A stretch of DNA of 51,935 nucleotides. It comes from Thermodesulfobacteriaceae bacterium. GTDB lineage: Bacteria; Desulfobacterota; Thermodesulfobacteria; Thermodesulfobacteriales; Thermodesulfatatoraceae. The DNA lies in NCBI GenBank assembly GCA_015494065.1, contig WGCA01000058.1, positions 1-51,935 of the forward strand, given 5' to 3'. A program made the position numbers and the translations under genes. Below the pieces are notes generated by a model. The model worked only from the letters and a program-made list of their open reading frames with translations. It had not been told where the DNA came from and ran no database searches. Position 1 is the stretch's first letter; each line of letters starts with the position of its first letter. Shown here piece by piece: positions 1-51,935 of this stretch.

Positions 1-589
1 CATCCAATAAAGCATAGCCTGAGGAACGAACGACGCGCACCGCCCGCACCTTGCCGTCAGCCTCGATCACGAAGGAAACTTTTACGTCTCCCTGGTAACC
101 CGCCAACCTGGCCCTTAGAGGATACCTTTTGGCCCGGTCAATCAGGGCGATGACGCGGGAAAGATAGCCTGTTCTAAGGTACTTGTTCCCCTTTTCTCGC
201 GGGGCCCCGGGAGGGAGACTGGGGAGCGAAGAAAAATTATCCTTTGAAACCTCTGTTACCCTGATCGGTAGAGGCTCTGCCGTGGAATCGACGGGACTGA
301 AATCACTTACGGGAAAAAGCGGCTTTAAACCCTCTGGCTGGACTATCTTGATCCGGGAAAAGGGGGTCTTAGCCGGTAAAGGAACGCGGGGGGGACTAAG
401 GCTTGCCACAGGATTACCGACGGGATTATTGATCTTAAGGGATAAACTTATAGAGTTACCTTCGGCTTCAGAAGATAAGTTGACCACACGCCAGGACAAA
501 AGCCTAAAAAGGACCAAATGTATTAACAGTGAAATAACCAGAAATATCGCCAGACTCGGTTCTTTTTCAGTTATGTTCTTAGGAGGCAC
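1..589 (-). CDS. tonB: TonB-family energy transducer, 3' end cut by window edge
   Basis: Links the ExbB/ExbD proton channel in the inner membrane to outer-membrane receptors across the periplasm. The 196 visible residues show an uncleaved N-terminal membrane anchor (about residues 13-31), a Pro-rich linker (about 60-130) and the start of the TonB C-terminal domain, with the motifs YPLRARLAGYQG and EADGKVRAVRVVRSSGY at about 157-192. The last 30-40 residues lie beyond position 1. I chose a GTG start at 589 that overlaps the exbD stop by 11 bases, because no ATG is available before the membrane segment; translational coupling is likely. The order ExbB-ExbD-TonB supports the call. The plus-strand reading frame over the same bases has no recognisable domain and is a shadow. 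Confidence 0.85.
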   Translation of the reverse strand, partial: MPPKNITEKEPSLAIFLVISLLIHLVLFRLLSWRVVNLSSEAEGNSISLSLKINNPVGNPVASLSPPRVPLPAKTPFSRIKIVQPEGLKPLFPVSDFSPVDSTAEPLPIRVTEVSKDNFSSLPSLPPGAPREKGNKYLRTGYLSRVIALIDRAKRYPLRARLAGYQGDVKVSFVIEADGKVRAVRVVRSSGYALLD

Positions 590-989
590 CTGAAATCTCA
601 ATGGTTTTAAGCATGACTTTTTCAAAACCGGAAGCTTTCACCAGGTCCATAACATTAACCAGTATCTGAACGCGGGCGTTACGGTCGGCTTCTATAATTA
701 TCTGCTCAATGCCTTCACGTTTGGCCAAAGAAAGCGCCTCTTTCAATTTATTTCTTTCTATAGGTTTACCATCCAAATAAATGGATCCCTCTTTTGTAAT
801 TGATATTGTTAGAATCTTCTTTTCTACATAGCTTGATTTTGACTTGCTTTCAGGAAGATTAACCTTAATAAACTGTTGTTTAATGAAATGACTAGTAAGT
901 AAAAAATATATCAACAAAAGAAAGACAATATCGATTAAAGGGGTTACCGGAATATCGATGTTATCAGTTCGTCTCTTTCTTTTTCTCAT
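579..989 (-). CDS. exbD: ExbD/TolR-family biopolymer transport protein
   Basis: Second subunit of the proton-driven ExbB-ExbD motor. The 136-residue length is usual for the family. It has a short basic cytoplasmic N-terminus (RKRKRR), the hallmark PLIDIVFLLLIYFLL membrane helix (residues 17-31) whose Asp20 is the proton-carrying aspartate of the family, and a periplasmic domain. The ATG lies inside the end of exbB (26-base overlap) and its stop overlaps the tonB start, so the three genes form one coupled unit. ExbD and TolR cannot be separated by sequence alone; the adjacent TonB favours ExbD. Confidence 0.92.
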   Translation of the reverse strand: MRKRKRRTDNIDIPVTPLIDIVFLLLIYFLLTSHFIKQQFIKVNLPESKSKSSYVEKKILTISITKEGSIYLDGKPIERNKLKEALSLAKREGIEQIIIEADRNARVQILVNVMDLVKASGFEKVMLKTIEISGAS

Positions 990-1593
990 GGTTTACATAG
1001 ATAAATTTTAGGAGATTTATCGCCAGGTCCTCGAGTCGTTCTTCGTAAAGCTGCACCAAAGAGCTCAGATAACGGTGTCCGATAATGAGCGGAATAGCCA
1101 CCGAAAGACCAGCGGCGGTAGTGAGCATGGCCTCCCAGATGCCGCCGGCGAGCATGGAGGCGTCCACCTTGCCTCCCGCCTGTTCTACCACCATGAAGGC
1201 CTTTATGAGGCCCGTTACGGTCCCCAAAAGGCCAAGAAGAGGGGCTACCGAGGCCAGGGTAGCCAGGTGGTCCAGATAGCGGCTGGCCCTGGCTATCTCC
1301 TGATCGATAACGTGCGCCAGTACGTTTTCTACCAGGGCGCGATCCCTGCAACAGATGGGGCTGATCTCTTTCACCATACGGCCCAGCGGACCATTTTCTC
1401 GGGCCAAGCGGGAAAAAACAATTTCTTTGTTTTCATCCCCGGCTAAGAGGGGACCGAGGTCGTTTTTTTCCCTTTTTAACCTGAGCAAGACCAGAAGACG
1501 GTTCAAAAAGATGGCCACCCCCAAGAGGGAACAAAGAAAAATGGGCCAGAGTAAGAGGCCTCCTTTTTGGAAAAATTCTTCCATCAACGACAT
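964..1593 (-). CDS. exbB: MotA/TolQ/ExbB-family proton channel protein
   Basis: Channel-forming partner of ExbD in the inner membrane. The protein has 209 residues, with a first membrane helix at about 13-33 and the family's conserved core LLGLLGTVTGLIKAF near residue 120, followed by a third helix near 150-175 (AGLSVAIPLIIG). The start is ATG at 1593, 10 bases inside the upstream gene; downstream it overlaps exbD. The overlaps imply a single transcript driving stoichiometric synthesis of the complex. TolQ is the alternative name, but no TolA, TolB or Pal gene is seen nearby. Confidence 0.92.
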   Translation of the reverse strand: MSLMEEFFQKGGLLLWPIFLCSLLGVAIFLNRLLVLLRLKREKNDLGPLLAGDENKEIVFSRLARENGPLGRMVKEISPICCRDRALVENVLAHVIDQEIARASRYLDHLATLASVAPLLGLLGTVTGLIKAFMVVEQAGGKVDASMLAGGIWEAMLTTAAGLSVAIPLIIGHRYLSSLVQLYEERLEDLAINLLKFIYVNHEKKKETN

Positions 1594-2411
1594 TTTTCCT
1601 TTAAGTCCCCAAGACTTACCACCGGGGTGAGCTTTTGCCAGACCTTGCGGGAATAATCGTATTCTTCTTCAAACTTGCCGTCCCCATCAAGGTCGCGAAA
1701 ACCGTGCCTGAGACGACCTTTTTGATAGAAAAACGCTTCCGGCTTGGGGCCTTTTTTGACCACCAGGCAGCGTTGCCCCCCACGATATACTTCTTCGATC
1801 TCAAAAAACCCGTCCCGGTCAAGGTCGAGTAAACGCTGATAAATTTGATCCCTCCGGTAAAAAATTTGGGCATAAACCTGACCCTGGGGGTGATTTTGGT
1901 CAAAGTGCTTGAGGAGGATCTTTTTACCTTCCGGCCCCCAGCTCTCCTCCACCTCAAAGCGACCGTCATGATCATCATCCCGTTCAATCCTTTGGGGACG
2001 AGAAGCCTTCATCCAGGCCCTTAGGTCTATTTGCCCGTCAAAATTGCGGTCCTCTTCTACCAGCACCAACTTTCCCTTGCGGTAAGATTGCCGTTTGTCG
2101 ATTTTTCCGTCTTTATTGCGGTCAAGCAGAAGCCTGTGCAGGGACCCGGAAGAATCAAATTCTAAAATCTCTTCGGGCCTCCCGGCCCTATCAAACTTTA
2201 TCTTCTTTGAGAGCCGTCCTTGCTTGAAGAGATAGGCTGTCTCAAAAAAGCTATCCCCGTCCTCATCCTCCAGGGCTTTTAAGGGTTTGCCCGAGGCATC
2301 ATAAAATATCACCTTGCGGGTGCCAGCAGGCATCTCAAGGGCCCAAACCCCGGGGGAGATCAGCACAAGCCCCAATAACCAAAATATGACGAGCGGCATA
2401 GAGCCTTTCAT
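1584..2411 (-). CDS. Secreted protein with six DxDxDG calcium-loop-like repeats
   Basis: No family was recognised by name. The 275 residues begin with a signal peptide (hydrophobic 6-24, likely cut near VWALEM). The mature part carries six copies of an EF-hand/dockerin-type loop, D-x-[DN]-x-D-G-x-[FI]-[DE]: DEDGDSFFE (49-57), DRNKDGKID (97-105), DRNFDGQID (121-129), DDDHDGRFE (145-153), DLDRDGFFE (196-204) and DLDGDGKFE (240-248). Most copies alternate with aromatic/basic strand-like segments. Such loops usually bind calcium; that is inference here. It is the first gene of the exbB-exbD-tonB unit and overlaps exbB, so it probably works with the energised transport system in the periplasm or at the outer membrane. 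Confidence 0.7.
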   Translation of the reverse strand: MKGSMPLVIFWLLGLVLISPGVWALEMPAGTRKVIFYDASGKPLKALEDEDGDSFFETAYLFKQGRLSKKIKFDRAGRPEEILEFDSSGSLHRLLLDRNKDGKIDKRQSYRKGKLVLVEEDRNFDGQIDLRAWMKASRPQRIERDDDHDGRFEVEESWGPEGKKILLKHFDQNHPQGQVYAQIFYRRDQIYQRLLDLDRDGFFEIEEVYRGGQRCLVVKKGPKPEAFFYQKGRLRHGFRDLDGDGKFEEEYDYSRKVWQKLTPVVSLGDLKEKCR

Positions 2412-2560
2412 AGCACTAAAAATTATATTGTGCCACTAAATTTTGTCTTTTTCCAAAACCATTTTAATTCTGTTTTTGGCTGGCCATATTATACCTTGGT
2501 GTTAGAATAGCCCATACTTATTAGGAATGATTTGCAATTAGCGAAAACAGGAGGTCGTTT

Positions 2561-3661
2561 ATGCCCACCGAAAAAGAGGTTCTCGAAGCGTTAAAACACG
2601 TTAAAGACCCGGAGCTTAACCGCAGCCTAGTAGACCTGGGCATGATCCGTAAGGTGGAGATAAAAGACGACAAAGTCAAGGTTACGGTGGCCTTGACCAT
2701 TGCTGGCTGCCCCATGAAAAGGCGGATCGCCGAAGACGTGAAAGCCGCGGTAGCCAAAGTACCAGGGGTGAAAGAGGTGGAAGTAGAACTCACCACCATG
2801 ACTCCGGAAGAAAGAGAAAAGATTTTTGGCAAGAAAAAGGAGGTGGGTGAAAAAAAGGCCCTAAAAGACGTCCGCCATATTATCGCGGTGGCCAGCGGCA
2901 AGGGCGGGGTTGGCAAAACCACCGTAGCGGTGAATCTCGCCGTAGCCCTCTCTAAAAAAGGTTATAAGGTAGGCATCCTTGACGCCGATATTTACGGGCC
3001 AAACGTCCATCTACTTATGGGGCTTGAAGGAGAACGCCCCTTCTCCCGCGACCAACGCCTGGTTCCACCCGAAAGGTGGGGTATAAAGGTCATGTCTTTC
3101 GGTTTTTTGGCCCCGGAAGGCCAGCCGATCATCTGGCGCGGGCCGCTGGTCCACCGGGCACTCTCGGAGCTCGCCGAAGTGATCGATTGGGGAGTGCTTG
3201 ATTTTCTTATCATAGATCTTCCCCCGGGCACCGGAGACGCCCCCCTTACCGTGGCCCAGGTCTTTCCCCTGCGGGGGGTAGTAGTGGTGACCACCCCTCA
3301 GAAGATTTCCGTAGCAGACGTAGCTCGCTCCATCCACATGTTCCAAGAGCTTGGCACTAGGATTATGGGTATCATCGAAAATATGTCCTATTTCAAGACG
3401 GTGGGACCTGACGGCCAAGAACAGATAGTGCCCGTTTTCGGGGAAGGGGGCGGAGAAAAATTGGCCCGGGACTTAAGGGTCCCCTTTCTTGGAAAAATCC
3501 CTTTGGACCCGAATCTTTCTAAGAGCGGAGAAATAGGCAAACCCGCCGCCCTTGACCCTGACAGTGAAATCGGCAAGGTTTTTGCCGAAATCGCAGATAA
3601 AATCGTAGAAAAGGCCCTTGAATTTGAAAAGCTCGGCAGTTGTGGCCTTAAGAAGGCATGA
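2561..3661 (+). CDS. mrp: Mrp/ApbC-type P-loop ATPase with MIP18 (DUF59) N-terminal domain
   Basis: Cytoplasmic ATPase of the Mrp/NBP35 family, whose members carry and transfer iron-sulfur clusters. Residues 1-80 form a MIP18/DUF59 domain with its conserved TIAGCP (Cys50). The ATPase domain follows, with the deviant Walker A ASGKGGVGKT at 111-120 and a clear DADIYGPN switch region. The length of 366 is usual. Oddity: the place where most relatives have a CxxC pair (after ENMSYF) reads ENMSYFKTVGPDGQ with no cysteine, so a bridging cluster cannot form in the usual way. The start is preceded by AGGAGG. The next gene overlaps its stop by 4 bases. Confidence 0.9.
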   Translation: MPTEKEVLEALKHVKDPELNRSLVDLGMIRKVEIKDDKVKVTVALTIAGCPMKRRIAEDVKAAVAKVPGVKEVEVELTTMTPEEREKIFGKKKEVGEKKALKDVRHIIAVASGKGGVGKTTVAVNLAVALSKKGYKVGILDADIYGPNVHLLMGLEGERPFSRDQRLVPPERWGIKVMSFGFLAPEGQPIIWRGPLVHRALSELAEVIDWGVLDFLIIDLPPGTGDAPLTVAQVFPLRGVVVVTTPQKISVADVARSIHMFQELGTRIMGIIENMSYFKTVGPDGQEQIVPVFGEGGGEKLARDLRVPFLGKIPLDPNLSKSGEIGKPAALDPDSEIGKVFAEIADKIVEKALEFEKLGSCGLKKA

Positions 3662-4401
3662 AGGTTTACGAACGCTTGCTGGAAAAAGCCGCCTCTAAAG
3701 GCCGGGGGCGGCTGGTCCAGGACACCCGTATCGGGCTGGGTTACACCGCGGTAAAGCTAGACAACGGCGCCATCGGGCTGGCCTATACCCTGTTTGAAGA
3801 CAAAAAAACCTGTAACCTGCTCGAACCAGAGGTGGTCTTTAGCGGGCGCCCGGCCGACCTGGTAGCCCGTTATTTCCTTTCCTCCCACCCCCTTGAAGCT
3901 GGGGTGGGGCTGGCCACCATTAACGCCATCATCAACCAGCCCCGGCAAGATTTCCTGCCCGGAGACCCTTTGAAAATCATTGGCCTGCAGCCGGAAGACA
4001 AGGTGGCCATGATCGGATATTTTGAACCGCTCGCCCGGAAGATGAAGGGTAAAATAAGCGAATTGTGGGTTTTTGAACGCACCGAAGGGAGGTTTGCCGA
4101 AGCCCTTACCGAGGCTGAAATGGCTGATTATCTCCCCCAGGCCACGGTGGCCATTGTAACCGCAGTCACTTTGATAAACAAAAGCTTTGAGGAAATCTTG
4201 GCCCTCCTAAAACAGGCCAGAGAAATCGTCCTCCTGGGGCCAAGTACCCCCCTCTTGCCGGAGGCCTTTGAAGATTATCCGGTAACCCTCCTTTCGGGAC
4301 TGCTGGTAAAAAGTGAAGGAATTCTCAGGTGTGTCAGTGAGGCCAAAGGGACCAAGGCCTTTCGCCCTTACGTAGAAAAAGTTAACCTTAGGTTAAAATG
4401 A
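3658..4401 (+). CDS. DUF4213/DUF364-type protein, putative metal-related
   Basis: A 247-residue cytoplasmic protein without membrane segments. The N-terminal half (LVQDTRIGLGYTAVKL) resembles DUF4213 and the C-terminal half (EDKVAMIGYFEPL... VLLGPSTPLLPEAF) resembles the DUF364 Rossmann-like fold, a family sometimes linked with heavy-metal chelation or metallo-enzyme accessory roles. The exact function is unknown. Its ATG overlaps the mrp stop (ATGA) and its own stop overlaps the next gene in the same way, so the three genes are a coupled unit; a link to metal or cluster handling with Mrp is inference. Confidence 0.7.
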   Translation: MKVYERLLEKAASKGRGRLVQDTRIGLGYTAVKLDNGAIGLAYTLFEDKKTCNLLEPEVVFSGRPADLVARYFLSSHPLEAGVGLATINAIINQPRQDFLPGDPLKIIGLQPEDKVAMIGYFEPLARKMKGKISELWVFERTEGRFAEALTEAEMADYLPQATVAIVTAVTLINKSFEEILALLKQAREIVLLGPSTPLLPEAFEDYPVTLLSGLLVKSEGILRCVSEAKGTKAFRPYVEKVNLRLK

Positions 4402-4712
4402 AGTGGCCCTCTTTCACCTTTAAAGAAAAAATCGAACTGGGGATAGGAATCTGCCTCTGTATCCTGTTTGGGGTCAGATATTACCCAGAAAACCTTTCTA
4501 AAACCCTTTTAGAGTCCTTGCGCTGGATCTTTAGTTTCTTTTTTTACAGCGGGGTTTTCACCTACATGCTGCGAGGTCTCTGCCGCAAAATTTTTAAACA
4601 GACCTTTTCCTTCAAAACGGGTATCAAAATGGCAGTGTGGCTGGCGGTGGCTTCGGCTATTGCCCAGTCTATCCACGAGACCATCAAGGTCTACCAAAAC
4701 CCTACTCCGTAA
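4398..4712 (+). CDS. Small membrane protein of unknown function
   Basis: Not recognised. The 104 residues contain likely membrane helices near 13-28, 39-60 and 80-94, separated by short basic loops. The ATG overlaps the stop of the DUF364-type gene (ATGA), which makes it the third member of that coupled unit. Its 3' end overlaps the convergent M16 peptidase gene by 11 bases, leaving no room for a separate terminator. Coupling, uniform codon use and the hydrophobic pattern argue that it is real. Confidence 0.6.
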   Translation: MKWPSFTFKEKIELGIGICLCILFGVRYYPENLSKTLLESLRWIFSFFFYSGVFTYMLRGLCRKIFKQTFSFKTGIKMAVWLAVASAIAQSIHETIKVYQNPTP

Positions 4713-7338
4713 GAGGGCCCACGGTGACCAGGACGTAGGCCTGGTTTTGCAGATACCGCTGAACTACCTGGTTTATATCTTCCACCCCTACAGACTGTAT
4801 CTTTTGGAGGTAGCGTAAGCCATAGTTATAGCCCAAACCAAGGACTTCGTTTACCGCCTGCTCCATGGCCTGGGCGCTATTAGTCTGAAGCCCTGTAAGA
4901 TACCGCCCCACCAGCCATTTCTGGGCCCGCTTGATCTCCTCGGGGGTTACGCCGTCCTGGTTGAGCCTGGCGATCTCGCGCCAGAGCCCCGCCAGGGCCC
5001 GTTTCTTCTTGGCAGGCTCGGTAGCGATATAAAAACCTATGCCGCCTACGTCCACTCCCAGGGTCAAAAAGGAAGTAACCGTATAGGCCAGGGCCTCCTT
5101 ATCACGCAAATCCTTAAAAAGGCGGCCACCCTGGCCGGCCAAAACGGCGTTTAAGACTTCCATAGCGTAACGGTCCTGGTCAAAGATATCAGGCCCCCTG
5201 AAGCCCAAAATGAGATGGACCTGCTCCCGCTCCACGTTTATGGTAGAAAGCCTGGGCTCCAGCAAGGGAGAAGGCTTTTTCTCCGGCGGCAGAGGCGTTT
5301 CTGGTTTCTGCCAAGAAGCAAAAAGCTCCTCTACCATCTTGAGGACCTGGTCCGGGTCCACGTCTCCCACGATGGCCAAGACTCCCCGTCCGGGAAAGAC
5401 ATATTTCGCGTAGGCCTCTTTTAAATTTTCGGCGGTTAAACGGGCAATGACCTCCTTCGTCCCCAGGAGGTTTAGACCATAAGGGTGTGGTTCGAAAAGA
5501 AGACGATAAAATTCGCGGATGGCCAGCTGGAGGGGATCATCCTCCTGGCGGGCAATGGCTGCCAAAAGTTCCGGCTTTATCTTGGAAAGTTCTTCTTCGG
5601 AGAGGAGAGGATTTTCTGCGACCTCAGCCAGGAGGGAAAGACCCTTTGGTAGATATTCCGCCAGAAAGGAGGCCTTAAGGCCAAAAGTATTACGCCCTGA
5701 AAAACCTTCCAACTCCCCTCCCATGGATTCGATGAGAGTGGCCACCATTTCCGCCGATTTCTCCTGTGTTCCTTTGGTCCAAAGGGCGGCCAGGGTACGG
5801 AAGAGGCCATTGGTTTCTTTGGTTTCAAAACGCAACCCCCCAGGGAAGACTAAAGCCACGGAAACCGCCGGCACATCGTGTTGGGGCGTAATTAAGACGG
5901 TAAGCCCGTTGGGAAGCATCGTTTTGGTGGTGGGGGTCACCCACCTTTCCATGCCGCTTGAAACACCTGAGGCCTCAAGTTCAGCCTCTTCCACCAGTTC
6001 TTCTAACTCGGCCTGGCTAAGGATCTGGGAAACCCCTTTCGCTAATAAGCCCGCTACCACCGCTTGCGGCTTAAAATATTTTTCCGCCACCCGGCGGACA
6101 TCATCTTCACTAACCTCTTTAACCGCCTTCAAATAAGCCTTGGCCTTTAGAGGATCCCCGGCGATCATCTCAAAAACACCTAGCTTGCGCGCCTCCCCTT
6201 GCATGGTCTCCCGGCTGTATACAAAATTGGCCGCTACCATGGTTTTGGCCTTGGCAAGCTCCTCGGGAAGGACCAGTTCGTATTTGAGACGGAAGAGTTC
6301 TACCAGGGCTTCCTTCAGGGCCTCTTTAAGATTTTCAGGGGAGGCCGTCCCCGCTACTTCAAAGAGGCCGGGACCCATGGGGGTAAAGGTGTAAGCATAG
6401 ACGTTGTGTACAATACCCAAATCCCGACGAAGTTTGCGGTAAAGGCGCGAGGAATCTCCCTGCCCCAGAAAAGCCGCTATCACGTCCACTACCGGAGCGT
6501 CAGGGCTCAGCAAATTAGGCCCTGGCAGGGCTAAATGGAAATATCCTTCCTGTACCTCTTTTTCTACCGTGACCAGGACCGGCTTTTCTTTAGGGGGTTC
6601 CTCGGGAAAAGTGACCTTTTCCGGGGGCTTTCTGGGCTCTTTTCCGAAGAAGGAGGCCGCCTTGGCCAAAGCCGTCTCCGCCTCCACGTCACCTACGATA
6701 ACTACGGCCATATGGACGGGGCGGTATCTTCGGGCCACGTAATTGAGGATATCTTCGCGGGTAAAGGCTTTTACGGTCTTTTCATACCCTATAATCGGGC
6801 GCCGGTAGGGATATTTAAGGTAGGCCTTACTCATTACCGCTTCAGCCAGGGCTAAAGCAGGTTTGTCCCGCCGCATACGCATCTCTTCAAGTACCACCTG
6901 TTTTTCCCTTTCCAGCTCAACGGGATCGAAAGTGGCGTGAAAAACGGCGTCTGAAAGGACATCCAGGGCCGTGTCAAGTATCTCGCTGGGTCCGGTAACG
7001 TGATAACAGGTGTAATCATAGGAAGTGAAGGCGTTTATATTGCCTCCGAAACTCTCGATAAGGGCGGCGATCTCCCCAGGCTTAAAGCGATCCGTCCCTT
7101 TAAAGATCATATGCTCAATAAGATGAGTAATACCGGCCTCGCTGTCCTTCTCATAGGCGCTGCCGGCCTTGACCCAAACCTGCACCGCTACCACCGGGGC
7201 CCGGTGGTTCTCTTCCACTATTAAGGTGAGTCCATTAGCAAGTTTGGTCTTATAAAGACCGGGGGCTATTTCCATGGCAAACGCTCCTTTCACCAAGAGC
7301 CAAACCACCAGGATCGCTATCCACCAGGGCCTCTTCAT
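4702..7338 (-). CDS. Secreted M16 (insulinase/pitrilysin-like) zinc peptidase, fused tandem form
   Basis: An 878-residue periplasmic zinc protease. A signal peptide spans about residues 1-22. The first M16 half has the inverted zinc motif HLIEH (72-76) and a third ligand glutamate about 75 residues later in QVVLEEM. The second half, from about residue 455 (PTTKTMLPNGLTVLI), keeps the fold but lacks HxxEH, as in the non-catalytic partner of two-subunit family members, so the gene looks like a fusion of active and inactive subunits. I chose ATG at 7338, which has AAGGAGG six bases upstream, over a TTG at 7359. It stands alone and is divergent from the yedE cluster. Confidence 0.9.
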   Translation of the reverse strand: MKRPWWIAILVVWLLVKGAFAMEIAPGLYKTKLANGLTLIVEENHRAPVVAVQVWVKAGSAYEKDSEAGITHLIEHMIFKGTDRFKPGEIAALIESFGGNINAFTSYDYTCYHVTGPSEILDTALDVLSDAVFHATFDPVELEREKQVVLEEMRMRRDKPALALAEAVMSKAYLKYPYRRPIIGYEKTVKAFTREDILNYVARRYRPVHMAVVIVGDVEAETALAKAASFFGKEPRKPPEKVTFPEEPPKEKPVLVTVEKEVQEGYFHLALPGPNLLSPDAPVVDVIAAFLGQGDSSRLYRKLRRDLGIVHNVYAYTFTPMGPGLFEVAGTASPENLKEALKEALVELFRLKYELVLPEELAKAKTMVAANFVYSRETMQGEARKLGVFEMIAGDPLKAKAYLKAVKEVSEDDVRRVAEKYFKPQAVVAGLLAKGVSQILSQAELEELVEEAELEASGVSSGMERWVTPTTKTMLPNGLTVLITPQHDVPAVSVALVFPGGLRFETKETNGLFRTLAALWTKGTQEKSAEMVATLIESMGGELEGFSGRNTFGLKASFLAEYLPKGLSLLAEVAENPLLSEEELSKIKPELLAAIARQEDDPLQLAIREFYRLLFEPHPYGLNLLGTKEVIARLTAENLKEAYAKYVFPGRGVLAIVGDVDPDQVLKMVEELFASWQKPETPLPPEKKPSPLLEPRLSTINVEREQVHLILGFRGPDIFDQDRYAMEVLNAVLAGQGGRLFKDLRDKEALAYTVTSFLTLGVDVGGIGFYIATEPAKKKRALAGLWREIARLNQDGVTPEEIKRAQKWLVGRYLTGLQTNSAQAMEQAVNEVLGLGYNYGLRYLQKIQSVGVEDINQVVQRYLQNQAYVLVTVGPLTE

Positions 7339-7518
7339 AGGCAACCTCCTTATTGCCAAAAGAAACTTTACTCTTTTTTATTTGGCAAGTCTTGTGAAGG
7401 AGGTTTTATTGAAGGGTATTTTTTGGGGGTAAAAGTCATTTAAAGCCTTTTAACCAGAAATGAAGAGCTTTATCGAGCTTTTTTTTGAAAAAGGTCGCAT
7501 TTTTTCTTTTCAATATGT

Positions 7519-7547
7519 TTGACAGTGACGTTCAGTTTTGTTAGAGG
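7519..7547 (+). promoter_or_regulatory. Candidate promoter of the yedE-tusA-dsrE cluster
   Basis: A perfect TTGACA (7519-7524) is followed at 17 bases by TAGAGG (7542-7547), which is a weak -10 but is preceded by TG at the extended -10 position. It lies about 50 bases upstream of the yedE start, in the 256-base gap between divergent genes. The rest of that gap is AT-rich and shows nothing else I can name. Confidence 0.3.
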
Positions 7548-7594
7548 CAGCCTATTAGAAAAATCATAATCTTTTTTCGGTTAAGGAGGGGTAG

Positions 7595-8764
7595 ATGTCA
7601 GAGTTCAAGGAAGCAATTTCAAGATCCTGGAAGAGTTTCGCCCTCTCTAACTGGTCCCCCTTGATGGGGGGGGTCATGTTAGCCCTTTTCTGTATTTTGT
7701 TAGAAGCCTGGTATCGGCCCTGGGGTATCGTAGGGGGGCTTAGAAACTGGGCTGACTGGTTCTTTTATCTGATAGGTTTTTATGAAGATGCTCCGCCCCA
7801 CCCGCTTGAGTTTTCATCTTCTATCTTAAATATCGGCTTTATTTGGGGCGCGGCCATCTCTGCTTTCCTGGCCCGGGAATTTGGTCTGCGTTTTCCGCCC
7901 AAGATCGAATACATAAAAGCCATAGTAGCTGGCATCTTGATGGGCATCGGTTCGGCGATGGCCATGGGTTGTAACGTGGGAGGCTTTTACGTTGCCTTGC
8001 ATAACCTGGCTGCCAACGGTTTGGCTATGGCAGTGGGGCTCGTCTTCGGGGTCATTGTGGGTATTAAGTACCTTTATTGGGAATTGGAACATTTCCCCAG
8101 CTCTGGAGGCTTTGAGATCAGCTTTCGCAAAATCGGTCCTTACATCGGCTTCCTTTTGTTGGTGGGACTGATTGTAGCTACCTACGCCTATTTTGGCAGC
8201 GAAGAGATCGAAGACGCTGAAACTCTGGGTGGGTGTCTGATCATTACCGCAGGCATCGGCTACATCATGCACCGGAGCCGTTTCTGCATGGTAAACGCCT
8301 TACGGGAACCATTTATGACCGGTGAAGCCTCCATGGGCAAGGCCCTGATGGTCAGCATCATCCTGGGGGCCGTAGGGATAGCCATCCTCAAATACCAAGA
8401 GATCAGACCGGAGATGATGTACGTAGTACCCACTTTTGGTCTAGGAGCCCTGGTGGGAGGTTTTATCTTCGGGGCCTCCATGGTAGTGGCTGGTGGGTGA
8501 GGGTCCGGCAGCCTTTGGCGGGTCGCCGAAGGACAGATTAAACTCTGGGTGGTGGCCATCTTCTTCGCCCTTTCCAATTCCATCGTGCGCCACTATTTTG
8601 CCGAATATGACGTTATTGAGGAGGGATACCTGGGCAAAGCCGTCTTCTTGCCCGAATATCTGGGCTACGGTGGCACCCTTTTCCTCATTACCTTGATTGC
8701 GGTGGTATGGTATGTAATCATTGACTGGAATGAGGAATCCAATAAGTTGGTCATTGAGATGTAA
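7595..8764 (+). CDS. yedE: YeeE/YedE-family sulfur transporter read through an in-frame TGA as selenocysteine
   Basis: Multi-spanning inner-membrane protein of the YeeE/YedE family, which imports thiosulfate or related sulfur/selenium species. The frame runs from ATG 7595 (TTAAGGAGG upstream) to TAA 8764, 389 residues, with one TGA at 8498-8500 (residue 302). Frame and homology continue without a break after it: GSGSLWRVAEGQ and then two more membrane helices. In relatives this position is the cysteine of a GGCGSG-like motif; the other conserved cysteines are present at 126 (AMGCNVGG) and 231 (RSRFCM). A strong hairpin with a GGU loop starts 11 bases after TGA. I read this as selenocysteine; a nonsense mutation or sequencing error is the alternative. 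The gene leads the tusA/dsrE cluster. Confidence 0.85.
8498..8532 (+). promoter_or_regulatory. UGA selenocysteine codon with SECIS-like hairpin
   Basis: TGA at 8498-8500 is followed by an 11-base spacer and a nine-pair stem: CCTTTGGCG (8512-8520) with CGCCGAAGG (8524-8532), one U-G wobble, closing a three-base GGT loop (8521-8523). Bacterial SECIS elements sit directly downstream of UGA and carry GGU in the apical loop about 16-20 or more bases away; here the distance is 20 bases. The hairpin is inside the reading frame, as required in bacteria for SelB binding. Confidence 0.8.
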
Positions 8765-8779
8765 CCTGACTTGGTCAGG
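8765..8779 (+). other. Short intercistronic hairpin between yedE and tusA
   Basis: CCTGAC (8765-8770) pairs with GTCAGG (8774-8779) around TTG, immediately after the yedE stop. It is followed by an AT-rich stretch and a strong AAGGAGG for tusA, not by a run of T. It could be a processing or stabilising hairpin that lets the downstream sulfur-carrier mRNA accumulate separately from yedE; that is inference. Confidence 0.35.
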
Positions 8780-8811
8780 AAATTTAATATCAATTTAAAG
8801 GAGGTTTAATT

Positions 8812-9069
8812 ATGTCTGACATCAAAATTGCCCCGGAAGGAATCAAGCCTGACATGACCATTGATTGTAAAGGCCTTTCCTGTCCCATGCCCCTTTTAAA
8901 GACCAAGAAGGCCATCCAGAAGCTTAAGAGCGGCCAGATCTTGGAAGTCCTCGGGACTGATCCTGGTTCCCGGAACGATATCCCTGGCTGGTGTGAACGT
9001 GCGGGGCACGAGTACCTCGGAGAAAGGGAAGATTCCGGTTTTATGCGTTTTTATATCAAAAAAGGTTAA
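8812..9069 (+). CDS. tusA: TusA/SirA-family sulfur carrier protein
   Basis: Small cytoplasmic sulfur (or selenium) carrier. The 85 residues contain the family signature CKGLSCPMPLLKTKKAI, where the cysteine of CPxP (about residue 24) carries the persulfide. A second cysteine (WCERAGHE) lies near the C-terminus. An AAGGAGG stands ahead of the ATG. Family members next to YeeE/YedE transporters accept sulfur brought in by the transporter; here it lies 47 bases downstream of the putative selenocysteine YedE. Confidence 0.92.
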   Translation: MSDIKIAPEGIKPDMTIDCKGLSCPMPLLKTKKAIQKLKSGQILEVLGTDPGSRNDIPGWCERAGHEYLGEREDSGFMRFYIKKG

Positions 9070-9089
9070 TTTAAAACTGGAGGTGTATC

Positions 9090-9422
9090 ATGGCGAAAGA
9101 TCCGGACAAGCTGGGTATTTTTGTAACCGATCCCCAATATATGGGGCATCTAATGAAGATCGTGGAAGCCGCCCAAAGGGCGGGGAAAAAGGTAAAAATC
9201 TTTTTCACCTTTAAGGCCATCCACCTTACCAAACAGCCAGATTTTCCCAGACTGGTACAAATGATCCCAGAAGAAGACCTGGCCATCTGTGCTGATTCGT
9301 ACACCTGCGAAGGCTTTGACGTGGAAACGGACATCCCCGGTGGAATGACCCCCAAGCAGATGCGCACTCAGGCCTATCACGGTGAGATTTTAGATGAGTG
9401 TGGCAAGTATTTTGTCCTTTAA
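9090..9422 (+). CDS. DsrE-like sulfur-transfer protein
   Basis: A 110-residue soluble protein with a DsrE/DsrF-like fold pattern: GIFVTD at the start, the VKIFFTFKAIHL strand typical of DsrE-like proteins, and cysteines in LAICADSYTCEGF (about 70-76) and DECGKY near the end. Relatives relay sulfur between TusA and downstream enzymes in sulfur oxidation or disproportionation. A strong GGAGG precedes the ATG and spacing to its neighbours is short, so it is co-transcribed with yedE and tusA. Function by family and context; which cysteine carries sulfur is not certain. Confidence 0.8.
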   Translation: MAKDPDKLGIFVTDPQYMGHLMKIVEAAQRAGKKVKIFFTFKAIHLTKQPDFPRLVQMIPEEDLAICADSYTCEGFDVETDIPGGMTPKQMRTQAYHGEILDECGKYFVL

Positions 9423-9441
9423 AAATTGAAGGAGGTCCATC

Positions 9442-9810
9442 ATGGCGGAATCTTTGAAGGTATATTTTCTGGTAGCTAACCGGATTTATATCAGCGATTG
9501 TATTCGGTCCACTCTAGGACTTGCAGTAGAAAACCACTATTCTCACTGCTGTGTTTTCTACAATAAAATGCCCACCCTCACCGAGTACGTTAAAGAGAAC
9601 ATCGAATGGATCCGGGATATGGAGGGTGACGTCTTCTGCGTGGTAGACACCATCGAAGACGAAGAAGCCAAGAAATATAACCTGGAAGAGGCTGGGCTTA
9701 CCGGGATCACCCTGGAAGAGCTGGCCCAAAAGTTAAAAGAAGCGGACGTCATTATCGGCTACGGTTTGCCGCGGCAGAAGCATGCTCCTCCGCCGGCTTG
9801 CGCCGACTAA
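9442..9810 (+). CDS. Conserved hypothetical protein of the sulfur cluster, possibly DsrE-like
   Basis: A 122-residue soluble protein, preceded by AAGGAGG. The strand-rich start (LKVYFLVANRIYISDCI), the double cysteine SHCCVFY (about residue 35) and the end KEADVIIGYGLPRQ suggest a DsrE-like Rossmann-type fold, but I cannot assign a family with certainty. The tail PPPACAD brings one more cysteine to the C-terminus, reminiscent of the mobile cysteine arm of sulfur relay proteins. Its position matches one of the two hypothetical proteins described in YedE-TusA-DsrE clusters of sulfur disproportionators. Confidence 0.65.
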   Translation: MAESLKVYFLVANRIYISDCIRSTLGLAVENHYSHCCVFYNKMPTLTEYVKENIEWIRDMEGDVFCVVDTIEDEEAKKYNLEEAGLTGITLEELAQKLKEADVIIGYGLPRQKHAPPPACAD

Positions 9811-9838
9811 TAAAAACCTCATTTAGAGGAGGCTTAAA

Positions 9839-10018
9839 ATGAAGTTGTTGCATGTTTACCGTAACGAACCAAACGAAGAAGTCAAAAAGTTGGTTCAGAT
9901 ATTGAACGAAGGCAACGAAGCCATGGAATTCAAGCTTTATGAAGCCAAAGAAGACGCAGACTACGATAAATTCATTCAGATGATCTTTGAAGCGGACAAA
10001 ACCATCAGCTGGTGGTAA
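9839..10018 (+). CDS. 59-residue conserved-position protein closing the sulfur cluster
   Basis: Not recognised by family. The frame encodes 59 residues, starting MKLLHVYRNEP and ending EADKTISWW, with a very good AGAGGAGG 8 bases before the ATG and a terminator directly after the stop. It is acidic, has no cysteine, and shows a beta-alpha-beta-like alternation. Its place as last gene of the yedE-tusA-dsrE cluster fits the second small hypothetical gene of such clusters. A non-cysteine partner such as a scaffold or regulator of the sulfur relay is possible, but this is inference. Confidence 0.7.
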   Translation: MKLLHVYRNEPNEEVKKLVQILNEGNEAMEFKLYEAKEDADYDKFIQMIFEADKTISWW

Positions 10019-10026
10019 ATAAAAAA

Positions 10027-10050
10027 GGGGGCCTATGGCCCCCTTAATTT
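10027..10050 (+). terminator. Rho-independent terminator of the sulfur cluster
   Basis: GGGGGCC (10027-10033) pairs with GGCCCCC (10037-10043) around TAT, followed by TTAATTTTATTT and preceded by a run of A. It stands nine bases after the stop of the 59-residue gene and also lies at the end of the opposing hpt unit, so it may act in both directions. Confidence 0.85.
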
Positions 10051-10184
10051 TATTTAGGCAAGTTGTTTAGGGTCTTGGACCACATAAAAAGCTTGAAAAG
10101 CAGGATAGCCAGCCCGATTCTTAGAACCCACATATACCAGGGACTGTTTTTGAAATAATCGATAACAAAACGTATAAAGCGCAT
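10050..10184 (-). CDS. 44-residue single-span membrane peptide coupled to hpt
   Basis: Not recognised. The ATG at 10184 lies one base after the hpt stop, giving 44 residues: a basic start (MRFIRFVIDYFK), one hydrophobic span (about residues 18-33, WYMWVLRIGLAILLF) and a short polar tail. The stop falls at the shared terminator. Tight coupling to hpt and a good membrane profile support a real gene; its brevity limits confidence. Confidence 0.5.
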   Translation of the reverse strand: MRFIRFVIDYFKNSPWYMWVLRIGLAILLFKLFMWSKTLNNLPK

Positions 10185-10185
10185 C

Positions 10186-10707
10186 TTAACCCACTATCTC
10201 GTAGATTCCCGGCAAATGACGCCATTTTTCGGCAAAGTCTAAACCATAACCTACTAAAAAGCCCTTGGGAATTTTAAAACCACAATAATCGATATTGATC
10301 TTGGCCTTTCTCCTTTCCGCCTTATCGATCAGACAACAGATCTTGACGCTGCGGGGTTCGTGGAGTTTCAGGACTTCCTGAAAATACTCCAAGGTATAAC
10401 CGGTGTCGACGATGTCTTCTACCACGATAACGTCTTTGCCCTTGATAACCAGTTCGATGTCTTTGGTAATCTGTACCTCTCCGGAGGAGGTGTCGCTTTT
10501 GCCATAGCTCGCCAGCCGAACGAAATCGATTTCCAGATCAGGCAAATTGACCGCTCGTACCAAATCAGCCAGGAAAATAAAAGCCCCTTTCAAGATACCG
10601 ATAAACACTACAGGCCGGCCAGTGTAATCCTGGGTTATTTTGGCTCCCAGCTCTTTAACTCTCTTATCAATCTCTTCGGCAGGGATAAGCAGCTTGAGCT
10701 CTCCCAT
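10186..10707 (-). CDS. hpt: Hypoxanthine phosphoribosyltransferase
   Basis: Cytoplasmic purine salvage enzyme converting hypoxanthine (and usually guanine) plus PRPP to the nucleotide. The 173 residues carry the PRPP-binding motif VVEDIVDTGYTL (about 95-106), the flexible-loop region VRLASYGKS and the base-contact region near YCGFKIPKGFLVGYGLDF. I chose ATG at 10707 because AAAGGAGG stands just before it; an upstream alternative start at 10734 would precede that site. The downstream membrane peptide begins one base after its stop. Confidence 0.93.
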   Translation of the reverse strand: MGELKLLIPAEEIDKRVKELGAKITQDYTGRPVVFIGILKGAFIFLADLVRAVNLPDLEIDFVRLASYGKSDTSSGEVQITKDIELVIKGKDVIVVEDIVDTGYTLEYFQEVLKLHEPRSVKICCLIDKAERRKAKINIDYCGFKIPKGFLVGYGLDFAEKWRHLPGIYEIVG

Positions 10708-10746
10708 AGGTCCTCCTTTCCCTATAGATAGCAAAGGTTCACGAAA

Positions 10747-10990
10747 AACCCAACTATTATTAATGAGACATTTTTAGCCGACATGCTTAATCGCACTTGT
10801 TGTCATCATAAACCCCTGTTGGTCATCGCGACCCCCTGACACGTTTTTAAATGTGTCAGGGGGGTGGCAATCTCCAGATTGCTTCCCCCTGTCGTGATAA
10901 TTTAACCACCACAGGGGTCGCAATGACTGGGGGGGCGGATGCATATATGTAACGACGTCGACGATTTGATGACCTCATTAATAATGGGTT
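10747..10990. repeat. Nested palindromic intergenic element (MITE/REP-like)
   Basis: This fills most of the 382-base gene-free stretch between hpt and yebC (10708-11089). Ends are inverted repeats: AACCCAACTATTATTAATGAG (10747-10767) against CTCATTAATAATGGGTT (10974-10990). Inside, GTCATCGCGACCCC (10822-10835) is inverted at GGGGTCGCAATGAC (10914-10927). Within that lie a hairpin ACCCCCTGACAC/GTGTCAGGGGGGT (10831-10865) and a perfect GCAATCT-CC-AGATTGC (10867-10882). The GTCATTGCGA and GAAGCAATCT words resemble dispersed REP-like repeats of many bacteria. No open frame is present. Beyond the element, 10991-11089 shows only the yebC leader. Confidence 0.65.
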
Positions 10991-11089
10991 ATCAAAACCG
11001 TTAGAAAATCCACCTAGGCCTAGCAAAGCTTAATAAAACTGGCTAAGATTTGGGCGGTAAAAAGCAAAAACACCAAACGAGGTGAAATT

Positions 11090-11848
11090 ATGGCAGGACA
11101 CTCCCATTGGGCCCAGATTAAGCGCAAGAAAGCCGCCCAAGACGCCAAACGGGGCAAACTCTTCACCAAACTCATCCGGGAAATTATGGTAGCCGCCCGT
11201 TTAGGGGGCGGTGATCCGAGCGCTAACCCGCGTCTGCGGGCCGCCATCCAGGCGGCCAAAGCCGCCAACATGCCTAAAGAGAATATCGAAAGGGCCATCC
11301 GTAAGGGAACCGGCCAGGAGCCAGGAACCACCTGGGAGGAAGCGGTTTATGAAGGGTATGGTCCAGGAGGCGTAGCGGTCCTGATCAAGAGCGTTACCGA
11401 TAACAAAAGGCGTACCGTTTCGGAATTGCGCCATATTTTTAGCAAATGCGGGGGAAATTTGGCCGAACCAGGGGCAGTATCCTGGATCTTTGAACAAAAA
11501 GGCCTCATCGTAGTGGCACGCAACGGCACGGATGAGGAAAAACTCCTGGAAATTGCTCTGGAAGCCGGGGCCGAAGACGTCCGGGAATACGAAAGCGAGT
11601 TTGAAATAATTACCGCCCCTCAAGAACTTGAAGAGGTCAAAAAGGCCCTGGAAGAGGCCGGGGTACCTATCCAGTCAGCCAGAGTAACCATGGTCCCCAA
11701 GACCACGGTCAGACTGGAGGAAGAAAAAACCGTACAACAAATGTTACGCCTTATGGAAACCTTAGAAGACCACGACGACGTACAACAGGTCTATGCCAAT
11801 TTCGATATCCCTGACGAACTTATGGAACGGGTAAGCGCCAAAGTATAA
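11090..11848 (+). CDS. yebC: YebC/PmpR-family protein (TACO1-type regulator or translation factor)
   Basis: A cytoplasmic protein of 252 residues, the normal family length, beginning with the family hallmark [21 protein letters not shown] and continuing with KLIREI and [13 protein letters not shown]. Members have been described as transcriptional regulators and more recently as factors easing ribosome stalling. It leads the resolvasome genes, as in many bacteria, and its TAA overlaps the ruvC ATG by one base (TAATG). A GAGGTGA ribosome site precedes the ATG. Confidence 0.95.
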
Positions 11849-12318
11849 TGCGCATCCTTGGGATTGACCCCGGGCTACGAACCACCGGTTATGGTATCAT
11901 TGAGACCCCCCAGGTCCTCCTTACCTGGGGGATTATCCGTCTAAAAGGAAAGGATCTGGCCAACCGCCTAAAGACTATCTTTGACGAAATCACCTCTTTG
12001 ATTGCTATCTATCAGCCCGAAGAAATAGCCTTTGAAGAGGTAATTCCCGAAAGCTTTCCCCACGCAGCCTTGAAGCTAGGCCAAGCCCAGGGAGCCGCGA
12101 TTTTGGCGGCGGCCCGGGCGCAGAAGCCTATCTTTTGCTACCACCCGTTGGAGGTCAAAAAGGCCTTAACCGGGTACGGCAACGCCCCAAAGGAACAATT
12201 GCGTTTTATGGTGAAGGCCATACTCAATACCGACCAGGATCTCCCCACCGACGCCTCCGACGCCTTGGCGGTGGCCATCTATCATTTACAGCAGAAGGGC
12301 CATGTTGGCAGAGATTAA
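11848..12318 (+). CDS. ruvC: Holliday junction endonuclease RuvC
   Basis: Resolves Holliday junctions together with RuvAB. The 156 residues show the RNase H-like fold: first catalytic Asp in ILGIDPGLRTTGYG (residue 7), the glutamate of EEIAFEEVIPES, and the C-terminal acidic pair in DASDALAVAIYH. It is slightly short compared with the usual 160-175 because the C-terminus is trimmed. It overlaps yebC by one base and ruvA by 17 bases. Confidence 0.95.
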   Translation: MRILGIDPGLRTTGYGIIETPQVLLTWGIIRLKGKDLANRLKTIFDEITSLIAIYQPEEIAFEEVIPESFPHAALKLGQAQGAAILAAARAQKPIFCYHPLEVKKALTGYGNAPKEQLRFMVKAILNTDQDLPTDASDALAVAIYHLQQKGHVGRD

Positions 12319-12883
12319 AGGCCGGCTAAAACAAAAACAGCCTGGAAAAATCTACCTGGAAGCAAGCCCTTTCGTCTTTGAAATCTATACGCCCTTTAAT
12401 CTAGACCAAAAACTCCCTCCCCCGGGAGAGGTCGTCCGCCTCTTCGTCAGCCTGAAAATTCGCCAGGAAACCCCGGAGCTTTATGGTTTTTTGAGTAACG
12501 AAGCCAAAACCCTCTTTGAAAGGCTTCAGACCGTCTCCCGCCTTGGCCCCAGGCTGGCCCTCAATATCCTGGCCACTTTCGAACCGGAAGAATTTGCCCG
12601 GGTGGTGGCAGAAAACGACGTAAAAAGTCTGGCCAAAGTGCCGGGCATCGGCCCCAGGCGGGCCGAACGCCTGTGCGTAGAGTTTCGCAACAAATTAGGA
12701 CTCATAGGCCCCAAAAGCTACGGCCCGAGCCCCCTCTTTCACGAAGCTCTCTCAGTACTTTTGAACCTGGGTTTTTCCAACCAGGAAGCCCGTCCGGCCC
12801 TGGAGGCGGTCTTTGAAGAGGGGGAAGACCTTGCCATAATCATAAAAAAGGCCCTTAAAAGGCTTTCTGATGGCAGCAGTTGA
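12302..12883 (+). CDS. ruvA: Holliday junction branch migration protein RuvA
   Basis: Tetrameric junction-binding subunit that loads the RuvB motor. The 193 residues show an N-terminal OB domain (MLAEIKGRLKQKQPGKIYLE), paired helix-hairpin-helix motifs (VSRLGPRLALNIL and KVPGIGPRRAERL, about 80-125) and the C-terminal RuvB-contact domain (ALSVLLNLGFSNQEA). It starts inside the ruvC end and overlaps ruvB by 14 bases, so the three genes are translationally coupled. Confidence 0.95.
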   Translation: MLAEIKGRLKQKQPGKIYLEASPFVFEIYTPFNLDQKLPPPGEVVRLFVSLKIRQETPELYGFLSNEAKTLFERLQTVSRLGPRLALNILATFEPEEFARVVAENDVKSLAKVPGIGPRRAERLCVEFRNKLGLIGPKSYGPSPLFHEALSVLLNLGFSNQEARPALEAVFEEGEDLAIIIKKALKRLSDGSS

Positions 12884-13838
12884 CCTGCGCCCCAAAAAAC
12901 TGGCCGAATACGTTGGCCAGGACGAGATCCGAAAGGTCCTGGAAGTCTACCTTTCAGCCGCTGTGGCCAGAGGGGAGGCTTTAGACCACGTCCTCCTTAC
13001 GGGTTACCCAGGGCTGGGAAAGACCACACTGGCCCATATCATCGCGGCTGAGCTGGGCACCCAGATCCACGTGACCTCCGGGGCCGTCCTTGAAAGGCCG
13101 GGAGACCTGGCCGCCATCCTGACTAATCTCTCGGAACGGGACGTACTCTTTATCGACGAAATTCACCGGCTCCCTTCCACGGTGGAAGAGATCCTGTACC
13201 CGGCCATGGAAGACTTCAAATTAGATCTAGTGGTGGGCAAGGGCCCGGGGGCCAGGATTTTACGCCTTAATCTCCCCCGCTTCACCCTGGTGGGGGCCAC
13301 CACCCGCAGCGGCCTGCTTTCAGCCCCTTTGCGTGACCGGTTTGGTATCACTTTTAAGCTCGATTTTTACCGCCCAGAAGACTTACAGGAGATTCTTTTG
13401 CGCAGCGCAGAGGTGCTAGGCATCACCCTTACCAAAGAAGGGGCCCTTGAGATCGCCAAAAGGGCCCGGGGCACCCCCAGATTGGCCAACCGGCTCCTCC
13501 GACGGGTGTGGGATTTTGCCCTGGTGGAAAAAAGCCCCCTTATCGACGCCTCTTTGGCCAGGAAGGCCCTGAAAGTTATGGACCTGGACGATCTCGGTCT
13601 TGGCCCCTTCGATCGTCTGCTCATCAAAACCATTATGGAGAAATTCGACGGAGGACCGGTGGGTTTGGACACCCTGGCCACCGCCCTTTGTGAAGACCCG
13701 CGGACCCTGGAGGACGTATACGAACCTTTCCTTATCAGGTGCGGTTTCCTGAGGCGGACAAGAAGGGGGCGTGTCCTCACCTCCCGGGCATACGAATATT
13801 TTGGGCTGAGGAGAAACAGAGATGGCGCCTTTGTCTAA
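12870..13838 (+). CDS. ruvB: Holliday junction helicase RuvB
   Basis: AAA+ motor for branch migration. The 322 residues include Walker A GYPGLGKT (45-52), Walker B VLFIDEIHR (about 91-99), sensor-1 VGATTRSG, the LRDRFG arginine-finger region, and the C-terminal winged helix with GGPVGLDTLA and FLRRTRRGR. The first Met follows the overlapping end of ruvA; the usual N-terminal extension of about 15 residues is trimmed to RPKKLAEYVGQ. The stop overlaps panB by 17 bases. Confidence 0.96.
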   Translation: MAAVDLRPKKLAEYVGQDEIRKVLEVYLSAAVARGEALDHVLLTGYPGLGKTTLAHIIAAELGTQIHVTSGAVLERPGDLAAILTNLSERDVLFIDEIHRLPSTVEEILYPAMEDFKLDLVVGKGPGARILRLNLPRFTLVGATTRSGLLSAPLRDRFGITFKLDFYRPEDLQEILLRSAEVLGITLTKEGALEIAKRARGTPRLANRLLRRVWDFALVEKSPLIDASLARKALKVMDLDDLGLGPFDRLLIKTIMEKFDGGPVGLDTLATALCEDPRTLEDVYEPFLIRCGFLRRTRRGRVLTSRAYEYFGLRRNRDGAFV

Positions 13839-14667
13839 ACTTACCGTCCCCGAATTACAGCAAAAGAAGGGGAAGGAAAAGATCGTTGCCCTTACCGCCT
13901 ACGACGTGATCTGGGCCCGCCTACTGGACGAAGCCGGGCTGGATCTAATCCTGGTGGGGGATTCCCTGGCCATGCTGGTTCTGGGCTACGAAAATACCCT
14001 TCCGGTCACGCTGGAGGAAATGCTTATCTTCGCCAGGGCGGTCTCCCGGGGAGTGCGGCGGGCCCTGGTAGTGGGGGATATGCCCTTTCTTTCCTACCAG
14101 GTGAGCCGAGAAGAGGCCATCAGGAACGCCGGCCGCTTCTTGAAGGAAGGTGGGTGCGACGCAGTAAAAGTGGAGGGGGGCGAAGAAGTGGCGGAAACCG
14201 TAGCTGCCCTGGTAAGGGCCGGTATTCCGGTGCTGGGTCATATCGGTTTGACTCCCCAGAAAGCCACCATGCTGGGGGGCTTTAAAGTCCAGGGAAAAGA
14301 CCTGGCCTCCGCCCAAAAGCTCCTCACAGACGCGCACCTAATTGCAGAAGCCGGGGCCTTCGCCTTGGTCTTGGAATGTGTACCTGCCGAACTGGCCCAA
14401 AAAATAACCGAAGAGATCAACATCCCTACCATCGGGATCGGGGCCGGCCCGTTTTGTGACGGCCAGATTCTAGTCCTCCCGGATCTCTTGGGGCTCTTTG
14501 AAGGTTTCCGCCCTAAATTCGTAAAGGCTTACGCTTCTCTGGCCCAGGAAGGACGCAGGGCTATCAAAGCCTATTTGGAAGAGGTAAAGAAGGGCCTTTT
14601 CCCGGGAAAAGAACATTCTTTTACCCTCTCGGAAGAAGTGAAAAAGGCTCTTGGCCTGAGCAAATAA
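13822..14667 (+). CDS. panB: 3-methyl-2-oxobutanoate hydroxymethyltransferase
   Basis: First committed step of pantothenate (coenzyme A) synthesis: transfers a hydroxymethyl group from methylene-tetrahydrofolate to ketoisovalerate. The 281 residues show a TIM barrel with metal/substrate motifs LILVGDSLAM, GDMPFLSY, VKVEGG, HIGLTPQ and the signature IPTIGIGAGPFCDGQ. The gene overlaps ruvB, so it is part of the ruv transcript, an unrelated but common type of passenger. A hairpin follows its stop. Confidence 0.96.
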   Translation: MAPLSKLTVPELQQKKGKEKIVALTAYDVIWARLLDEAGLDLILVGDSLAMLVLGYENTLPVTLEEMLIFARAVSRGVRRALVVGDMPFLSYQVSREEAIRNAGRFLKEGGCDAVKVEGGEEVAETVAALVRAGIPVLGHIGLTPQKATMLGGFKVQGKDLASAQKLLTDAHLIAEAGAFALVLECVPAELAQKITEEINIPTIGIGAGPFCDGQILVLPDLLGLFEGFRPKFVKAYASLAQEGRRAIKAYLEEVKKGLFPGKEHSFTLSEEVKKALGLSK

Positions 14668-14669
14668 AA

Positions 14670-14683
14670 GGGCCGAAAGGCCC
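14670..14683. terminator. Short hairpin between convergent panB and lipoprotein gene
   Basis: GGGCC (14670-14674), GAAA loop, GGCCC (14679-14683). It lies in the 39-base gap between convergent genes, where a terminator is expected. It is not followed by a T run on either strand, so it may be weak or Rho-assisted. Confidence 0.4.
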
Positions 14684-14706
14684 CCCGACGTCTCGCAGAA
14701 CAAAAG

Positions 14707-15393
14707 CTAGTTTAGCGAAAGGTTAAAAACCTTTTTTCTAAAACCGGGCGGAACTTCAAGAGTAGGAAGCGAGACGGGAGCCCTTTCCCTAATCCGCAGG
14801 AATTTGAGCCTGAGCAAAGTCTTAAGAGGGGGTATTTTTATTTCGGTTAAACGAACCCCGTTGGCGGTGGTATACTGGATGTCAAAATACGTTTTTTCGC
14901 CCTTCACGGTAAGCTTTAGAAGGTTTCCCTCCTTATCGAAAAAGGCCTTCACGTAAAGGGAAGAAAGATCCCGCCGCAAGAGATAGCCTTCCCGGTAAGA
15001 AAAGACGAGGGCCCCCTCAAGCCACGAGGGAGGAAGGTAACCCAGGATAATGGCCCCCCAACAGCAAGCAAGGTCTTGGCCCTCTTCCCAGGTAAGCCTA
15101 AATAAAGTCCTTTGCGAAAACACGAGTAATCTGGCCTCTTGGCCAGCCACCAATCCTTGGGCCTCCGCCAGCCCAAAAGGGTTCAGCACTTCAAAGTAAA
15201 AAAAAGAGGGTTGCGCGACAAAAAAAGCCCGGCCTCTCAAGTTCCCACGCGGAGACTTTACCTCATAGGCCAGCTTTCCCTGCGCCCCCGTCCAGATAAA
15301 AGGCTCTGGCTTCCAGGAAGTGGGCCGTGGCAGGGCACAACCAGTAATCACCAGCAGGACTGGTATTAAGGGGAACAGGAGATTTGGGCGCAC
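14707..15393 (-). CDS. LolB-like/DUF4292 outer-membrane lipoprotein
   Basis: The 228 residues begin with a lipoprotein signal ending in VITGC (lipidated Cys19). The rest has the half-barrel strand pattern of LolA/LolB-like proteins (QGKLAYEVKSPRGNLRG, FYFEVLNPFGLAEAQG). LolB inserts lipoproteins into the outer membrane; the assignment is by fold pattern and length, not by a decisive motif, and a general DUF4292-type lipoprotein is the alternative. The GTG start lies inside the end of the TPR gene (28-base overlap), so the two are coupled and may act in the same envelope process. Confidence 0.65.
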   Translation of the reverse strand: MRPNLLFPLIPVLLVITGCALPRPTSWKPEPFIWTGAQGKLAYEVKSPRGNLRGRAFFVAQPSFFYFEVLNPFGLAEAQGLVAGQEARLLVFSQRTLFRLTWEEGQDLACCWGAIILGYLPPSWLEGALVFSYREGYLLRRDLSSLYVKAFFDKEGNLLKLTVKGEKTYFDIQYTTANGVRLTEIKIPPLKTLLRLKFLRIRERAPVSLPTLEVPPGFRKKVFNLSLN

Positions 15394-17063
15394 AATTTTT
15401 CGATTTTTTCTTGCAGACGTTTACGGTCTTTTTCCTTGCGGGCCAGGGATAAGGCCTTCCGGTAAGCAGAAAGAGCCTCCTTTTTCCGCCCCAGGGCCAG
15501 CAAAATATCCCCGTGGTGTTCGTGGATGATGGGGTCATCGGGGGTGAGCTTTAGGGCCCGCCGGATTTGGGCCAGGGCTTCCTCGTATTTACCCTGCCTA
15601 TAATACACCCAGGCCAGGCTGTCTACGATGTAGCCGTCATCCGGCTTTACCGAAAGGGCCTTGCGGATGTATTGCTCGGCCTGTGTAAGGTTTATATTCA
15701 GGTCGGCGTAAGTGTAGCCGACAAAATTGAGCAGCGTGGGATTATCAGGGTACTTCTTGAGCAAGGGTTCCAGAAGCTTTAAGGCCTCTTTTTCTTTTCC
15801 CTCGCAGACCAAAAGCAGAGCGGCGGAAAGGGAAAGATCCAAGTCCTCCGGAAATTTCTTAAGACCCTCTTTGACGAAATTTAACCCCTGGGCACAAGCG
15901 TCCATTTCGTCAAAGACCGTAGCTGCCAGAAGATACAAATTCTTATCATCTTCCCTCTCAGCCAGGGCCCTTTCAAAAAGCTGGGCCAGGGTGTCAGGGT
16001 CTTTCAGGAGGTGGGCCAGGCGTCTTAAGGCCAGAGGAAAGAGCTCATCTCCCACCGGAATGCGCTCGTAAGCGTTGATGGCCTCAGCCCTCTTTTCCTC
16101 TTTTTCATAAGCCACCCCGAGATAAAACCAGGCCGTATAATTTTGCGGATCCTTTTCTACCAGGTTTTTTAAGATTTTAATGGCCTCCTTCGTACGGCCC
16201 AGATCAAGTAAAATCAGGGCCTTGCGCAAGAGCAATTGGGTAGAAATCCCGGCCTGCTTTTCAATCTCCTGGAGGATGGCAAGCGCCTTCTCATACTGGT
16301 GTTGACGGAGATAAAGACGAAGCAGGGCCTCGTAAAGATGAAAGGGCTGGGGGAGTTTCTCAAGACCCTCTCGGTAAACTTTTTCGGCCTCAGTTACCGC
16401 TCCGATCTTTTCCAGAAACTCACCGTATTCCAGATATACTTCCTGCTTTTCGGGAAAGAGTTTTAGGGCCTCTTCGTAATAGAAACGCGCCCGGTCAAAA
16501 GCGCCTTTTTTGCGGTATAGCCGGGCCAATTCCAAATAAAGGGCTGGGTTTTTGCTCTCCTTTTTGGCCAAACGTTCCAGGGCCGCAATGGCGCCGTCTA
16601 CGTCGTTTTTTTGGAGATAAATGGCGGCCAGGACCGATAGGGCCTCTTCGTAATCTGGATATTTCTCCAGAAGCGTTTGCAAGGTCTCAACCGCCCGAGC
16701 CAGGCGTTTTTGCATCCAATAAAGTTTGGCCAGGATAAAAAGGGTTTCTTTATCATCAGGAGATAGGGCCAAAATCTCGCGGGCCAGCTTGATGGCCTTA
16801 TCATAGGCCCCGGTTTCGGCGTAGACCTTCATCAACTCCTTTTTGGGGAAGACGGCCTTCGGGTCGCACCTCACTACCTTTTCGAGGTGTTGTTTGGCCT
16901 GGGAAAGTTTGCCCTGCCCTAACAGGTATTCTGCTACCAGAAAATGGTAATAATTTTCCGCCGCGGTACACCGGCTATACCCAGAGGTAGGCCAGCCAAG
17001 AAAAAGGACCAGCAAAACGAATAGACTAAGAGGTTTCAATGGCCAGGGGGTAGTTTTCGGCAT
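15366..17063 (-). CDS. Exported tetratricopeptide-repeat protein
   Basis: A 565-residue protein with a signal peptide (hydrophobic stretch LSLFVLLVLFLG, cut near SGYSRC) followed by about 14-15 TPR units of 34 residues, for example YDKAIKLAREILALSPDD and YEEALAQIRRALKLTPDD. TPR arrays are protein-binding scaffolds; large exported ones often serve outer-membrane assembly or polysaccharide export. I chose ATG 17063 over a TTG at 17117 because AAGGAAAGG lies just upstream and the signal peptide then starts properly. It begins 38 bases inside the sigma-factor gene and ends inside the lipoprotein gene. Confidence 0.85.
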   Translation of the reverse strand: MPKTTPWPLKPLSLFVLLVLFLGWPTSGYSRCTAAENYYHFLVAEYLLGQGKLSQAKQHLEKVVRCDPKAVFPKKELMKVYAETGAYDKAIKLAREILALSPDDKETLFILAKLYWMQKRLARAVETLQTLLEKYPDYEEALSVLAAIYLQKNDVDGAIAALERLAKKESKNPALYLELARLYRKKGAFDRARFYYEEALKLFPEKQEVYLEYGEFLEKIGAVTEAEKVYREGLEKLPQPFHLYEALLRLYLRQHQYEKALAILQEIEKQAGISTQLLLRKALILLDLGRTKEAIKILKNLVEKDPQNYTAWFYLGVAYEKEEKRAEAINAYERIPVGDELFPLALRRLAHLLKDPDTLAQLFERALAEREDDKNLYLLAATVFDEMDACAQGLNFVKEGLKKFPEDLDLSLSAALLLVCEGKEKEALKLLEPLLKKYPDNPTLLNFVGYTYADLNINLTQAEQYIRKALSVKPDDGYIVDSLAWVYYRQGKYEEALAQIRRALKLTPDDPIIHEHHGDILLALGRKKEALSAYRKALSLARKEKDRKRLQEKIEKLCAQISCSP

Positions 17064-18114
17064 CAGGGAGCCTTTCCTTGAGATACTTGCGCAGTTTTTT
17101 AAGGAGTCTTTCCTCAATTTGTCTCACCCTTTCCCTGGAGATCCCAAAACGTTGACCTATCTGTTGTAAGGTGAGGGGGTCTTCGGCCAGTAACCGCTCA
17201 TAAAAAATAACTCGTTCTTTGTCTTTTAAATCTTTACCAAATTCTTCTAAAAGCCCCTTAAGCTTGGTCAACACCTCCCTTTTGGCCACCTGATCTTCTA
17301 CTTTCGGGCCGGGGTCGGCGAGAAAATCCCGGTGTAATTCGTCCGAATCTTCTTTGATGGGCGCATCAAGGCTTATTTCCCCGGCACTCATACGCTGTTC
17401 CATCTCTATCACGTCTTCTTCCCGCACGTTCAACCGCTGCGATATGAGCTTGGGGGCCGGTTCAAAACCCATGGCGTCAAGCCGTTCTTTCTCCTTGCGC
17501 AGGTTATAAAAGAGTTTACGCTGGGCCTGAGTGGTTCCAATTTTTACCAGGCGCCAGTTATCCATGATGAATTTCAAAATATAGGCCTTAATCCAGAAAG
17601 AGGCGTAGTAGGAAAATTTGACCCCACGGTAGGGATCGAACTTTTTAACCGCCTGCATCAGGCCCAGGTTGCCTTCCTGGATCAGATCAAGGAAATTCTG
17701 CATCCAGAACTTTTGAAAATCCAGGGCTATCTTGACTACCAGACGCAGGTTAGAGGTGACCAGGCGGTAAGCAATGCGGGGGTCGCGAGTCTTGTAATAC
17801 TCCTTGGTAAGACGTTCTTCCTCTTCCCGGCTAAGCAGGGGATATTTACTTATCTCTCGCAGGTATTGCTGAAGGGGATCCAGAATAACGGGGGTTTTTT
17901 CTTCTTCAGGAAGGGCTGGCAGGGCCTTTTTTTCAGACTCTGCCTTCTCTTTTAACTCGTTTTTTTTCTTACGTCCCCGGGTCCTTTTGTCTCTTTTTTT
18001 CTCTTCGAGTCTCTTCTCTTCAGGCTCCACCAATACGGCAAGCCCCGGCTCTTCTTCCACCGGAGCAAGGGCCTTTTCAGAAACTTCATTTAGCACTTCT
18101 TTTTCCTGCGCCAT
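17026..18114 (-). CDS. rpoH: Sigma-32-type RNA polymerase sigma factor (heat-shock sigma)
   Basis: A group 3 sigma factor of 362 residues. After a charged, Lys/Glu-rich N-terminal extension (about 1-75) it has region 1.2 (DPLQQYLREISKYPLLS), region 2 (NLRLVVKIALDF, NFLDLIQEGNLGLMQAVKKFDPYRGVKFSYYA split over 121-170), the RpoH-box QRKLFYNLR (198-206) and region 4 with GISRERVRQIEERLLKKL. The RpoH box points to sigma-32 rather than the primary RpoD. It sits between mnmG (12-base gap) and the TPR gene (overlap), an arrangement that would place an envelope protein under the same transcript. Confidence 0.9.
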   Translation of the reverse strand: MAQEKEVLNEVSEKALAPVEEEPGLAVLVEPEEKRLEEKKRDKRTRGRKKKNELKEKAESEKKALPALPEEEKTPVILDPLQQYLREISKYPLLSREEEERLTKEYYKTRDPRIAYRLVTSNLRLVVKIALDFQKFWMQNFLDLIQEGNLGLMQAVKKFDPYRGVKFSYYASFWIKAYILKFIMDNWRLVKIGTTQAQRKLFYNLRKEKERLDAMGFEPAPKLISQRLNVREEDVIEMEQRMSAGEISLDAPIKEDSDELHRDFLADPGPKVEDQVAKREVLTKLKGLLEEFGKDLKDKERVIFYERLLAEDPLTLQQIGQRFGISRERVRQIEERLLKKLRKYLKERLPDAENYPLAIETS

Positions 18115-18126
18115 ATCTATTCCTTT

Positions 18127-20022
18127 CTAAGCCGCTTCTTTTACCGGACGCCAACCCCGCTTTTTAAGGTAGACCTGGATAGCGGTAATGGCCGCCGGTG
18201 TAACCCCGGAGATACGTAAGGCCTGCCCTAGGGAACGGGGTCTAATTTGAGAGAGCTTTTCCCTTACTTCGGTAGAAAGCCCTGGGATCTCCCAGTAGTT
18301 GAGGTCATCGGGCAAGACCATAGCCTCCCAGCGTTTAAAACGTTCTATCTCCTGACGTTGCCGGTTCACGTAGCCAGCGTATTTGGTCTCGATCTCAATC
18401 TGCTGCAGGATATCATTGGGCAGACGCTTTAAAAAGTCAAATCTTTCCTTGATTTCCTCAAGAGGAACCTCAGGGCGTTTTAAAAGGTCAAAGAGGCTTT
18501 GGGCCTGCTTAAGAGGGGTAGAACCCAATCGTAGCAACAAGGGGTTAATATCAACAGGGTTAACCCTGACACGTTTTAATTCGTCAAGGGTCTCTTTTAT
18601 TAAGCGCTTTTTGGCCAGAAAACGTTGGTAACGTTCGGAAGAGACCAGACCCAGTTGATAACCCAACTCCGTGAGACGGAGATCAGCGTTATCCTCCCTG
18701 AGGAGGAGCCGGTACTCTGCCCGAGAGGTAAACATGCGGTAGGGTTCCTTGGTCCCTTTGGTGACTAGATCGTCGATAAGGACCCCTATGTAAGCCTGGG
18801 AACGATCAAGCACGAAGGGGTTTTCTTCCTTTACAAAACGGGCAGCGTTGATGCCCGCGATAAGCCCCTGAGCGGCGGCTTCCTCATAACCAGAAGTACC
18901 GTTTATCTGCCCGGCCAGGAAGAGACCAGCTATCTTTTTGGTCTCAAGCGAAGGTTTCAACTGGATGGGGTTTACGTAGTCATACTCGATGGCATAACCG
19001 GGTCGCATTATTTCCGCCCGTTCCAGCCCGGGGATGGAGTGCACCATGGCCCACTGGACATCTATCGGGAGGCTGGTGCTGATCCCGTTGGGGTAGACCT
19101 CTACCGTGTCCAGCCCCTCAGGTTCTAGGAAGATTTGGTGGCGGGGTTTGTCTGGAAAGCGAAAAACTTTGTCTTCTATCGAAGGACAATACCTGGCCCC
19201 TACCCCCTTTATGACCCCTGTAAAAAGGGGAGAACGATCAACCGCCGCCCTGATGATCTCATGCGTCTTTTCGTTGGTATAGGTAATAAAGCAGGGCACC
19301 TGGGGTAAGGGAGGCCTTTTCCCCTGATTTTCATGAGAAAAAAGTGGAGGGGGAACGTCTCCCCACTGGACTTCAAGCCGGCTGTAATCTATAGTGCGCC
19401 CATCGAGGCGGGGGCAGGTCCCGGTCTTCAAACGACCTAATTCAAAACCGAGTTCTCTCAAACAATCTGATAGCTTATTGGAAGGCGGGTCCCCCATCCG
19501 GCCGGCTGGAAAGTTCTTAAGCCCGATGTGGATCAGGCCTTTGAGGAAGGTGCCCGTGGTCACTACCACCGCTTTGGCGTGGAAGATCTCACCGATAGAC
19601 GTTTCCACCCCGGTGACCCGGTTATCCGCTACCAAAATGCGGTCTACCATGGCCTGTTTGACCGTTATGCCAGGGGTCCGCTCCAGCACCTGTTTCATAT
19701 AAGCCTGATAACGCCAGCGGTCTGCCTGCGCCCTGGTAGCCCTCACCGCCGGGCCCTTGCGGGTATTTAAACGGCGGAACTGGATCCCCGTCTGGTCAAT
19801 GGCCCGGGCCATCTCACCCCCCAGGGCGTCTATCTCCTTGACCAGGTGGCCTTTGGCCAGACCGCCTATGGCCGGGTTACAGCTCATGGCCCCGATACGG
19901 TCCAGGTTAATGGTGAGCACCAAAGTCGCGCAGCCCAGCCGCGCCGCGGCCAGCGCGGCTTCCAGACCCGCATGTCCGGCTCCGATCACAATGACATCAA
20001 ATTCCTTGGGATAAAGCGCCAT
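18127..20022 (-). CDS. mnmG: tRNA U34 carboxymethylaminomethyl modification enzyme MnmG
   Basis: With MnmE it installs the cmnm5 group on wobble uridine 34. The 631 residues show the FAD-binding start [21 protein letters not shown], the [26 protein letters not shown] block, [13 protein letters not shown], and the family's C-terminal domain ([15 protein letters not shown]). Full length. mnmE lies 20 kb away in this window, so the usual mnmE-mnmG neighbourhood is split. It is first in the mnmG-rpoH-TPR-lipoprotein run. Confidence 0.97.
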
Positions 20023-20113
20023 CTTCTTTGACTTTTAACCTGAAATTCTTTAGTCTGTTTAAGGGAGAGCCTAAAAATGACGAAACAATTCTTAAAGTAT
20101 CAAGGAGTCCAAC

Positions 20114-20476
20114 ATGAAAATCCATGATCGTATCTTACAAAATATAACCGTAAAAAGTCAAAATTCCAGCAACACTCCCAAGGGGGAACCATTCAAAGAG
20201 GTATTGAACAAGGTCCTTGCTTCTAGCCCTGTTGCGGGCCAGGAAACTTCTCTTCCCGAAACCCTTAACGAAGTCTACGCCCTGGCCGAAGAAGTTATCT
20301 CCTTGCTCGAAAAGGCTTCTGAAGGCGATCAGGTGGCACTAGAAGAACTGCTTCCCAAGACCAAGGAGCTTGAAAAACTGAGTGCAAAGCTTGAAGGGAC
20401 AGCCAAAGAGTTCTTGACTGAACTCTCTTTAACGGCCGCTGTTAGCAAGGCCAAGCTGGAAGAAGGGCTACTTTAA
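20114..20476 (+). CDS. Small hypothetical helical protein
   Basis: Not recognised. The 120 residues are soluble, acidic and mostly helical, with no cysteine, signal peptide or membrane span; an unstructured Asn/Ser-rich stretch (about 12-45) precedes two predicted helices (LNEVYALAEEVISLLEKA and LEKLSAKLEGTAKEFLTE). A CAAGGAG site precedes the ATG. It is divergent from mnmG and its last nine bases overlap the convergent CNNM-type gene. It could be a chaperone- or anti-sigma-like helical binder, but nothing in the sequence decides this. Confidence 0.55.
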   Translation: MKIHDRILQNITVKSQNSSNTPKGEPFKEVLNKVLASSPVAGQETSLPETLNEVYALAEEVISLLEKASEGDQVALEELLPKTKELEKLSAKLEGTAKEFLTELSLTAAVSKAKLEEGLL

Positions 20477-21709
20477 ATCCTCTTCCTTTGGCTTTTCCTT
20501 AAGCCATATTTCCAGCTCATCAAGCCCCATTTTACTTGCCCGCCGAACCTGTATTTTGAGCCCGTCCCATTCTATTATTTCCCCCGCCTTGGGTATGCGG
20601 CGCGTTAGTTTCATGATAAAACCCCCGATGGTTTCGTAATCTCCTGGAGGAATATGTAAACCCAATTCTTCGTTGGCCCTTTCAATCTCAAGCCAGGCTT
20701 TGACCAAAAAGTGATTCTCGGAAAGCTTAACGTAGGGGACCAGCTTCTGGTCAAACTCGTCCCAAAACTCCCCTAAAACCTCCTCCACCAGGTCTTCAAT
20801 GGTGACGATCCCCACCGCCTGGCCGTATTCATTGACCACCACACAAATGGTCTGCCCCTCTTTTTGCATTTCCGCCATGAGTTCTGCGGCCGGTTTGAAT
20901 TCCGGCACGTAACTTACTTCGCGCATAAACCGCCTGACCGGTGCCTGCTGGTCCTTAACACCCAGAAGATCTTTGGCCAAGAGAAAGCCTATGATCTGGT
21001 AAGGATGCTCCCGGAAGACCAAGAGCCTTGAATGTCCTGAATGGACGAAAAGCCTAAGCGCTTCTCCTACCCTTTCAAACTCCTCCACCGCTTTGACCCA
21101 TATTAAAGGAATCATTACCTGGGCCGCGGTCTTTTGAGAAAAATCAATTAACCGAGAAATGAGCCGCTTTTCGTTGGGATCAAGCACCTCCTCGGAACAT
21201 ACCAGCATCCTTATCTCTTCCCTGGTAACGGAAGGCAACCGTCGTCTTCCCTCTTTTTTGGTTACCAAGGAAATGAGCCCGGCGATTGACCAAATTAACG
21301 GAAAGAGTACGCGGCTTACTAAATAAATCAGCGGAGCCACTTTGGGGGCCAGCGCTTCTGCCTTCTGCTGGGCAAAACTTTTGGGAATCATTTGGCCAAA
21401 AAGGAGCATCAGCGGGGGGAGGGAAAAAACTGCTATCATGCCGCCGAAACGGGGGAAGAGCTCGATCAAAAAGCCGGTAGTCAAGACACTGTTGCCGATA
21501 ACGGAAAGATTTAGGCCCAAAAGGGTGGTGGTAAGCAGCCACTCGGGATTATTTAACAGTTTGAGGGCCAGCCTGGCACCAAAGCTCTGACGGGCCATTT
21601 TTTTGAGTTTGGCCTCATCAGCCGCAATTAGGGCTATTTCAGCCCCGGCAAAAAAGGCCTCAGCGGCTAACAGGAAAAGGAAGGTCAAAAGGCCGGGTAA
21701 CCAGTTCAT
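20468..21709 (-). CDS. CNNM/CorC-type membrane protein (DUF21-CBS-CBS-CorC_HlyC), copy 2
   Basis: A 413-residue inner-membrane protein: DUF21 domain with about four membrane helices (1-160), a CBS pair (about 195-320, including [27 protein letters not shown]) and a C-terminal CorC_HlyC domain. The family is implicated in magnesium/cobalt or sodium-linked ion handling and is often mislabelled hemolysin. It overlaps the paralogous upstream gene by 4 bases. The pair may form heterodimers, since DUF21 domains dimerise in known structures. Confidence 0.88.
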
Positions 21710-22968
21710 GAGACTTTATCCACCCGAATCCTTACCAACCTGGTGCCTTTTACCTTTTCCACAGTAAAACGAAAACCGAAGGCCTCTTTGGACTGACCTT
21801 CTTTAGGAAGTTCCCCGAAGAGGAAAAGGACCAGGCCCCCGATGGTCTCAAAATCTTCAGAAGGAATATTGGCCCCTGCTACCCGGTTAAACTCCTCCAC
21901 CCTCACCCTGGGAGACACCAGCCAGCTCTGGGGAGCGATTTCTTTAATCGGTTCCCGGCGAATGTCAAATTCGTCGTATATTTCCCCGAAAAGTTCCTCT
22001 AAAACGTCCTCCAAGGTAACCAGCCCTACCACGGTGCCATACTCGTCTACCACCAGGGCAAATTTGAGGCGACGTTTTTGGAATTCTTCCAAAAGGGTCC
22101 TTACCCTCATCATTTCCGGGACGAAAAAGGGCGGCCGGACCAGATCAGCCAACCTCCTGGCTTTACCCTCCAGTTGCCAGCGTAAGAGATCCTTTACGTG
22201 TAAAATGCCGATTACGTGGTCCAGTCCTTGGCGGTAAACGGGAATACGTGAAAACCCCTTTTTCTTGATAAGAAAAAGCAATTCTTCGGTGATAGGAGCG
22301 TCCTCCAGGGCAAAAATGTCACGCCTAGGGGTCATGATGGTGGAAACGTTGACCTTTTCTGATTCCAAAAGCCCATAAATAAAACGTCTTTCCTGGTCTC
22401 CCAAGATCCCGGCCTGGTAGCTTTCTTCAATGAGTTGCAAAAGGTCTTCTTCGGAAAGGGGGTGTTCTTCCCGGGTGGGGATGCCACACAAACGCAAGAA
22501 GGCGTTGGTAAAAGAAAGCATAAACACCCTGACAGGGGAAAAAACAAAGATGAAGACCCGGAGCATGGGGGCCAGCAAACAGGCCATTTTTTCCCTTTGA
22601 CGGAAGCCAAATACTTTGGGAATCAGGTCTCCAAAGAAAAAGAGGAGGACCGTCATTAACGGATACGCCAGCCACTCTCCCCGGGCCCCAAAAAGTTTTA
22701 CCAGAGCCAGAGTGGCGACGGAGGAAGAAATAATGTCGGAAAATTCGTTCCCGATAAGGATGGTGGCCAGCACTTTGCGCGGGCTCCTTAAGAGCTTTAC
22801 TGCCAAGCGACAGGAGCTGCGCGGGTGTTCCTTCAGGCGTAATTGATCCAGCCGGGAAAGGGAAAAAAGGGCGGTCTCCGAACAGGTAAAAAAGCCAGAA
22901 AAGATTATCAAGATAAAAACTATCAGGGCAGAAAGGTAGATTTCTATTCCTAAAGGGATTAAATTCAT
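21706..22968 (-). CDS. CNNM/CorC-type membrane protein (DUF21-CBS-CBS-CorC_HlyC), copy 1
   Basis: A 420-residue paralogue of the following gene with the same layout: DUF21 membrane part (GFFTCSETALFSLSRLD at about 25-41), CBS pair (GFSRIPVYRQGLDHVIGILHVKDLL split across about 233-257, and FALVVDEYGTVVGLVTLEDVLEE) and CorC_HlyC C-terminus (VRVEEFNRVAGANIPSED). Likely role: divalent-cation transport or homeostasis. The two copies are divergent in sequence, so duplication is old. No promoter or magnesium riboswitch was recognised in the 76 bases upstream. Confidence 0.88.
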   Translation of the reverse strand: MNLIPLGIEIYLSALIVFILIIFSGFFTCSETALFSLSRLDQLRLKEHPRSSCRLAVKLLRSPRKVLATILIGNEFSDIISSSVATLALVKLFGARGEWLAYPLMTVLLFFFGDLIPKVFGFRQREKMACLLAPMLRVFIFVFSPVRVFMLSFTNAFLRLCGIPTREEHPLSEEDLLQLIEESYQAGILGDQERRFIYGLLESEKVNVSTIMTPRRDIFALEDAPITEELLFLIKKKGFSRIPVYRQGLDHVIGILHVKDLLRWQLEGKARRLADLVRPPFFVPEMMRVRTLLEEFQKRRLKFALVVDEYGTVVGLVTLEDVLEELFGEIYDEFDIRREPIKEIAPQSWLVSPRVRVEEFNRVAGANIPSEDFETIGGLVLFLFGELPKEGQSKEAFGFRFTVEKVKGTRLVRIRVDKVS

Positions 22969-23044
22969 GTAAATATAATTTGGGTCCCTTTAACTGCTAG
23001 TCTAGTTTTTAAATTTAGCCTGGTAAAGGCTCAAGGATGTAGTC

Positions 23045-24154
23045 ATGGCTTTAAAAGATTTGGAAACAGAAAGCAAGCTTTTTTGGGCAGTTTCTACTGA
23101 AAGAATCTGCTCCCCGGCCTGCCTCCAGGCCCTTCTAGAAATAGCGGAAGAAAAAATCATCATTTGTAACCGCAAGGGGGATATCCTCTTAGCCAACCTT
23201 TCACCTGCCAAACCAAATATTTTTTTGTGGTTTGCTTCTAAAAAAGAGGAAGATAAATTCAACCAACTTTTAGAACAGAACAAAAAAATTAAACAATTTG
23301 AAGCCACCCTTAATTATGATTCTAAGCCTAAAAAGGTATATTTAAACGCTGCTTTTATCCCAGAAACCGATGAATTAATAGTCACTTTTAGCGAGTCAGA
23401 AATACTAAATCAACTTTGCGAGCAACTTTCTCATTCCGAAAAGATGGCGGCCATTGGTCAGATGGCCGCAGGAATCGCCCATGAATTAAATACACCTCTT
23501 GGGATTATTTTGGGATATACCCAACTACTGGAAGAGGATTTAGAGGGGCAAGATGAAGTTTATGAAATGCTCAAAAAAATAGAAAACCAGGCCAAACTTT
23601 GCAAACGTATCGTAAAAGGACTTTTAAAATTTGCCCGGGAAGAAAAAAAGCATTTAAGTGAAGTAAATATTAATGAACTAATTGAAGAAGTGCTTTCTTT
23701 AATAGAACATACTTTAGCTATGGATTTTATTGAAGTAGTACGTCGCTTTGACAAAAATATTCCTGATTATCGAGGAGACCCAGAAAAGTTAAAGCAGGTT
23801 TTCATGAATTTAATCACAAACGCTCAACATGCTATCGGTGAGAAAGGAAAAATTTATATCACTACCAAATATCTGCCAGACAAAAAGGAAATTATGGTAG
23901 CCATTGCTGATACAGGTTGTGGTATTCCTCCAGAAATAAAAGATCGTATTTTTGAACCTTTCTTCACTACCAAAGAAGAAGGCAAAGGCACTGGACTTGG
24001 GTTGGCGGTAGTCAAAGCAATCCTTGAAGAACATGGGGCTTCCATTGAATTTCAATCCCCGGTTGAAGACGAAAATTTAGGCGAAAAAGGGAAAGGTACA
24101 GTTTTTATAATACATTTTCCCATAAAAGAAGAAACAAAAAAAGAAGGAGGGTAA
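23045..24154 (+). CDS. Soluble PAS-like sensor histidine kinase
   Basis: A 369-residue cytoplasmic kinase. Residues 25-120 look like a PAS-type sensor (EKIIICNRKGDILLAN). The dimerisation/phosphoacceptor helix has AAGIAHELNTPLG with His146, and the HATPase domain has the N box NLITNAQHA, G1 DTGCGIP, F box FEPFFTTK and G2 GTGLGLA. There is no membrane span, so it senses a cytoplasmic cue. It is 2 bases from a stand-alone receiver gene and upstream of a GAF-GAF-PAS protein, forming one operon. Base composition is clearly AT-richer than the surrounding genes. Confidence 0.9.
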   Translation: MALKDLETESKLFWAVSTERICSPACLQALLEIAEEKIIICNRKGDILLANLSPAKPNIFLWFASKKEEDKFNQLLEQNKKIKQFEATLNYDSKPKKVYLNAAFIPETDELIVTFSESEILNQLCEQLSHSEKMAAIGQMAAGIAHELNTPLGIILGYTQLLEEDLEGQDEVYEMLKKIENQAKLCKRIVKGLLKFAREEKKHLSEVNINELIEEVLSLIEHTLAMDFIEVVRRFDKNIPDYRGDPEKLKQVFMNLITNAQHAIGEKGKIYITTKYLPDKKEIMVAIADTGCGIPPEIKDRIFEPFFTTKEEGKGTGLGLAVVKAILEEHGASIEFQSPVEDENLGEKGKGTVFIIHFPIKEETKKEGG

Positions 24155-24156
24155 AG

Positions 24157-24519
24157 ATGGCTAACATTCTCGTATTAGACGACGTAGAAGACGCGGTAGA
24201 ACTCATCAAAAGGATTTTAAAGAGAAAAAAACATCAGGTATTTGAATTTACCGAAGAAGATGAGGCTATTGAATTTGCCAAAAACAACCCTATTGATCTG
24301 GCGATTCTTGATATTAAACTCAAAAAAATGAGTGGTGTAGAAGTTTTACGAGAATTAAAAAAAATCAATCCAAATATTAAAGCTATCATGCTTACTGGTT
24401 ATCCAACCGTAGAAACAGCCAAAGAATCTTTAGAATTGGGAGCGTCTGAATATTGTATCAAACCTATTGATAAAGACGAATTAGAGGAAAAAGTGGCAAA
24501 AGTTCTAAGCTCAAACTAA
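24157..24519 (+). CDS. Stand-alone response-regulator receiver protein
   Basis: A 120-residue CheY-like receiver with no output domain. Acid pocket Asp8/Asp9, phosphoacceptor Asp52 (LAILDIKL), Thr80 (IMLTGYP) and Lys102 (YCIKPID) are all present, so it should be phosphorylatable. GAAGGAGGG stands before the ATG. Placed between a complete kinase and a protein with a histidine box but no ATPase domain, it could pass phosphate between them (inference). Confidence 0.93.
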   Translation: MANILVLDDVEDAVELIKRILKRKKHQVFEFTEEDEAIEFAKNNPIDLAILDIKLKKMSGVEVLRELKKINPNIKAIMLTGYPTVETAKESLELGASEYCIKPIDKDELEEKVAKVLSSN

Positions 24520-24520
24520 T

Positions 24521-26200
24521 ATGCATAGCAAAGAAAAGACATATCTTACTCTATTTTTAGAAGTAGCACGGCATATCTCTTCTACCCTTGAAATAGACAA
24601 AGTCCTAGATCTAATTGTTAAAAAAGTAGCAGAAGTTGTAGGGGTAGAAGCCGCTACTATTCGCTTACTAGATCCTTCTGGCAAAAAGCTATATCTAGCT
24701 GCAGCTTATGGTCTTTCTAAGGAATACCTTAACCGCGGGCCTGTTGATGCAGAAAAGAGCATAGCAGAAGCTCTAGCAGGGAACCCAGTAGCTATATTTG
24801 ATGCCGCACATGATCCCCGGGTAGCTTATTCTGAAGCAGTCCGTAAGGAAGGGATTAAAAGCATTCTCGCCGTACCTATCCAAATAAGAGGGCGAGTAAT
24901 CGGGGTATTACGCCTTCTTTCACGCAAACCGAGATTATTCACCGATGATGAAATCGATTTTGCTACCGCTTTAGCCGAACAGTGTGGCATCGCCATCGAA
25001 AATGCACGGATGTATGAAGCTCAGCGTAAACAATTACGCTATTTTGAAACCCTTAACGAAATAGGAAAAGCCTTAAATTCTATAAGAGATCTTAACGAGA
25101 TTCTAAATCTTATTGTAACCAAACTTCCCGAAGTAATGAATCTAAAAGGATGTACTATCAGATTACTGGATCTTTCTGGACAGAAATTAGAACTAGTAGC
25201 TTCCTATGGCCTTAGCAAAGAATATCTTTCCAGAGGCTCCATAGATGATGAACTCAGCACACACCAAGCCTTAAAGGGAGAACCAGTTATTATTTACGAC
25301 GCCACTACTGACCCACGCATAAGATATCAGGAAGAAGCTAAAAAAGAAGGTATAGCCAGTATTCTTGCGGTACCTATAATTGTTCATAACCGCATTATTG
25401 GAGTCTTAAGGTTACATACCGCAAAACCACGGCATTTTGACGAAGCAGAAATTAACTTTGTCATGGCAGTAGCTGAACAAAGCGGCATAGCCATTCAGAA
25501 TGCGCTTTATTACAAGAAAATAAATAATATCCTTACTCAATTAGAAGAAGAACACAAGTTTTTGGGCACTGTTATCGACTCCTTGGCTGCTGGGCTGGTA
25601 GTTATCGACAGCAAGAAACATCTGGCCATGGTAAATAAACGCATTCTTGAAGAACATGGTTTCAAATATGAAGAAACTATTGGACGAAAATGTTATGAGG
25701 TCTTAAAGACTTGTCGGCGAGATCTCTGCCCGTTAGAAAAAGTACGCCAGAAGAGAGAGCCCGCCTCCTATATTACCAGCTTAAAAGCCGGCAACGAAGA
25801 AAAGCATTATGAGGTTACCCTCTCTCCGGTAATTGGCTCTTCGGGGGAAGTAGAACATTTCATAGAAATTGTCAGAGATATTACCGCCCAACTCAAATTA
25901 CAACAGGAACAGATGGAAAGAGAACGCCTGGAAGGGGTATTACAACTCGCGCGCACGGTAGCCCACGAATTAAACACGCCCATGTTTGCCGCTCTGGGTA
26001 CCGCCCAGCTTGCCCTCTCAGACCTGAAAGAGGACGACCCGATCTACGAAGACCTGCAGATCATTGTGCGCAACCTTAAAAAAATGGCCGAGCTTACCAA
26101 AAAGATGGCCCACATCACCCATTACGAAACAAAAGATTACGTGGGAGACGTCAAAATTTTAGATTTAGAGAAGGCAGCCGACGGCGGCCAGAAAAAATAA
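24521..26200 (+). CDS. GAF-GAF-PAS protein with a HisKA helix but no ATPase domain
   Basis: A 559-residue soluble protein. Two GAF domains (about 8-165 and 175-335) are clear tandem duplicates, each with VEAATIRLLDPSG- or KGCTIRLLDLSG-like and SILAVPI motifs. A PAS domain follows (about 350-462; GLVVIDSKKHLAMVN, with Cys residues CYEVLKTCRRDLCPL), then a HisKA-type helix ARTVAHELNTPMF (His about 482). The protein ends 77 residues later, with no N, G1 or G2 boxes. It therefore cannot self-phosphorylate and may be a phosphotransfer or sensory partner for the kinase and receiver upstream. Codon use shifts from AT-rich to GC-rich about 330 bases before its end. Confidence 0.85.
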   Translation: MHSKEKTYLTLFLEVARHISSTLEIDKVLDLIVKKVAEVVGVEAATIRLLDPSGKKLYLAAAYGLSKEYLNRGPVDAEKSIAEALAGNPVAIFDAAHDPRVAYSEAVRKEGIKSILAVPIQIRGRVIGVLRLLSRKPRLFTDDEIDFATALAEQCGIAIENARMYEAQRKQLRYFETLNEIGKALNSIRDLNEILNLIVTKLPEVMNLKGCTIRLLDLSGQKLELVASYGLSKEYLSRGSIDDELSTHQALKGEPVIIYDATTDPRIRYQEEAKKEGIASILAVPIIVHNRIIGVLRLHTAKPRHFDEAEINFVMAVAEQSGIAIQNALYYKKINNILTQLEEEHKFLGTVIDSLAAGLVVIDSKKHLAMVNKRILEEHGFKYEETIGRKCYEVLKTCRRDLCPLEKVRQKREPASYITSLKAGNEEKHYEVTLSPVIGSSGEVEHFIEIVRDITAQLKLQQEQMERERLEGVLQLARTVAHELNTPMFAALGTAQLALSDLKEDDPIYEDLQIIVRNLKKMAELTKKMAHITHYETKDYVGDVKILDLEKAADGGQKK

Positions 26201-26203
26201 TCC

Positions 26204-27301
26204 ATGCAGCGCAACCTCGTCCCCACGGTTATTGGTTTTCTCCTGGCAGGAAGCGTCCTCTTCCTGACCTTGCGTCTTTATCTCCCTTTTTTTCAACCTA
26301 TCGCTTGGGCCGCGGTAATCGCACTCTTTCTACATCCAGTAAATCGCCTCATGCGCAGGCTCTTGGGGGGAAGAAGGGGCTTGGCCGCTCTTTTACTCTG
26401 CGTCCTTTTCGTAGGTTTGGTCTTTGTCCCGCTAATATTTGCCCTCACCAATCTTACCTCGCAGGCCATAGAAATCATTACCCAACTTAAGAAACAATTG
26501 GAAACCAAAAGCCTTGCTGAAATTTTTATTCCGGATCCCCATAAATATCCTTATTTGCATACGATAGGAAAAATCTTTTTCGAAAAGTTGGCCCTTTACG
26601 AAAAAGAAATCCAATCGGCCCTCCTTTCCCTGGCCTCCTCGGCGGGGCAATTTGTCCTCTCTCAGGGAACCGTAATCTTCAGGAACACGGTAAACCTGAT
26701 CCTACAGGTAATATTTATGCTTTTTACCCTTTTTTACCTCTTCCGGGACGGTGACTATTTCGTAGAAGGACTTAAAAGTCTTCTACCTGTCCCTCCGGAA
26801 GAGGCCCGCCGTATCGTAGAGAAGGTACAACAGGTGATCGAAGCCACCCTCTATGGTTCTATCCTTACCGCTCTGGCTCAGGGAGGTCTGGCCCTTATTA
26901 TTTACCTCATCTTAGAAGTACCTTCCTCGTTGCTCTTGGGGTTGTTAACGGCTTTGGCTTCCTTCATCCCTCTGGTGGGAACCGGGCTGGTATGGCTGCC
27001 GCTGGTAATCTATTTCTTGCTTTCCGCCTCTTACGTTAAGGCCCTTATCCTTTTGGCTTATGGTTCCCTTTTTATTAGCCAGATCGACTCTCTTATAAGA
27101 CCTTATTTCATCGGAGGCCGGACAGAAATACACAATCTTTTCATCTTCTTTAGTATTTTGGGAGGGCTCAAATTATTTGGATTTCTGGGAGTCTTTTTGG
27201 GACCGATTTTGGTGGCCCTTTCGATCTCGGTTATCGAAATTTACCACCTCAAGCTCGCTGAGGAATCCTATGCCCGAACTCCCGGAAGTGGAGACTATTA
27301 A
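26204..27301 (+). CDS. AI-2E/PerM-family permease
   Basis: A 365-residue inner-membrane protein with about eight helices. The pattern matches the AI-2E transporter family: paired N-terminal helices, a soluble middle segment (about 90-150), then LFYLFRDGDYFVEGL and the C-terminal ALASFIPLVGTGLVWLPLVIYF region split over about 246-268. Substrates of members vary (autoinducer-2, sodium/proton exchange) and cannot be read from sequence. Its last 32 bases overlap mutM. It starts 3 bases after the GAF-PAS gene and could share its transcript. Confidence 0.85.
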   Translation: MQRNLVPTVIGFLLAGSVLFLTLRLYLPFFQPIAWAAVIALFLHPVNRLMRRLLGGRRGLAALLLCVLFVGLVFVPLIFALTNLTSQAIEIITQLKKQLETKSLAEIFIPDPHKYPYLHTIGKIFFEKLALYEKEIQSALLSLASSAGQFVLSQGTVIFRNTVNLILQVIFMLFTLFYLFRDGDYFVEGLKSLLPVPPEEARRIVEKVQQVIEATLYGSILTALAQGGLALIIYLILEVPSSLLLGLLTALASFIPLVGTGLVWLPLVIYFLLSASYVKALILLAYGSLFISQIDSLIRPYFIGGRTEIHNLFIFFSILGGLKLFGFLGVFLGPILVALSISVIEIYHLKLAEESYARTPGSGDY

Positions 27302-28082
27302 AAGGACCCTTTCTCCCCTTTTAAAAGGCCGGCTAATTAGAGAAATAAAGGTTGGCCTTGGCAAACTCCTTTTACCCGGAGAAAAAGAATTTATCGCCCG
27401 AGTGGCTGGACGTCATTTTTTAGGTCTTAAGAGGAAGGGAAAATACCTCATCTGTCTTTTAAGCGGTGGAACCGCCATCATCGTCCATTTTCGTTTGACC
27501 GGCCAGCTAATCTACGTAAACGGCCAAAAATCTTTGCCCCCGCATACCCATTTACGTTTTTTCCTCGATCGAGGAGAGCTCCTCTACGTTGATTTGCGCC
27601 AGTTCGGCAGGCTTGAAGCCCTGGCCGCAAAAGACCTTAAAGACCACCCCAAATTAAAAGAACTCGGACCTGAACCCTTCGCCTTAAACGAAAGAGATTT
27701 TTATGGTTTGCTCCAGAAAAGCAGCAGACCCCTTAAAGCCCTTCTTCTGGACCAAAAAGTGATCTCAGGGCTGGGAAACATTTACGTAGATGAAAGCCTT
27801 TTCCGGGCAGGATTGCACCCAAAACGCCCTGGAAAAGAGCTTACTTTACCAGAAGCTGCCCGGCTCTTAGCGGTTATCAAAGAAATTTTGAACGAAGCCA
27901 TCAGCGATAGGGGGTCTTCGGTGAGAAATTACGTGGATGGCCAGGGCCAGAGCGGCAAGTTTCAGGAAAAACACCAGGTCTACGGACGCCGAGGCAAGCC
28001 CTGTCCCCGCTGCGGCCAAACCATCGCTTACACCAAAATCGCCCAACGCGGCACGCATTTTTGCCCCGCCTGTCAGAAATAG
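27270..28082 (+). CDS. mutM: Formamidopyrimidine-DNA glycosylase
   Basis: Base-excision repair enzyme removing 8-oxoguanine and formamidopyrimidines. The 270 residues begin with the catalytic N-terminus PELPEVETI (Pro2 and Glu3 after Met removal), contain the VHFRLTGQL block and the H2TH region (ISGLGNIYVDE), and end in a zinc finger CPRCGQ...HFCPACQ. I chose ATG 27270 because the family needs Pro2 exposed; a longer frame from 27177 would bury it. It overlaps the permease end. Confidence 0.96.
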   Translation: MPELPEVETIKRTLSPLLKGRLIREIKVGLGKLLLPGEKEFIARVAGRHFLGLKRKGKYLICLLSGGTAIIVHFRLTGQLIYVNGQKSLPPHTHLRFFLDRGELLYVDLRQFGRLEALAAKDLKDHPKLKELGPEPFALNERDFYGLLQKSSRPLKALLLDQKVISGLGNIYVDESLFRAGLHPKRPGKELTLPEAARLLAVIKEILNEAISDRGSSVRNYVDGQGQSGKFQEKHQVYGRRGKPCPRCGQTIAYTKIAQRGTHFCPACQK

Positions 28083-28142
28083 GCTTTGCTAGAAAAGCAA
28101 AAGTGTTATGCTTAAAAAAGAAGGAGCGTCGTTTTATAACTC

Positions 28143-30314
28143 ATGAAAAAGGCTTATATCGTCCGTTTAAGTGATATTCTAGATCAGATCCAATCTTATC
28201 TCCCCGGAGCAGATACCCGTCTGGTAGAAAAAGCTTACGTCTTTGCCGCCCGGGCCCACGCCGGGCAGGTGCGACGTTCAGGGGAGCCTTACCTATCCCA
28301 CCCCATGTCGGTGGCTTACATTTTGGCCCAAATGAAGCTTGATCTCCCCACCATAGCCGCCGGGCTCCTACACGACACTGTGGAAGACACCAACGTCACC
28401 ATCGAGGAAATAAGGCACCTCTTCGGGGACACGGTCGCCGACATCGTAGACGGAGTCACCAAAATCAGCCATCTGCCCGTCAAAAGCAAGGTGCACAAGC
28501 AGGCGGAAAATTTCCGCAAAATGTTGCTGGCCATGGCCAACGATTTGCGCGTCATTCTCGTCAAACTGGCAGACCGCCTGCACAATATGCGCACCCTAGA
28601 ATATATGCCAGAGCACAAAAGGCAGCGCATTTCCCGAGAAACCCTTGAAATTTACGCCCCCCTTGCCAGCCGTTTAGGAATTGATTGGCTCAAAAGGGAG
28701 TTAGAAGACCTCTCTTTCATGTATCTTTACCCGGAAGATTACCGTCGGCTGCGGGAGGAAGTAGACAAAGTCGTAGCCGCCCGCCAGGATTTCATCGAAG
28801 AAGTTAAAAAAATCATCGTTGATAAGTTGAAAGAAGAAGGGATAAAAGGGCGGGTTATCGGCCGGCGCAAGCACCTATTCAGTATTTACCGCAAATTGCA
28901 ACGCAACAACCTCAGCATTGATCAGCTTTATCTCATCTACGATATCATCGGTTTGAGGGTAATAGTCCAACAAATAAAAGAGTGCTATCAAGTCCTGGGG
29001 ATTGTCCATTCTCTTTGGAAACCCATTCCAGGCCGGTTTAAAGATTATATCAACCTCCCCAAGCCCAATATGTACCAATCCTTGCACACCACGGTCATTG
29101 GCCCGGGTGGGCGGCAGATGGAAATCCAGATCCGGACTGAGGACATGGACCGGGTCGCCAACGAAGGGATCGCCGCTCACTGGCTTTATAAAGAAGATAA
29201 GATTATCGCTGCCTCTTCGGCCAAAAACGGACAACTGGAATGGCTTGAACGGCTGATAGAGCTCCAGAAAGAACTCCAAAACCCCCGGGATTTTATTGAA
29301 TCCCTCCGGATGGACCTCTTTCCCGATGAGGTTTACGTCTTCACCCCACAGGGGGACATAAAGGTGCTGCCTCGCGGGGCCACTCCGGTCGACTTTGCCT
29401 ATGCCATCCACACCGAAGTAGGGCATCATTGTGCCCGGGCCAAGGTAAACGGCCGCCTGGTCCCCTTGGATTACGAACTGCAAACCGGGGACATCGTAGA
29501 AATCGTCACCACCCCACACCAGAAACCCAGCAGAGACTGGCTCAAGTTTGTAAAGACCAGCCGGGCCAGGAGTCGCATCAAACAATGGCTGAAACAAGAA
29601 GAACGACAGAGGATACTGGCCGCTGGCCGCGAAATGCTGGACCGGGAGTTCCGCAAAGTCAAATTGACCCTGGCGGCGTTCCTAGACCACGAACTCTCTG
29701 AAGAAATTGCCAAAAGTTTCTCTTTCAAAAACGTAGAAGAATTGATCGCCGCAGTAGGCTACGGAAAACTCACCCCCCAACAGGTGGTTAAACGTTTTCT
29801 GGTCACCCGGGAAAAAGAAGCTGGCCAGGAAGAAGAAATCATTACCCGCAAAAGACGCCCCCATCACCGTGGCCCGGAGGCCCTTTCCGTGGAGGGTACT
29901 GAAGACGTGCTGTTTCACCTGAGTAAATGTTGTAAACCTCTGCCCGGAGACGAGGTGGTAGGATATATAACCCGGGGCCGCGGCATTACTGTGCACCGGG
30001 CGGATTGCCCTAACCTCGAGACCCTTGACCCAGAACGACTTATCGACGTCAAATGGGAGCCCGGGGACGGGGCCACTTATACCGCAAGAATTTGGGTCTT
30101 AACGGTGGACAAAAAAGGTATGCTAGCCTCAATTTCCGGGGCCATAAGTGCTACTGAGGCCAACATCCTGGAGGCAGACCTCAAGACCACTCAGGACCGG
30201 CGGGCCCTCTTCAATTTTGTCTTAGAAGTTTCCAATAAGGCCCACCTGGACCGCATTATGAATAACGTCAAGCAAATCGAAGGCGTGATCCGGGTGGAAA
30301 GAAAATTCGCCTAA
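28143..30314 (+). CDS. spoT: Bifunctional (p)ppGpp synthetase/hydrolase
   Basis: Controls the stringent response by making and degrading (p)ppGpp. The 723 residues run HD hydrolase (HDTVEDTNV near 80), synthetase domain with IGRFKDYINLPKPN-type RxKD motif and the catalytic EIQIRT, TGS domain (VYVFTPQGDIKVLPRGATPVDFA), zinc-finger-like CCKPLPGD and a C-terminal ACT domain. An intact HD motif plus RxKD indicates a bifunctional Rel/SpoT enzyme, probably the only long one in the cell. Its TAA overlaps the stop of the convergent rpmB. Confidence 0.96.
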   Translation: MKKAYIVRLSDILDQIQSYLPGADTRLVEKAYVFAARAHAGQVRRSGEPYLSHPMSVAYILAQMKLDLPTIAAGLLHDTVEDTNVTIEEIRHLFGDTVADIVDGVTKISHLPVKSKVHKQAENFRKMLLAMANDLRVILVKLADRLHNMRTLEYMPEHKRQRISRETLEIYAPLASRLGIDWLKRELEDLSFMYLYPEDYRRLREEVDKVVAARQDFIEEVKKIIVDKLKEEGIKGRVIGRRKHLFSIYRKLQRNNLSIDQLYLIYDIIGLRVIVQQIKECYQVLGIVHSLWKPIPGRFKDYINLPKPNMYQSLHTTVIGPGGRQMEIQIRTEDMDRVANEGIAAHWLYKEDKIIAASSAKNGQLEWLERLIELQKELQNPRDFIESLRMDLFPDEVYVFTPQGDIKVLPRGATPVDFAYAIHTEVGHHCARAKVNGRLVPLDYELQTGDIVEIVTTPHQKPSRDWLKFVKTSRARSRIKQWLKQEERQRILAAGREMLDREFRKVKLTLAAFLDHELSEEIAKSFSFKNVEELIAAVGYGKLTPQQVVKRFLVTREKEAGQEEEIITRKRRPHHRGPEALSVEGTEDVLFHLSKCCKPLPGDEVVGYITRGRGITVHRADCPNLETLDPERLIDVKWEPGDGATYTARIWVLTVDKKGMLASISGAISATEANILEADLKTTQDRRALFNFVLEVSNKAHLDRIMNNVKQIEGVIRVERKFA

Positions 30315-30508
30315 TGTACCGCCTTCTGGACTTTACCTGCCTTAAGACAGCGCGTACAGACTTTCATCCGCTTTACCTGACCGTTGGGTAACTTTACCCG
30401 TACCCGTTGGATGTTGGGATACCACCAACGTCCAGAACGTTTATTTGAATGGCTTACCTTATGGCCCGTGTGAGGGCGTTTGCCGCAAATCTCACATATC
30501 TTGGACAT
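30311..30508 (-). CDS. rpmB: 50S ribosomal protein L28, zinc-ribbon form
   Basis: A 65-residue large-subunit protein. CEICGK near the start and CTRCLK near the end form a Cys4 zinc ribbon; the core KVSHSNKRSGRWWYPNIQ is characteristic. Cys-containing L28 is the zinc-bound type. The stop overlaps that of convergent spoT by three bases. It stands 47 bases downstream of the ferredoxin-ATPase pair and has AGGAGG before its ATG. Confidence 0.97.
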   Translation of the reverse strand: MSKICEICGKRPHTGHKVSHSNKRSGRWWYPNIQRVRVKLPNGQVKRMKVCTRCLKAGKVQKAVH

Positions 30509-30555
30509 TTGCAGGCCTCCTCCTTCAGTATTGGTGCCGTTTTATAACGGGAACT

Positions 30556-31335
30556 TTAAAGGTTAGCAAGGGCAAGAAACCTTTGGGCCAGCTCTTCAAA
30601 AGCCCCCCTCAGTTCTTCCTCAGACATCATAGGCAATTCGCCCAAGACCTCGATCCCTCTGGAGGCGACCTCCTTTTTGAGGGCCTCTTCCACCGTCTGG
30701 TTGGTCCCCGTCCGGCTCAAGACCACCAAAAGGCGGGCCCGGGGTGCCAGATAAGAGACCCTCTTTAGCAGGAGGAGGGCCTGTTCTTCAGGAGTGAGAA
30801 AAAGGACCACCAGGTCCGTCCCGTCTAGGGCGTAAAGTAAAAATTTACCATGATAGGAAGGGAGATCTAACAGGTAAGGAGTCTCCTTTTGTGCCTGTTC
30901 TTTGATAGCCTTTACCAGTTGAGGTGTCCCTCTGGCCCCGGGAAACAGCTGTGCCTTAAAAAACTTTCGTTCCCCTTCCCTGGCCTCTACCAACTCGGCC
31001 ACCTGCATGTTGGCCAACTGTAAGGCCTGATTGGGGCAGAGGTGTACGCAGAGCCCGCACCCTTCACACTCCAAAAGGTCTATCCAGAGGTCTTCCTCAT
31101 AAATGGCCCTGAAAGGACAGCTCTTTTGGCAGAGGGCACAGCCCGCACAAACCAGATAATTCCTGACCGGTACCGACAATTTAAAGGGTTCCTTTTTGAC
31201 GATCTCCAAACCCTCTTCAACAGGCAATTCAAACCGGGCGTCTGCGGCGGTAAGGGTGGGCCTCAGCTCAAGCACCGCCCTGAAAAACGTCGTCTTGCCG
31301 CTTTGCGGAAGCCCTGCAATGGCTACTTCTGCCAT
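30556..31335 (-). CDS. MinD-like P-loop ATPase with inserted two-cluster ferredoxin domain, copy 2
   Basis: A 259-residue cytoplasmic protein of the COG1149 type. It starts with the Walker A GLPQSGKTT (8-16), has an inserted ferredoxin domain with CAGCALCQKSCP and CEGCGLCVHLCP (about 62-105; two 4Fe-4S sites), then returns to the ATPase fold (LYALDGTDLVVLFLTP). The role of the family is unknown; ATP-dependent electron transfer or cluster-linked assembly is proposed by analogy with nitrogenase iron protein relatives. It overlaps its paralogue by 13 bases; the pair probably forms a heterodimer. Confidence 0.82.
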   Translation of the reverse strand: MAEVAIAGLPQSGKTTFFRAVLELRPTLTAADARFELPVEEGLEIVKKEPFKLSVPVRNYLVCAGCALCQKSCPFRAIYEEDLWIDLLECEGCGLCVHLCPNQALQLANMQVAELVEAREGERKFFKAQLFPGARGTPQLVKAIKEQAQKETPYLLDLPSYHGKFLLYALDGTDLVVLFLTPEEQALLLLKRVSYLAPRARLLVVLSRTGTNQTVEEALKKEVASRGIEVLGELPMMSEEELRGAFEELAQRFLALANL

Positions 31336-32132
31336 GACTTACCTCCTTCAAGATGCTGCCTGAGCCGGTCCCAAAACGCCTCCCCTTCCGGCCAGGCCTT
31401 TAAAAGGTCTCCCTGAAAACCGGGGAGATAAGGGATCTCTCCCGCATAAAAAAGACCATAAGTCGTACACAAAGAGGCCACCGACACCGCTTCCCGCACC
31501 TGGTTTACTATCACCATTCCGCCAAGCCCCAAACCCTGCGTCAACTCTCCGAAGAGTTTTATCTCCTCCGCCAACCTGTCCCACGGCTGCGTGACCAAAA
31601 TCAACGCTTCGGCCTCCTTCAGACCGCTTAGGGCCTCACCATGTAAGCCGCAGGGGGCCTTAAGGATAGCCTGGGAAGGAAGGGGAAACCTCTCTTTGAG
31701 TTTTTTGACCACCGTGCCCTCAAGGGGAGTACGCCTTAAAAGACGGCCGGCAAAGAGTTCGATCCCGTCCAAGGTCCCATAAACGATCTCCCCCACCTGG
31801 TATTCTTTCAACTCTATGGCCTTTTTAGGACAAATTTCCTTGCAGAGACCACAGCCGTGGCAATAAGGCCCACGATGCTTTACAGTTTCTCCTTCCACAC
31901 TCAAGGCCCCAAACTGACACTGTTTAACGCACTCCCCACAGAGATCGCACTTTTCCCTTTTAAAACGGGAAAGCCGCCCCCAGACGACTTCCTTTTCTTT
32001 CTCCTCTGCCGGCCACAGTTTGGGCAGACCGACCTCTAATTCGTAAATTGGAGCCGAAAATTTCTGCGCCAAGGCCCTGGACAGCACACTGCGCCCTACA
32101 CCCCCTCTTAGAGAAAGAAGACCTATGATCAT
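31323..32132 (-). CDS. MinD-like ATPase with ferredoxin insert and altered P-loop, copy 1
   Basis: A 269-residue paralogue of the following gene. The ferredoxin insert has CDLCGECVKQCQ and CHGCGLCKEICP (about 60-98). The P-loop reads SLRGGVGRSV at 7-16: the deviant-Walker signature lysine is Arg9 and the catalytic P-loop lysine is Arg14, so nucleotide hydrolysis may be lost or weakened. The second gene keeps GKTT, which suggests one active and one inactive subunit. Downstream of dnaB by 51 bases on the same strand. Confidence 0.82.
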   Translation of the reverse strand: MIIGLLSLRGGVGRSVLSRALAQKFSAPIYELEVGLPKLWPAEEKEKEVVWGRLSRFKREKCDLCGECVKQCQFGALSVEGETVKHRGPYCHGCGLCKEICPKKAIELKEYQVGEIVYGTLDGIELFAGRLLRRTPLEGTVVKKLKERFPLPSQAILKAPCGLHGEALSGLKEAEALILVTQPWDRLAEEIKLFGELTQGLGLGGMVIVNQVREAVSVASLCTTYGLFYAGEIPYLPGFQGDLLKAWPEGEAFWDRLRQHLEGGKSWQK

Positions 32133-32182
32133 TTCCGTTCCTCCCGATATTCTAAGAAGAAAACTTAAGGATACCCGATGGG

Positions 32183-33553
32183 CTAGTAAAGGTTGGCTGC
32201 GGCCAGATGGTCCTCGTCTAGGTTCCCGAAGGTGGAATATTGCGCCAGGAAGGCCAATTTAACCACGCCGGTAGGGCCGTTTCTCTGTTTACCGATAATG
32301 AGCTCGGCGATACCCTTCTCCGGGCTGTCTTTACGATAGACTTCGTCCCGGTAAATAAAGATGATCACGTCCGCGTCCTGTTCAATGGCCCCGGACTCCC
32401 TTAAATCCGACAGTTGGGGCCTTTTGTCCGGCCGCTCTTCCACCCTTCGGTTCAATTGGGAAAGGGCCATGACCGGAACGTTCAGCTCTTTGGCCATGGC
32501 TTTAAGGGAGCTTGAGATCTCTGAGATCTCTTGCTCTCTCCTCTCCCGCCTTTCCCTTCCCCGCATAAGCTGGAGATAATCGATAATAATAAGACCGAGA
32601 CCGTGTTCCGACATAAGACGTCGGGCCTTGGCCCTCAGCTCGAGCACGCTGATGGCCGGGGTATCATCGATAAAAATAGGGGCCTTAGAAAGCTTGTTGG
32701 CCGCATAGGTCAGGCGTTGCCAATCAGCGTCACTCAACTTCCCGGTACGGACGGCCTGAACGTCTACCCGTGCCTCGGCACACAGCATCCTCATGGCCAG
32801 CTGTTCTCTTGACATTTCCAGCGAAAATATGGCTACCGGAATGCCTTCTTCCACCGCCGCGTGTTGGGCCACGTTTAAGGCGAAAGAGGTCTTGCCCATA
32901 CTGGGCCGCCCGGCCACAATGATCAGGTCTGAATTCTGGAGCCCGGCGGTGAGTCGGTCAAATTCGTAAAAACCCGTAGGGACGCCGGTCACTTCCTGAC
33001 GTTTCTGGTGAAGGTGCTCAATCTGAAGCACCGCGTCTTTTATTACCTCTTTGATGGGGAAAAAGCTCCGGCGGCTACCCTGGGCCCTGACCTCAAAAAT
33101 GGCTCGCTCCGCCTCTTCCAAGAGGTCATCCACCGGCTCTATGGCTTCGTAACAGCGGCTGGCGATCTCTGTGCTTACTCTTATCAAGCGGCGTAAGATG
33201 GATTTTTCCCGCACGATATTGGCGTAGTAAGTGACGTTGGCAGCCGTAGGCACAAAATGGGCCAGTTCCGCCAGATAGGCAGCCCCACCCACCTGTTCCA
33301 AAAGTTCTCTCTCTTTTAAGGCCGCATGCACCGTGACCAGATCAATGGGTTCATTTCGGTTAAAAAGATCCAACATGGTACGGAAAATGGCCGCGTGCGC
33401 CTGGCGGTAAAAATCCTCCGGGGTCAGGAGCTCAACTACCTTCAGGATGGCAGCGTTGTCTAAAAAGATGCTTCCCAGGACACACTTTTCTGCCTCTATG
33501 TCTTGGGGGGGAAGACGATCAAGCTCTATTTCCTGTTTTTTGCGGCGGGGCAT
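32183..33553 (-). CDS. dnaB: Replicative DNA helicase DnaB
   Basis: Hexameric 5'-3' helicase of the replication fork. The 456 residues comprise the N-terminal primase-contact domain (PPQDIEAEKCVLGSIFLD) and the RecA-like motor with Walker A GRPSMGKTSFA, Walker B GLIIIDYLQLM, and SDLRESGAIEQDADVI. No intein is present. I preferred ATG 33553 (MPRRKKQ) to a TTG at 33571; neither has a strong ribosome site. It follows rpsF-rpsR-rplI, a classical order. Confidence 0.97.
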   Translation of the reverse strand: MPRRKKQEIELDRLPPQDIEAEKCVLGSIFLDNAAILKVVELLTPEDFYRQAHAAIFRTMLDLFNRNEPIDLVTVHAALKERELLEQVGGAAYLAELAHFVPTAANVTYYANIVREKSILRRLIRVSTEIASRCYEAIEPVDDLLEEAERAIFEVRAQGSRRSFFPIKEVIKDAVLQIEHLHQKRQEVTGVPTGFYEFDRLTAGLQNSDLIIVAGRPSMGKTSFALNVAQHAAVEEGIPVAIFSLEMSREQLAMRMLCAEARVDVQAVRTGKLSDADWQRLTYAANKLSKAPIFIDDTPAISVLELRAKARRLMSEHGLGLIIIDYLQLMRGRERRERREQEISEISSSLKAMAKELNVPVMALSQLNRRVEERPDKRPQLSDLRESGAIEQDADVIIFIYRDEVYRKDSPEKGIAELIIGKQRNGPTGVVKLAFLAQYSTFGNLDEDHLAAANLY

Positions 33554-33585
33554 AAATCTATTTAACCCCAATTACAACCAAATAG

Positions 33586-33609
33586 AAAGGCCCCTTTAAA
33601 GGGGCCTTT
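33586..33609 (-). terminator. Palindromic hairpin between rplI and dnaB
   Basis: AAAGGCCCCTTT (33586-33597) is followed directly by its inverse AAAGGGGCCTTT (33598-33609). On the minus strand it comes just after the rplI stop and is followed by TTTCTATTT. It probably attenuates transcription from the ribosomal genes into dnaB, lowering helicase expression relative to ribosomal proteins. Confidence 0.7.
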
Positions 33610-33613
33610 AGCT

Positions 33614-34060
33614 TTAGCTCAGGGGAACCACTTTTACCTTGACGTGGGCGGTAACGTCGCCAGAGAGTCTGATGGGCACGATGTATTCACCTAGTTTTTT
33701 GATGGGTTCATCCAGTAAGATCTGCTTCTTGGTGATCTCAAACCCTTGCTCCTTCAGGGCGTTGACGATTTCAGTGGCGGAAACCGAGCCGTATAGACGA
33801 TCCTCTTCGATGACCCTTTGAGGGATGACCAGCTCTATTTCGTTCAACTTTTCCGCCTCAGACATCAATTTCTTGCGCAGACGCTCGGCTTTAGCCAGGA
33901 TAATCTGTCTTTCCCGCTCTATGGCCTTAAGGCTCTTTTTGCTGGCAGGAATGGCCAGCCCCTTGGGAATAAGGTAATTACGGGCGTAGCCGTCTTTTAC
34001 GGTAACGATATCCCCGGGAGCCCCAAGATTGGGTACGTATTCTCTAAGGATTACTTCCAT
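33614..34060 (-). CDS. rplI: 50S ribosomal protein L9
   Basis: A 148-residue two-domain protein. The N-terminal rRNA-binding part has the signature GDIVTVKDGYARNYLIPKG and a long connecting helix (ERERQIILAKAERLRKKLMSEAEKL split over about 49-73) leads to the C-terminal domain. Usual length. It starts 2 bases after rpsR and is followed by a strong hairpin. Confidence 0.97.
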   Translation of the reverse strand: MEVILREYVPNLGAPGDIVTVKDGYARNYLIPKGLAIPASKKSLKAIERERQIILAKAERLRKKLMSEAEKLNEIELVIPQRVIEEDRLYGSVSATEIVNALKEQGFEITKKQILLDEPIKKLGEYIVPIRLSGDVTAHVKVKVVPLS

Positions 34061-34062
34061 GA

Positions 34063-34347
34063 TTAACCTCCTTGCCGGGCAAGCTCTTCTTCCTCAATGT
34101 CCGCGATAAAGGGGAGCAAGGCCATAATGCGGGCCCGTTTGATAGCCGTGGTGAGCTGGCGTTGATGTTTGGCACAAGTACCTGTCTGGCGCCGGGGGAT
34201 AATCTTGCCCCGTTCCGTGATAAAGGCCTTTAGAATCTCGGGCTCTTTATAATCTATCTTGAGGTTGGGGTCCGCACAGAAACGGCATATCTTCCGACGC
34301 GGATAAAAACGCCGCCTTCTAACGGCACTCTGGGTATCGTTGCTCAT
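34063..34347 (-). CDS. rpsR: 30S ribosomal protein S18
   Basis: A 94-residue small-subunit protein with the conserved block [20 protein letters not shown] and [15 protein letters not shown] near residue 20 gives two cysteines that, with CAKH, may bind zinc as in S18 of many thermophiles. Partner of S6 in the platform; the genes are adjacent with a 9-base gap. Confidence 0.97.
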
Positions 34348-34356
34348 AAGCCCTCC

Positions 34357-34680
34357 TTAAGCTGCCAAAGTCTCGGGTTCGTATTTGTCTTCCAACTTGA
34401 CGACGATGAACCTTATTACCCGCTCGTCAATACGGAAATATTGTTCCAATTTGGGGGGAGTTTGGGCAGGGGCGACAAATTCCATAAAGATGTAGTACCC
34501 TTGCCTCTTCTTCAAGATAGGGTATGCCAACCGGCGCAGGCCCCACTCGTCTTTCTTCAGGATTTCGCCACCGTCGTTCTGGATGATTTCTGCAAGCTTT
34601 TCTAGGACGTTCTCCCGCTCTTCGACGTGGTCTGGGTGAATAATGAAAAGGGTTTCGTACTTGCGTAGCTTTTCCGCCAT
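34357..34680 (-). CDS. rpsF: 30S ribosomal protein S6
   Basis: A 107-residue protein starting the rpsF-rpsR-rplI-dnaB operon. Typical blocks: YETLFIIHPD, WGLRRLAYPILKKRQGYY and RIDERVIRFIVVKLE. An AGGAGG precedes the ATG. In many bacteria the S6:S18 complex binds its own leader to regulate the operon; the 68-base gap after the tRNA contains a CCTT/AAGG-rich stretch (TTGCGGAGCAAGG near 34711) that may fold, but I cannot confirm a regulatory structure. Confidence 0.97.
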   Translation of the reverse strand: MAEKLRKYETLFIIHPDHVEERENVLEKLAEIIQNDGGEILKKDEWGLRRLAYPILKKRQGYYIFMEFVAPAQTPPKLEQYFRIDERVIRFIVVKLEDKYEPETLAA

Positions 34681-34748
34681 AAAGCCTCCTTTCGGTCAAA
34701 TTTGGCCCCTTGCGGAGCAAGGAGGTAATTAAAAATAAAAATAAAATT

Positions 34749-34823
34749 TGGTGGGCGGTGCTGGATTCGAACCAGCGACTTCCACCGTGTGAGGATGACG
34801 CTCTACCACTGAGCTAACCGCCC
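34749..34823 (-). tRNA. tRNA-Val (anticodon CAC)
   Basis: Read on the minus strand, the 75-base sequence folds into a full cloverleaf: acceptor GGGCGGT/ACCGCCC, D arm GCTC-AGTGGTA-GAGC, anticodon stem TCATC/GGTGG with loop CTCACAC (anticodon CAC, GUG codons), five-base variable loop, T arm GCTGG-TTCGAAT-CCAGC, discriminator A and an encoded CCA. It lies between mutT and rpsF. Confidence 0.95.
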
Positions 34824-34834
34824 ACCAGTTTCTA

Positions 34835-34862
34835 AGTATATAAAACCTTTTTACCTTTGCAA
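34835..34862 (-). promoter_or_regulatory. Promoter of tRNA-Val
   Basis: On the minus strand TTGCAA (34862-34857) and TATACT (34840-34835) are separated by 16 bases, and the tRNA begins 11 bases after the -10 box. The -35 box overlaps the last codons and stop of mutT. Five of six -10 bases match the consensus. Confidence 0.6.
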
Positions 34863-35246
34863 GAGCGTTTTCCGAAGGTTGCGCCAGAGGGATACGTCTG
34901 CCGGGGCCAAGGAAATATTGTCTATTTCCTCTGGCTCAAACCAACTAAGCTCCTGCCCCTCCAGGGCCCGGGGCTCACCCTCCTTTATTTGACAGGAAAA
35001 GCAAGTAAGCCTGATAGCAACCTCGGGGTAATCATGGTCTACCGCAGCCACCTCTTCCCCCACCTCTACCAGAATCCCCAATTCTTCTAAAAGTTCGCGT
35101 CGCAAGGCCTCTTGGGGCGCCTCTCCTTCTTCCACCTTCCCCCCTGGAAATTCCCAAAGGCCTCCTCTCTTTTTGTGGGCAGGGCGTTTCGCCAACAAAA
35201 CCTTTCCCTCTTTCTGGAGGAGACCCGCCACTACCAGATATCTCAT
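34851..35246 (-). CDS. mutT: MutT-type NUDIX hydrolase
   Basis: A 131-residue NUDIX enzyme, likely hydrolysing 8-oxo-dGTP. The NUDIX box is complete: GGKVEEGEAPQEALRRELLEE with LG after it (start about residue 35). The segment LLAKRPAHKKRGGLWEFPGG just ahead is typical of MutT. Its ATG overlaps the purB stop by one base. Substrate is by family resemblance only. Confidence 0.87.
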   Translation of the reverse strand: MRYLVVAGLLQKEGKVLLAKRPAHKKRGGLWEFPGGKVEEGEAPQEALRRELLEELGILVEVGEEVAAVDHDYPEVAIRLTCFSCQIKEGEPRALEGQELSWFEPEEIDNISLAPADVSLWRNLRKTLLQR

Positions 35247-36568
35247 TAACCAAACACCCGCTCGAAAATAGTGTCTACGTGGCGCAGATAGTACTTGAGG
35301 TCAAAGAGCCTGGCCAACTCTTCTTCGGAGAGATACTTGGTAATCTCCGGGGCCTGCCGGACCACCTCGGGAAAGGATTTGTTTTCATCCTCCCATACCT
35401 CCATGGCCCGCCTTTGTACCAATGCATAGGCTTCCTGGCGGGGAAGCCCTTTTTCGGTGAGCGCCAGGAGGAGCGGCTGAGAGAAAATGAGCCCCCGCAA
35501 AAGATTGAGATTCCGTTTCATTCTTTCGGGGTAAACTATCAGCTTATCCAGCATCCGGGTCAATCTCTTGAGCATAAAGTCTGCAAGGGTGGTGGCGTCC
35601 GGCACGATTACCCTTTCTACCGAAGAGTGGCTGATGTCTCTTTCGTGCCAGAGGGCGTCGTTTTCCAGGGCCGGCATCAGATACCCTCGGACCAAACGGG
35701 CCAGGCCACAAAGATTTTCTGACAAAATGGGGTTCCTTTTATGGGGCATGGCCGAAGAACCCTTCTGCCCCTTGGCAAAAAACTCCTCTGCCTCTAACAC
35801 CTCGGTACGCTGGAGGTGACGTATCTCGGTGGCGATCTTTTCCACGGTACCGGCCAGGACCGCAAGGGAGGCCAGGTATTCGGCGTAACGGTCCCGCTGG
35901 ATCACCTGGTTAGAGACCGGAGCCGGTTTAAGCCCCATCTTTTCGCACACGTAGGTCTCCACCTCGGGCTCGATATGAGCAAAGGTACCCACCGCCCCGG
36001 ATAGCTTTCCGTAAGAGATGGTTTCCAGCGCCGCCTCCAAACGTCTCTTATTACGCCGCATCTCTTCGTACCAGAGGGCAAATTTCAGCCCAAAAGTTAT
36101 GGGCTCGGCGTGGATACCGTGCGTCCGTCCAATCATAACGGTGTCTTTATGTTCGAGGGCCCGGCGTTTTAAGACTTCAAGGAGCTCGTCTACGTCTTCG
36201 ATGATTATCTCCATGGCCCTCTTCATGAGCCAGGCCATGGCGGTATCCAGCATATCCGAGGAGGTCATCCCCAGATGGAGATAACGCCCTTCCGGACCGA
36301 TCAGGCGTTCCAGGTAAGTCAAGAAAGCGATGACATCGTGCCTGGTTTCCCGCTCGATCTCTTCTATGCGGGAAACGTCTTCGGCGGTAAACCCTTTTTC
36401 CAAAAAGGGTTCGGTCTTGGCCTTAATGACCTCCAGGGCCTGCCGGGGGACACGACCAAGCTTGGCCCAAGCCTCACAGGCCAGGACTTCCACCAACAAC
36501 CAGGCCCTCAATTTTTCTTCCGGGCTCCAGAGTCTGGCCATTACCTCGCGGGTGTATCTCGGGATCAT
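35246..36568 (-). CDS. purB: Adenylosuccinate lyase
   Basis: Catalyses two fumarate-releasing steps of purine synthesis. The 440 residues carry the superfamily signature GSSAMPHKRNP (about 272-282), plus MIGRTHGIHAEPITFG and LHLGMTSSDMLDTA blocks with the catalytic His and Ser regions. AGGAGG stands before ATG 36568. Full length, with mutT coupled downstream. Confidence 0.97.
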   Translation of the reverse strand: MIPRYTREVMARLWSPEEKLRAWLLVEVLACEAWAKLGRVPRQALEVIKAKTEPFLEKGFTAEDVSRIEEIERETRHDVIAFLTYLERLIGPEGRYLHLGMTSSDMLDTAMAWLMKRAMEIIIEDVDELLEVLKRRALEHKDTVMIGRTHGIHAEPITFGLKFALWYEEMRRNKRRLEAALETISYGKLSGAVGTFAHIEPEVETYVCEKMGLKPAPVSNQVIQRDRYAEYLASLAVLAGTVEKIATEIRHLQRTEVLEAEEFFAKGQKGSSAMPHKRNPILSENLCGLARLVRGYLMPALENDALWHERDISHSSVERVIVPDATTLADFMLKRLTRMLDKLIVYPERMKRNLNLLRGLIFSQPLLLALTEKGLPRQEAYALVQRRAMEVWEDENKSFPEVVRQAPEITKYLSEEELARLFDLKYYLRHVDTIFERVFG

Positions 36569-36678
36569 GTCATACCTCCTGCATTCAGGCTATGCGCCTT
36601 AATAAAATAACAGACCGTTTAAGACAAGCGCCTTAACACCAAAAACATTCTTTGATGAGGGAAAATATCAAGAATCAT

Positions 36679-37197
36679 TTAATGATCTTTGAGCCAAGAA
36701 AGGCCTACACCCCATAGAGCGCCCGCCAAATTCAGCCAAATATCCTTGAAATCCCCTACCCTATTGGGCAAAAGCGCTTGAACAATTTCATCCAATACCC
36801 CGACGGCAAAAACAAAGACCAGGGCCAGCCAGGAGGGCCAGGCAGAAAGCCGGCAAGCCCGCCTGCTCAAAATCCCCAAAATGGCGTACTCTATGAAATG
36901 TATGCGCTCTCCCGGTAGTTTTAAGAAAAAACTAGCCAGAGAAAGAATTATTATCGAAAGCACTATGGCCAAAGAGGTTGCAAGAAGAGAACTATTTTTA
37001 AAAAAGAAGTAAATACCCGAAAGAAAAAATATACTCAAACCAAGAAAGAGAGTTTCTAAACCGATCCTACCAAAATGGCGATATAACCGGCTTAATAAAG
37101 TAGGGGTAAACGGAAGAGAAAGATAAATTATCAGGACATATCCCCACACTACCAGCCAATAATTTGATAAAGAGGCCCTTTTTAAAGGGTGAACCAT
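36679..37197 (-). CDS. VanZ-like family membrane protein
   Basis: A 172-residue membrane protein with about five helices. The pattern HFIEYAILGILSRRA (about 99-113) and the C-terminal VLDEIVQALLPNRVGDFKDIWLN match the VanZ-like family, whose role is uncertain and which in one case affects teicoplanin tolerance. It stands alone, divergent from rpmH; 110 bases separate it from purB and show nothing I can name. Confidence 0.8.
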   Translation of the reverse strand: MVHPLKRASLSNYWLVVWGYVLIIYLSLPFTPTLLSRLYRHFGRIGLETLFLGLSIFFLSGIYFFFKNSSLLATSLAIVLSIIILSLASFFLKLPGERIHFIEYAILGILSRRACRLSAWPSWLALVFVFAVGVLDEIVQALLPNRVGDFKDIWLNLAGALWGVGLSWLKDH

Positions 37198-37243
37198 TTA
37201 AATTCCCTTAGTTTTTATTATATTTAAGCGCAATTTCTCAAAG

Positions 37244-37273
37244 TTGACACTAAGGCAAGGCTGTGTTTATTAG
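37244..37273 (+). promoter_or_regulatory. Candidate promoter of the rpmH operon
   Basis: TTGACA (37244-37249) is followed after 18 bases by TATTAG (37268-37273), four of six consensus bases. It lies 40 bases ahead of the rpmH ATG. No DnaA boxes (TTATCCACA-like) were seen in this gap. Confidence 0.5.
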
Positions 37274-37312
37274 TCGCCAGCCTTTACGGAACAAAATCTC
37301 GGAGGACAGAGG

Positions 37313-37447
37313 ATGAAGCGCACTTACCAGCCGAGTCGGATAAAGAGAAAGAGGGTTCACGGTTTTCGGGCCCGGATGAGGACCCGTTCGGGAAGGCGTA
37401 TTCTGGCGAACAGGAGGCGCAAAGGACGCTGGCGGCTCACGGTATAA
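37313..37447 (+). CDS. rpmH: 50S ribosomal protein L34
   Basis: A 44-residue, strongly basic ribosomal protein: [18 protein letters not shown], then [20 protein letters not shown], the full conserved L34 sequence. ATG 37313 has GGAGG 7 bases ahead. The rnpA frame is open across the entire gene. It heads the rpmH-rnpA-yidD-yidC-jag-mnmE operon, the arrangement next to dnaA in many bacteria, but dnaA is absent here. Confidence 0.97.
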
Positions 37448-37803
37448 ACGAAAAATTTAGACCCGAAGAGCGCCTCAGACGCCGGAAAGAGTTTGACCGG
37501 GTCTACCAACAGGGGAAGCGGCTTTACCTCCCCTATTTGAAGATCCTTTTAGCTCCCAACGATTTGGGTTATACCCGTTTGGGACTTAGTGTTTCACGTA
37601 AATTCGGCAAAGCCGTTAAAAGAAACCGGGCTAAAAGGATCTTGAGAGAAGTCTTTAGAAGAAATAAAGATATTTTTCCTAAAGGGCACGACGTGGTATT
37701 GACGCCGAAGCCGGAATTATTGTCCAAGAGGCAGCCGGAAATAGTGGCGGACCTTAAAAAAATTTTTGAGAGATATGAAAAAACTCGTACTAAAAGGTAT
37801 TAG
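37444..37803 (+). CDS. rnpA: Ribonuclease P protein subunit, non-canonical start
   Basis: Protein cofactor of RNase P for tRNA 5' processing. Recognisable from [21 protein letters not shown]-type N-terminus through [21 protein letters not shown] and [11 protein letters not shown]. The frame has no ATG, GTG or TTG between 37228 and the TTG at 37537, which is inside the conserved domain and would remove about 30 needed residues. The best-placed codon is ATA at 37444, which overlaps the rpmH stop (ATAA) and gives [11 protein letters not shown], a normal-length protein of 119 residues. CTG at 37429 or 37261 are alternatives; the frame also stays open through rpmH, as in Thermus. Confidence 0.8.
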
Positions 37804-38032
37804 ACTTTACCAGGTCTTATTCTCGCCCCTTTTTCCACCGTGCTGTCGTTTCTACCCTACCTGTAGCGAATATGCCCGGGAAGTGATAGCCCGTTTTGGT
37901 GTAGGAAAGGGTGGCCTTTTGGCCCTCTGGCGTGTCCTCAGGTGTCACCCTTTAAGCCGCGGAGGTTATGACCCGGTGCCTGAAAATTTCCCTTGGTCTT
38001 TCAAAAAGGGGTTGAAGAAAGGAGTGATCTAA
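37775..38032 (+). CDS. yidD: Membrane protein insertion efficiency factor YidD
   Basis: An 85-residue protein aiding YidC-dependent membrane insertion. Signature: [27 protein letters not shown] split over about 8-34, then [20 protein letters not shown] prefer ATG 37775 over TTG 37766. It overlaps rnpA by 29 bases, and its TAA shares one base with the yidC ATG. Confidence 0.95.
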
Positions 38033-39654
38033 TGGAGAGAAATCTCATCTTGGCGATAGTCCTTTCCGTGATGGTCATAATCGGTTTCCATTTTTTTATG
38101 TCTACCGCCCAGAAAAAAAACACCTCTGTGAAGGCTCCTTTAACTAAAACCGAGAAAAAGGGCCCTGCCGAAAAGAAAAACCAAAAAGAGATAATCCCGG
38201 CCCGGGAAATGGCCTATCAGGTAAAAATAAGGCAAGCGGTCGTGGATTCCTCTCTGTTTAAGGCCAAACTTACCGAGGCTGGAGGGCGTTTTACCAGTTT
38301 TGCCCTCAAAAAATACCGCCAAACCATAGACCCTGACTCTCCTCCGGTGGAACTCATAAACGCCCCGAAGCTGGGGTTACCTCTAGAAATTTACCCCACC
38401 AAGGCCCCGGCCCTGGCCATTGCCCCCTACCAGGCCCAACCCTTAACCCTTACCCTCAAACACCAAGAAAAGGGGGAACTTTCCTTCATTCCCCTTAACA
38501 AAAACCCTTTGATCATCAAAAAAATTTATAGTTTTCAGGATGGTTCTTACCTCTTTTCTTTGAGAGTCCAGGTCAAAAACCCTTCCGACGAACCCTTTAC
38601 CGACCAGATCCTTTTCCGCATGGTCTCAAAACCGGTGAGCAAACTTGATCGGCGTTATATCTTTCGCGGACCGGCTTACAGCCACCAGGGTCAGTACGAA
38701 GAGGTAAAGTTAAAGAAACCTGGCAGTTTCTTTGAATACACCGGGGAACTTGATTGGATCGGTTACGGGGACCCGTATTTTCTGATGGCAGTGGTACCTC
38801 CAGCCGGAGAAGCCTGGCGGGCCACCTTCCGTAAACTCAACCGCACGGCCGAAGAGGTGATCCTCTGGAGCCCTCTTTTGTCTCTGCCCCCCAAAGGAGA
38901 AAAAGAAATCGAGTTAAAGCTGTATTTTGGTCCTAAAAGTTTAGAAGTGTTAAAAAAGACGGGTTATCACCTGGCCAACGCCGTCCATTTTGGCTTTTTT
39001 GACCCTATTGCCAAACCTCTCCTTTATGCCCTCCAATTTTTGTACCGTTATACAGGTAATTACGGTATAGCCATCATTATTCTGACGGCCCTTATCCGTA
39101 TCCTCTTCTGGCCGCTCAATCATTTAAGCCACAAAAGCATGCACAAAATGCAGGAACTACAACCGATAATTTTAAAGCTTAAGGAAAAGTATGGTGACGA
39201 TAAGGCCCGTCTCAACCAGGAATTAATGCAATTGTACAAAACTTATAAGGTTAACCCTTTCATGGGGTGTCTCCCCATGCTTATCCAGATACCGGTATTC
39301 TTTGCCCTCTATAAAGTTCTCTTAATGGCTATTGAATTGCGTCACGCCCCTTTCTTCGGGTGGATAAAAGACCTCTCCGCCCCGGACCGGCTTTATATCG
39401 GCTTTGACATCCCCTATTTACACGGGATTCCGGTGCTCACTATCCTGATGGGGGTTTCCATGTATTACCAACAGAAACTGAGTCCTACCTCCCTGGATCC
39501 CACCCAGGAAAAGATGATGCTCATGATGCCGGTCATTTTTACGGTATTATTTATTAACTTTCCTTCGGGCTTAGTTTTATACTGGTTAACCAACAACGTC
39601 TTATCTATTGCTCAACAGCTTATGACCAACAAAATGCTTGCACGGGGTAGATAA
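38032..39654 (+). CDS. yidC: Membrane protein insertase YidC
   Basis: Inserts and folds inner-membrane proteins. The 540 residues show the Gram-negative layout: N-terminal helix (ILAIVLSVMVIIGFHFF), a large periplasmic domain (about 50-310), and the five-helix core with YGIAIIILTALIRILFWPL, PMLIQIPVFFALYKVLL and NFPSGLVLYWLTNN. I chose the ATG at 38032 (MERNL, TAATG with yidD); an upstream TTG/GTG-type start would lack the normal N-terminus. Confidence 0.97.
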   Translation: MERNLILAIVLSVMVIIGFHFFMSTAQKKNTSVKAPLTKTEKKGPAEKKNQKEIIPAREMAYQVKIRQAVVDSSLFKAKLTEAGGRFTSFALKKYRQTIDPDSPPVELINAPKLGLPLEIYPTKAPALAIAPYQAQPLTLTLKHQEKGELSFIPLNKNPLIIKKIYSFQDGSYLFSLRVQVKNPSDEPFTDQILFRMVSKPVSKLDRRYIFRGPAYSHQGQYEEVKLKKPGSFFEYTGELDWIGYGDPYFLMAVVPPAGEAWRATFRKLNRTAEEVILWSPLLSLPPKGEKEIELKLYFGPKSLEVLKKTGYHLANAVHFGFFDPIAKPLLYALQFLYRYTGNYGIAIIILTALIRILFWPLNHLSHKSMHKMQELQPIILKLKEKYGDDKARLNQELMQLYKTYKVNPFMGCLPMLIQIPVFFALYKVLLMAIELRHAPFFGWIKDLSAPDRLYIGFDIPYLHGIPVLTILMGVSMYYQQKLSPTSLDPTQEKMMLMMPVIFTVLFINFPSGLVLYWLTNNVLSIAQQLMTNKMLARGR

Positions 39655-40301
39655 TGAAAGCCGAAGAATTTGAAGGAAAAAACGTGGAACAAGCCATCGA
39701 AGCAGCCTGCCGGCATTTCAACGTTTCGGTTGAGGATCTCAAAATCGAAATCATTACCCATGGTTCTACCGGACTTTTTGGGATTGGGGCCAAAAAGGCG
39801 CGCATTAGAGCGGCCCTCAAACCAGAAGTGGCCTTAAAAAAGCGCCAAGAGGAGGCCGAAAAGGTCCTCCGGGCCCTCTTGGCTGCTGCCGGCTTCGATA
39901 TCCTGGCAGAGGGGAGGAGTGAAGAGGAAAAAATACTTATAGAACTTAAGGGGCAGGACCGGGAATATCTCTTAGATAAAGGAGGGGCCCCCTTAAACGC
40001 CCTCCAGTATCTGGTTAACAAGATCGTAGCGCGCCGGTTGGGGGTAGGGCCCAAAATCGTGATCGACGTCGAGGGGTTCCGCTCGGCGCGGGAAAAACAA
40101 TTGCGTTCTCTAGCCCGCAAAACAGCCCAGCAAGTACGCAAGACCGGTAGGCCGGCAGAACTACCCCCCATGCCTTCTCAGGAAAGGCGGCTAATTCATT
40201 TAACGGTCAAAGAGATCCCCGGCGTGGAAACTAAAAGCAAAGGGCAGGGAGCCAATAGGCGCGTAGTCATTTACCCTAAAAGGCGTTCTAACCGCCGATG
40301 A
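39654..40301 (+). CDS. jag: Jag/KhpB RNA-binding protein (Jag_N-KH-R3H)
   Basis: A 215-residue RNA-binding protein: Jag N-terminal domain (EEFEGKNVEQAIEAACRHF), a KH domain (about 90-150; DKGGAPLNALQYLVNKIV in place of a loop GxxG) and a C-terminal R3H domain (ERRLIHLTVKEIPGVETKS). It usually accompanies yidC and is linked with envelope growth. ATG overlaps the yidC stop (TAATG) and its own stop overlaps mnmE. Confidence 0.92.
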   Translation: MKAEEFEGKNVEQAIEAACRHFNVSVEDLKIEIITHGSTGLFGIGAKKARIRAALKPEVALKKRQEEAEKVLRALLAAAGFDILAEGRSEEEKILIELKGQDREYLLDKGGAPLNALQYLVNKIVARRLGVGPKIVIDVEGFRSAREKQLRSLARKTAQQVRKTGRPAELPPMPSQERRLIHLTVKEIPGVETKSKGQGANRRVVIYPKRRSNRR

Positions 40302-41698
40302 AAACCAAAGACCTGGCTTACGCCGAGGCCACCATCGCCGCCATCGCCACCCCGGTGGGGCCTGGCGCCATCGGCGTAATCAAAGTCTCCGGGAATCTCG
40401 CCGAACACATCCTGAAACGGATATTCCAACCCAAAAGAAACATCAAAGAATTCCAGAGCCACCGGCTTTATTACGGGTTTATTAAAGACCCGGAGACCGG
40501 AGAACTGATAGACGAAGTGCTCGTTACTCTGATGCGTAAACCCCATACGTACACCCGCGAAGACGTACTGGAAATTTACGGCCACAGCGGCTATCTGGTC
40601 CTCACCAAGATCCTCGAGCTGGTGTTAAAAGAAGGGGCCAGGCCTGCGGAGCCAGGAGAATTCACCCGCAGGGCCTTCTTAAACGGTCGCATCGATCTCT
40701 CCCAGGCCGAAGCCCTGCTTGACCTCATCAACGCCCGTTCGGAAGAGGGACTAAAGCTTGCCCTTACCCAGCTGAAAGGTGCTTTGGCCCAAAAAGTCAC
40801 CCGTATCAAAGAAACCCTCCTTTCCGCCCTGGCGGTCATCGAAGTAGCGGTGGACTTTCCGGAAGAAGACGTGGAACTCGTCTCCCATTATGACCTTTCC
40901 CAGACCCTGGAAAAGGAGGCCCTGGCTCCGATAACGGAACTTATTGAAAGCTACCAGTCCGGCAAACTCCTGAGGGAAGGGATAGCGGTGGTCATCGCCG
41001 GCCGCCCAAACGTGGGCAAATCAAGCCTCCTTAACGCCATCCTCCTCGAAGAAAGGGCCATCGTGACCCCTGTTCCCGGGACCACCCGTGACGTTATTGA
41101 AGAAATGGCCACCATTCAGGGCTTGCCTGTACGCCTCATTGACACCGCGGGGCTGCGGGAAGCCGAAGACGTGGTGGAAGAAATCGGGGTCAAACGGGCC
41201 AAGGAAAAGATTGCCGAAGCCGACGTGGTAATCTTTCTGGTAGATGGAAGTGCAGAACCTACCGAAGAGGATTTTAGACTCTATCAGGAAATCAGAGATA
41301 AACCCCACCTGGTGGTGGTCAATAAAATCGACATTGCCTCGCCAGAAGCTCTTGAGCTCTGGCGGGAGGCCTTTCCGGAAGAAAAGATCGTCTTCATTTC
41401 CGCTAAGACCAGGCTGGGTTTAGAAACCCTAGCCAAACGTATTTTTGAACTGGTCACCGGTGGTCTACCCGGAGAACTGCCTAACGTGGCCCCCAATTTA
41501 CGCCAAAAAATGGCACTTGAGCGCACCAAGGAAGCCCTTGAGAGGGCCATCGAAAATCTTAAAAAATCCCAGTTTTTCCCGGAATTGGTGGCGGTGGATT
41601 TGAGGGAGGCCCTTTCTTCACTGGGGGAAATAACCGGGGAGACCACCACTGAAGACCTGCTTGACCGTATCTTTAGCAACTTTTGTATCGGAAAATAA
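40298..41698 (+). CDS. mnmE: tRNA modification GTPase MnmE
   Basis: Partner of MnmG in wobble-uridine modification. The 466 residues have the tetrahydrofolate-binding N-terminal domain (TIAAIATPVGPGAIGVIKVSG), helical domain, inserted Ras-like G domain (GRPNVGKSSLLNAI, DTAGLRE, NKID) and the invariant C-terminal FCIGK with its catalytic cysteine. Last gene of the rpmH operon; 45 bases separate it from thiDN. Confidence 0.97.
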   Translation: MKTKDLAYAEATIAAIATPVGPGAIGVIKVSGNLAEHILKRIFQPKRNIKEFQSHRLYYGFIKDPETGELIDEVLVTLMRKPHTYTREDVLEIYGHSGYLVLTKILELVLKEGARPAEPGEFTRRAFLNGRIDLSQAEALLDLINARSEEGLKLALTQLKGALAQKVTRIKETLLSALAVIEVAVDFPEEDVELVSHYDLSQTLEKEALAPITELIESYQSGKLLREGIAVVIAGRPNVGKSSLLNAILLEERAIVTPVPGTTRDVIEEMATIQGLPVRLIDTAGLREAEDVVEEIGVKRAKEKIAEADVVIFLVDGSAEPTEEDFRLYQEIRDKPHLVVVNKIDIASPEALELWREAFPEEKIVFISAKTRLGLETLAKRIFELVTGGLPGELPNVAPNLRQKMALERTKEALERAIENLKKSQFFPELVAVDLREALSSLGEITGETTTEDLLDRIFSNFCIGK

Positions 41699-41743
41699 CC
41701 TTCTCCTCTTTTGGTTTATCCTTAAAAGGGGTATTTTTGCCTT

Positions 41744-43087
41744 ATGCAGCGTATCGCGGCCGCCACTATTGCCGGCTCAGATCCCAGCGGGGGAGCAGGT
41801 CTTCAAACTGATTTAAGGGTCCTTACGCTCCTTGGAGTTTATGCCCAGGGGGTCATAACGGCCCTTACCGTCCAAAACTCCTTAGGGGTGAAAGGGTGGC
41901 AACCGGTAGAGGGCAAACTGGTAAAGTCCCAAATTGAAGCCCTTTTTGAGGATCTTCCCCCGGCGGCGGTAAAAACCGGCATGTTGGCCAACGCAGAAAT
42001 CATCTTGGCGGTGGCCGAGGCCCTGGCAGACAAAGACGTCCAGCTGGTGGTGGACCCGGTCATGGTAGCCAAAGGGGGGGCCAGGCTGCTTGAAGAAGAA
42101 GCCCTAAAGGCCCTTAGGGAAAAACTGCTGCCCCTGGCCACGGTCATAACCCCAAATATCCCGGAAGCCGAAGCCTTATTGGGAGAGCGCATAAAAGACC
42201 CTGAAACGGTCTTGCCCAAGCTAAAGGCCCTGGGCCCGGAGAAAGTAATTTTAAAAGGGGGGCATCTAGAAGGAGAGGACGCGGTAGATCTCCTTTATGA
42301 CGGTGAGGATATAGTGGCCCTTAAGGCTACGCGGGTAAAAGGCCCGGTCGGGCACGGCACAGGGTGCACCTTCTCGGCGGCCTTAACCGCAGGCCTGGCT
42401 CAGGGAATTTCTTTCTTTGAAGCCGCCCAAATAGCCAAAAAATTCGTCACCGTTTCCCTTAGGGCGGCTAGCCTTTCCCCGCTGGGAAAGGGGATCTCCC
42501 CCCTTGACCATTTGATCCACCTGGATAGGCTCAAAGCCCGCTACCAGGTGTTAAAAGACCTGGAAGCCGCGGCGGAATTTTTCTGCAGCTTCCCCGTAAG
42601 GGAGCTGATTCCCGAAGTCCAATCTAACCTAGGTTACGCCCTGCCCCTGGCCCAAGGGCAGGGTGAAGTAGCGGCTTTTCCGGGACGAATCGTGGCCTGC
42701 GGGGAAAGGGCCAGACCCGTAGGTTGCCCCACCTTCGGGGCCTCGCGGCACGTAGCCAACGTGATCCTAAGCGCCCTTAAGTTTGACCCTTCCATAAGAG
42801 CCGCCTTAAACATACGCTTTGACGAGAGTTTTATTAAAAGGGCCCAAAAATTGGGTCTGTCCGTGGCGGAATTTTCGCGCCGCCAGGAACCGCCGGAAAT
42901 AAAGGCCCGTGAAGGCTCTACCCTGATCTGGGGCATAAGCGCGGTGTGTAGCCAGCTAGGCTTTGTCCCGGACCTCATCTTTGACCGTGGGGAAGTAGGC
43001 AAAGAGCCGATGATCAGGGTCCTAGGCAAAGACCCCTTTGAAGTAACCCAAAAAGCCTTAAAACTCCTTTCAGGAGGCCCCAAATGA
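41744..43087 (+). CDS. thiDN: Fused HMP-phosphate kinase/thiamine-phosphate synthase ThiDN
   Basis: Bifunctional thiamine enzyme of 447 residues. Residues 1-255 are ThiD, phosphorylating hydroxymethylpyrimidine phosphate (AGSDPSGGAGLQTDLR at about 10, GHGTGCTFSAALTAG near 206). Residues about 265-447 are ThiN (FPGRIVACGERARPVG, TFGASRHVANVILSALK), which joins the pyrimidine and thiazole moieties in place of ThiE. This fusion is common in archaea and some thermophilic bacteria. The stop overlaps gatC (ATGA). Confidence 0.94.
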   Translation: MQRIAAATIAGSDPSGGAGLQTDLRVLTLLGVYAQGVITALTVQNSLGVKGWQPVEGKLVKSQIEALFEDLPPAAVKTGMLANAEIILAVAEALADKDVQLVVDPVMVAKGGARLLEEEALKALREKLLPLATVITPNIPEAEALLGERIKDPETVLPKLKALGPEKVILKGGHLEGEDAVDLLYDGEDIVALKATRVKGPVGHGTGCTFSAALTAGLAQGISFFEAAQIAKKFVTVSLRAASLSPLGKGISPLDHLIHLDRLKARYQVLKDLEAAAEFFCSFPVRELIPEVQSNLGYALPLAQGQGEVAAFPGRIVACGERARPVGCPTFGASRHVANVILSALKFDPSIRAALNIRFDESFIKRAQKLGLSVAEFSRRQEPPEIKAREGSTLIWGISAVCSQLGFVPDLIFDRGEVGKEPMIRVLGKDPFEVTQKALKLLSGGPK

Positions 43088-43371
43088 GTATAACCAAGGA
43101 AGAAGTCCAGCACGTAGCCCATCTGGCGCGACTTGAATTTTCAGAAGAAGAGCTAGAACGCTTCACCGAACAATTGGCCCAGATATTATCTTACGTGGAA
43201 AAGCTAAACGAACTTGACACTTCCCAGGTAGAACCTACTTATCACGCCCTTAAGCTGACTAACATCTTTCGGGAAGATGAAGTTAAGGAATCCATCCCCA
43301 CCGAAGAGGCCTTAAGTAACGCCCCTCAGCGGGAAAACGGCTTCTTTGTCGTACCTAAAGTGATCAAATAG
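43084..43371 (+). CDS. gatC: Glutamyl-tRNA(Gln)/Asp-tRNA(Asn) amidotransferase subunit C
   Basis: A 95-residue small subunit stabilising GatA in the GatCAB complex. The pattern [20 protein letters not shown] and VEPTYHAL is characteristic. It starts inside the thiDN stop and lies 11 bases ahead of gatA. GatB is not in the window. Confidence 0.95.
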
Positions 43372-43382
43372 GAGGTCCGTCC

Positions 43383-44837
43383 ATGGAGTGGTTCAAATTA
43401 CCTTTAACCGCCCAGCTCGAATTATTAAACAAAGGAGAGGTAACCAGCCGCTCCTTGACTTCATATCTCCTCAAGAGGATCGAAGAAAAAGATCCTCAGA
43501 TAAAGGCCTTTATCACCGTGACCGCCGAAGAAGCCTTACGGGCCGCTGAAGAGGCGGATAAATCCCGGGCCAAGAAGGACCATAGACCCCTCTTGGGACT
43601 GCCTTTAGCGATAAAAGACAATATTTGCGTAAGGGGCGCGCCCACCACCTGTGCCTCTAAAATGCTGGCCCATTTTAAGCCGCCCTTTGACGCCACGGTC
43701 ATTAAGAAACTAAAGGAGGCCGGAGCCGTCTTCTTGGGCAAGACTAATCTGGACGAGTTTGCCATGGGATCCTCCACCGAAAACTCGGCCTTCTTTCCTA
43801 CCCGCAACCCCTGGGATAGGGAGCGCGTCCCAGGCGGCTCTTCGGGGGGCTCGGCGGCCGCGGTGGCAGCAGGCTTTTGTGCCGGGGCCCTGGGTTCGGA
43901 TACCGGTGGGTCCATCAGACAACCGGCCTCCTTTTGCGGCGTAGTAGGTCTTAAGCCCACTTACGGCCGGGTCTCCCGTTACGGCCTGGTGGCCTTTGCT
44001 TCCTCCCTTGACCAGATTGGTCCTATTACCCGCACCGTAAAAGACGCGGCCCTGCTTTTACAGTACATCGCCGGGCGGGATGAAAAGGATTCCACCTCGG
44101 CGCCGCATGAGGTACCCGATTATCTCTCTGCCCTCAAGATGAATCTCAAAGGGGCCAAAATCGGAATCCCCAAAGAATATTTCGGCGAAGGCCTGGAGGA
44201 TGAGGTACGAGCAAAGATAGAAGAAGCCTTAGAGATTTTTAAAGACATGGGCTTGACAGTCAAGGAAATCACCTTGCCGCACACCCCCTATGCGGTGGCG
44301 GCTTACTACCTCATCGCCCCGGCGGAAGCAAGCTCAAACCTTGCCCGTTACGACGGGGTCAAATACGGCCTCCGGGTGGAGGGTAAAGACTTGATCGACA
44401 TGTATAAAAAGACTCGTTCCCAAGGTTTCGGGGCCGAAGTCAAAAGACGGATCATGATAGGGACTTATGCCCTATCCGCCGGCTACTACGACGCCTATTA
44501 CAAAAAGGCCTCCCAAGTACGCACCCTAATCGCCCAAGATTTTCAAGAGGCCTTTAAAGAGGTGGACTTCATCGTCGGCCCGGTGGCCCCTACCCCGGCC
44601 TTTAAGTTGGGTGAACGGGTTGATGACCCGCTCAAGATGTATCTTTCTGACATCTACACTATCTCCGTTAATCTGGCCGGCATCGTGGGGCTTTCCCTGC
44701 CCTGCGGTTTTTCAAAGGAAGGCCTGCCTATCGGGCTCCAAATCATGGGGCCACATTTCAGCGAAGAAAAGGTCCTGGCCCTGGGGCACCAATTCGAGGA
44801 AATCCTAAAACTTTACGAAAAGTATCCTGAGATATGA
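43383..44837 (+). CDS. gatA: Glutamyl-tRNA(Gln)/Asp-tRNA(Asn) amidotransferase subunit A
   Basis: Amidase subunit releasing ammonia from glutamine for tRNA-dependent Gln/Asn synthesis. The 484 residues include the Ser-Ser-Lys triad: Lys in PLAIKDNI (about 77), Ser in [16 protein letters not shown] and the nucleophile Ser in [19 protein letters not shown] precedes ATG 43383. Its stop overlaps the start of the following small gene. Confidence 0.97.
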
Positions 44838-45154
44838 GGCAGAGAATCCCGATAAGTTTGGCCCAACCGGGCATGATAACGGCAAGCGAAGTAAAAGACG
44901 AGCAGGGGCGGACCCTTTGCGGACCAGGGACGGAGTTAAATGCTGAAATGCTCCAAAAATTTGCCCGTTTAGGGGTTAAATTCGTTACCGTGGAAGGCCA
45001 CCCCGTAAATTTCCCTTGGGAAAGACCCCTTGAAGAAGAATTGAGGCTTCTTGAAGCCCGCTTTGAAAAAGTAAAGGATGACCCGCACCTCATGCTCCTC
45101 AAAAAGGTGATCCGAAATCACTGGTTAGAAACCAAAAGTGATGAACGAGATTAA
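44834..45154 (+). CDS. Small protein resembling the N-terminal domain of HD-GYP proteins
   Basis: A 106-residue soluble protein. The block [20 protein letters not shown], with [20 protein letters not shown] after it, matches the leader found in front of many HD-GYP cyclic-di-GMP phosphodiesterases, but no HD-GYP follows in the same frame. It overlaps gatA by four bases and the HDOD gene by 14 bases. It may be a stand-alone sensory or docking module for the HDOD protein; function not established. Confidence 0.6.
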
Positions 45155-46016
45155 ACGCCAGGTCAAAAAGCGGCTCAAAAATTTACAATCCCTCCCCACT
45201 CTGCCTGCGATCGTAGGCAAACTAACCCGTATGATAGGAGACGAAAACACCACGGCCCCCCAGATAGCCTCGCTGATCGAAAAAGACCAGGTCCTGACCG
45301 GCAAAGTCCTGAAGATGGTAAATTCCGCCTTTTATGGCTTTCCGCGGCGCATTTCCACCGTAGCCAACGCTATCGTACTTTTAGGCTTCAACGTGATCCG
45401 TACCCTGGTAATTACCGCCTCTATCTTTGAGACCATGCAAAGCAGCGATTTGAGTCTCTGGGAACATTCTTTGGGTACCGCCGCTGCTGCTGGGCTGCTG
45501 GCCCAGAGACTTGGTTTAAAAAATCCGGAAGAAGTTACCACCGCAGGCCTGCTGCACGATCTGGGAAAAGTGGTTATTCGCACCGAATTTCCCGAACTTT
45601 ATAAACGGATAAGGGAAAAAGTGGTGCAAGAAAAGAGATATTTTTACGAGGCGGAAAAAGAGATTTTGGGGCTTGACCACGGGGAAATCGGCCGACTCTT
45701 GGCCAACCAATGGAATTTACCAGAAAGACTGGTTGAACCTATTGCGTACCACCATCAGCCAGAAAAGGCCCGTAAGTTCAAAAAAGAAGCGGCCATCGTC
45801 CACTTTGCCGATATTATGACCAGGGCGGAGGATTACGGCTCAGGAGGTGATCCATGGGTCCCTCCCCTTTCGGCAACAGCCTGGAAAAAGTTAAAGCTCA
45901 CGGAGAAAGATTTAGCGGAGTTAATTCCGGTCTTTGAAGAGCGGCTTTTAGAATTACGTTTCTTCACCCTTGAGATGCGTCATGAAAACGAAAGAAACCG
46001 TATTACTACTCCTTGA
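45141..46016 (+). CDS. HDOD-domain signalling protein
   Basis: A 291-residue cytoplasmic protein with an HDOD domain over most of its length: LPTLPAIVGKLTRMIGDENTT, IEKDQVLTGKVLKMVNSAFYGFP, and the HD-like pair LLHDLGKVVI (about 143). HDOD proteins act in signalling, often by binding partners rather than by hydrolysis. I preferred ATG 45141 to GTG 45138. It overlaps the next gene, a diguanylate-cyclase-like protein, by 35 bases. Confidence 0.88.
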   Translation: MNEIKRQVKKRLKNLQSLPTLPAIVGKLTRMIGDENTTAPQIASLIEKDQVLTGKVLKMVNSAFYGFPRRISTVANAIVLLGFNVIRTLVITASIFETMQSSDLSLWEHSLGTAAAAGLLAQRLGLKNPEEVTTAGLLHDLGKVVIRTEFPELYKRIREKVVQEKRYFYEAEKEILGLDHGEIGRLLANQWNLPERLVEPIAYHHQPEKARKFKKEAAIVHFADIMTRAEDYGSGGDPWVPPLSATAWKKLKLTEKDLAELIPVFEERLLELRFFTLEMRHENERNRITTP

Positions 46017-46896
46017 GGAAGGTCTTCAGGAAAAATGGCGTCCCCTTTTGCAGGATTCATCTTTAAGGTTTCTTTTTTATAAACATCCCCACCAAGCAGC
46101 CGCTCGGATTTTAGAAGCCCCTCCCAATCTCATCATCCTCCAAGAAAGGCTCGCCCCGGAACTGGTTTACGAGCTCACCAAAGCCCTCAAAACCAATCTC
46201 AATCTCTCCTTCTTGCCCATTATTCTCGTTTTGCCCCCTAAAAATGTTACCAAAGACTGGAAAGATTGGCCGGCTGACGATTTTTTAAAAGAAGATGACA
46301 GCGGAGAAGAGGCCCTCTCCCGAATCAAATTGGCCTTCGCCCGAGCCCAACGTTCCGCAGATAACAACCCGCTCACCGGCCTTCCGGGAAATACCACCAT
46401 CTTAAAGGCCATCCAGGAAAAGATAAACGCGGAAGAAAAGGTAGCTATCGCTTACGTAGATCTGGACCATTTTAAACCCTTTAACGATCGTTACGGTTTT
46501 GCCCGGGGAGACGAAATCTTAAGGATGGTAGCTCGGGTCTTAACCAACGTAATATTGGGCCGGTACGGTGCTGAGGGCTTTGTAGGCCACGTAGGCGGTG
46601 ACGACTTTGTTTTTATCTGTCCCCTAGAAGAAATTGAGGCCATCTGTCAGGAAATAATCAAAGACTACGAAGCCCTGCTGCCCAATTTTATAGACCCGCA
46701 GGACTTAGAAAAAGGTTATTTCGAAGGAGAAGACCGGGAGGGGAATCCGCGCCGCTTTCCCTTTCCCTCCCTGTCCATCGCCGTGGTTTCCTTAATGCCA
46801 GGGCGTTTCAAGCATTACGGTGAGGTTTCCGCCGCAGCGGCCCAAATCAAAAAAATCGTCAAAGCCCGATCCGGAAACGTCTATTTGGTCGACTAA
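45982..46896 (+). CDS. Receiver-like/GGDEF-family protein with GGDDF active site
   Basis: A 304-residue protein. The N-terminal 120 residues have a receiver-like strand pattern (VLLLLEEGL, LIILQERLAPELV, IILVLPPKN), but the phosphoacceptor Asp position reads Gln, so it is probably not phosphorylated. The C-terminal GGDEF domain contains LTGLPGN, YVDLDHFKPFNDRYGFARGD and GGDDFVFI; Glu of GGDEF is Asp. Activity as a diguanylate cyclase is uncertain. No RxxD inhibitory site is seen five residues upstream. ATG 45982 is preferred to TTG 45970. It is convergent with the acyltransferase gene, with a 38-base overlap. Confidence 0.82.
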   Translation: MKTKETVLLLLEEGLQEKWRPLLQDSSLRFLFYKHPHQAAARILEAPPNLIILQERLAPELVYELTKALKTNLNLSFLPIILVLPPKNVTKDWKDWPADDFLKEDDSGEEALSRIKLAFARAQRSADNNPLTGLPGNTTILKAIQEKINAEEKVAIAYVDLDHFKPFNDRYGFARGDEILRMVARVLTNVILGRYGAEGFVGHVGGDDFVFICPLEEIEAICQEIIKDYEALLPNFIDPQDLEKGYFEGEDREGNPRRFPFPSLSIAVVSLMPGRFKHYGEVSAAAAQIKKIVKARSGNVYLVD

Positions 46897-47572
46897 GGTT
46901 AGTTATCTCCTGCCCGGTAAAAAATTGGTAGAGATTAAATTCCGGGGGGAAATGCTGGTAAACTCGGAAATATTCCTTGGGAGCCTGTTTGAGGTCTAAA
47001 TGTTCGAGAATTACCGCCAGGCCAGGTAGGAAAGGGTGGTTTTTCCTCTCCCCTTTGCGTCTGAAAAGGAGGATCTTTTCGTAAAAATCTGCGTGTTTGG
47101 GGTTAATACACACCACCAAATCGGTAATCTTTTGCCGGGTGGCGTAACGGTAAATGGCACGAAAGAGGTGAAAAATGGTGTTTCTCGCCTCCCAATCGGC
47201 CCTGGTGGCCAGAAGGGTTATCTCTGCCACTTTGCGCCGCCAGCCTTTGATCCTTCTTAGTTCTTTGGGATAGACCTCAGCGCAAGGGAGTCTCTCTTCC
47301 ACTAAGGCGGCACAGCTGGCAGGCCCCTTTTGCCCCGGGAGATAAGCCGCAAAAAAACGCCACGGATAAGCAGGGAATGCACAGTGGGGAGGCAATATCT
47401 CCAGCTCTTCGTAACGGGCCTTAACAAAATCAAGAAAAACTTTTTGCTCCAGGGGATCTTTACTGGAAATTACCCTTACCCCTTGAGAGTCCAATAAACT
47501 TTCTGCGGCTTTGGAGAGTTTCAAACGACGCAGGCGCCACCAGTTTTCCTCACCTATGCGGAAAAGGGACAT
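46859..47572 (-). CDS. FeeM-like N-acyl amino acid synthase / GNAT-type acyltransferase
   Basis: A 237-residue protein resembling FeeM and exosortase-associated acyltransferases (GNAT fold): a CAFPAYPWRFFAAYL block near the middle, KVAEITLLATRADW and LVVCINPKHADFYEK. FeeM-type enzymes link acyl chains from acyl-carrier protein to amino acids. I chose ATG 47572 (GGGTGA upstream), because a longer frame from 47737 would run antiparallel to no known domain and overlap lepB. It is the last gene of lepA-lepB. Confidence 0.65.
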   Translation of the reverse strand: MSLFRIGEENWWRLRRLKLSKAAESLLDSQGVRVISSKDPLEQKVFLDFVKARYEELEILPPHCAFPAYPWRFFAAYLPGQKGPASCAALVEERLPCAEVYPKELRRIKGWRRKVAEITLLATRADWEARNTIFHLFRAIYRYATRQKITDLVVCINPKHADFYEKILLFRRKGERKNHPFLPGLAVILEHLDLKQAPKEYFRVYQHFPPEFNLYQFFTGQEITNLSRPNRRFRIGL

Positions 47573-47622
47573 CAAATCACCCAAGGGTTTTTTATTTTTT
47601 TCGGCCAAAGGAAGGGGGAAAT

Positions 47623-48243
47623 TTAATGGATGAGCTTGCCGATGCGGCGCCAACGGATACGGAAATGTTCCCTGTCCCAGGAAAAATATATGATAAAAGC
47701 CTTTCCCTTGACGTCTCTGATGGGCACAAAACCCCAAAAACGACTATCGTTACTTTGGTCCCGGTTATCACCCATAACAAACAAATGTCCCGGGGGGACC
47801 TTGACTGGACCGAAATTATCCCGGGGGCTTATTTCCCTGGGCAAGATGTTGGGATCAGTATGGATTACATACGGTTCCTCCAAAGGGACCCCGTTTATGT
47901 AAACTTTCTTGTTACGTATTTCTACTATCTCCCCGGGCAGACCGATAACCCGTTTTATAAAATCGAGTTTTCTATTTTTGGGATAGATAAAGACGATTAC
48001 GTCGCGGCGGGCCGGCTCTTTGCCCTTTATCCAGACGCTTCTGGTCAGAGGGTTACGTACCCCATAAATAAACTTGTTGACCAGGATATGGTCCCCGATA
48101 AGGAGGGTCGGGATCATGGAGCCGGAAGGGATCTTGAAGGCCTGTACTATAAAGGTGCGTATAAAAAGGGCCAAAACCAGGGCTAAAACAATGGTCTTGG
48201 CCCACTCGATAATCTTTGCCGCTAAAGTGTCGGTCTGTGCCAC
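47623..48243 (-). CDS. lepB: Signal peptidase I
   Basis: Cleaves signal peptides at the outer face of the inner membrane. The 206 residues have an N-terminal membrane helix, the catalytic serine in IPSGSMIPTL and lysine in FIKRVIGLPGE, and the conserved GDNRDQSNDSRFWG. The start is GTG 48243 with AAGGAA upstream. It follows lepA by 88 bases, the standard order. Confidence 0.96.
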   Translation of the reverse strand: MAQTDTLAAKIIEWAKTIVLALVLALFIRTFIVQAFKIPSGSMIPTLLIGDHILVNKFIYGVRNPLTRSVWIKGKEPARRDVIVFIYPKNRKLDFIKRVIGLPGEIVEIRNKKVYINGVPLEEPYVIHTDPNILPREISPRDNFGPVKVPPGHLFVMGDNRDQSNDSRFWGFVPIRDVKGKAFIIYFSWDREHFRIRWRRIGKLIH

Positions 48244-48331
48244 TAGTATTCCTTATTAAGACCCTTAACAAGATCTTTATCAGGGAGGCATATTACTTTT
48301 TAGGGGAAAATACAAGGGGGAAGTGGCCAAA

Positions 48332-50134
48332 TTAAAGGCGCAAAATGGCCAAAAACGCCTCCTGGGGGATCTCTACTTGCCCAAGGCTCTTCATTCGTTT
48401 TTTCCCTTCCTTTTGTTTTTCAAGGAGTTTTCTCTTCCTGGTAACATCACCTCCGTAACATTTAGCTAATACGTCTTTACGGAGGGGAGGAATCCTTTCC
48501 CGAGCGATTACCTTGGAACCTATCGCCGCCTGGATCACTACCTCAAAAAGTTGCCGGGGTATCACTTCTCTCAATTTAGAAACCAGTTCTCGCCCGCGGT
48601 AATAGGCCTTGTCACGGTGTACGATCAAAGAAAGGGCGTCTACGGGTTGTTTATTGATGTAAATGTCAAGTTTTACCAGATCAGAGGGACGATAATCCAA
48701 GAACTGGTAGTCCAGAGAGGCGTATCCCCGAGAATAAGATTTTAGTTTGTCAAAAAAGTCCAAGACCACTTCACTGAAAGGCAAATCATATACCAGCTGG
48801 ACCCTTTGAGGGGTTAAGTAGCGCAAATCCTTCTGGACACCCCTCTTCTCTTCGCACAACCGCATGATCGCTCCTACGTAATCTTTAGGGGTATAAATTT
48901 CAGCCCGAATATAGGGCTCAAAGACCCGGGCGATTTTCTCTCTTGGGGGCCAGAGGGCAGGGTTTTCCACCTCAACTATTTGGCCGTCTGTCAGTTCTAC
49001 CCGGTAACGCACCGAGGGGGCTGTGCTGATCAGACGTAGATTAAACTCCCGCTCAAGCCGTTCCTGGATGATCTCCATGTGGAGCAGACCCTGGAAACCG
49101 CACCGGAAACCGAACCCCAGCGCCGCTGAATTTTCCGGCTCGTAGGAAAAGGCCGGGTCATTGAGCCAGAGTTTTTCCACCGCTTCCCGAAGTTCGTCAT
49201 ATTGTTCACTTTCCACCGGGAAAAGGCCACAGAAGACCATGGGTTTGACTTCCCGGAAACCGGGCAGGGGTTCCCTGGCCGGACGGGTGGCCTCGGTAAC
49301 GGTGTCACCGATTTTGGTGTCACGTACCTCTTTGATCCCGGCTGCAAAAAACCCTACTTCCCCGGCTACCAGCATGTCTACTTCGGTGGGATTGGGGGCA
49401 AAAACCCCGACCTTGGTGACCTCAAACTCTTTGCCCGTGGACATGAGCCTTATCCGCTGACCGGGATAAAGCTTTCCATCCACCATGCGGATTAAAACCA
49501 CTACTCCCAAATAGGGATCATACCAAGAGTCGAAAATGAGGGCCTTCAAAGGGGCCTCGCGATCCCCTTTAGGAGGCGGGATCTTGCGTACGATGGCCTC
49601 TAAGATTTCTTCTGTCCCGATCCCCTTTTTGGCACTGGCCAGAATGGCCTCTGAGGCGTCAAGACCGACAATGTCTTCGATTTCTTTCTTTACCCGTTCG
49701 GGATCAGCCTGGGGGAGATCGATCTTATTCAGGACCGGGATGATTTCTAAATCGTTTTCCAAAGCAAGATAAACGTTGGCCAACGTTTGGGCTTCTACAC
49801 CTTGGGAGGCGTCTACCACTAATAGGGCTCCTTCACAGGCCGCCAAACTGCGGGAAACTTCGTAAGAAAAATCCACGTGCCCGGGGGTGTCGATGAGATT
49901 TAATTGGTAAAGTTCCCCGTCCTTGGCCCGGTAATAAAGACGTACCGCTTGGGCCTTTATCGTAATCCCTCTTTCCCGCTCAAGGTCTAGACGGTCCAGA
50001 AACTGTTCCCGCATTTCCCGTTCCGATACCATGCCTGTTCTTTCGAGTAGACGATCTGCTAACGTGGACTTTCCGTGGTCCACGTGGGCAATAATGCTGA
50101 AATTTCTGATCTTTTCCTGCGGGAACAACTTCAT
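48332..50134 (-). CDS. lepA: Elongation factor 4 (LepA)
   Basis: Ribosome-associated GTPase that back-translocates or helps mature ribosomes. The 600 residues match the family: G1 AHVDHGKST, switch [22 protein letters not shown], and the LepA-specific C-terminus with [24 protein letters not shown] 50134 ([13 protein letters not shown]) gives the normal length; a longer frame from 50236 adds 34 unrelated residues. Confidence 0.97.
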
Positions 50135-50267
50135 TTTGGGCTCAAAAAATTTTTGTTTCTGTTTAATCGAACCGATAAAAAAAATGTCACCCAAAAAAGC
50201 TCGATAAAAAATAATATTTTTAATTTTTCTTGACAAGAGAGGGTAATTAGTACATCAAGGACTTGAA

Positions 50268-51290
50268 ATGGCGCTGATTTTAAGCAAACCAAAAGGATTT
50301 CTCGGTATAGATTTCGGAAGCTATTCTATCAAAGTAGCGGAAGTTATGAGGGGTTCCCCCCCGGAGCTCCGTTCCTTTGGCCAAGTTCGCGTACCATTAG
50401 AAGGAATAAAAGAAGAAGAAATTGAACAAATAGTTAAAAGGCTAAACGATCTTATCAACAATTTAAAAATAAAAACCAGAAAGACTGTAGCCTGCATATC
50501 AAGCTATGCATCCATAATAAAACGGATCGAAGTCACCTTAACAGATGATAAGGATATTGACGAAATAATAAAAGAGGAAACAGAAGCGCAAATACCTTTT
50601 GACATAGAAGAAGTTTATTACGATTATTACATCATAGATTCAGACGAAGAAAAAGTAGAATTTTTAATGGCCGCAGCAAAAAAAGAAGCCGTAGAACACA
50701 TTTTGGAAATAACAGAGGCATTAAATTTAGAGTTAATAGCAATAGACATAGATGTAATTACTACAGGAAATTTATTTGAACAAATTTACAAAAAAGAATC
50801 ACCTTGTCTTCTTTTAGATCTTGGAGCATCTAAGACAACTATCACAATATGGGTAAAAAACAAACCGCATACAATAAGAGACATAGGCATAGGAACAAAT
50901 GATATAAAAAATTATATAGCAGAGATATTAAACATAAAAATAGACGACGCAGAAAAAATAATCATAGATAAAAAAGAAGAGTATAAAAACACGATAAAAG
51001 ATGGAATAAAAGAATATTACAAAAGATTAACAGATCAAATAGAAGAGACTATTAATACATATAAAGGCCAAACAAAAAACACTATTTCACAAATTTTTAT
51101 ATATGGTGGAGGAGAAGAGATAATAGACAAAAAAAGCCTCGAAAAGAGGCTAAACATAAAAACAGAAACTATAGATGTATTTTCTTATATAAATCACAAA
51201 AATATTAATAAAGCAACTCTTAAAACAATAAAGAGTACAGGATTAACCGCAATTAGCGCTGCAACTAGAGAGATAATTCACAATGATTAA
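50268..51290 (+). CDS. pilM: Type IV pilus inner-membrane platform protein PilM
   Basis: Cytoplasmic actin-like protein that binds the N-terminus of PilN. The 340 residues show GIDFGSYSIKVAEV (about 13-26), CLLLDLGASKTTITIW and IFIYGGGEEI, typical of PilM/FtsA-like ATP-binding. AAGGA precedes the ATG. About the first 45 codons have base use like the rest of the window, after which the gene becomes strongly AT-rich (AAA, ATA, GAA codons), a break described under findings. Its stop overlaps the pilN start. Confidence 0.93.
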   Translation: MALILSKPKGFLGIDFGSYSIKVAEVMRGSPPELRSFGQVRVPLEGIKEEEIEQIVKRLNDLINNLKIKTRKTVACISSYASIIKRIEVTLTDDKDIDEIIKEETEAQIPFDIEEVYYDYYIIDSDEEKVEFLMAAAKKEAVEHILEITEALNLELIAIDIDVITTGNLFEQIYKKESPCLLLDLGASKTTITIWVKNKPHTIRDIGIGTNDIKNYIAEILNIKIDDAEKIIIDKKEEYKNTIKDGIKEYYKRLTDQIEETINTYKGQTKNTISQIFIYGGGEEIIDKKSLEKRLNIKTETIDVFSYINHKNINKATLKTIKSTGLTAISAATREIIHND

Positions 51291-51840
51291 AATAAATTTA
51301 CTTCCAAAAAATTACAAGCCAAAAAGAAAAATAGCCATAGAAAAGCCATTAATAACAGCATTAATAATAGTATACATATTTATAGCGATTAGTTTTCTTA
51401 TTTTAAAACTTGAATATAGAAAAGAACATGCAGAATTAGCAAAGCTAAAAACACAATTACAACAATACCAATATACAGAAAAAAAGCTTAAAACCCTAAA
51501 AGCATTAAAAGAAACATTAAAAACCAGATTGAAAATAATAATAGAAATATTAAAAGAAAATCCAATCCTAATAAAAGACATTAGTACAATAACCAATAAC
51601 ATACCAAGAAATAAAATTTTTCTCGAGGAATTAAATTGCAACCTAACAACGATTGAAATAAAAGGGAATAGTGAATCACTAAACGACATCGCCACCTACA
51701 TTAAGAATTTAGAAAAAACAAAACACTTTGCAAGAATAAAATTAAAAGAAACTAAGATTACAAATATAGAAAACAAAAAATATATAAACTTTAACCTAAA
51801 AATAGAGAAAAATGAAAGACAAAATAAACCAACAAATTAA
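51283..51840 (+). CDS. pilN: Type IV pilus assembly protein PilN
   Basis: A 185-residue bitopic protein. The short cytoplasmic N-terminus MIKINLLPKNYKP is the conserved PilM-binding tail. One membrane helix (about 23-42) is followed by a coiled-coil and periplasmic ferredoxin-like domain. It is very AT-rich, with Lys/Ile/Asn-heavy composition. It overlaps pilM by 8 bases and pilO by 29 bases. Confidence 0.92.
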   Translation: MIKINLLPKNYKPKRKIAIEKPLITALIIVYIFIAISFLILKLEYRKEHAELAKLKTQLQQYQYTEKKLKTLKALKETLKTRLKIIIEILKENPILIKDISTITNNIPRNKIFLEELNCNLTTIEIKGNSESLNDIATYIKNLEKTKHFARIKLKETKITNIENKKYINFNLKIEKNERQNKPTN

Positions 51841-51935
51841 AATCTTTAAAACAAAATGGCAAAAACTGAATGAACGCGAAAAAATACTAACGATAATATT
51901 GTTAGCTATCATACCTTTAGTCCTATATATACAAT
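51812..51935 (+). CDS. pilO: PilO-like pilus assembly protein, 3' end cut by window edge
   Basis: The frame from ATG 51812 gives 41 residues up to the edge: a basic, Gln-rich N-terminus, NEREKILTIILLAIIPLVLY as the start of a membrane helix (about 21-40). Position directly after pilN and this topology (the pattern of PilO or GspM-like proteins) support the name. It starts inside the pilN end. Confidence 0.7.
   Translation, partial: MKDKINQQIKIFKTKWQKLNEREKILTIILLAIIPLVLYIQ

Follow-up and report, generated by a model that had tools for sequence, protein, structure and literature searches.

The window analysed here is the whole stretch of 51,935 nucleotides. It carries an operon of the order yedE-tusA-dsrE-chp-chp (YTD), of which yedE is the first gene. 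The features that bear on this study, several of them numbered by their equivalents in Spirochaeta thermophila YeeE (StYeeE), are as follows.

7595..8764, + strand: yedE, 389 aa with predicted selenocysteine (Sec, U) at residue 302; PF04143 E 1e-48, PDB 6leo E 2e-26
7970..7972, + strand: Cys126 codon (GCNVGG), equivalent of StYeeE Cys293 and putative first relay cysteine, by profile alignment
8285..8287, + strand: Cys231 codon (HRSRFCMVN), equivalent of StYeeE Cys22 and putative third relay cysteine, on the YeeD/TusA side, by profile alignment
8498..8500, + strand: in-frame TGA, codon 302 (predicted U302), at the GGCGSG cysteine, by homologue alignment
8512..8532, + strand: bacterial SECIS-type hairpin CCTTTGGCG-GGT-CGCCGAAGG, nine pairs, loop GGT at 8521-8523
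8812..9069, + strand: tusA sulfurtransferase gene (CPMP motif), PF01206 E 1.2e-27
9090..9422, + strand: dsrE-like gene of the YTD cluster, by synteny with Thermosulfurimonas dismutans (94% identity); DsrE Pfam matches weak (PMC12998232, PMC13293266)
9442..9810, + strand: YTD cluster gene 3' of the dsrE-like gene, by synteny
9839..10018, + strand: conserved hypothetical protein of 59 aa, YTD cluster, by synteny and ORF; no Pfam match
10025..10045, + strand: intrinsic-terminator-like hairpin at the operon end

The yedE frame extends from the ATG at 7595 to the TAA at 8762-8764, and reading through the TGA yields 389 residues, with 87 sense codons and the stop following it. Apart from the TGA at 8498-8500, neither a second internal stop nor a frameshift was found in the frame 7595-8764; both the position of this lone TGA and the continued coding in frame agree with a preliminary description of the locus. 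The product scored 166.9 bits against PF04143 (Sulf_transp), well over the gathering threshold of 27. Conventional gene prediction would end the gene at 8500 and YedE at 301 residues, so that surveys of YTD clusters may score YedE as truncated. The same prediction is what favours taking the UGA as a true stop, with either a functional 301-residue N-terminal product or a fresh pseudogene as the outcome.

The homologues point elsewhere. In an alignment of YTD-type homologues, the columns of residue 302 and C126 contain Cys or TGA in 41 of 41 rows, and the C231 column contains Cys in 40 of 41; the alignment includes L064 on the wrong strand, and on its correct strand L064 has TGC at the 302 site. 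The TGA thus occupies the place of the GGCGSG-type cysteine, as had been proposed. Among 14 yedE loci of named genomes, 4 have TGA and 10 have TGT or TGC at this codon. A family-level search found the yedE TGA in five genomes (G000, G004, G007, G008, G009) and none in four (G003, G005, G006, G002). The residue 302 codon is TGT or TGC in the three other congeners and in every outgroup, so that sister species do align cysteine codons with the TGA, which is the comparison that the preliminary description had put forward. In the tree, the five Sec-302 forms make up a single clade (support 100/98) beside the three Cys congeners. Because all Sec forms group together and Cys is found in every outgroup, the simplest history would be a single change from an ancestral Cys to Sec at yedE 302 within the genus.

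The region downstream of the TGA is under purifying selection, with a dN/dS of about 0.03-0.04 where estimable, similar to the region upstream; dS upstream of the TGA is about 2 or saturated in the three diverged Sec relatives. The region past the TGA is therefore conserved rather than decaying as in a pseudogene. The 87 post-TGA codons are as conserved as the rest of the gene across five lineages, no second stop or frameshift accompanies the TGA, and in each of the five the stop coincides precisely with an invariant cysteine and occurs nowhere else, which makes termination at this codon highly improbable. The assemblies with TGA are metagenome- or draft-level, which would leave room for a sequencing or assembly error in which TGC or TGT was read as TGA. 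However, where a misread codon should give way to TGC, TGT or TGG, the same TGA recurs in four further assemblies; the five differ in sequence, are monophyletic and share an identical hairpin, and the chance of an error is negligible. The window YedE shares 99% identity with its counterpart in a MAG labelled Thermodesulfatator atlanticus HyVt-533, and 85% with the T. autotrophicus protein. Therefore, the source bacterium is a Thermodesulfatator relative, a heat-loving sulfate reducer.

The genome containing the window (2.03 Mb in 67 contigs) encodes the machinery for Sec insertion. A search for selA, selB, selC (tRNA-Sec) and selD had been suggested, and all four were found: ARAGORN identified a tRNA-Sec with anticodon TCA (82.9 bits), and SelA (638 bits), SelB (383 bits) and SelD (389 bits) all scored above cut-off, selD itself having one in-frame TGA. 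SelB is encoded in the Cys congeners too, so the decoding system predates the use of Sec in yedE. TGA is the ordinary stop of 5 of the 20 genes in the window, so the code is not reassigned genome-wide.

Bacterial SECIS elements (bSECIS) are stem-loops with a G or GU in the apical loop, located about 16-37 nt past the UGA. The hairpin of the window agrees with this in spacing, in its apical loop and in the selection acting on it. It starts 11 nt past the TGA and its GGT lies 20 nt past the TGA, exactly the nine-pair geometry described earlier. Its sequence is identical in all five TGA homologues, and elsewhere the synonymous sites are near saturation. Degenerate codons identical across all five TGA forms number 6 of 6 in the hairpin and 50 of 306 in the rest of the gene (about 3e-5, hypergeometric), and codons 306-313, which constitute the hairpin, are the gene's longest stretch of identical codons among the five Sec forms. 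The folding energy is ordinary for the composition (z -0.98 against shuffles), and the case for the hairpin is therefore built on codon conservation. The LWRVAEG motif in itself favours pairing: 4.5% of its synonymous encodings give nine of nine pairs, 1.0% do so with at most one G-U pair, and 0.4% have the GGT loop in addition. By itself, the hairpin is modest support for Sec, and the constraint on it is the telling part. An Rfam scan of the window, which does not test for SECIS elements, returned one tRNA only.

Two of the Cys congeners (L045 and L046) also pair nine of nine at the SECIS position, three or four of the pairs being G-U, and Sec forms are therefore not alone in having the hairpin; this pairing is either a relic of a lost Sec or a predisposition brought about by the protein motif. 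The hairpin tabulation across homologues left out L072-L076 and L080.

Readthrough of the UGA by a suppressor inserting Cys or Trp instead of Sec would also give a full-length protein. The complete Sec machinery, the TGA/Cys pairing, the SECIS-type hairpin and the use of TGA as a normal stop elsewhere stand against it, and we give it almost no weight. Taken together, the Sec genes, the TGA/Cys alignment and the conserved post-TGA region uphold the initial view of this YedE as a selenoprotein, and on this sequence evidence Sec is almost certainly inserted at UGA 302.

We next place the predicted Sec in the known transport pathway. Profile alignment paired three residues with cysteines of StYeeE (6leo): U302 with Cys91, C231 with Cys22, and C126 with Cys293. 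In the second solved form, 6lep, the U302/Cys91 column holds Ala. In StYeeE, C293, C91 and C22 form a row through the membrane, spaced 8.6 and 6.7 A apart, and the YeeD cysteine is the fourth, giving the relay order C293-C91-C22-YeeD Cys (PMC11073785). In StTsuA, both Cys91 and Cys293 are essential (PMC11582611). The alignment of U302 on Cys91 indicates that Sec takes the place of the middle relay thiol, and all three equivalent residues (C231, U302 and C126) are either thiols or a predicted selenol. The preliminary description had spoken of a replaced conserved cysteine in the transport pathway, which the profile alignment now pins to Cys91 of StYeeE (PMC11582611, PMC11073785). An AlphaFold model built from 12 sequences reached a pLDDT of 45 and was unusable, so the relay geometry of the window YedE comes from alignment alone. 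By analogy with these homologues, the window YedE probably has a relay or transport role, and thiosulfate or another sulfane-sulfur species is its inferred substrate, the homologues being distant.

The gene neighbourhood consists of sulfur-trafficking genes. The YTD cluster has been defined as yedE, tusA, a dsrE-like gene and two to three conserved hypothetical genes in synteny (PMC12998232), and this arrangement is present in the window, with the gene order seen in the sulfur disproportionator T. dismutans (L026), in the genome G172 and in most homologues with flanking sequence. The 59-aa protein encoded at 9839..10018 probably represents the third component of dsrEFH type II. The function of the cluster is disputed: it was put forward as a candidate marker of sulfur disproportionation (PMC12998232) and reinterpreted as yeeE-tusA-dsrEFH type II, of sulfur oxidation (PMC13293266). 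T. atlanticus AT1325 is recorded as S0-positive and as sulfite- and thiosulfate-negative (PMC12998232).

Downstream of the operon, a short minus-strand ORF (44 aa, MRFIRFVIDYFKNSPWYMWVLRIGLAILL...) that encodes a single hydrophobic segment was observed at 10050-10184 of the window, between the YTD terminator and a phosphoribosyltransferase-like gene. Further on, the intergenic stretch 10831-10935, between the phosphoribosyltransferase-like and YebC-like genes, contains inverted repeats (CCCCCTGACACG...GTGTCAGGGGG and others close by) that look like a small repeat element.

A different function has to be considered, namely that the Sec protein imports or exports selenium compounds, as a transporter of the YedE/FdhT (seleno_YedE) type, in which Sec would tie expression to the selenium supply. 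The top NCBIfam match is NF033796 (selen_YedE_FdhT), collinear across most of YedE, and TIGR04112-type YedE is found together with selD (PMC5322559). However, the scores are far under the cut-offs (NF033796, 113 against 350 bits; TIGR04112, 47 against 200 bits), sel genes are absent from the operon, and tusA and dsrE-like neighbours accompany nearly all homologues with flanks. In addition, no tested transporter of Methanococcus, YedE included, was unequivocally tied to selenium species (PMC11097638). The low scores and the sulfur-trafficking neighbours weaken this alternative, which we consider unlikely, though less so than any of the alternatives to Sec insertion. The window YedE scored below the cut-offs of the TsuA equivalogs as well (NF052577, 104 against 400 bits; NF041049, 81 against 645 bits).

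TGA at relay cysteines is found elsewhere in PF04143, in other lineages, which adds to the case for Sec in the window YedE. A close YTD-type YedE was present in 72 of 395 genomes of the phylum sample, and among these only G000, the genome of the window, and G172 had a TGA in the matched stretch. In G172 (L077 / L080, G172:C14:6122-7354, minus strand), one in-frame TGA occupies the Cys293 site (GGUNIGG); Cys is kept at the 302-equivalent site, the operon is the same YTD operon, and the genome has a SelB gene. A possible hairpin with an AGUU loop follows this TGA, the same stretch has a stronger alternative fold, and the case comprises one genome only. On balance we favour, with some reserve, the view that YTD-type YedE gained Sec independently at two relay sites, Cys91 in Thermodesulfatator relatives and Cys293 in G172, of another Desulfobacterota lineage, which would make part of the import for sulfur disproportionation or oxidation selenium-dependent.

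Half-length, PmpA-like PF04143 proteins also have TGA at the Cys293 site (D/GGUPSGHG) in seven genomes (L083, L084, L085, L086, L087, L088 and L090), all seven with SelB, and at most of these loci a plausible loop containing a G follows roughly 21 nt downstream. Plasmids searched with the PmpA-like Sec protein as query gave matches below 60% identity only. A TsuA-like protein of G206 (L081, G206:C31:13395-14282) has TGA at the Cys91 site, followed by a hairpin with the geometry of that in the window (+11, nine pairs, GGT loop at +20) in which several pairs differ on both sides. SelB was not found in the 100%-complete G206 assembly; either the contig is a contaminant or the gene is missing.

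The genome of the window has a second YedE system (L078, G000:C15, about 35973-37053), made up of two adjacent half-length PF04143 proteins that are PmpA/PmpB-like and without Sec, and a flavin/iron-sulfur reductase-like gene follows them.

The preliminary description had supposed that a Sec-containing YedE might be undescribed. This was not the case, as the family is already in selenoprotein tables: "YeeE/YedE, PF04143, GUxSG, WP_012471001.1" has stood among the predicted selenoproteins since 2022 or earlier (PMC9312934; PMC13188914). YeeE/YedE is not named in the main text of references 61 and 62 of the 2026 review. The word stem "selen" is absent from the YTD papers PMC12998232 and PMC13293266, "selenium" is absent from PMC9751629, and our literature search found no mention of Sec in a full-length YTD-type YedE or in a YTD operon. 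Sec in the YTD operon, and Sec at two alternative relay sites, thus seem to be undescribed in the papers searched.

We propose that yedE is a genuine selenoprotein gene of the YTD operon and that its product takes part in a Sec-dependent sulfur relay to TusA, an explanation that, as a whole, we hold with good confidence from sequence comparison. SelB and tRNA-Sec would decode UGA 302 as selenocysteine, aided by the hairpin 11 nt 3' of it. YedE would serve the YTD (yeeE-tusA-dsrEFH type II) operon as its transporter in the inner membrane. Thiosulfate or other sulfane-sulfur species may be handed from C126 at the entry via U302 in the middle to C231 at the exit, and sulfur would then pass to the TusA cysteine and on to DsrE-like carriers that may supply cytoplasmic sulfur oxidation or disproportionation. 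A selenolate is ionised at neutral pH and is both a better nucleophile and a better leaving group. In the middle of the relay, it would speed both binding and release of the sulfur ligand, a kinetic benefit that we infer from this chemistry.

Sec within a transporter channel, and not in the active site of a redox enzyme, is unusual. Natural Cys-to-Sec swaps at relay sites back the proposal that the contact with the substrate is chemical and not merely structural. If recruitment at two sites is true, natural Sec/Cys pairs would be available for probing the YeeE relay model. Moreover, the supply of selenium could limit how far these bacteria disproportionate or oxidise sulfur.

The YedE described here resembles several known systems. 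The tabulated YeeE/YedE selenoprotein belongs to the same Pfam family and has Sec at a GGC-type cysteine, and GUGSG of the window fits GUxSG; GUPSG of the half-length PmpA-like proteins (seven genomes) fits equally well, and the tabulated record may therefore mean the PmpA-like subfamily. YedE/FdhT and the TIGR04112 "seleno_YedE" share the PF04143 superfamily and a name associated with selenium, but they are linked to selenium metabolism via gene neighbourhood and not via Sec content. The YTD YedE of T. dismutans, Desulfolithobacter dissulfuricans and cable bacteria is encoded in the same yedE-tusA-dsrE-chp-chp operon; that of T. dismutans is 76% identical to the window YedE, but has Cys (TGT) at the 302 site. 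StYeeE/TsuA (PDB 6LEO, 6LEP, 8J4C, 8K1R) has homologous membrane halves, the three relay positions and an adjacent TusA-type partner in common with the window YedE, whereas the latter has its PF04143 halves in swapped order, is about 50 residues longer, carries a predicted Sec at the Cys91 site and is encoded in an operon with dsrE-like genes.
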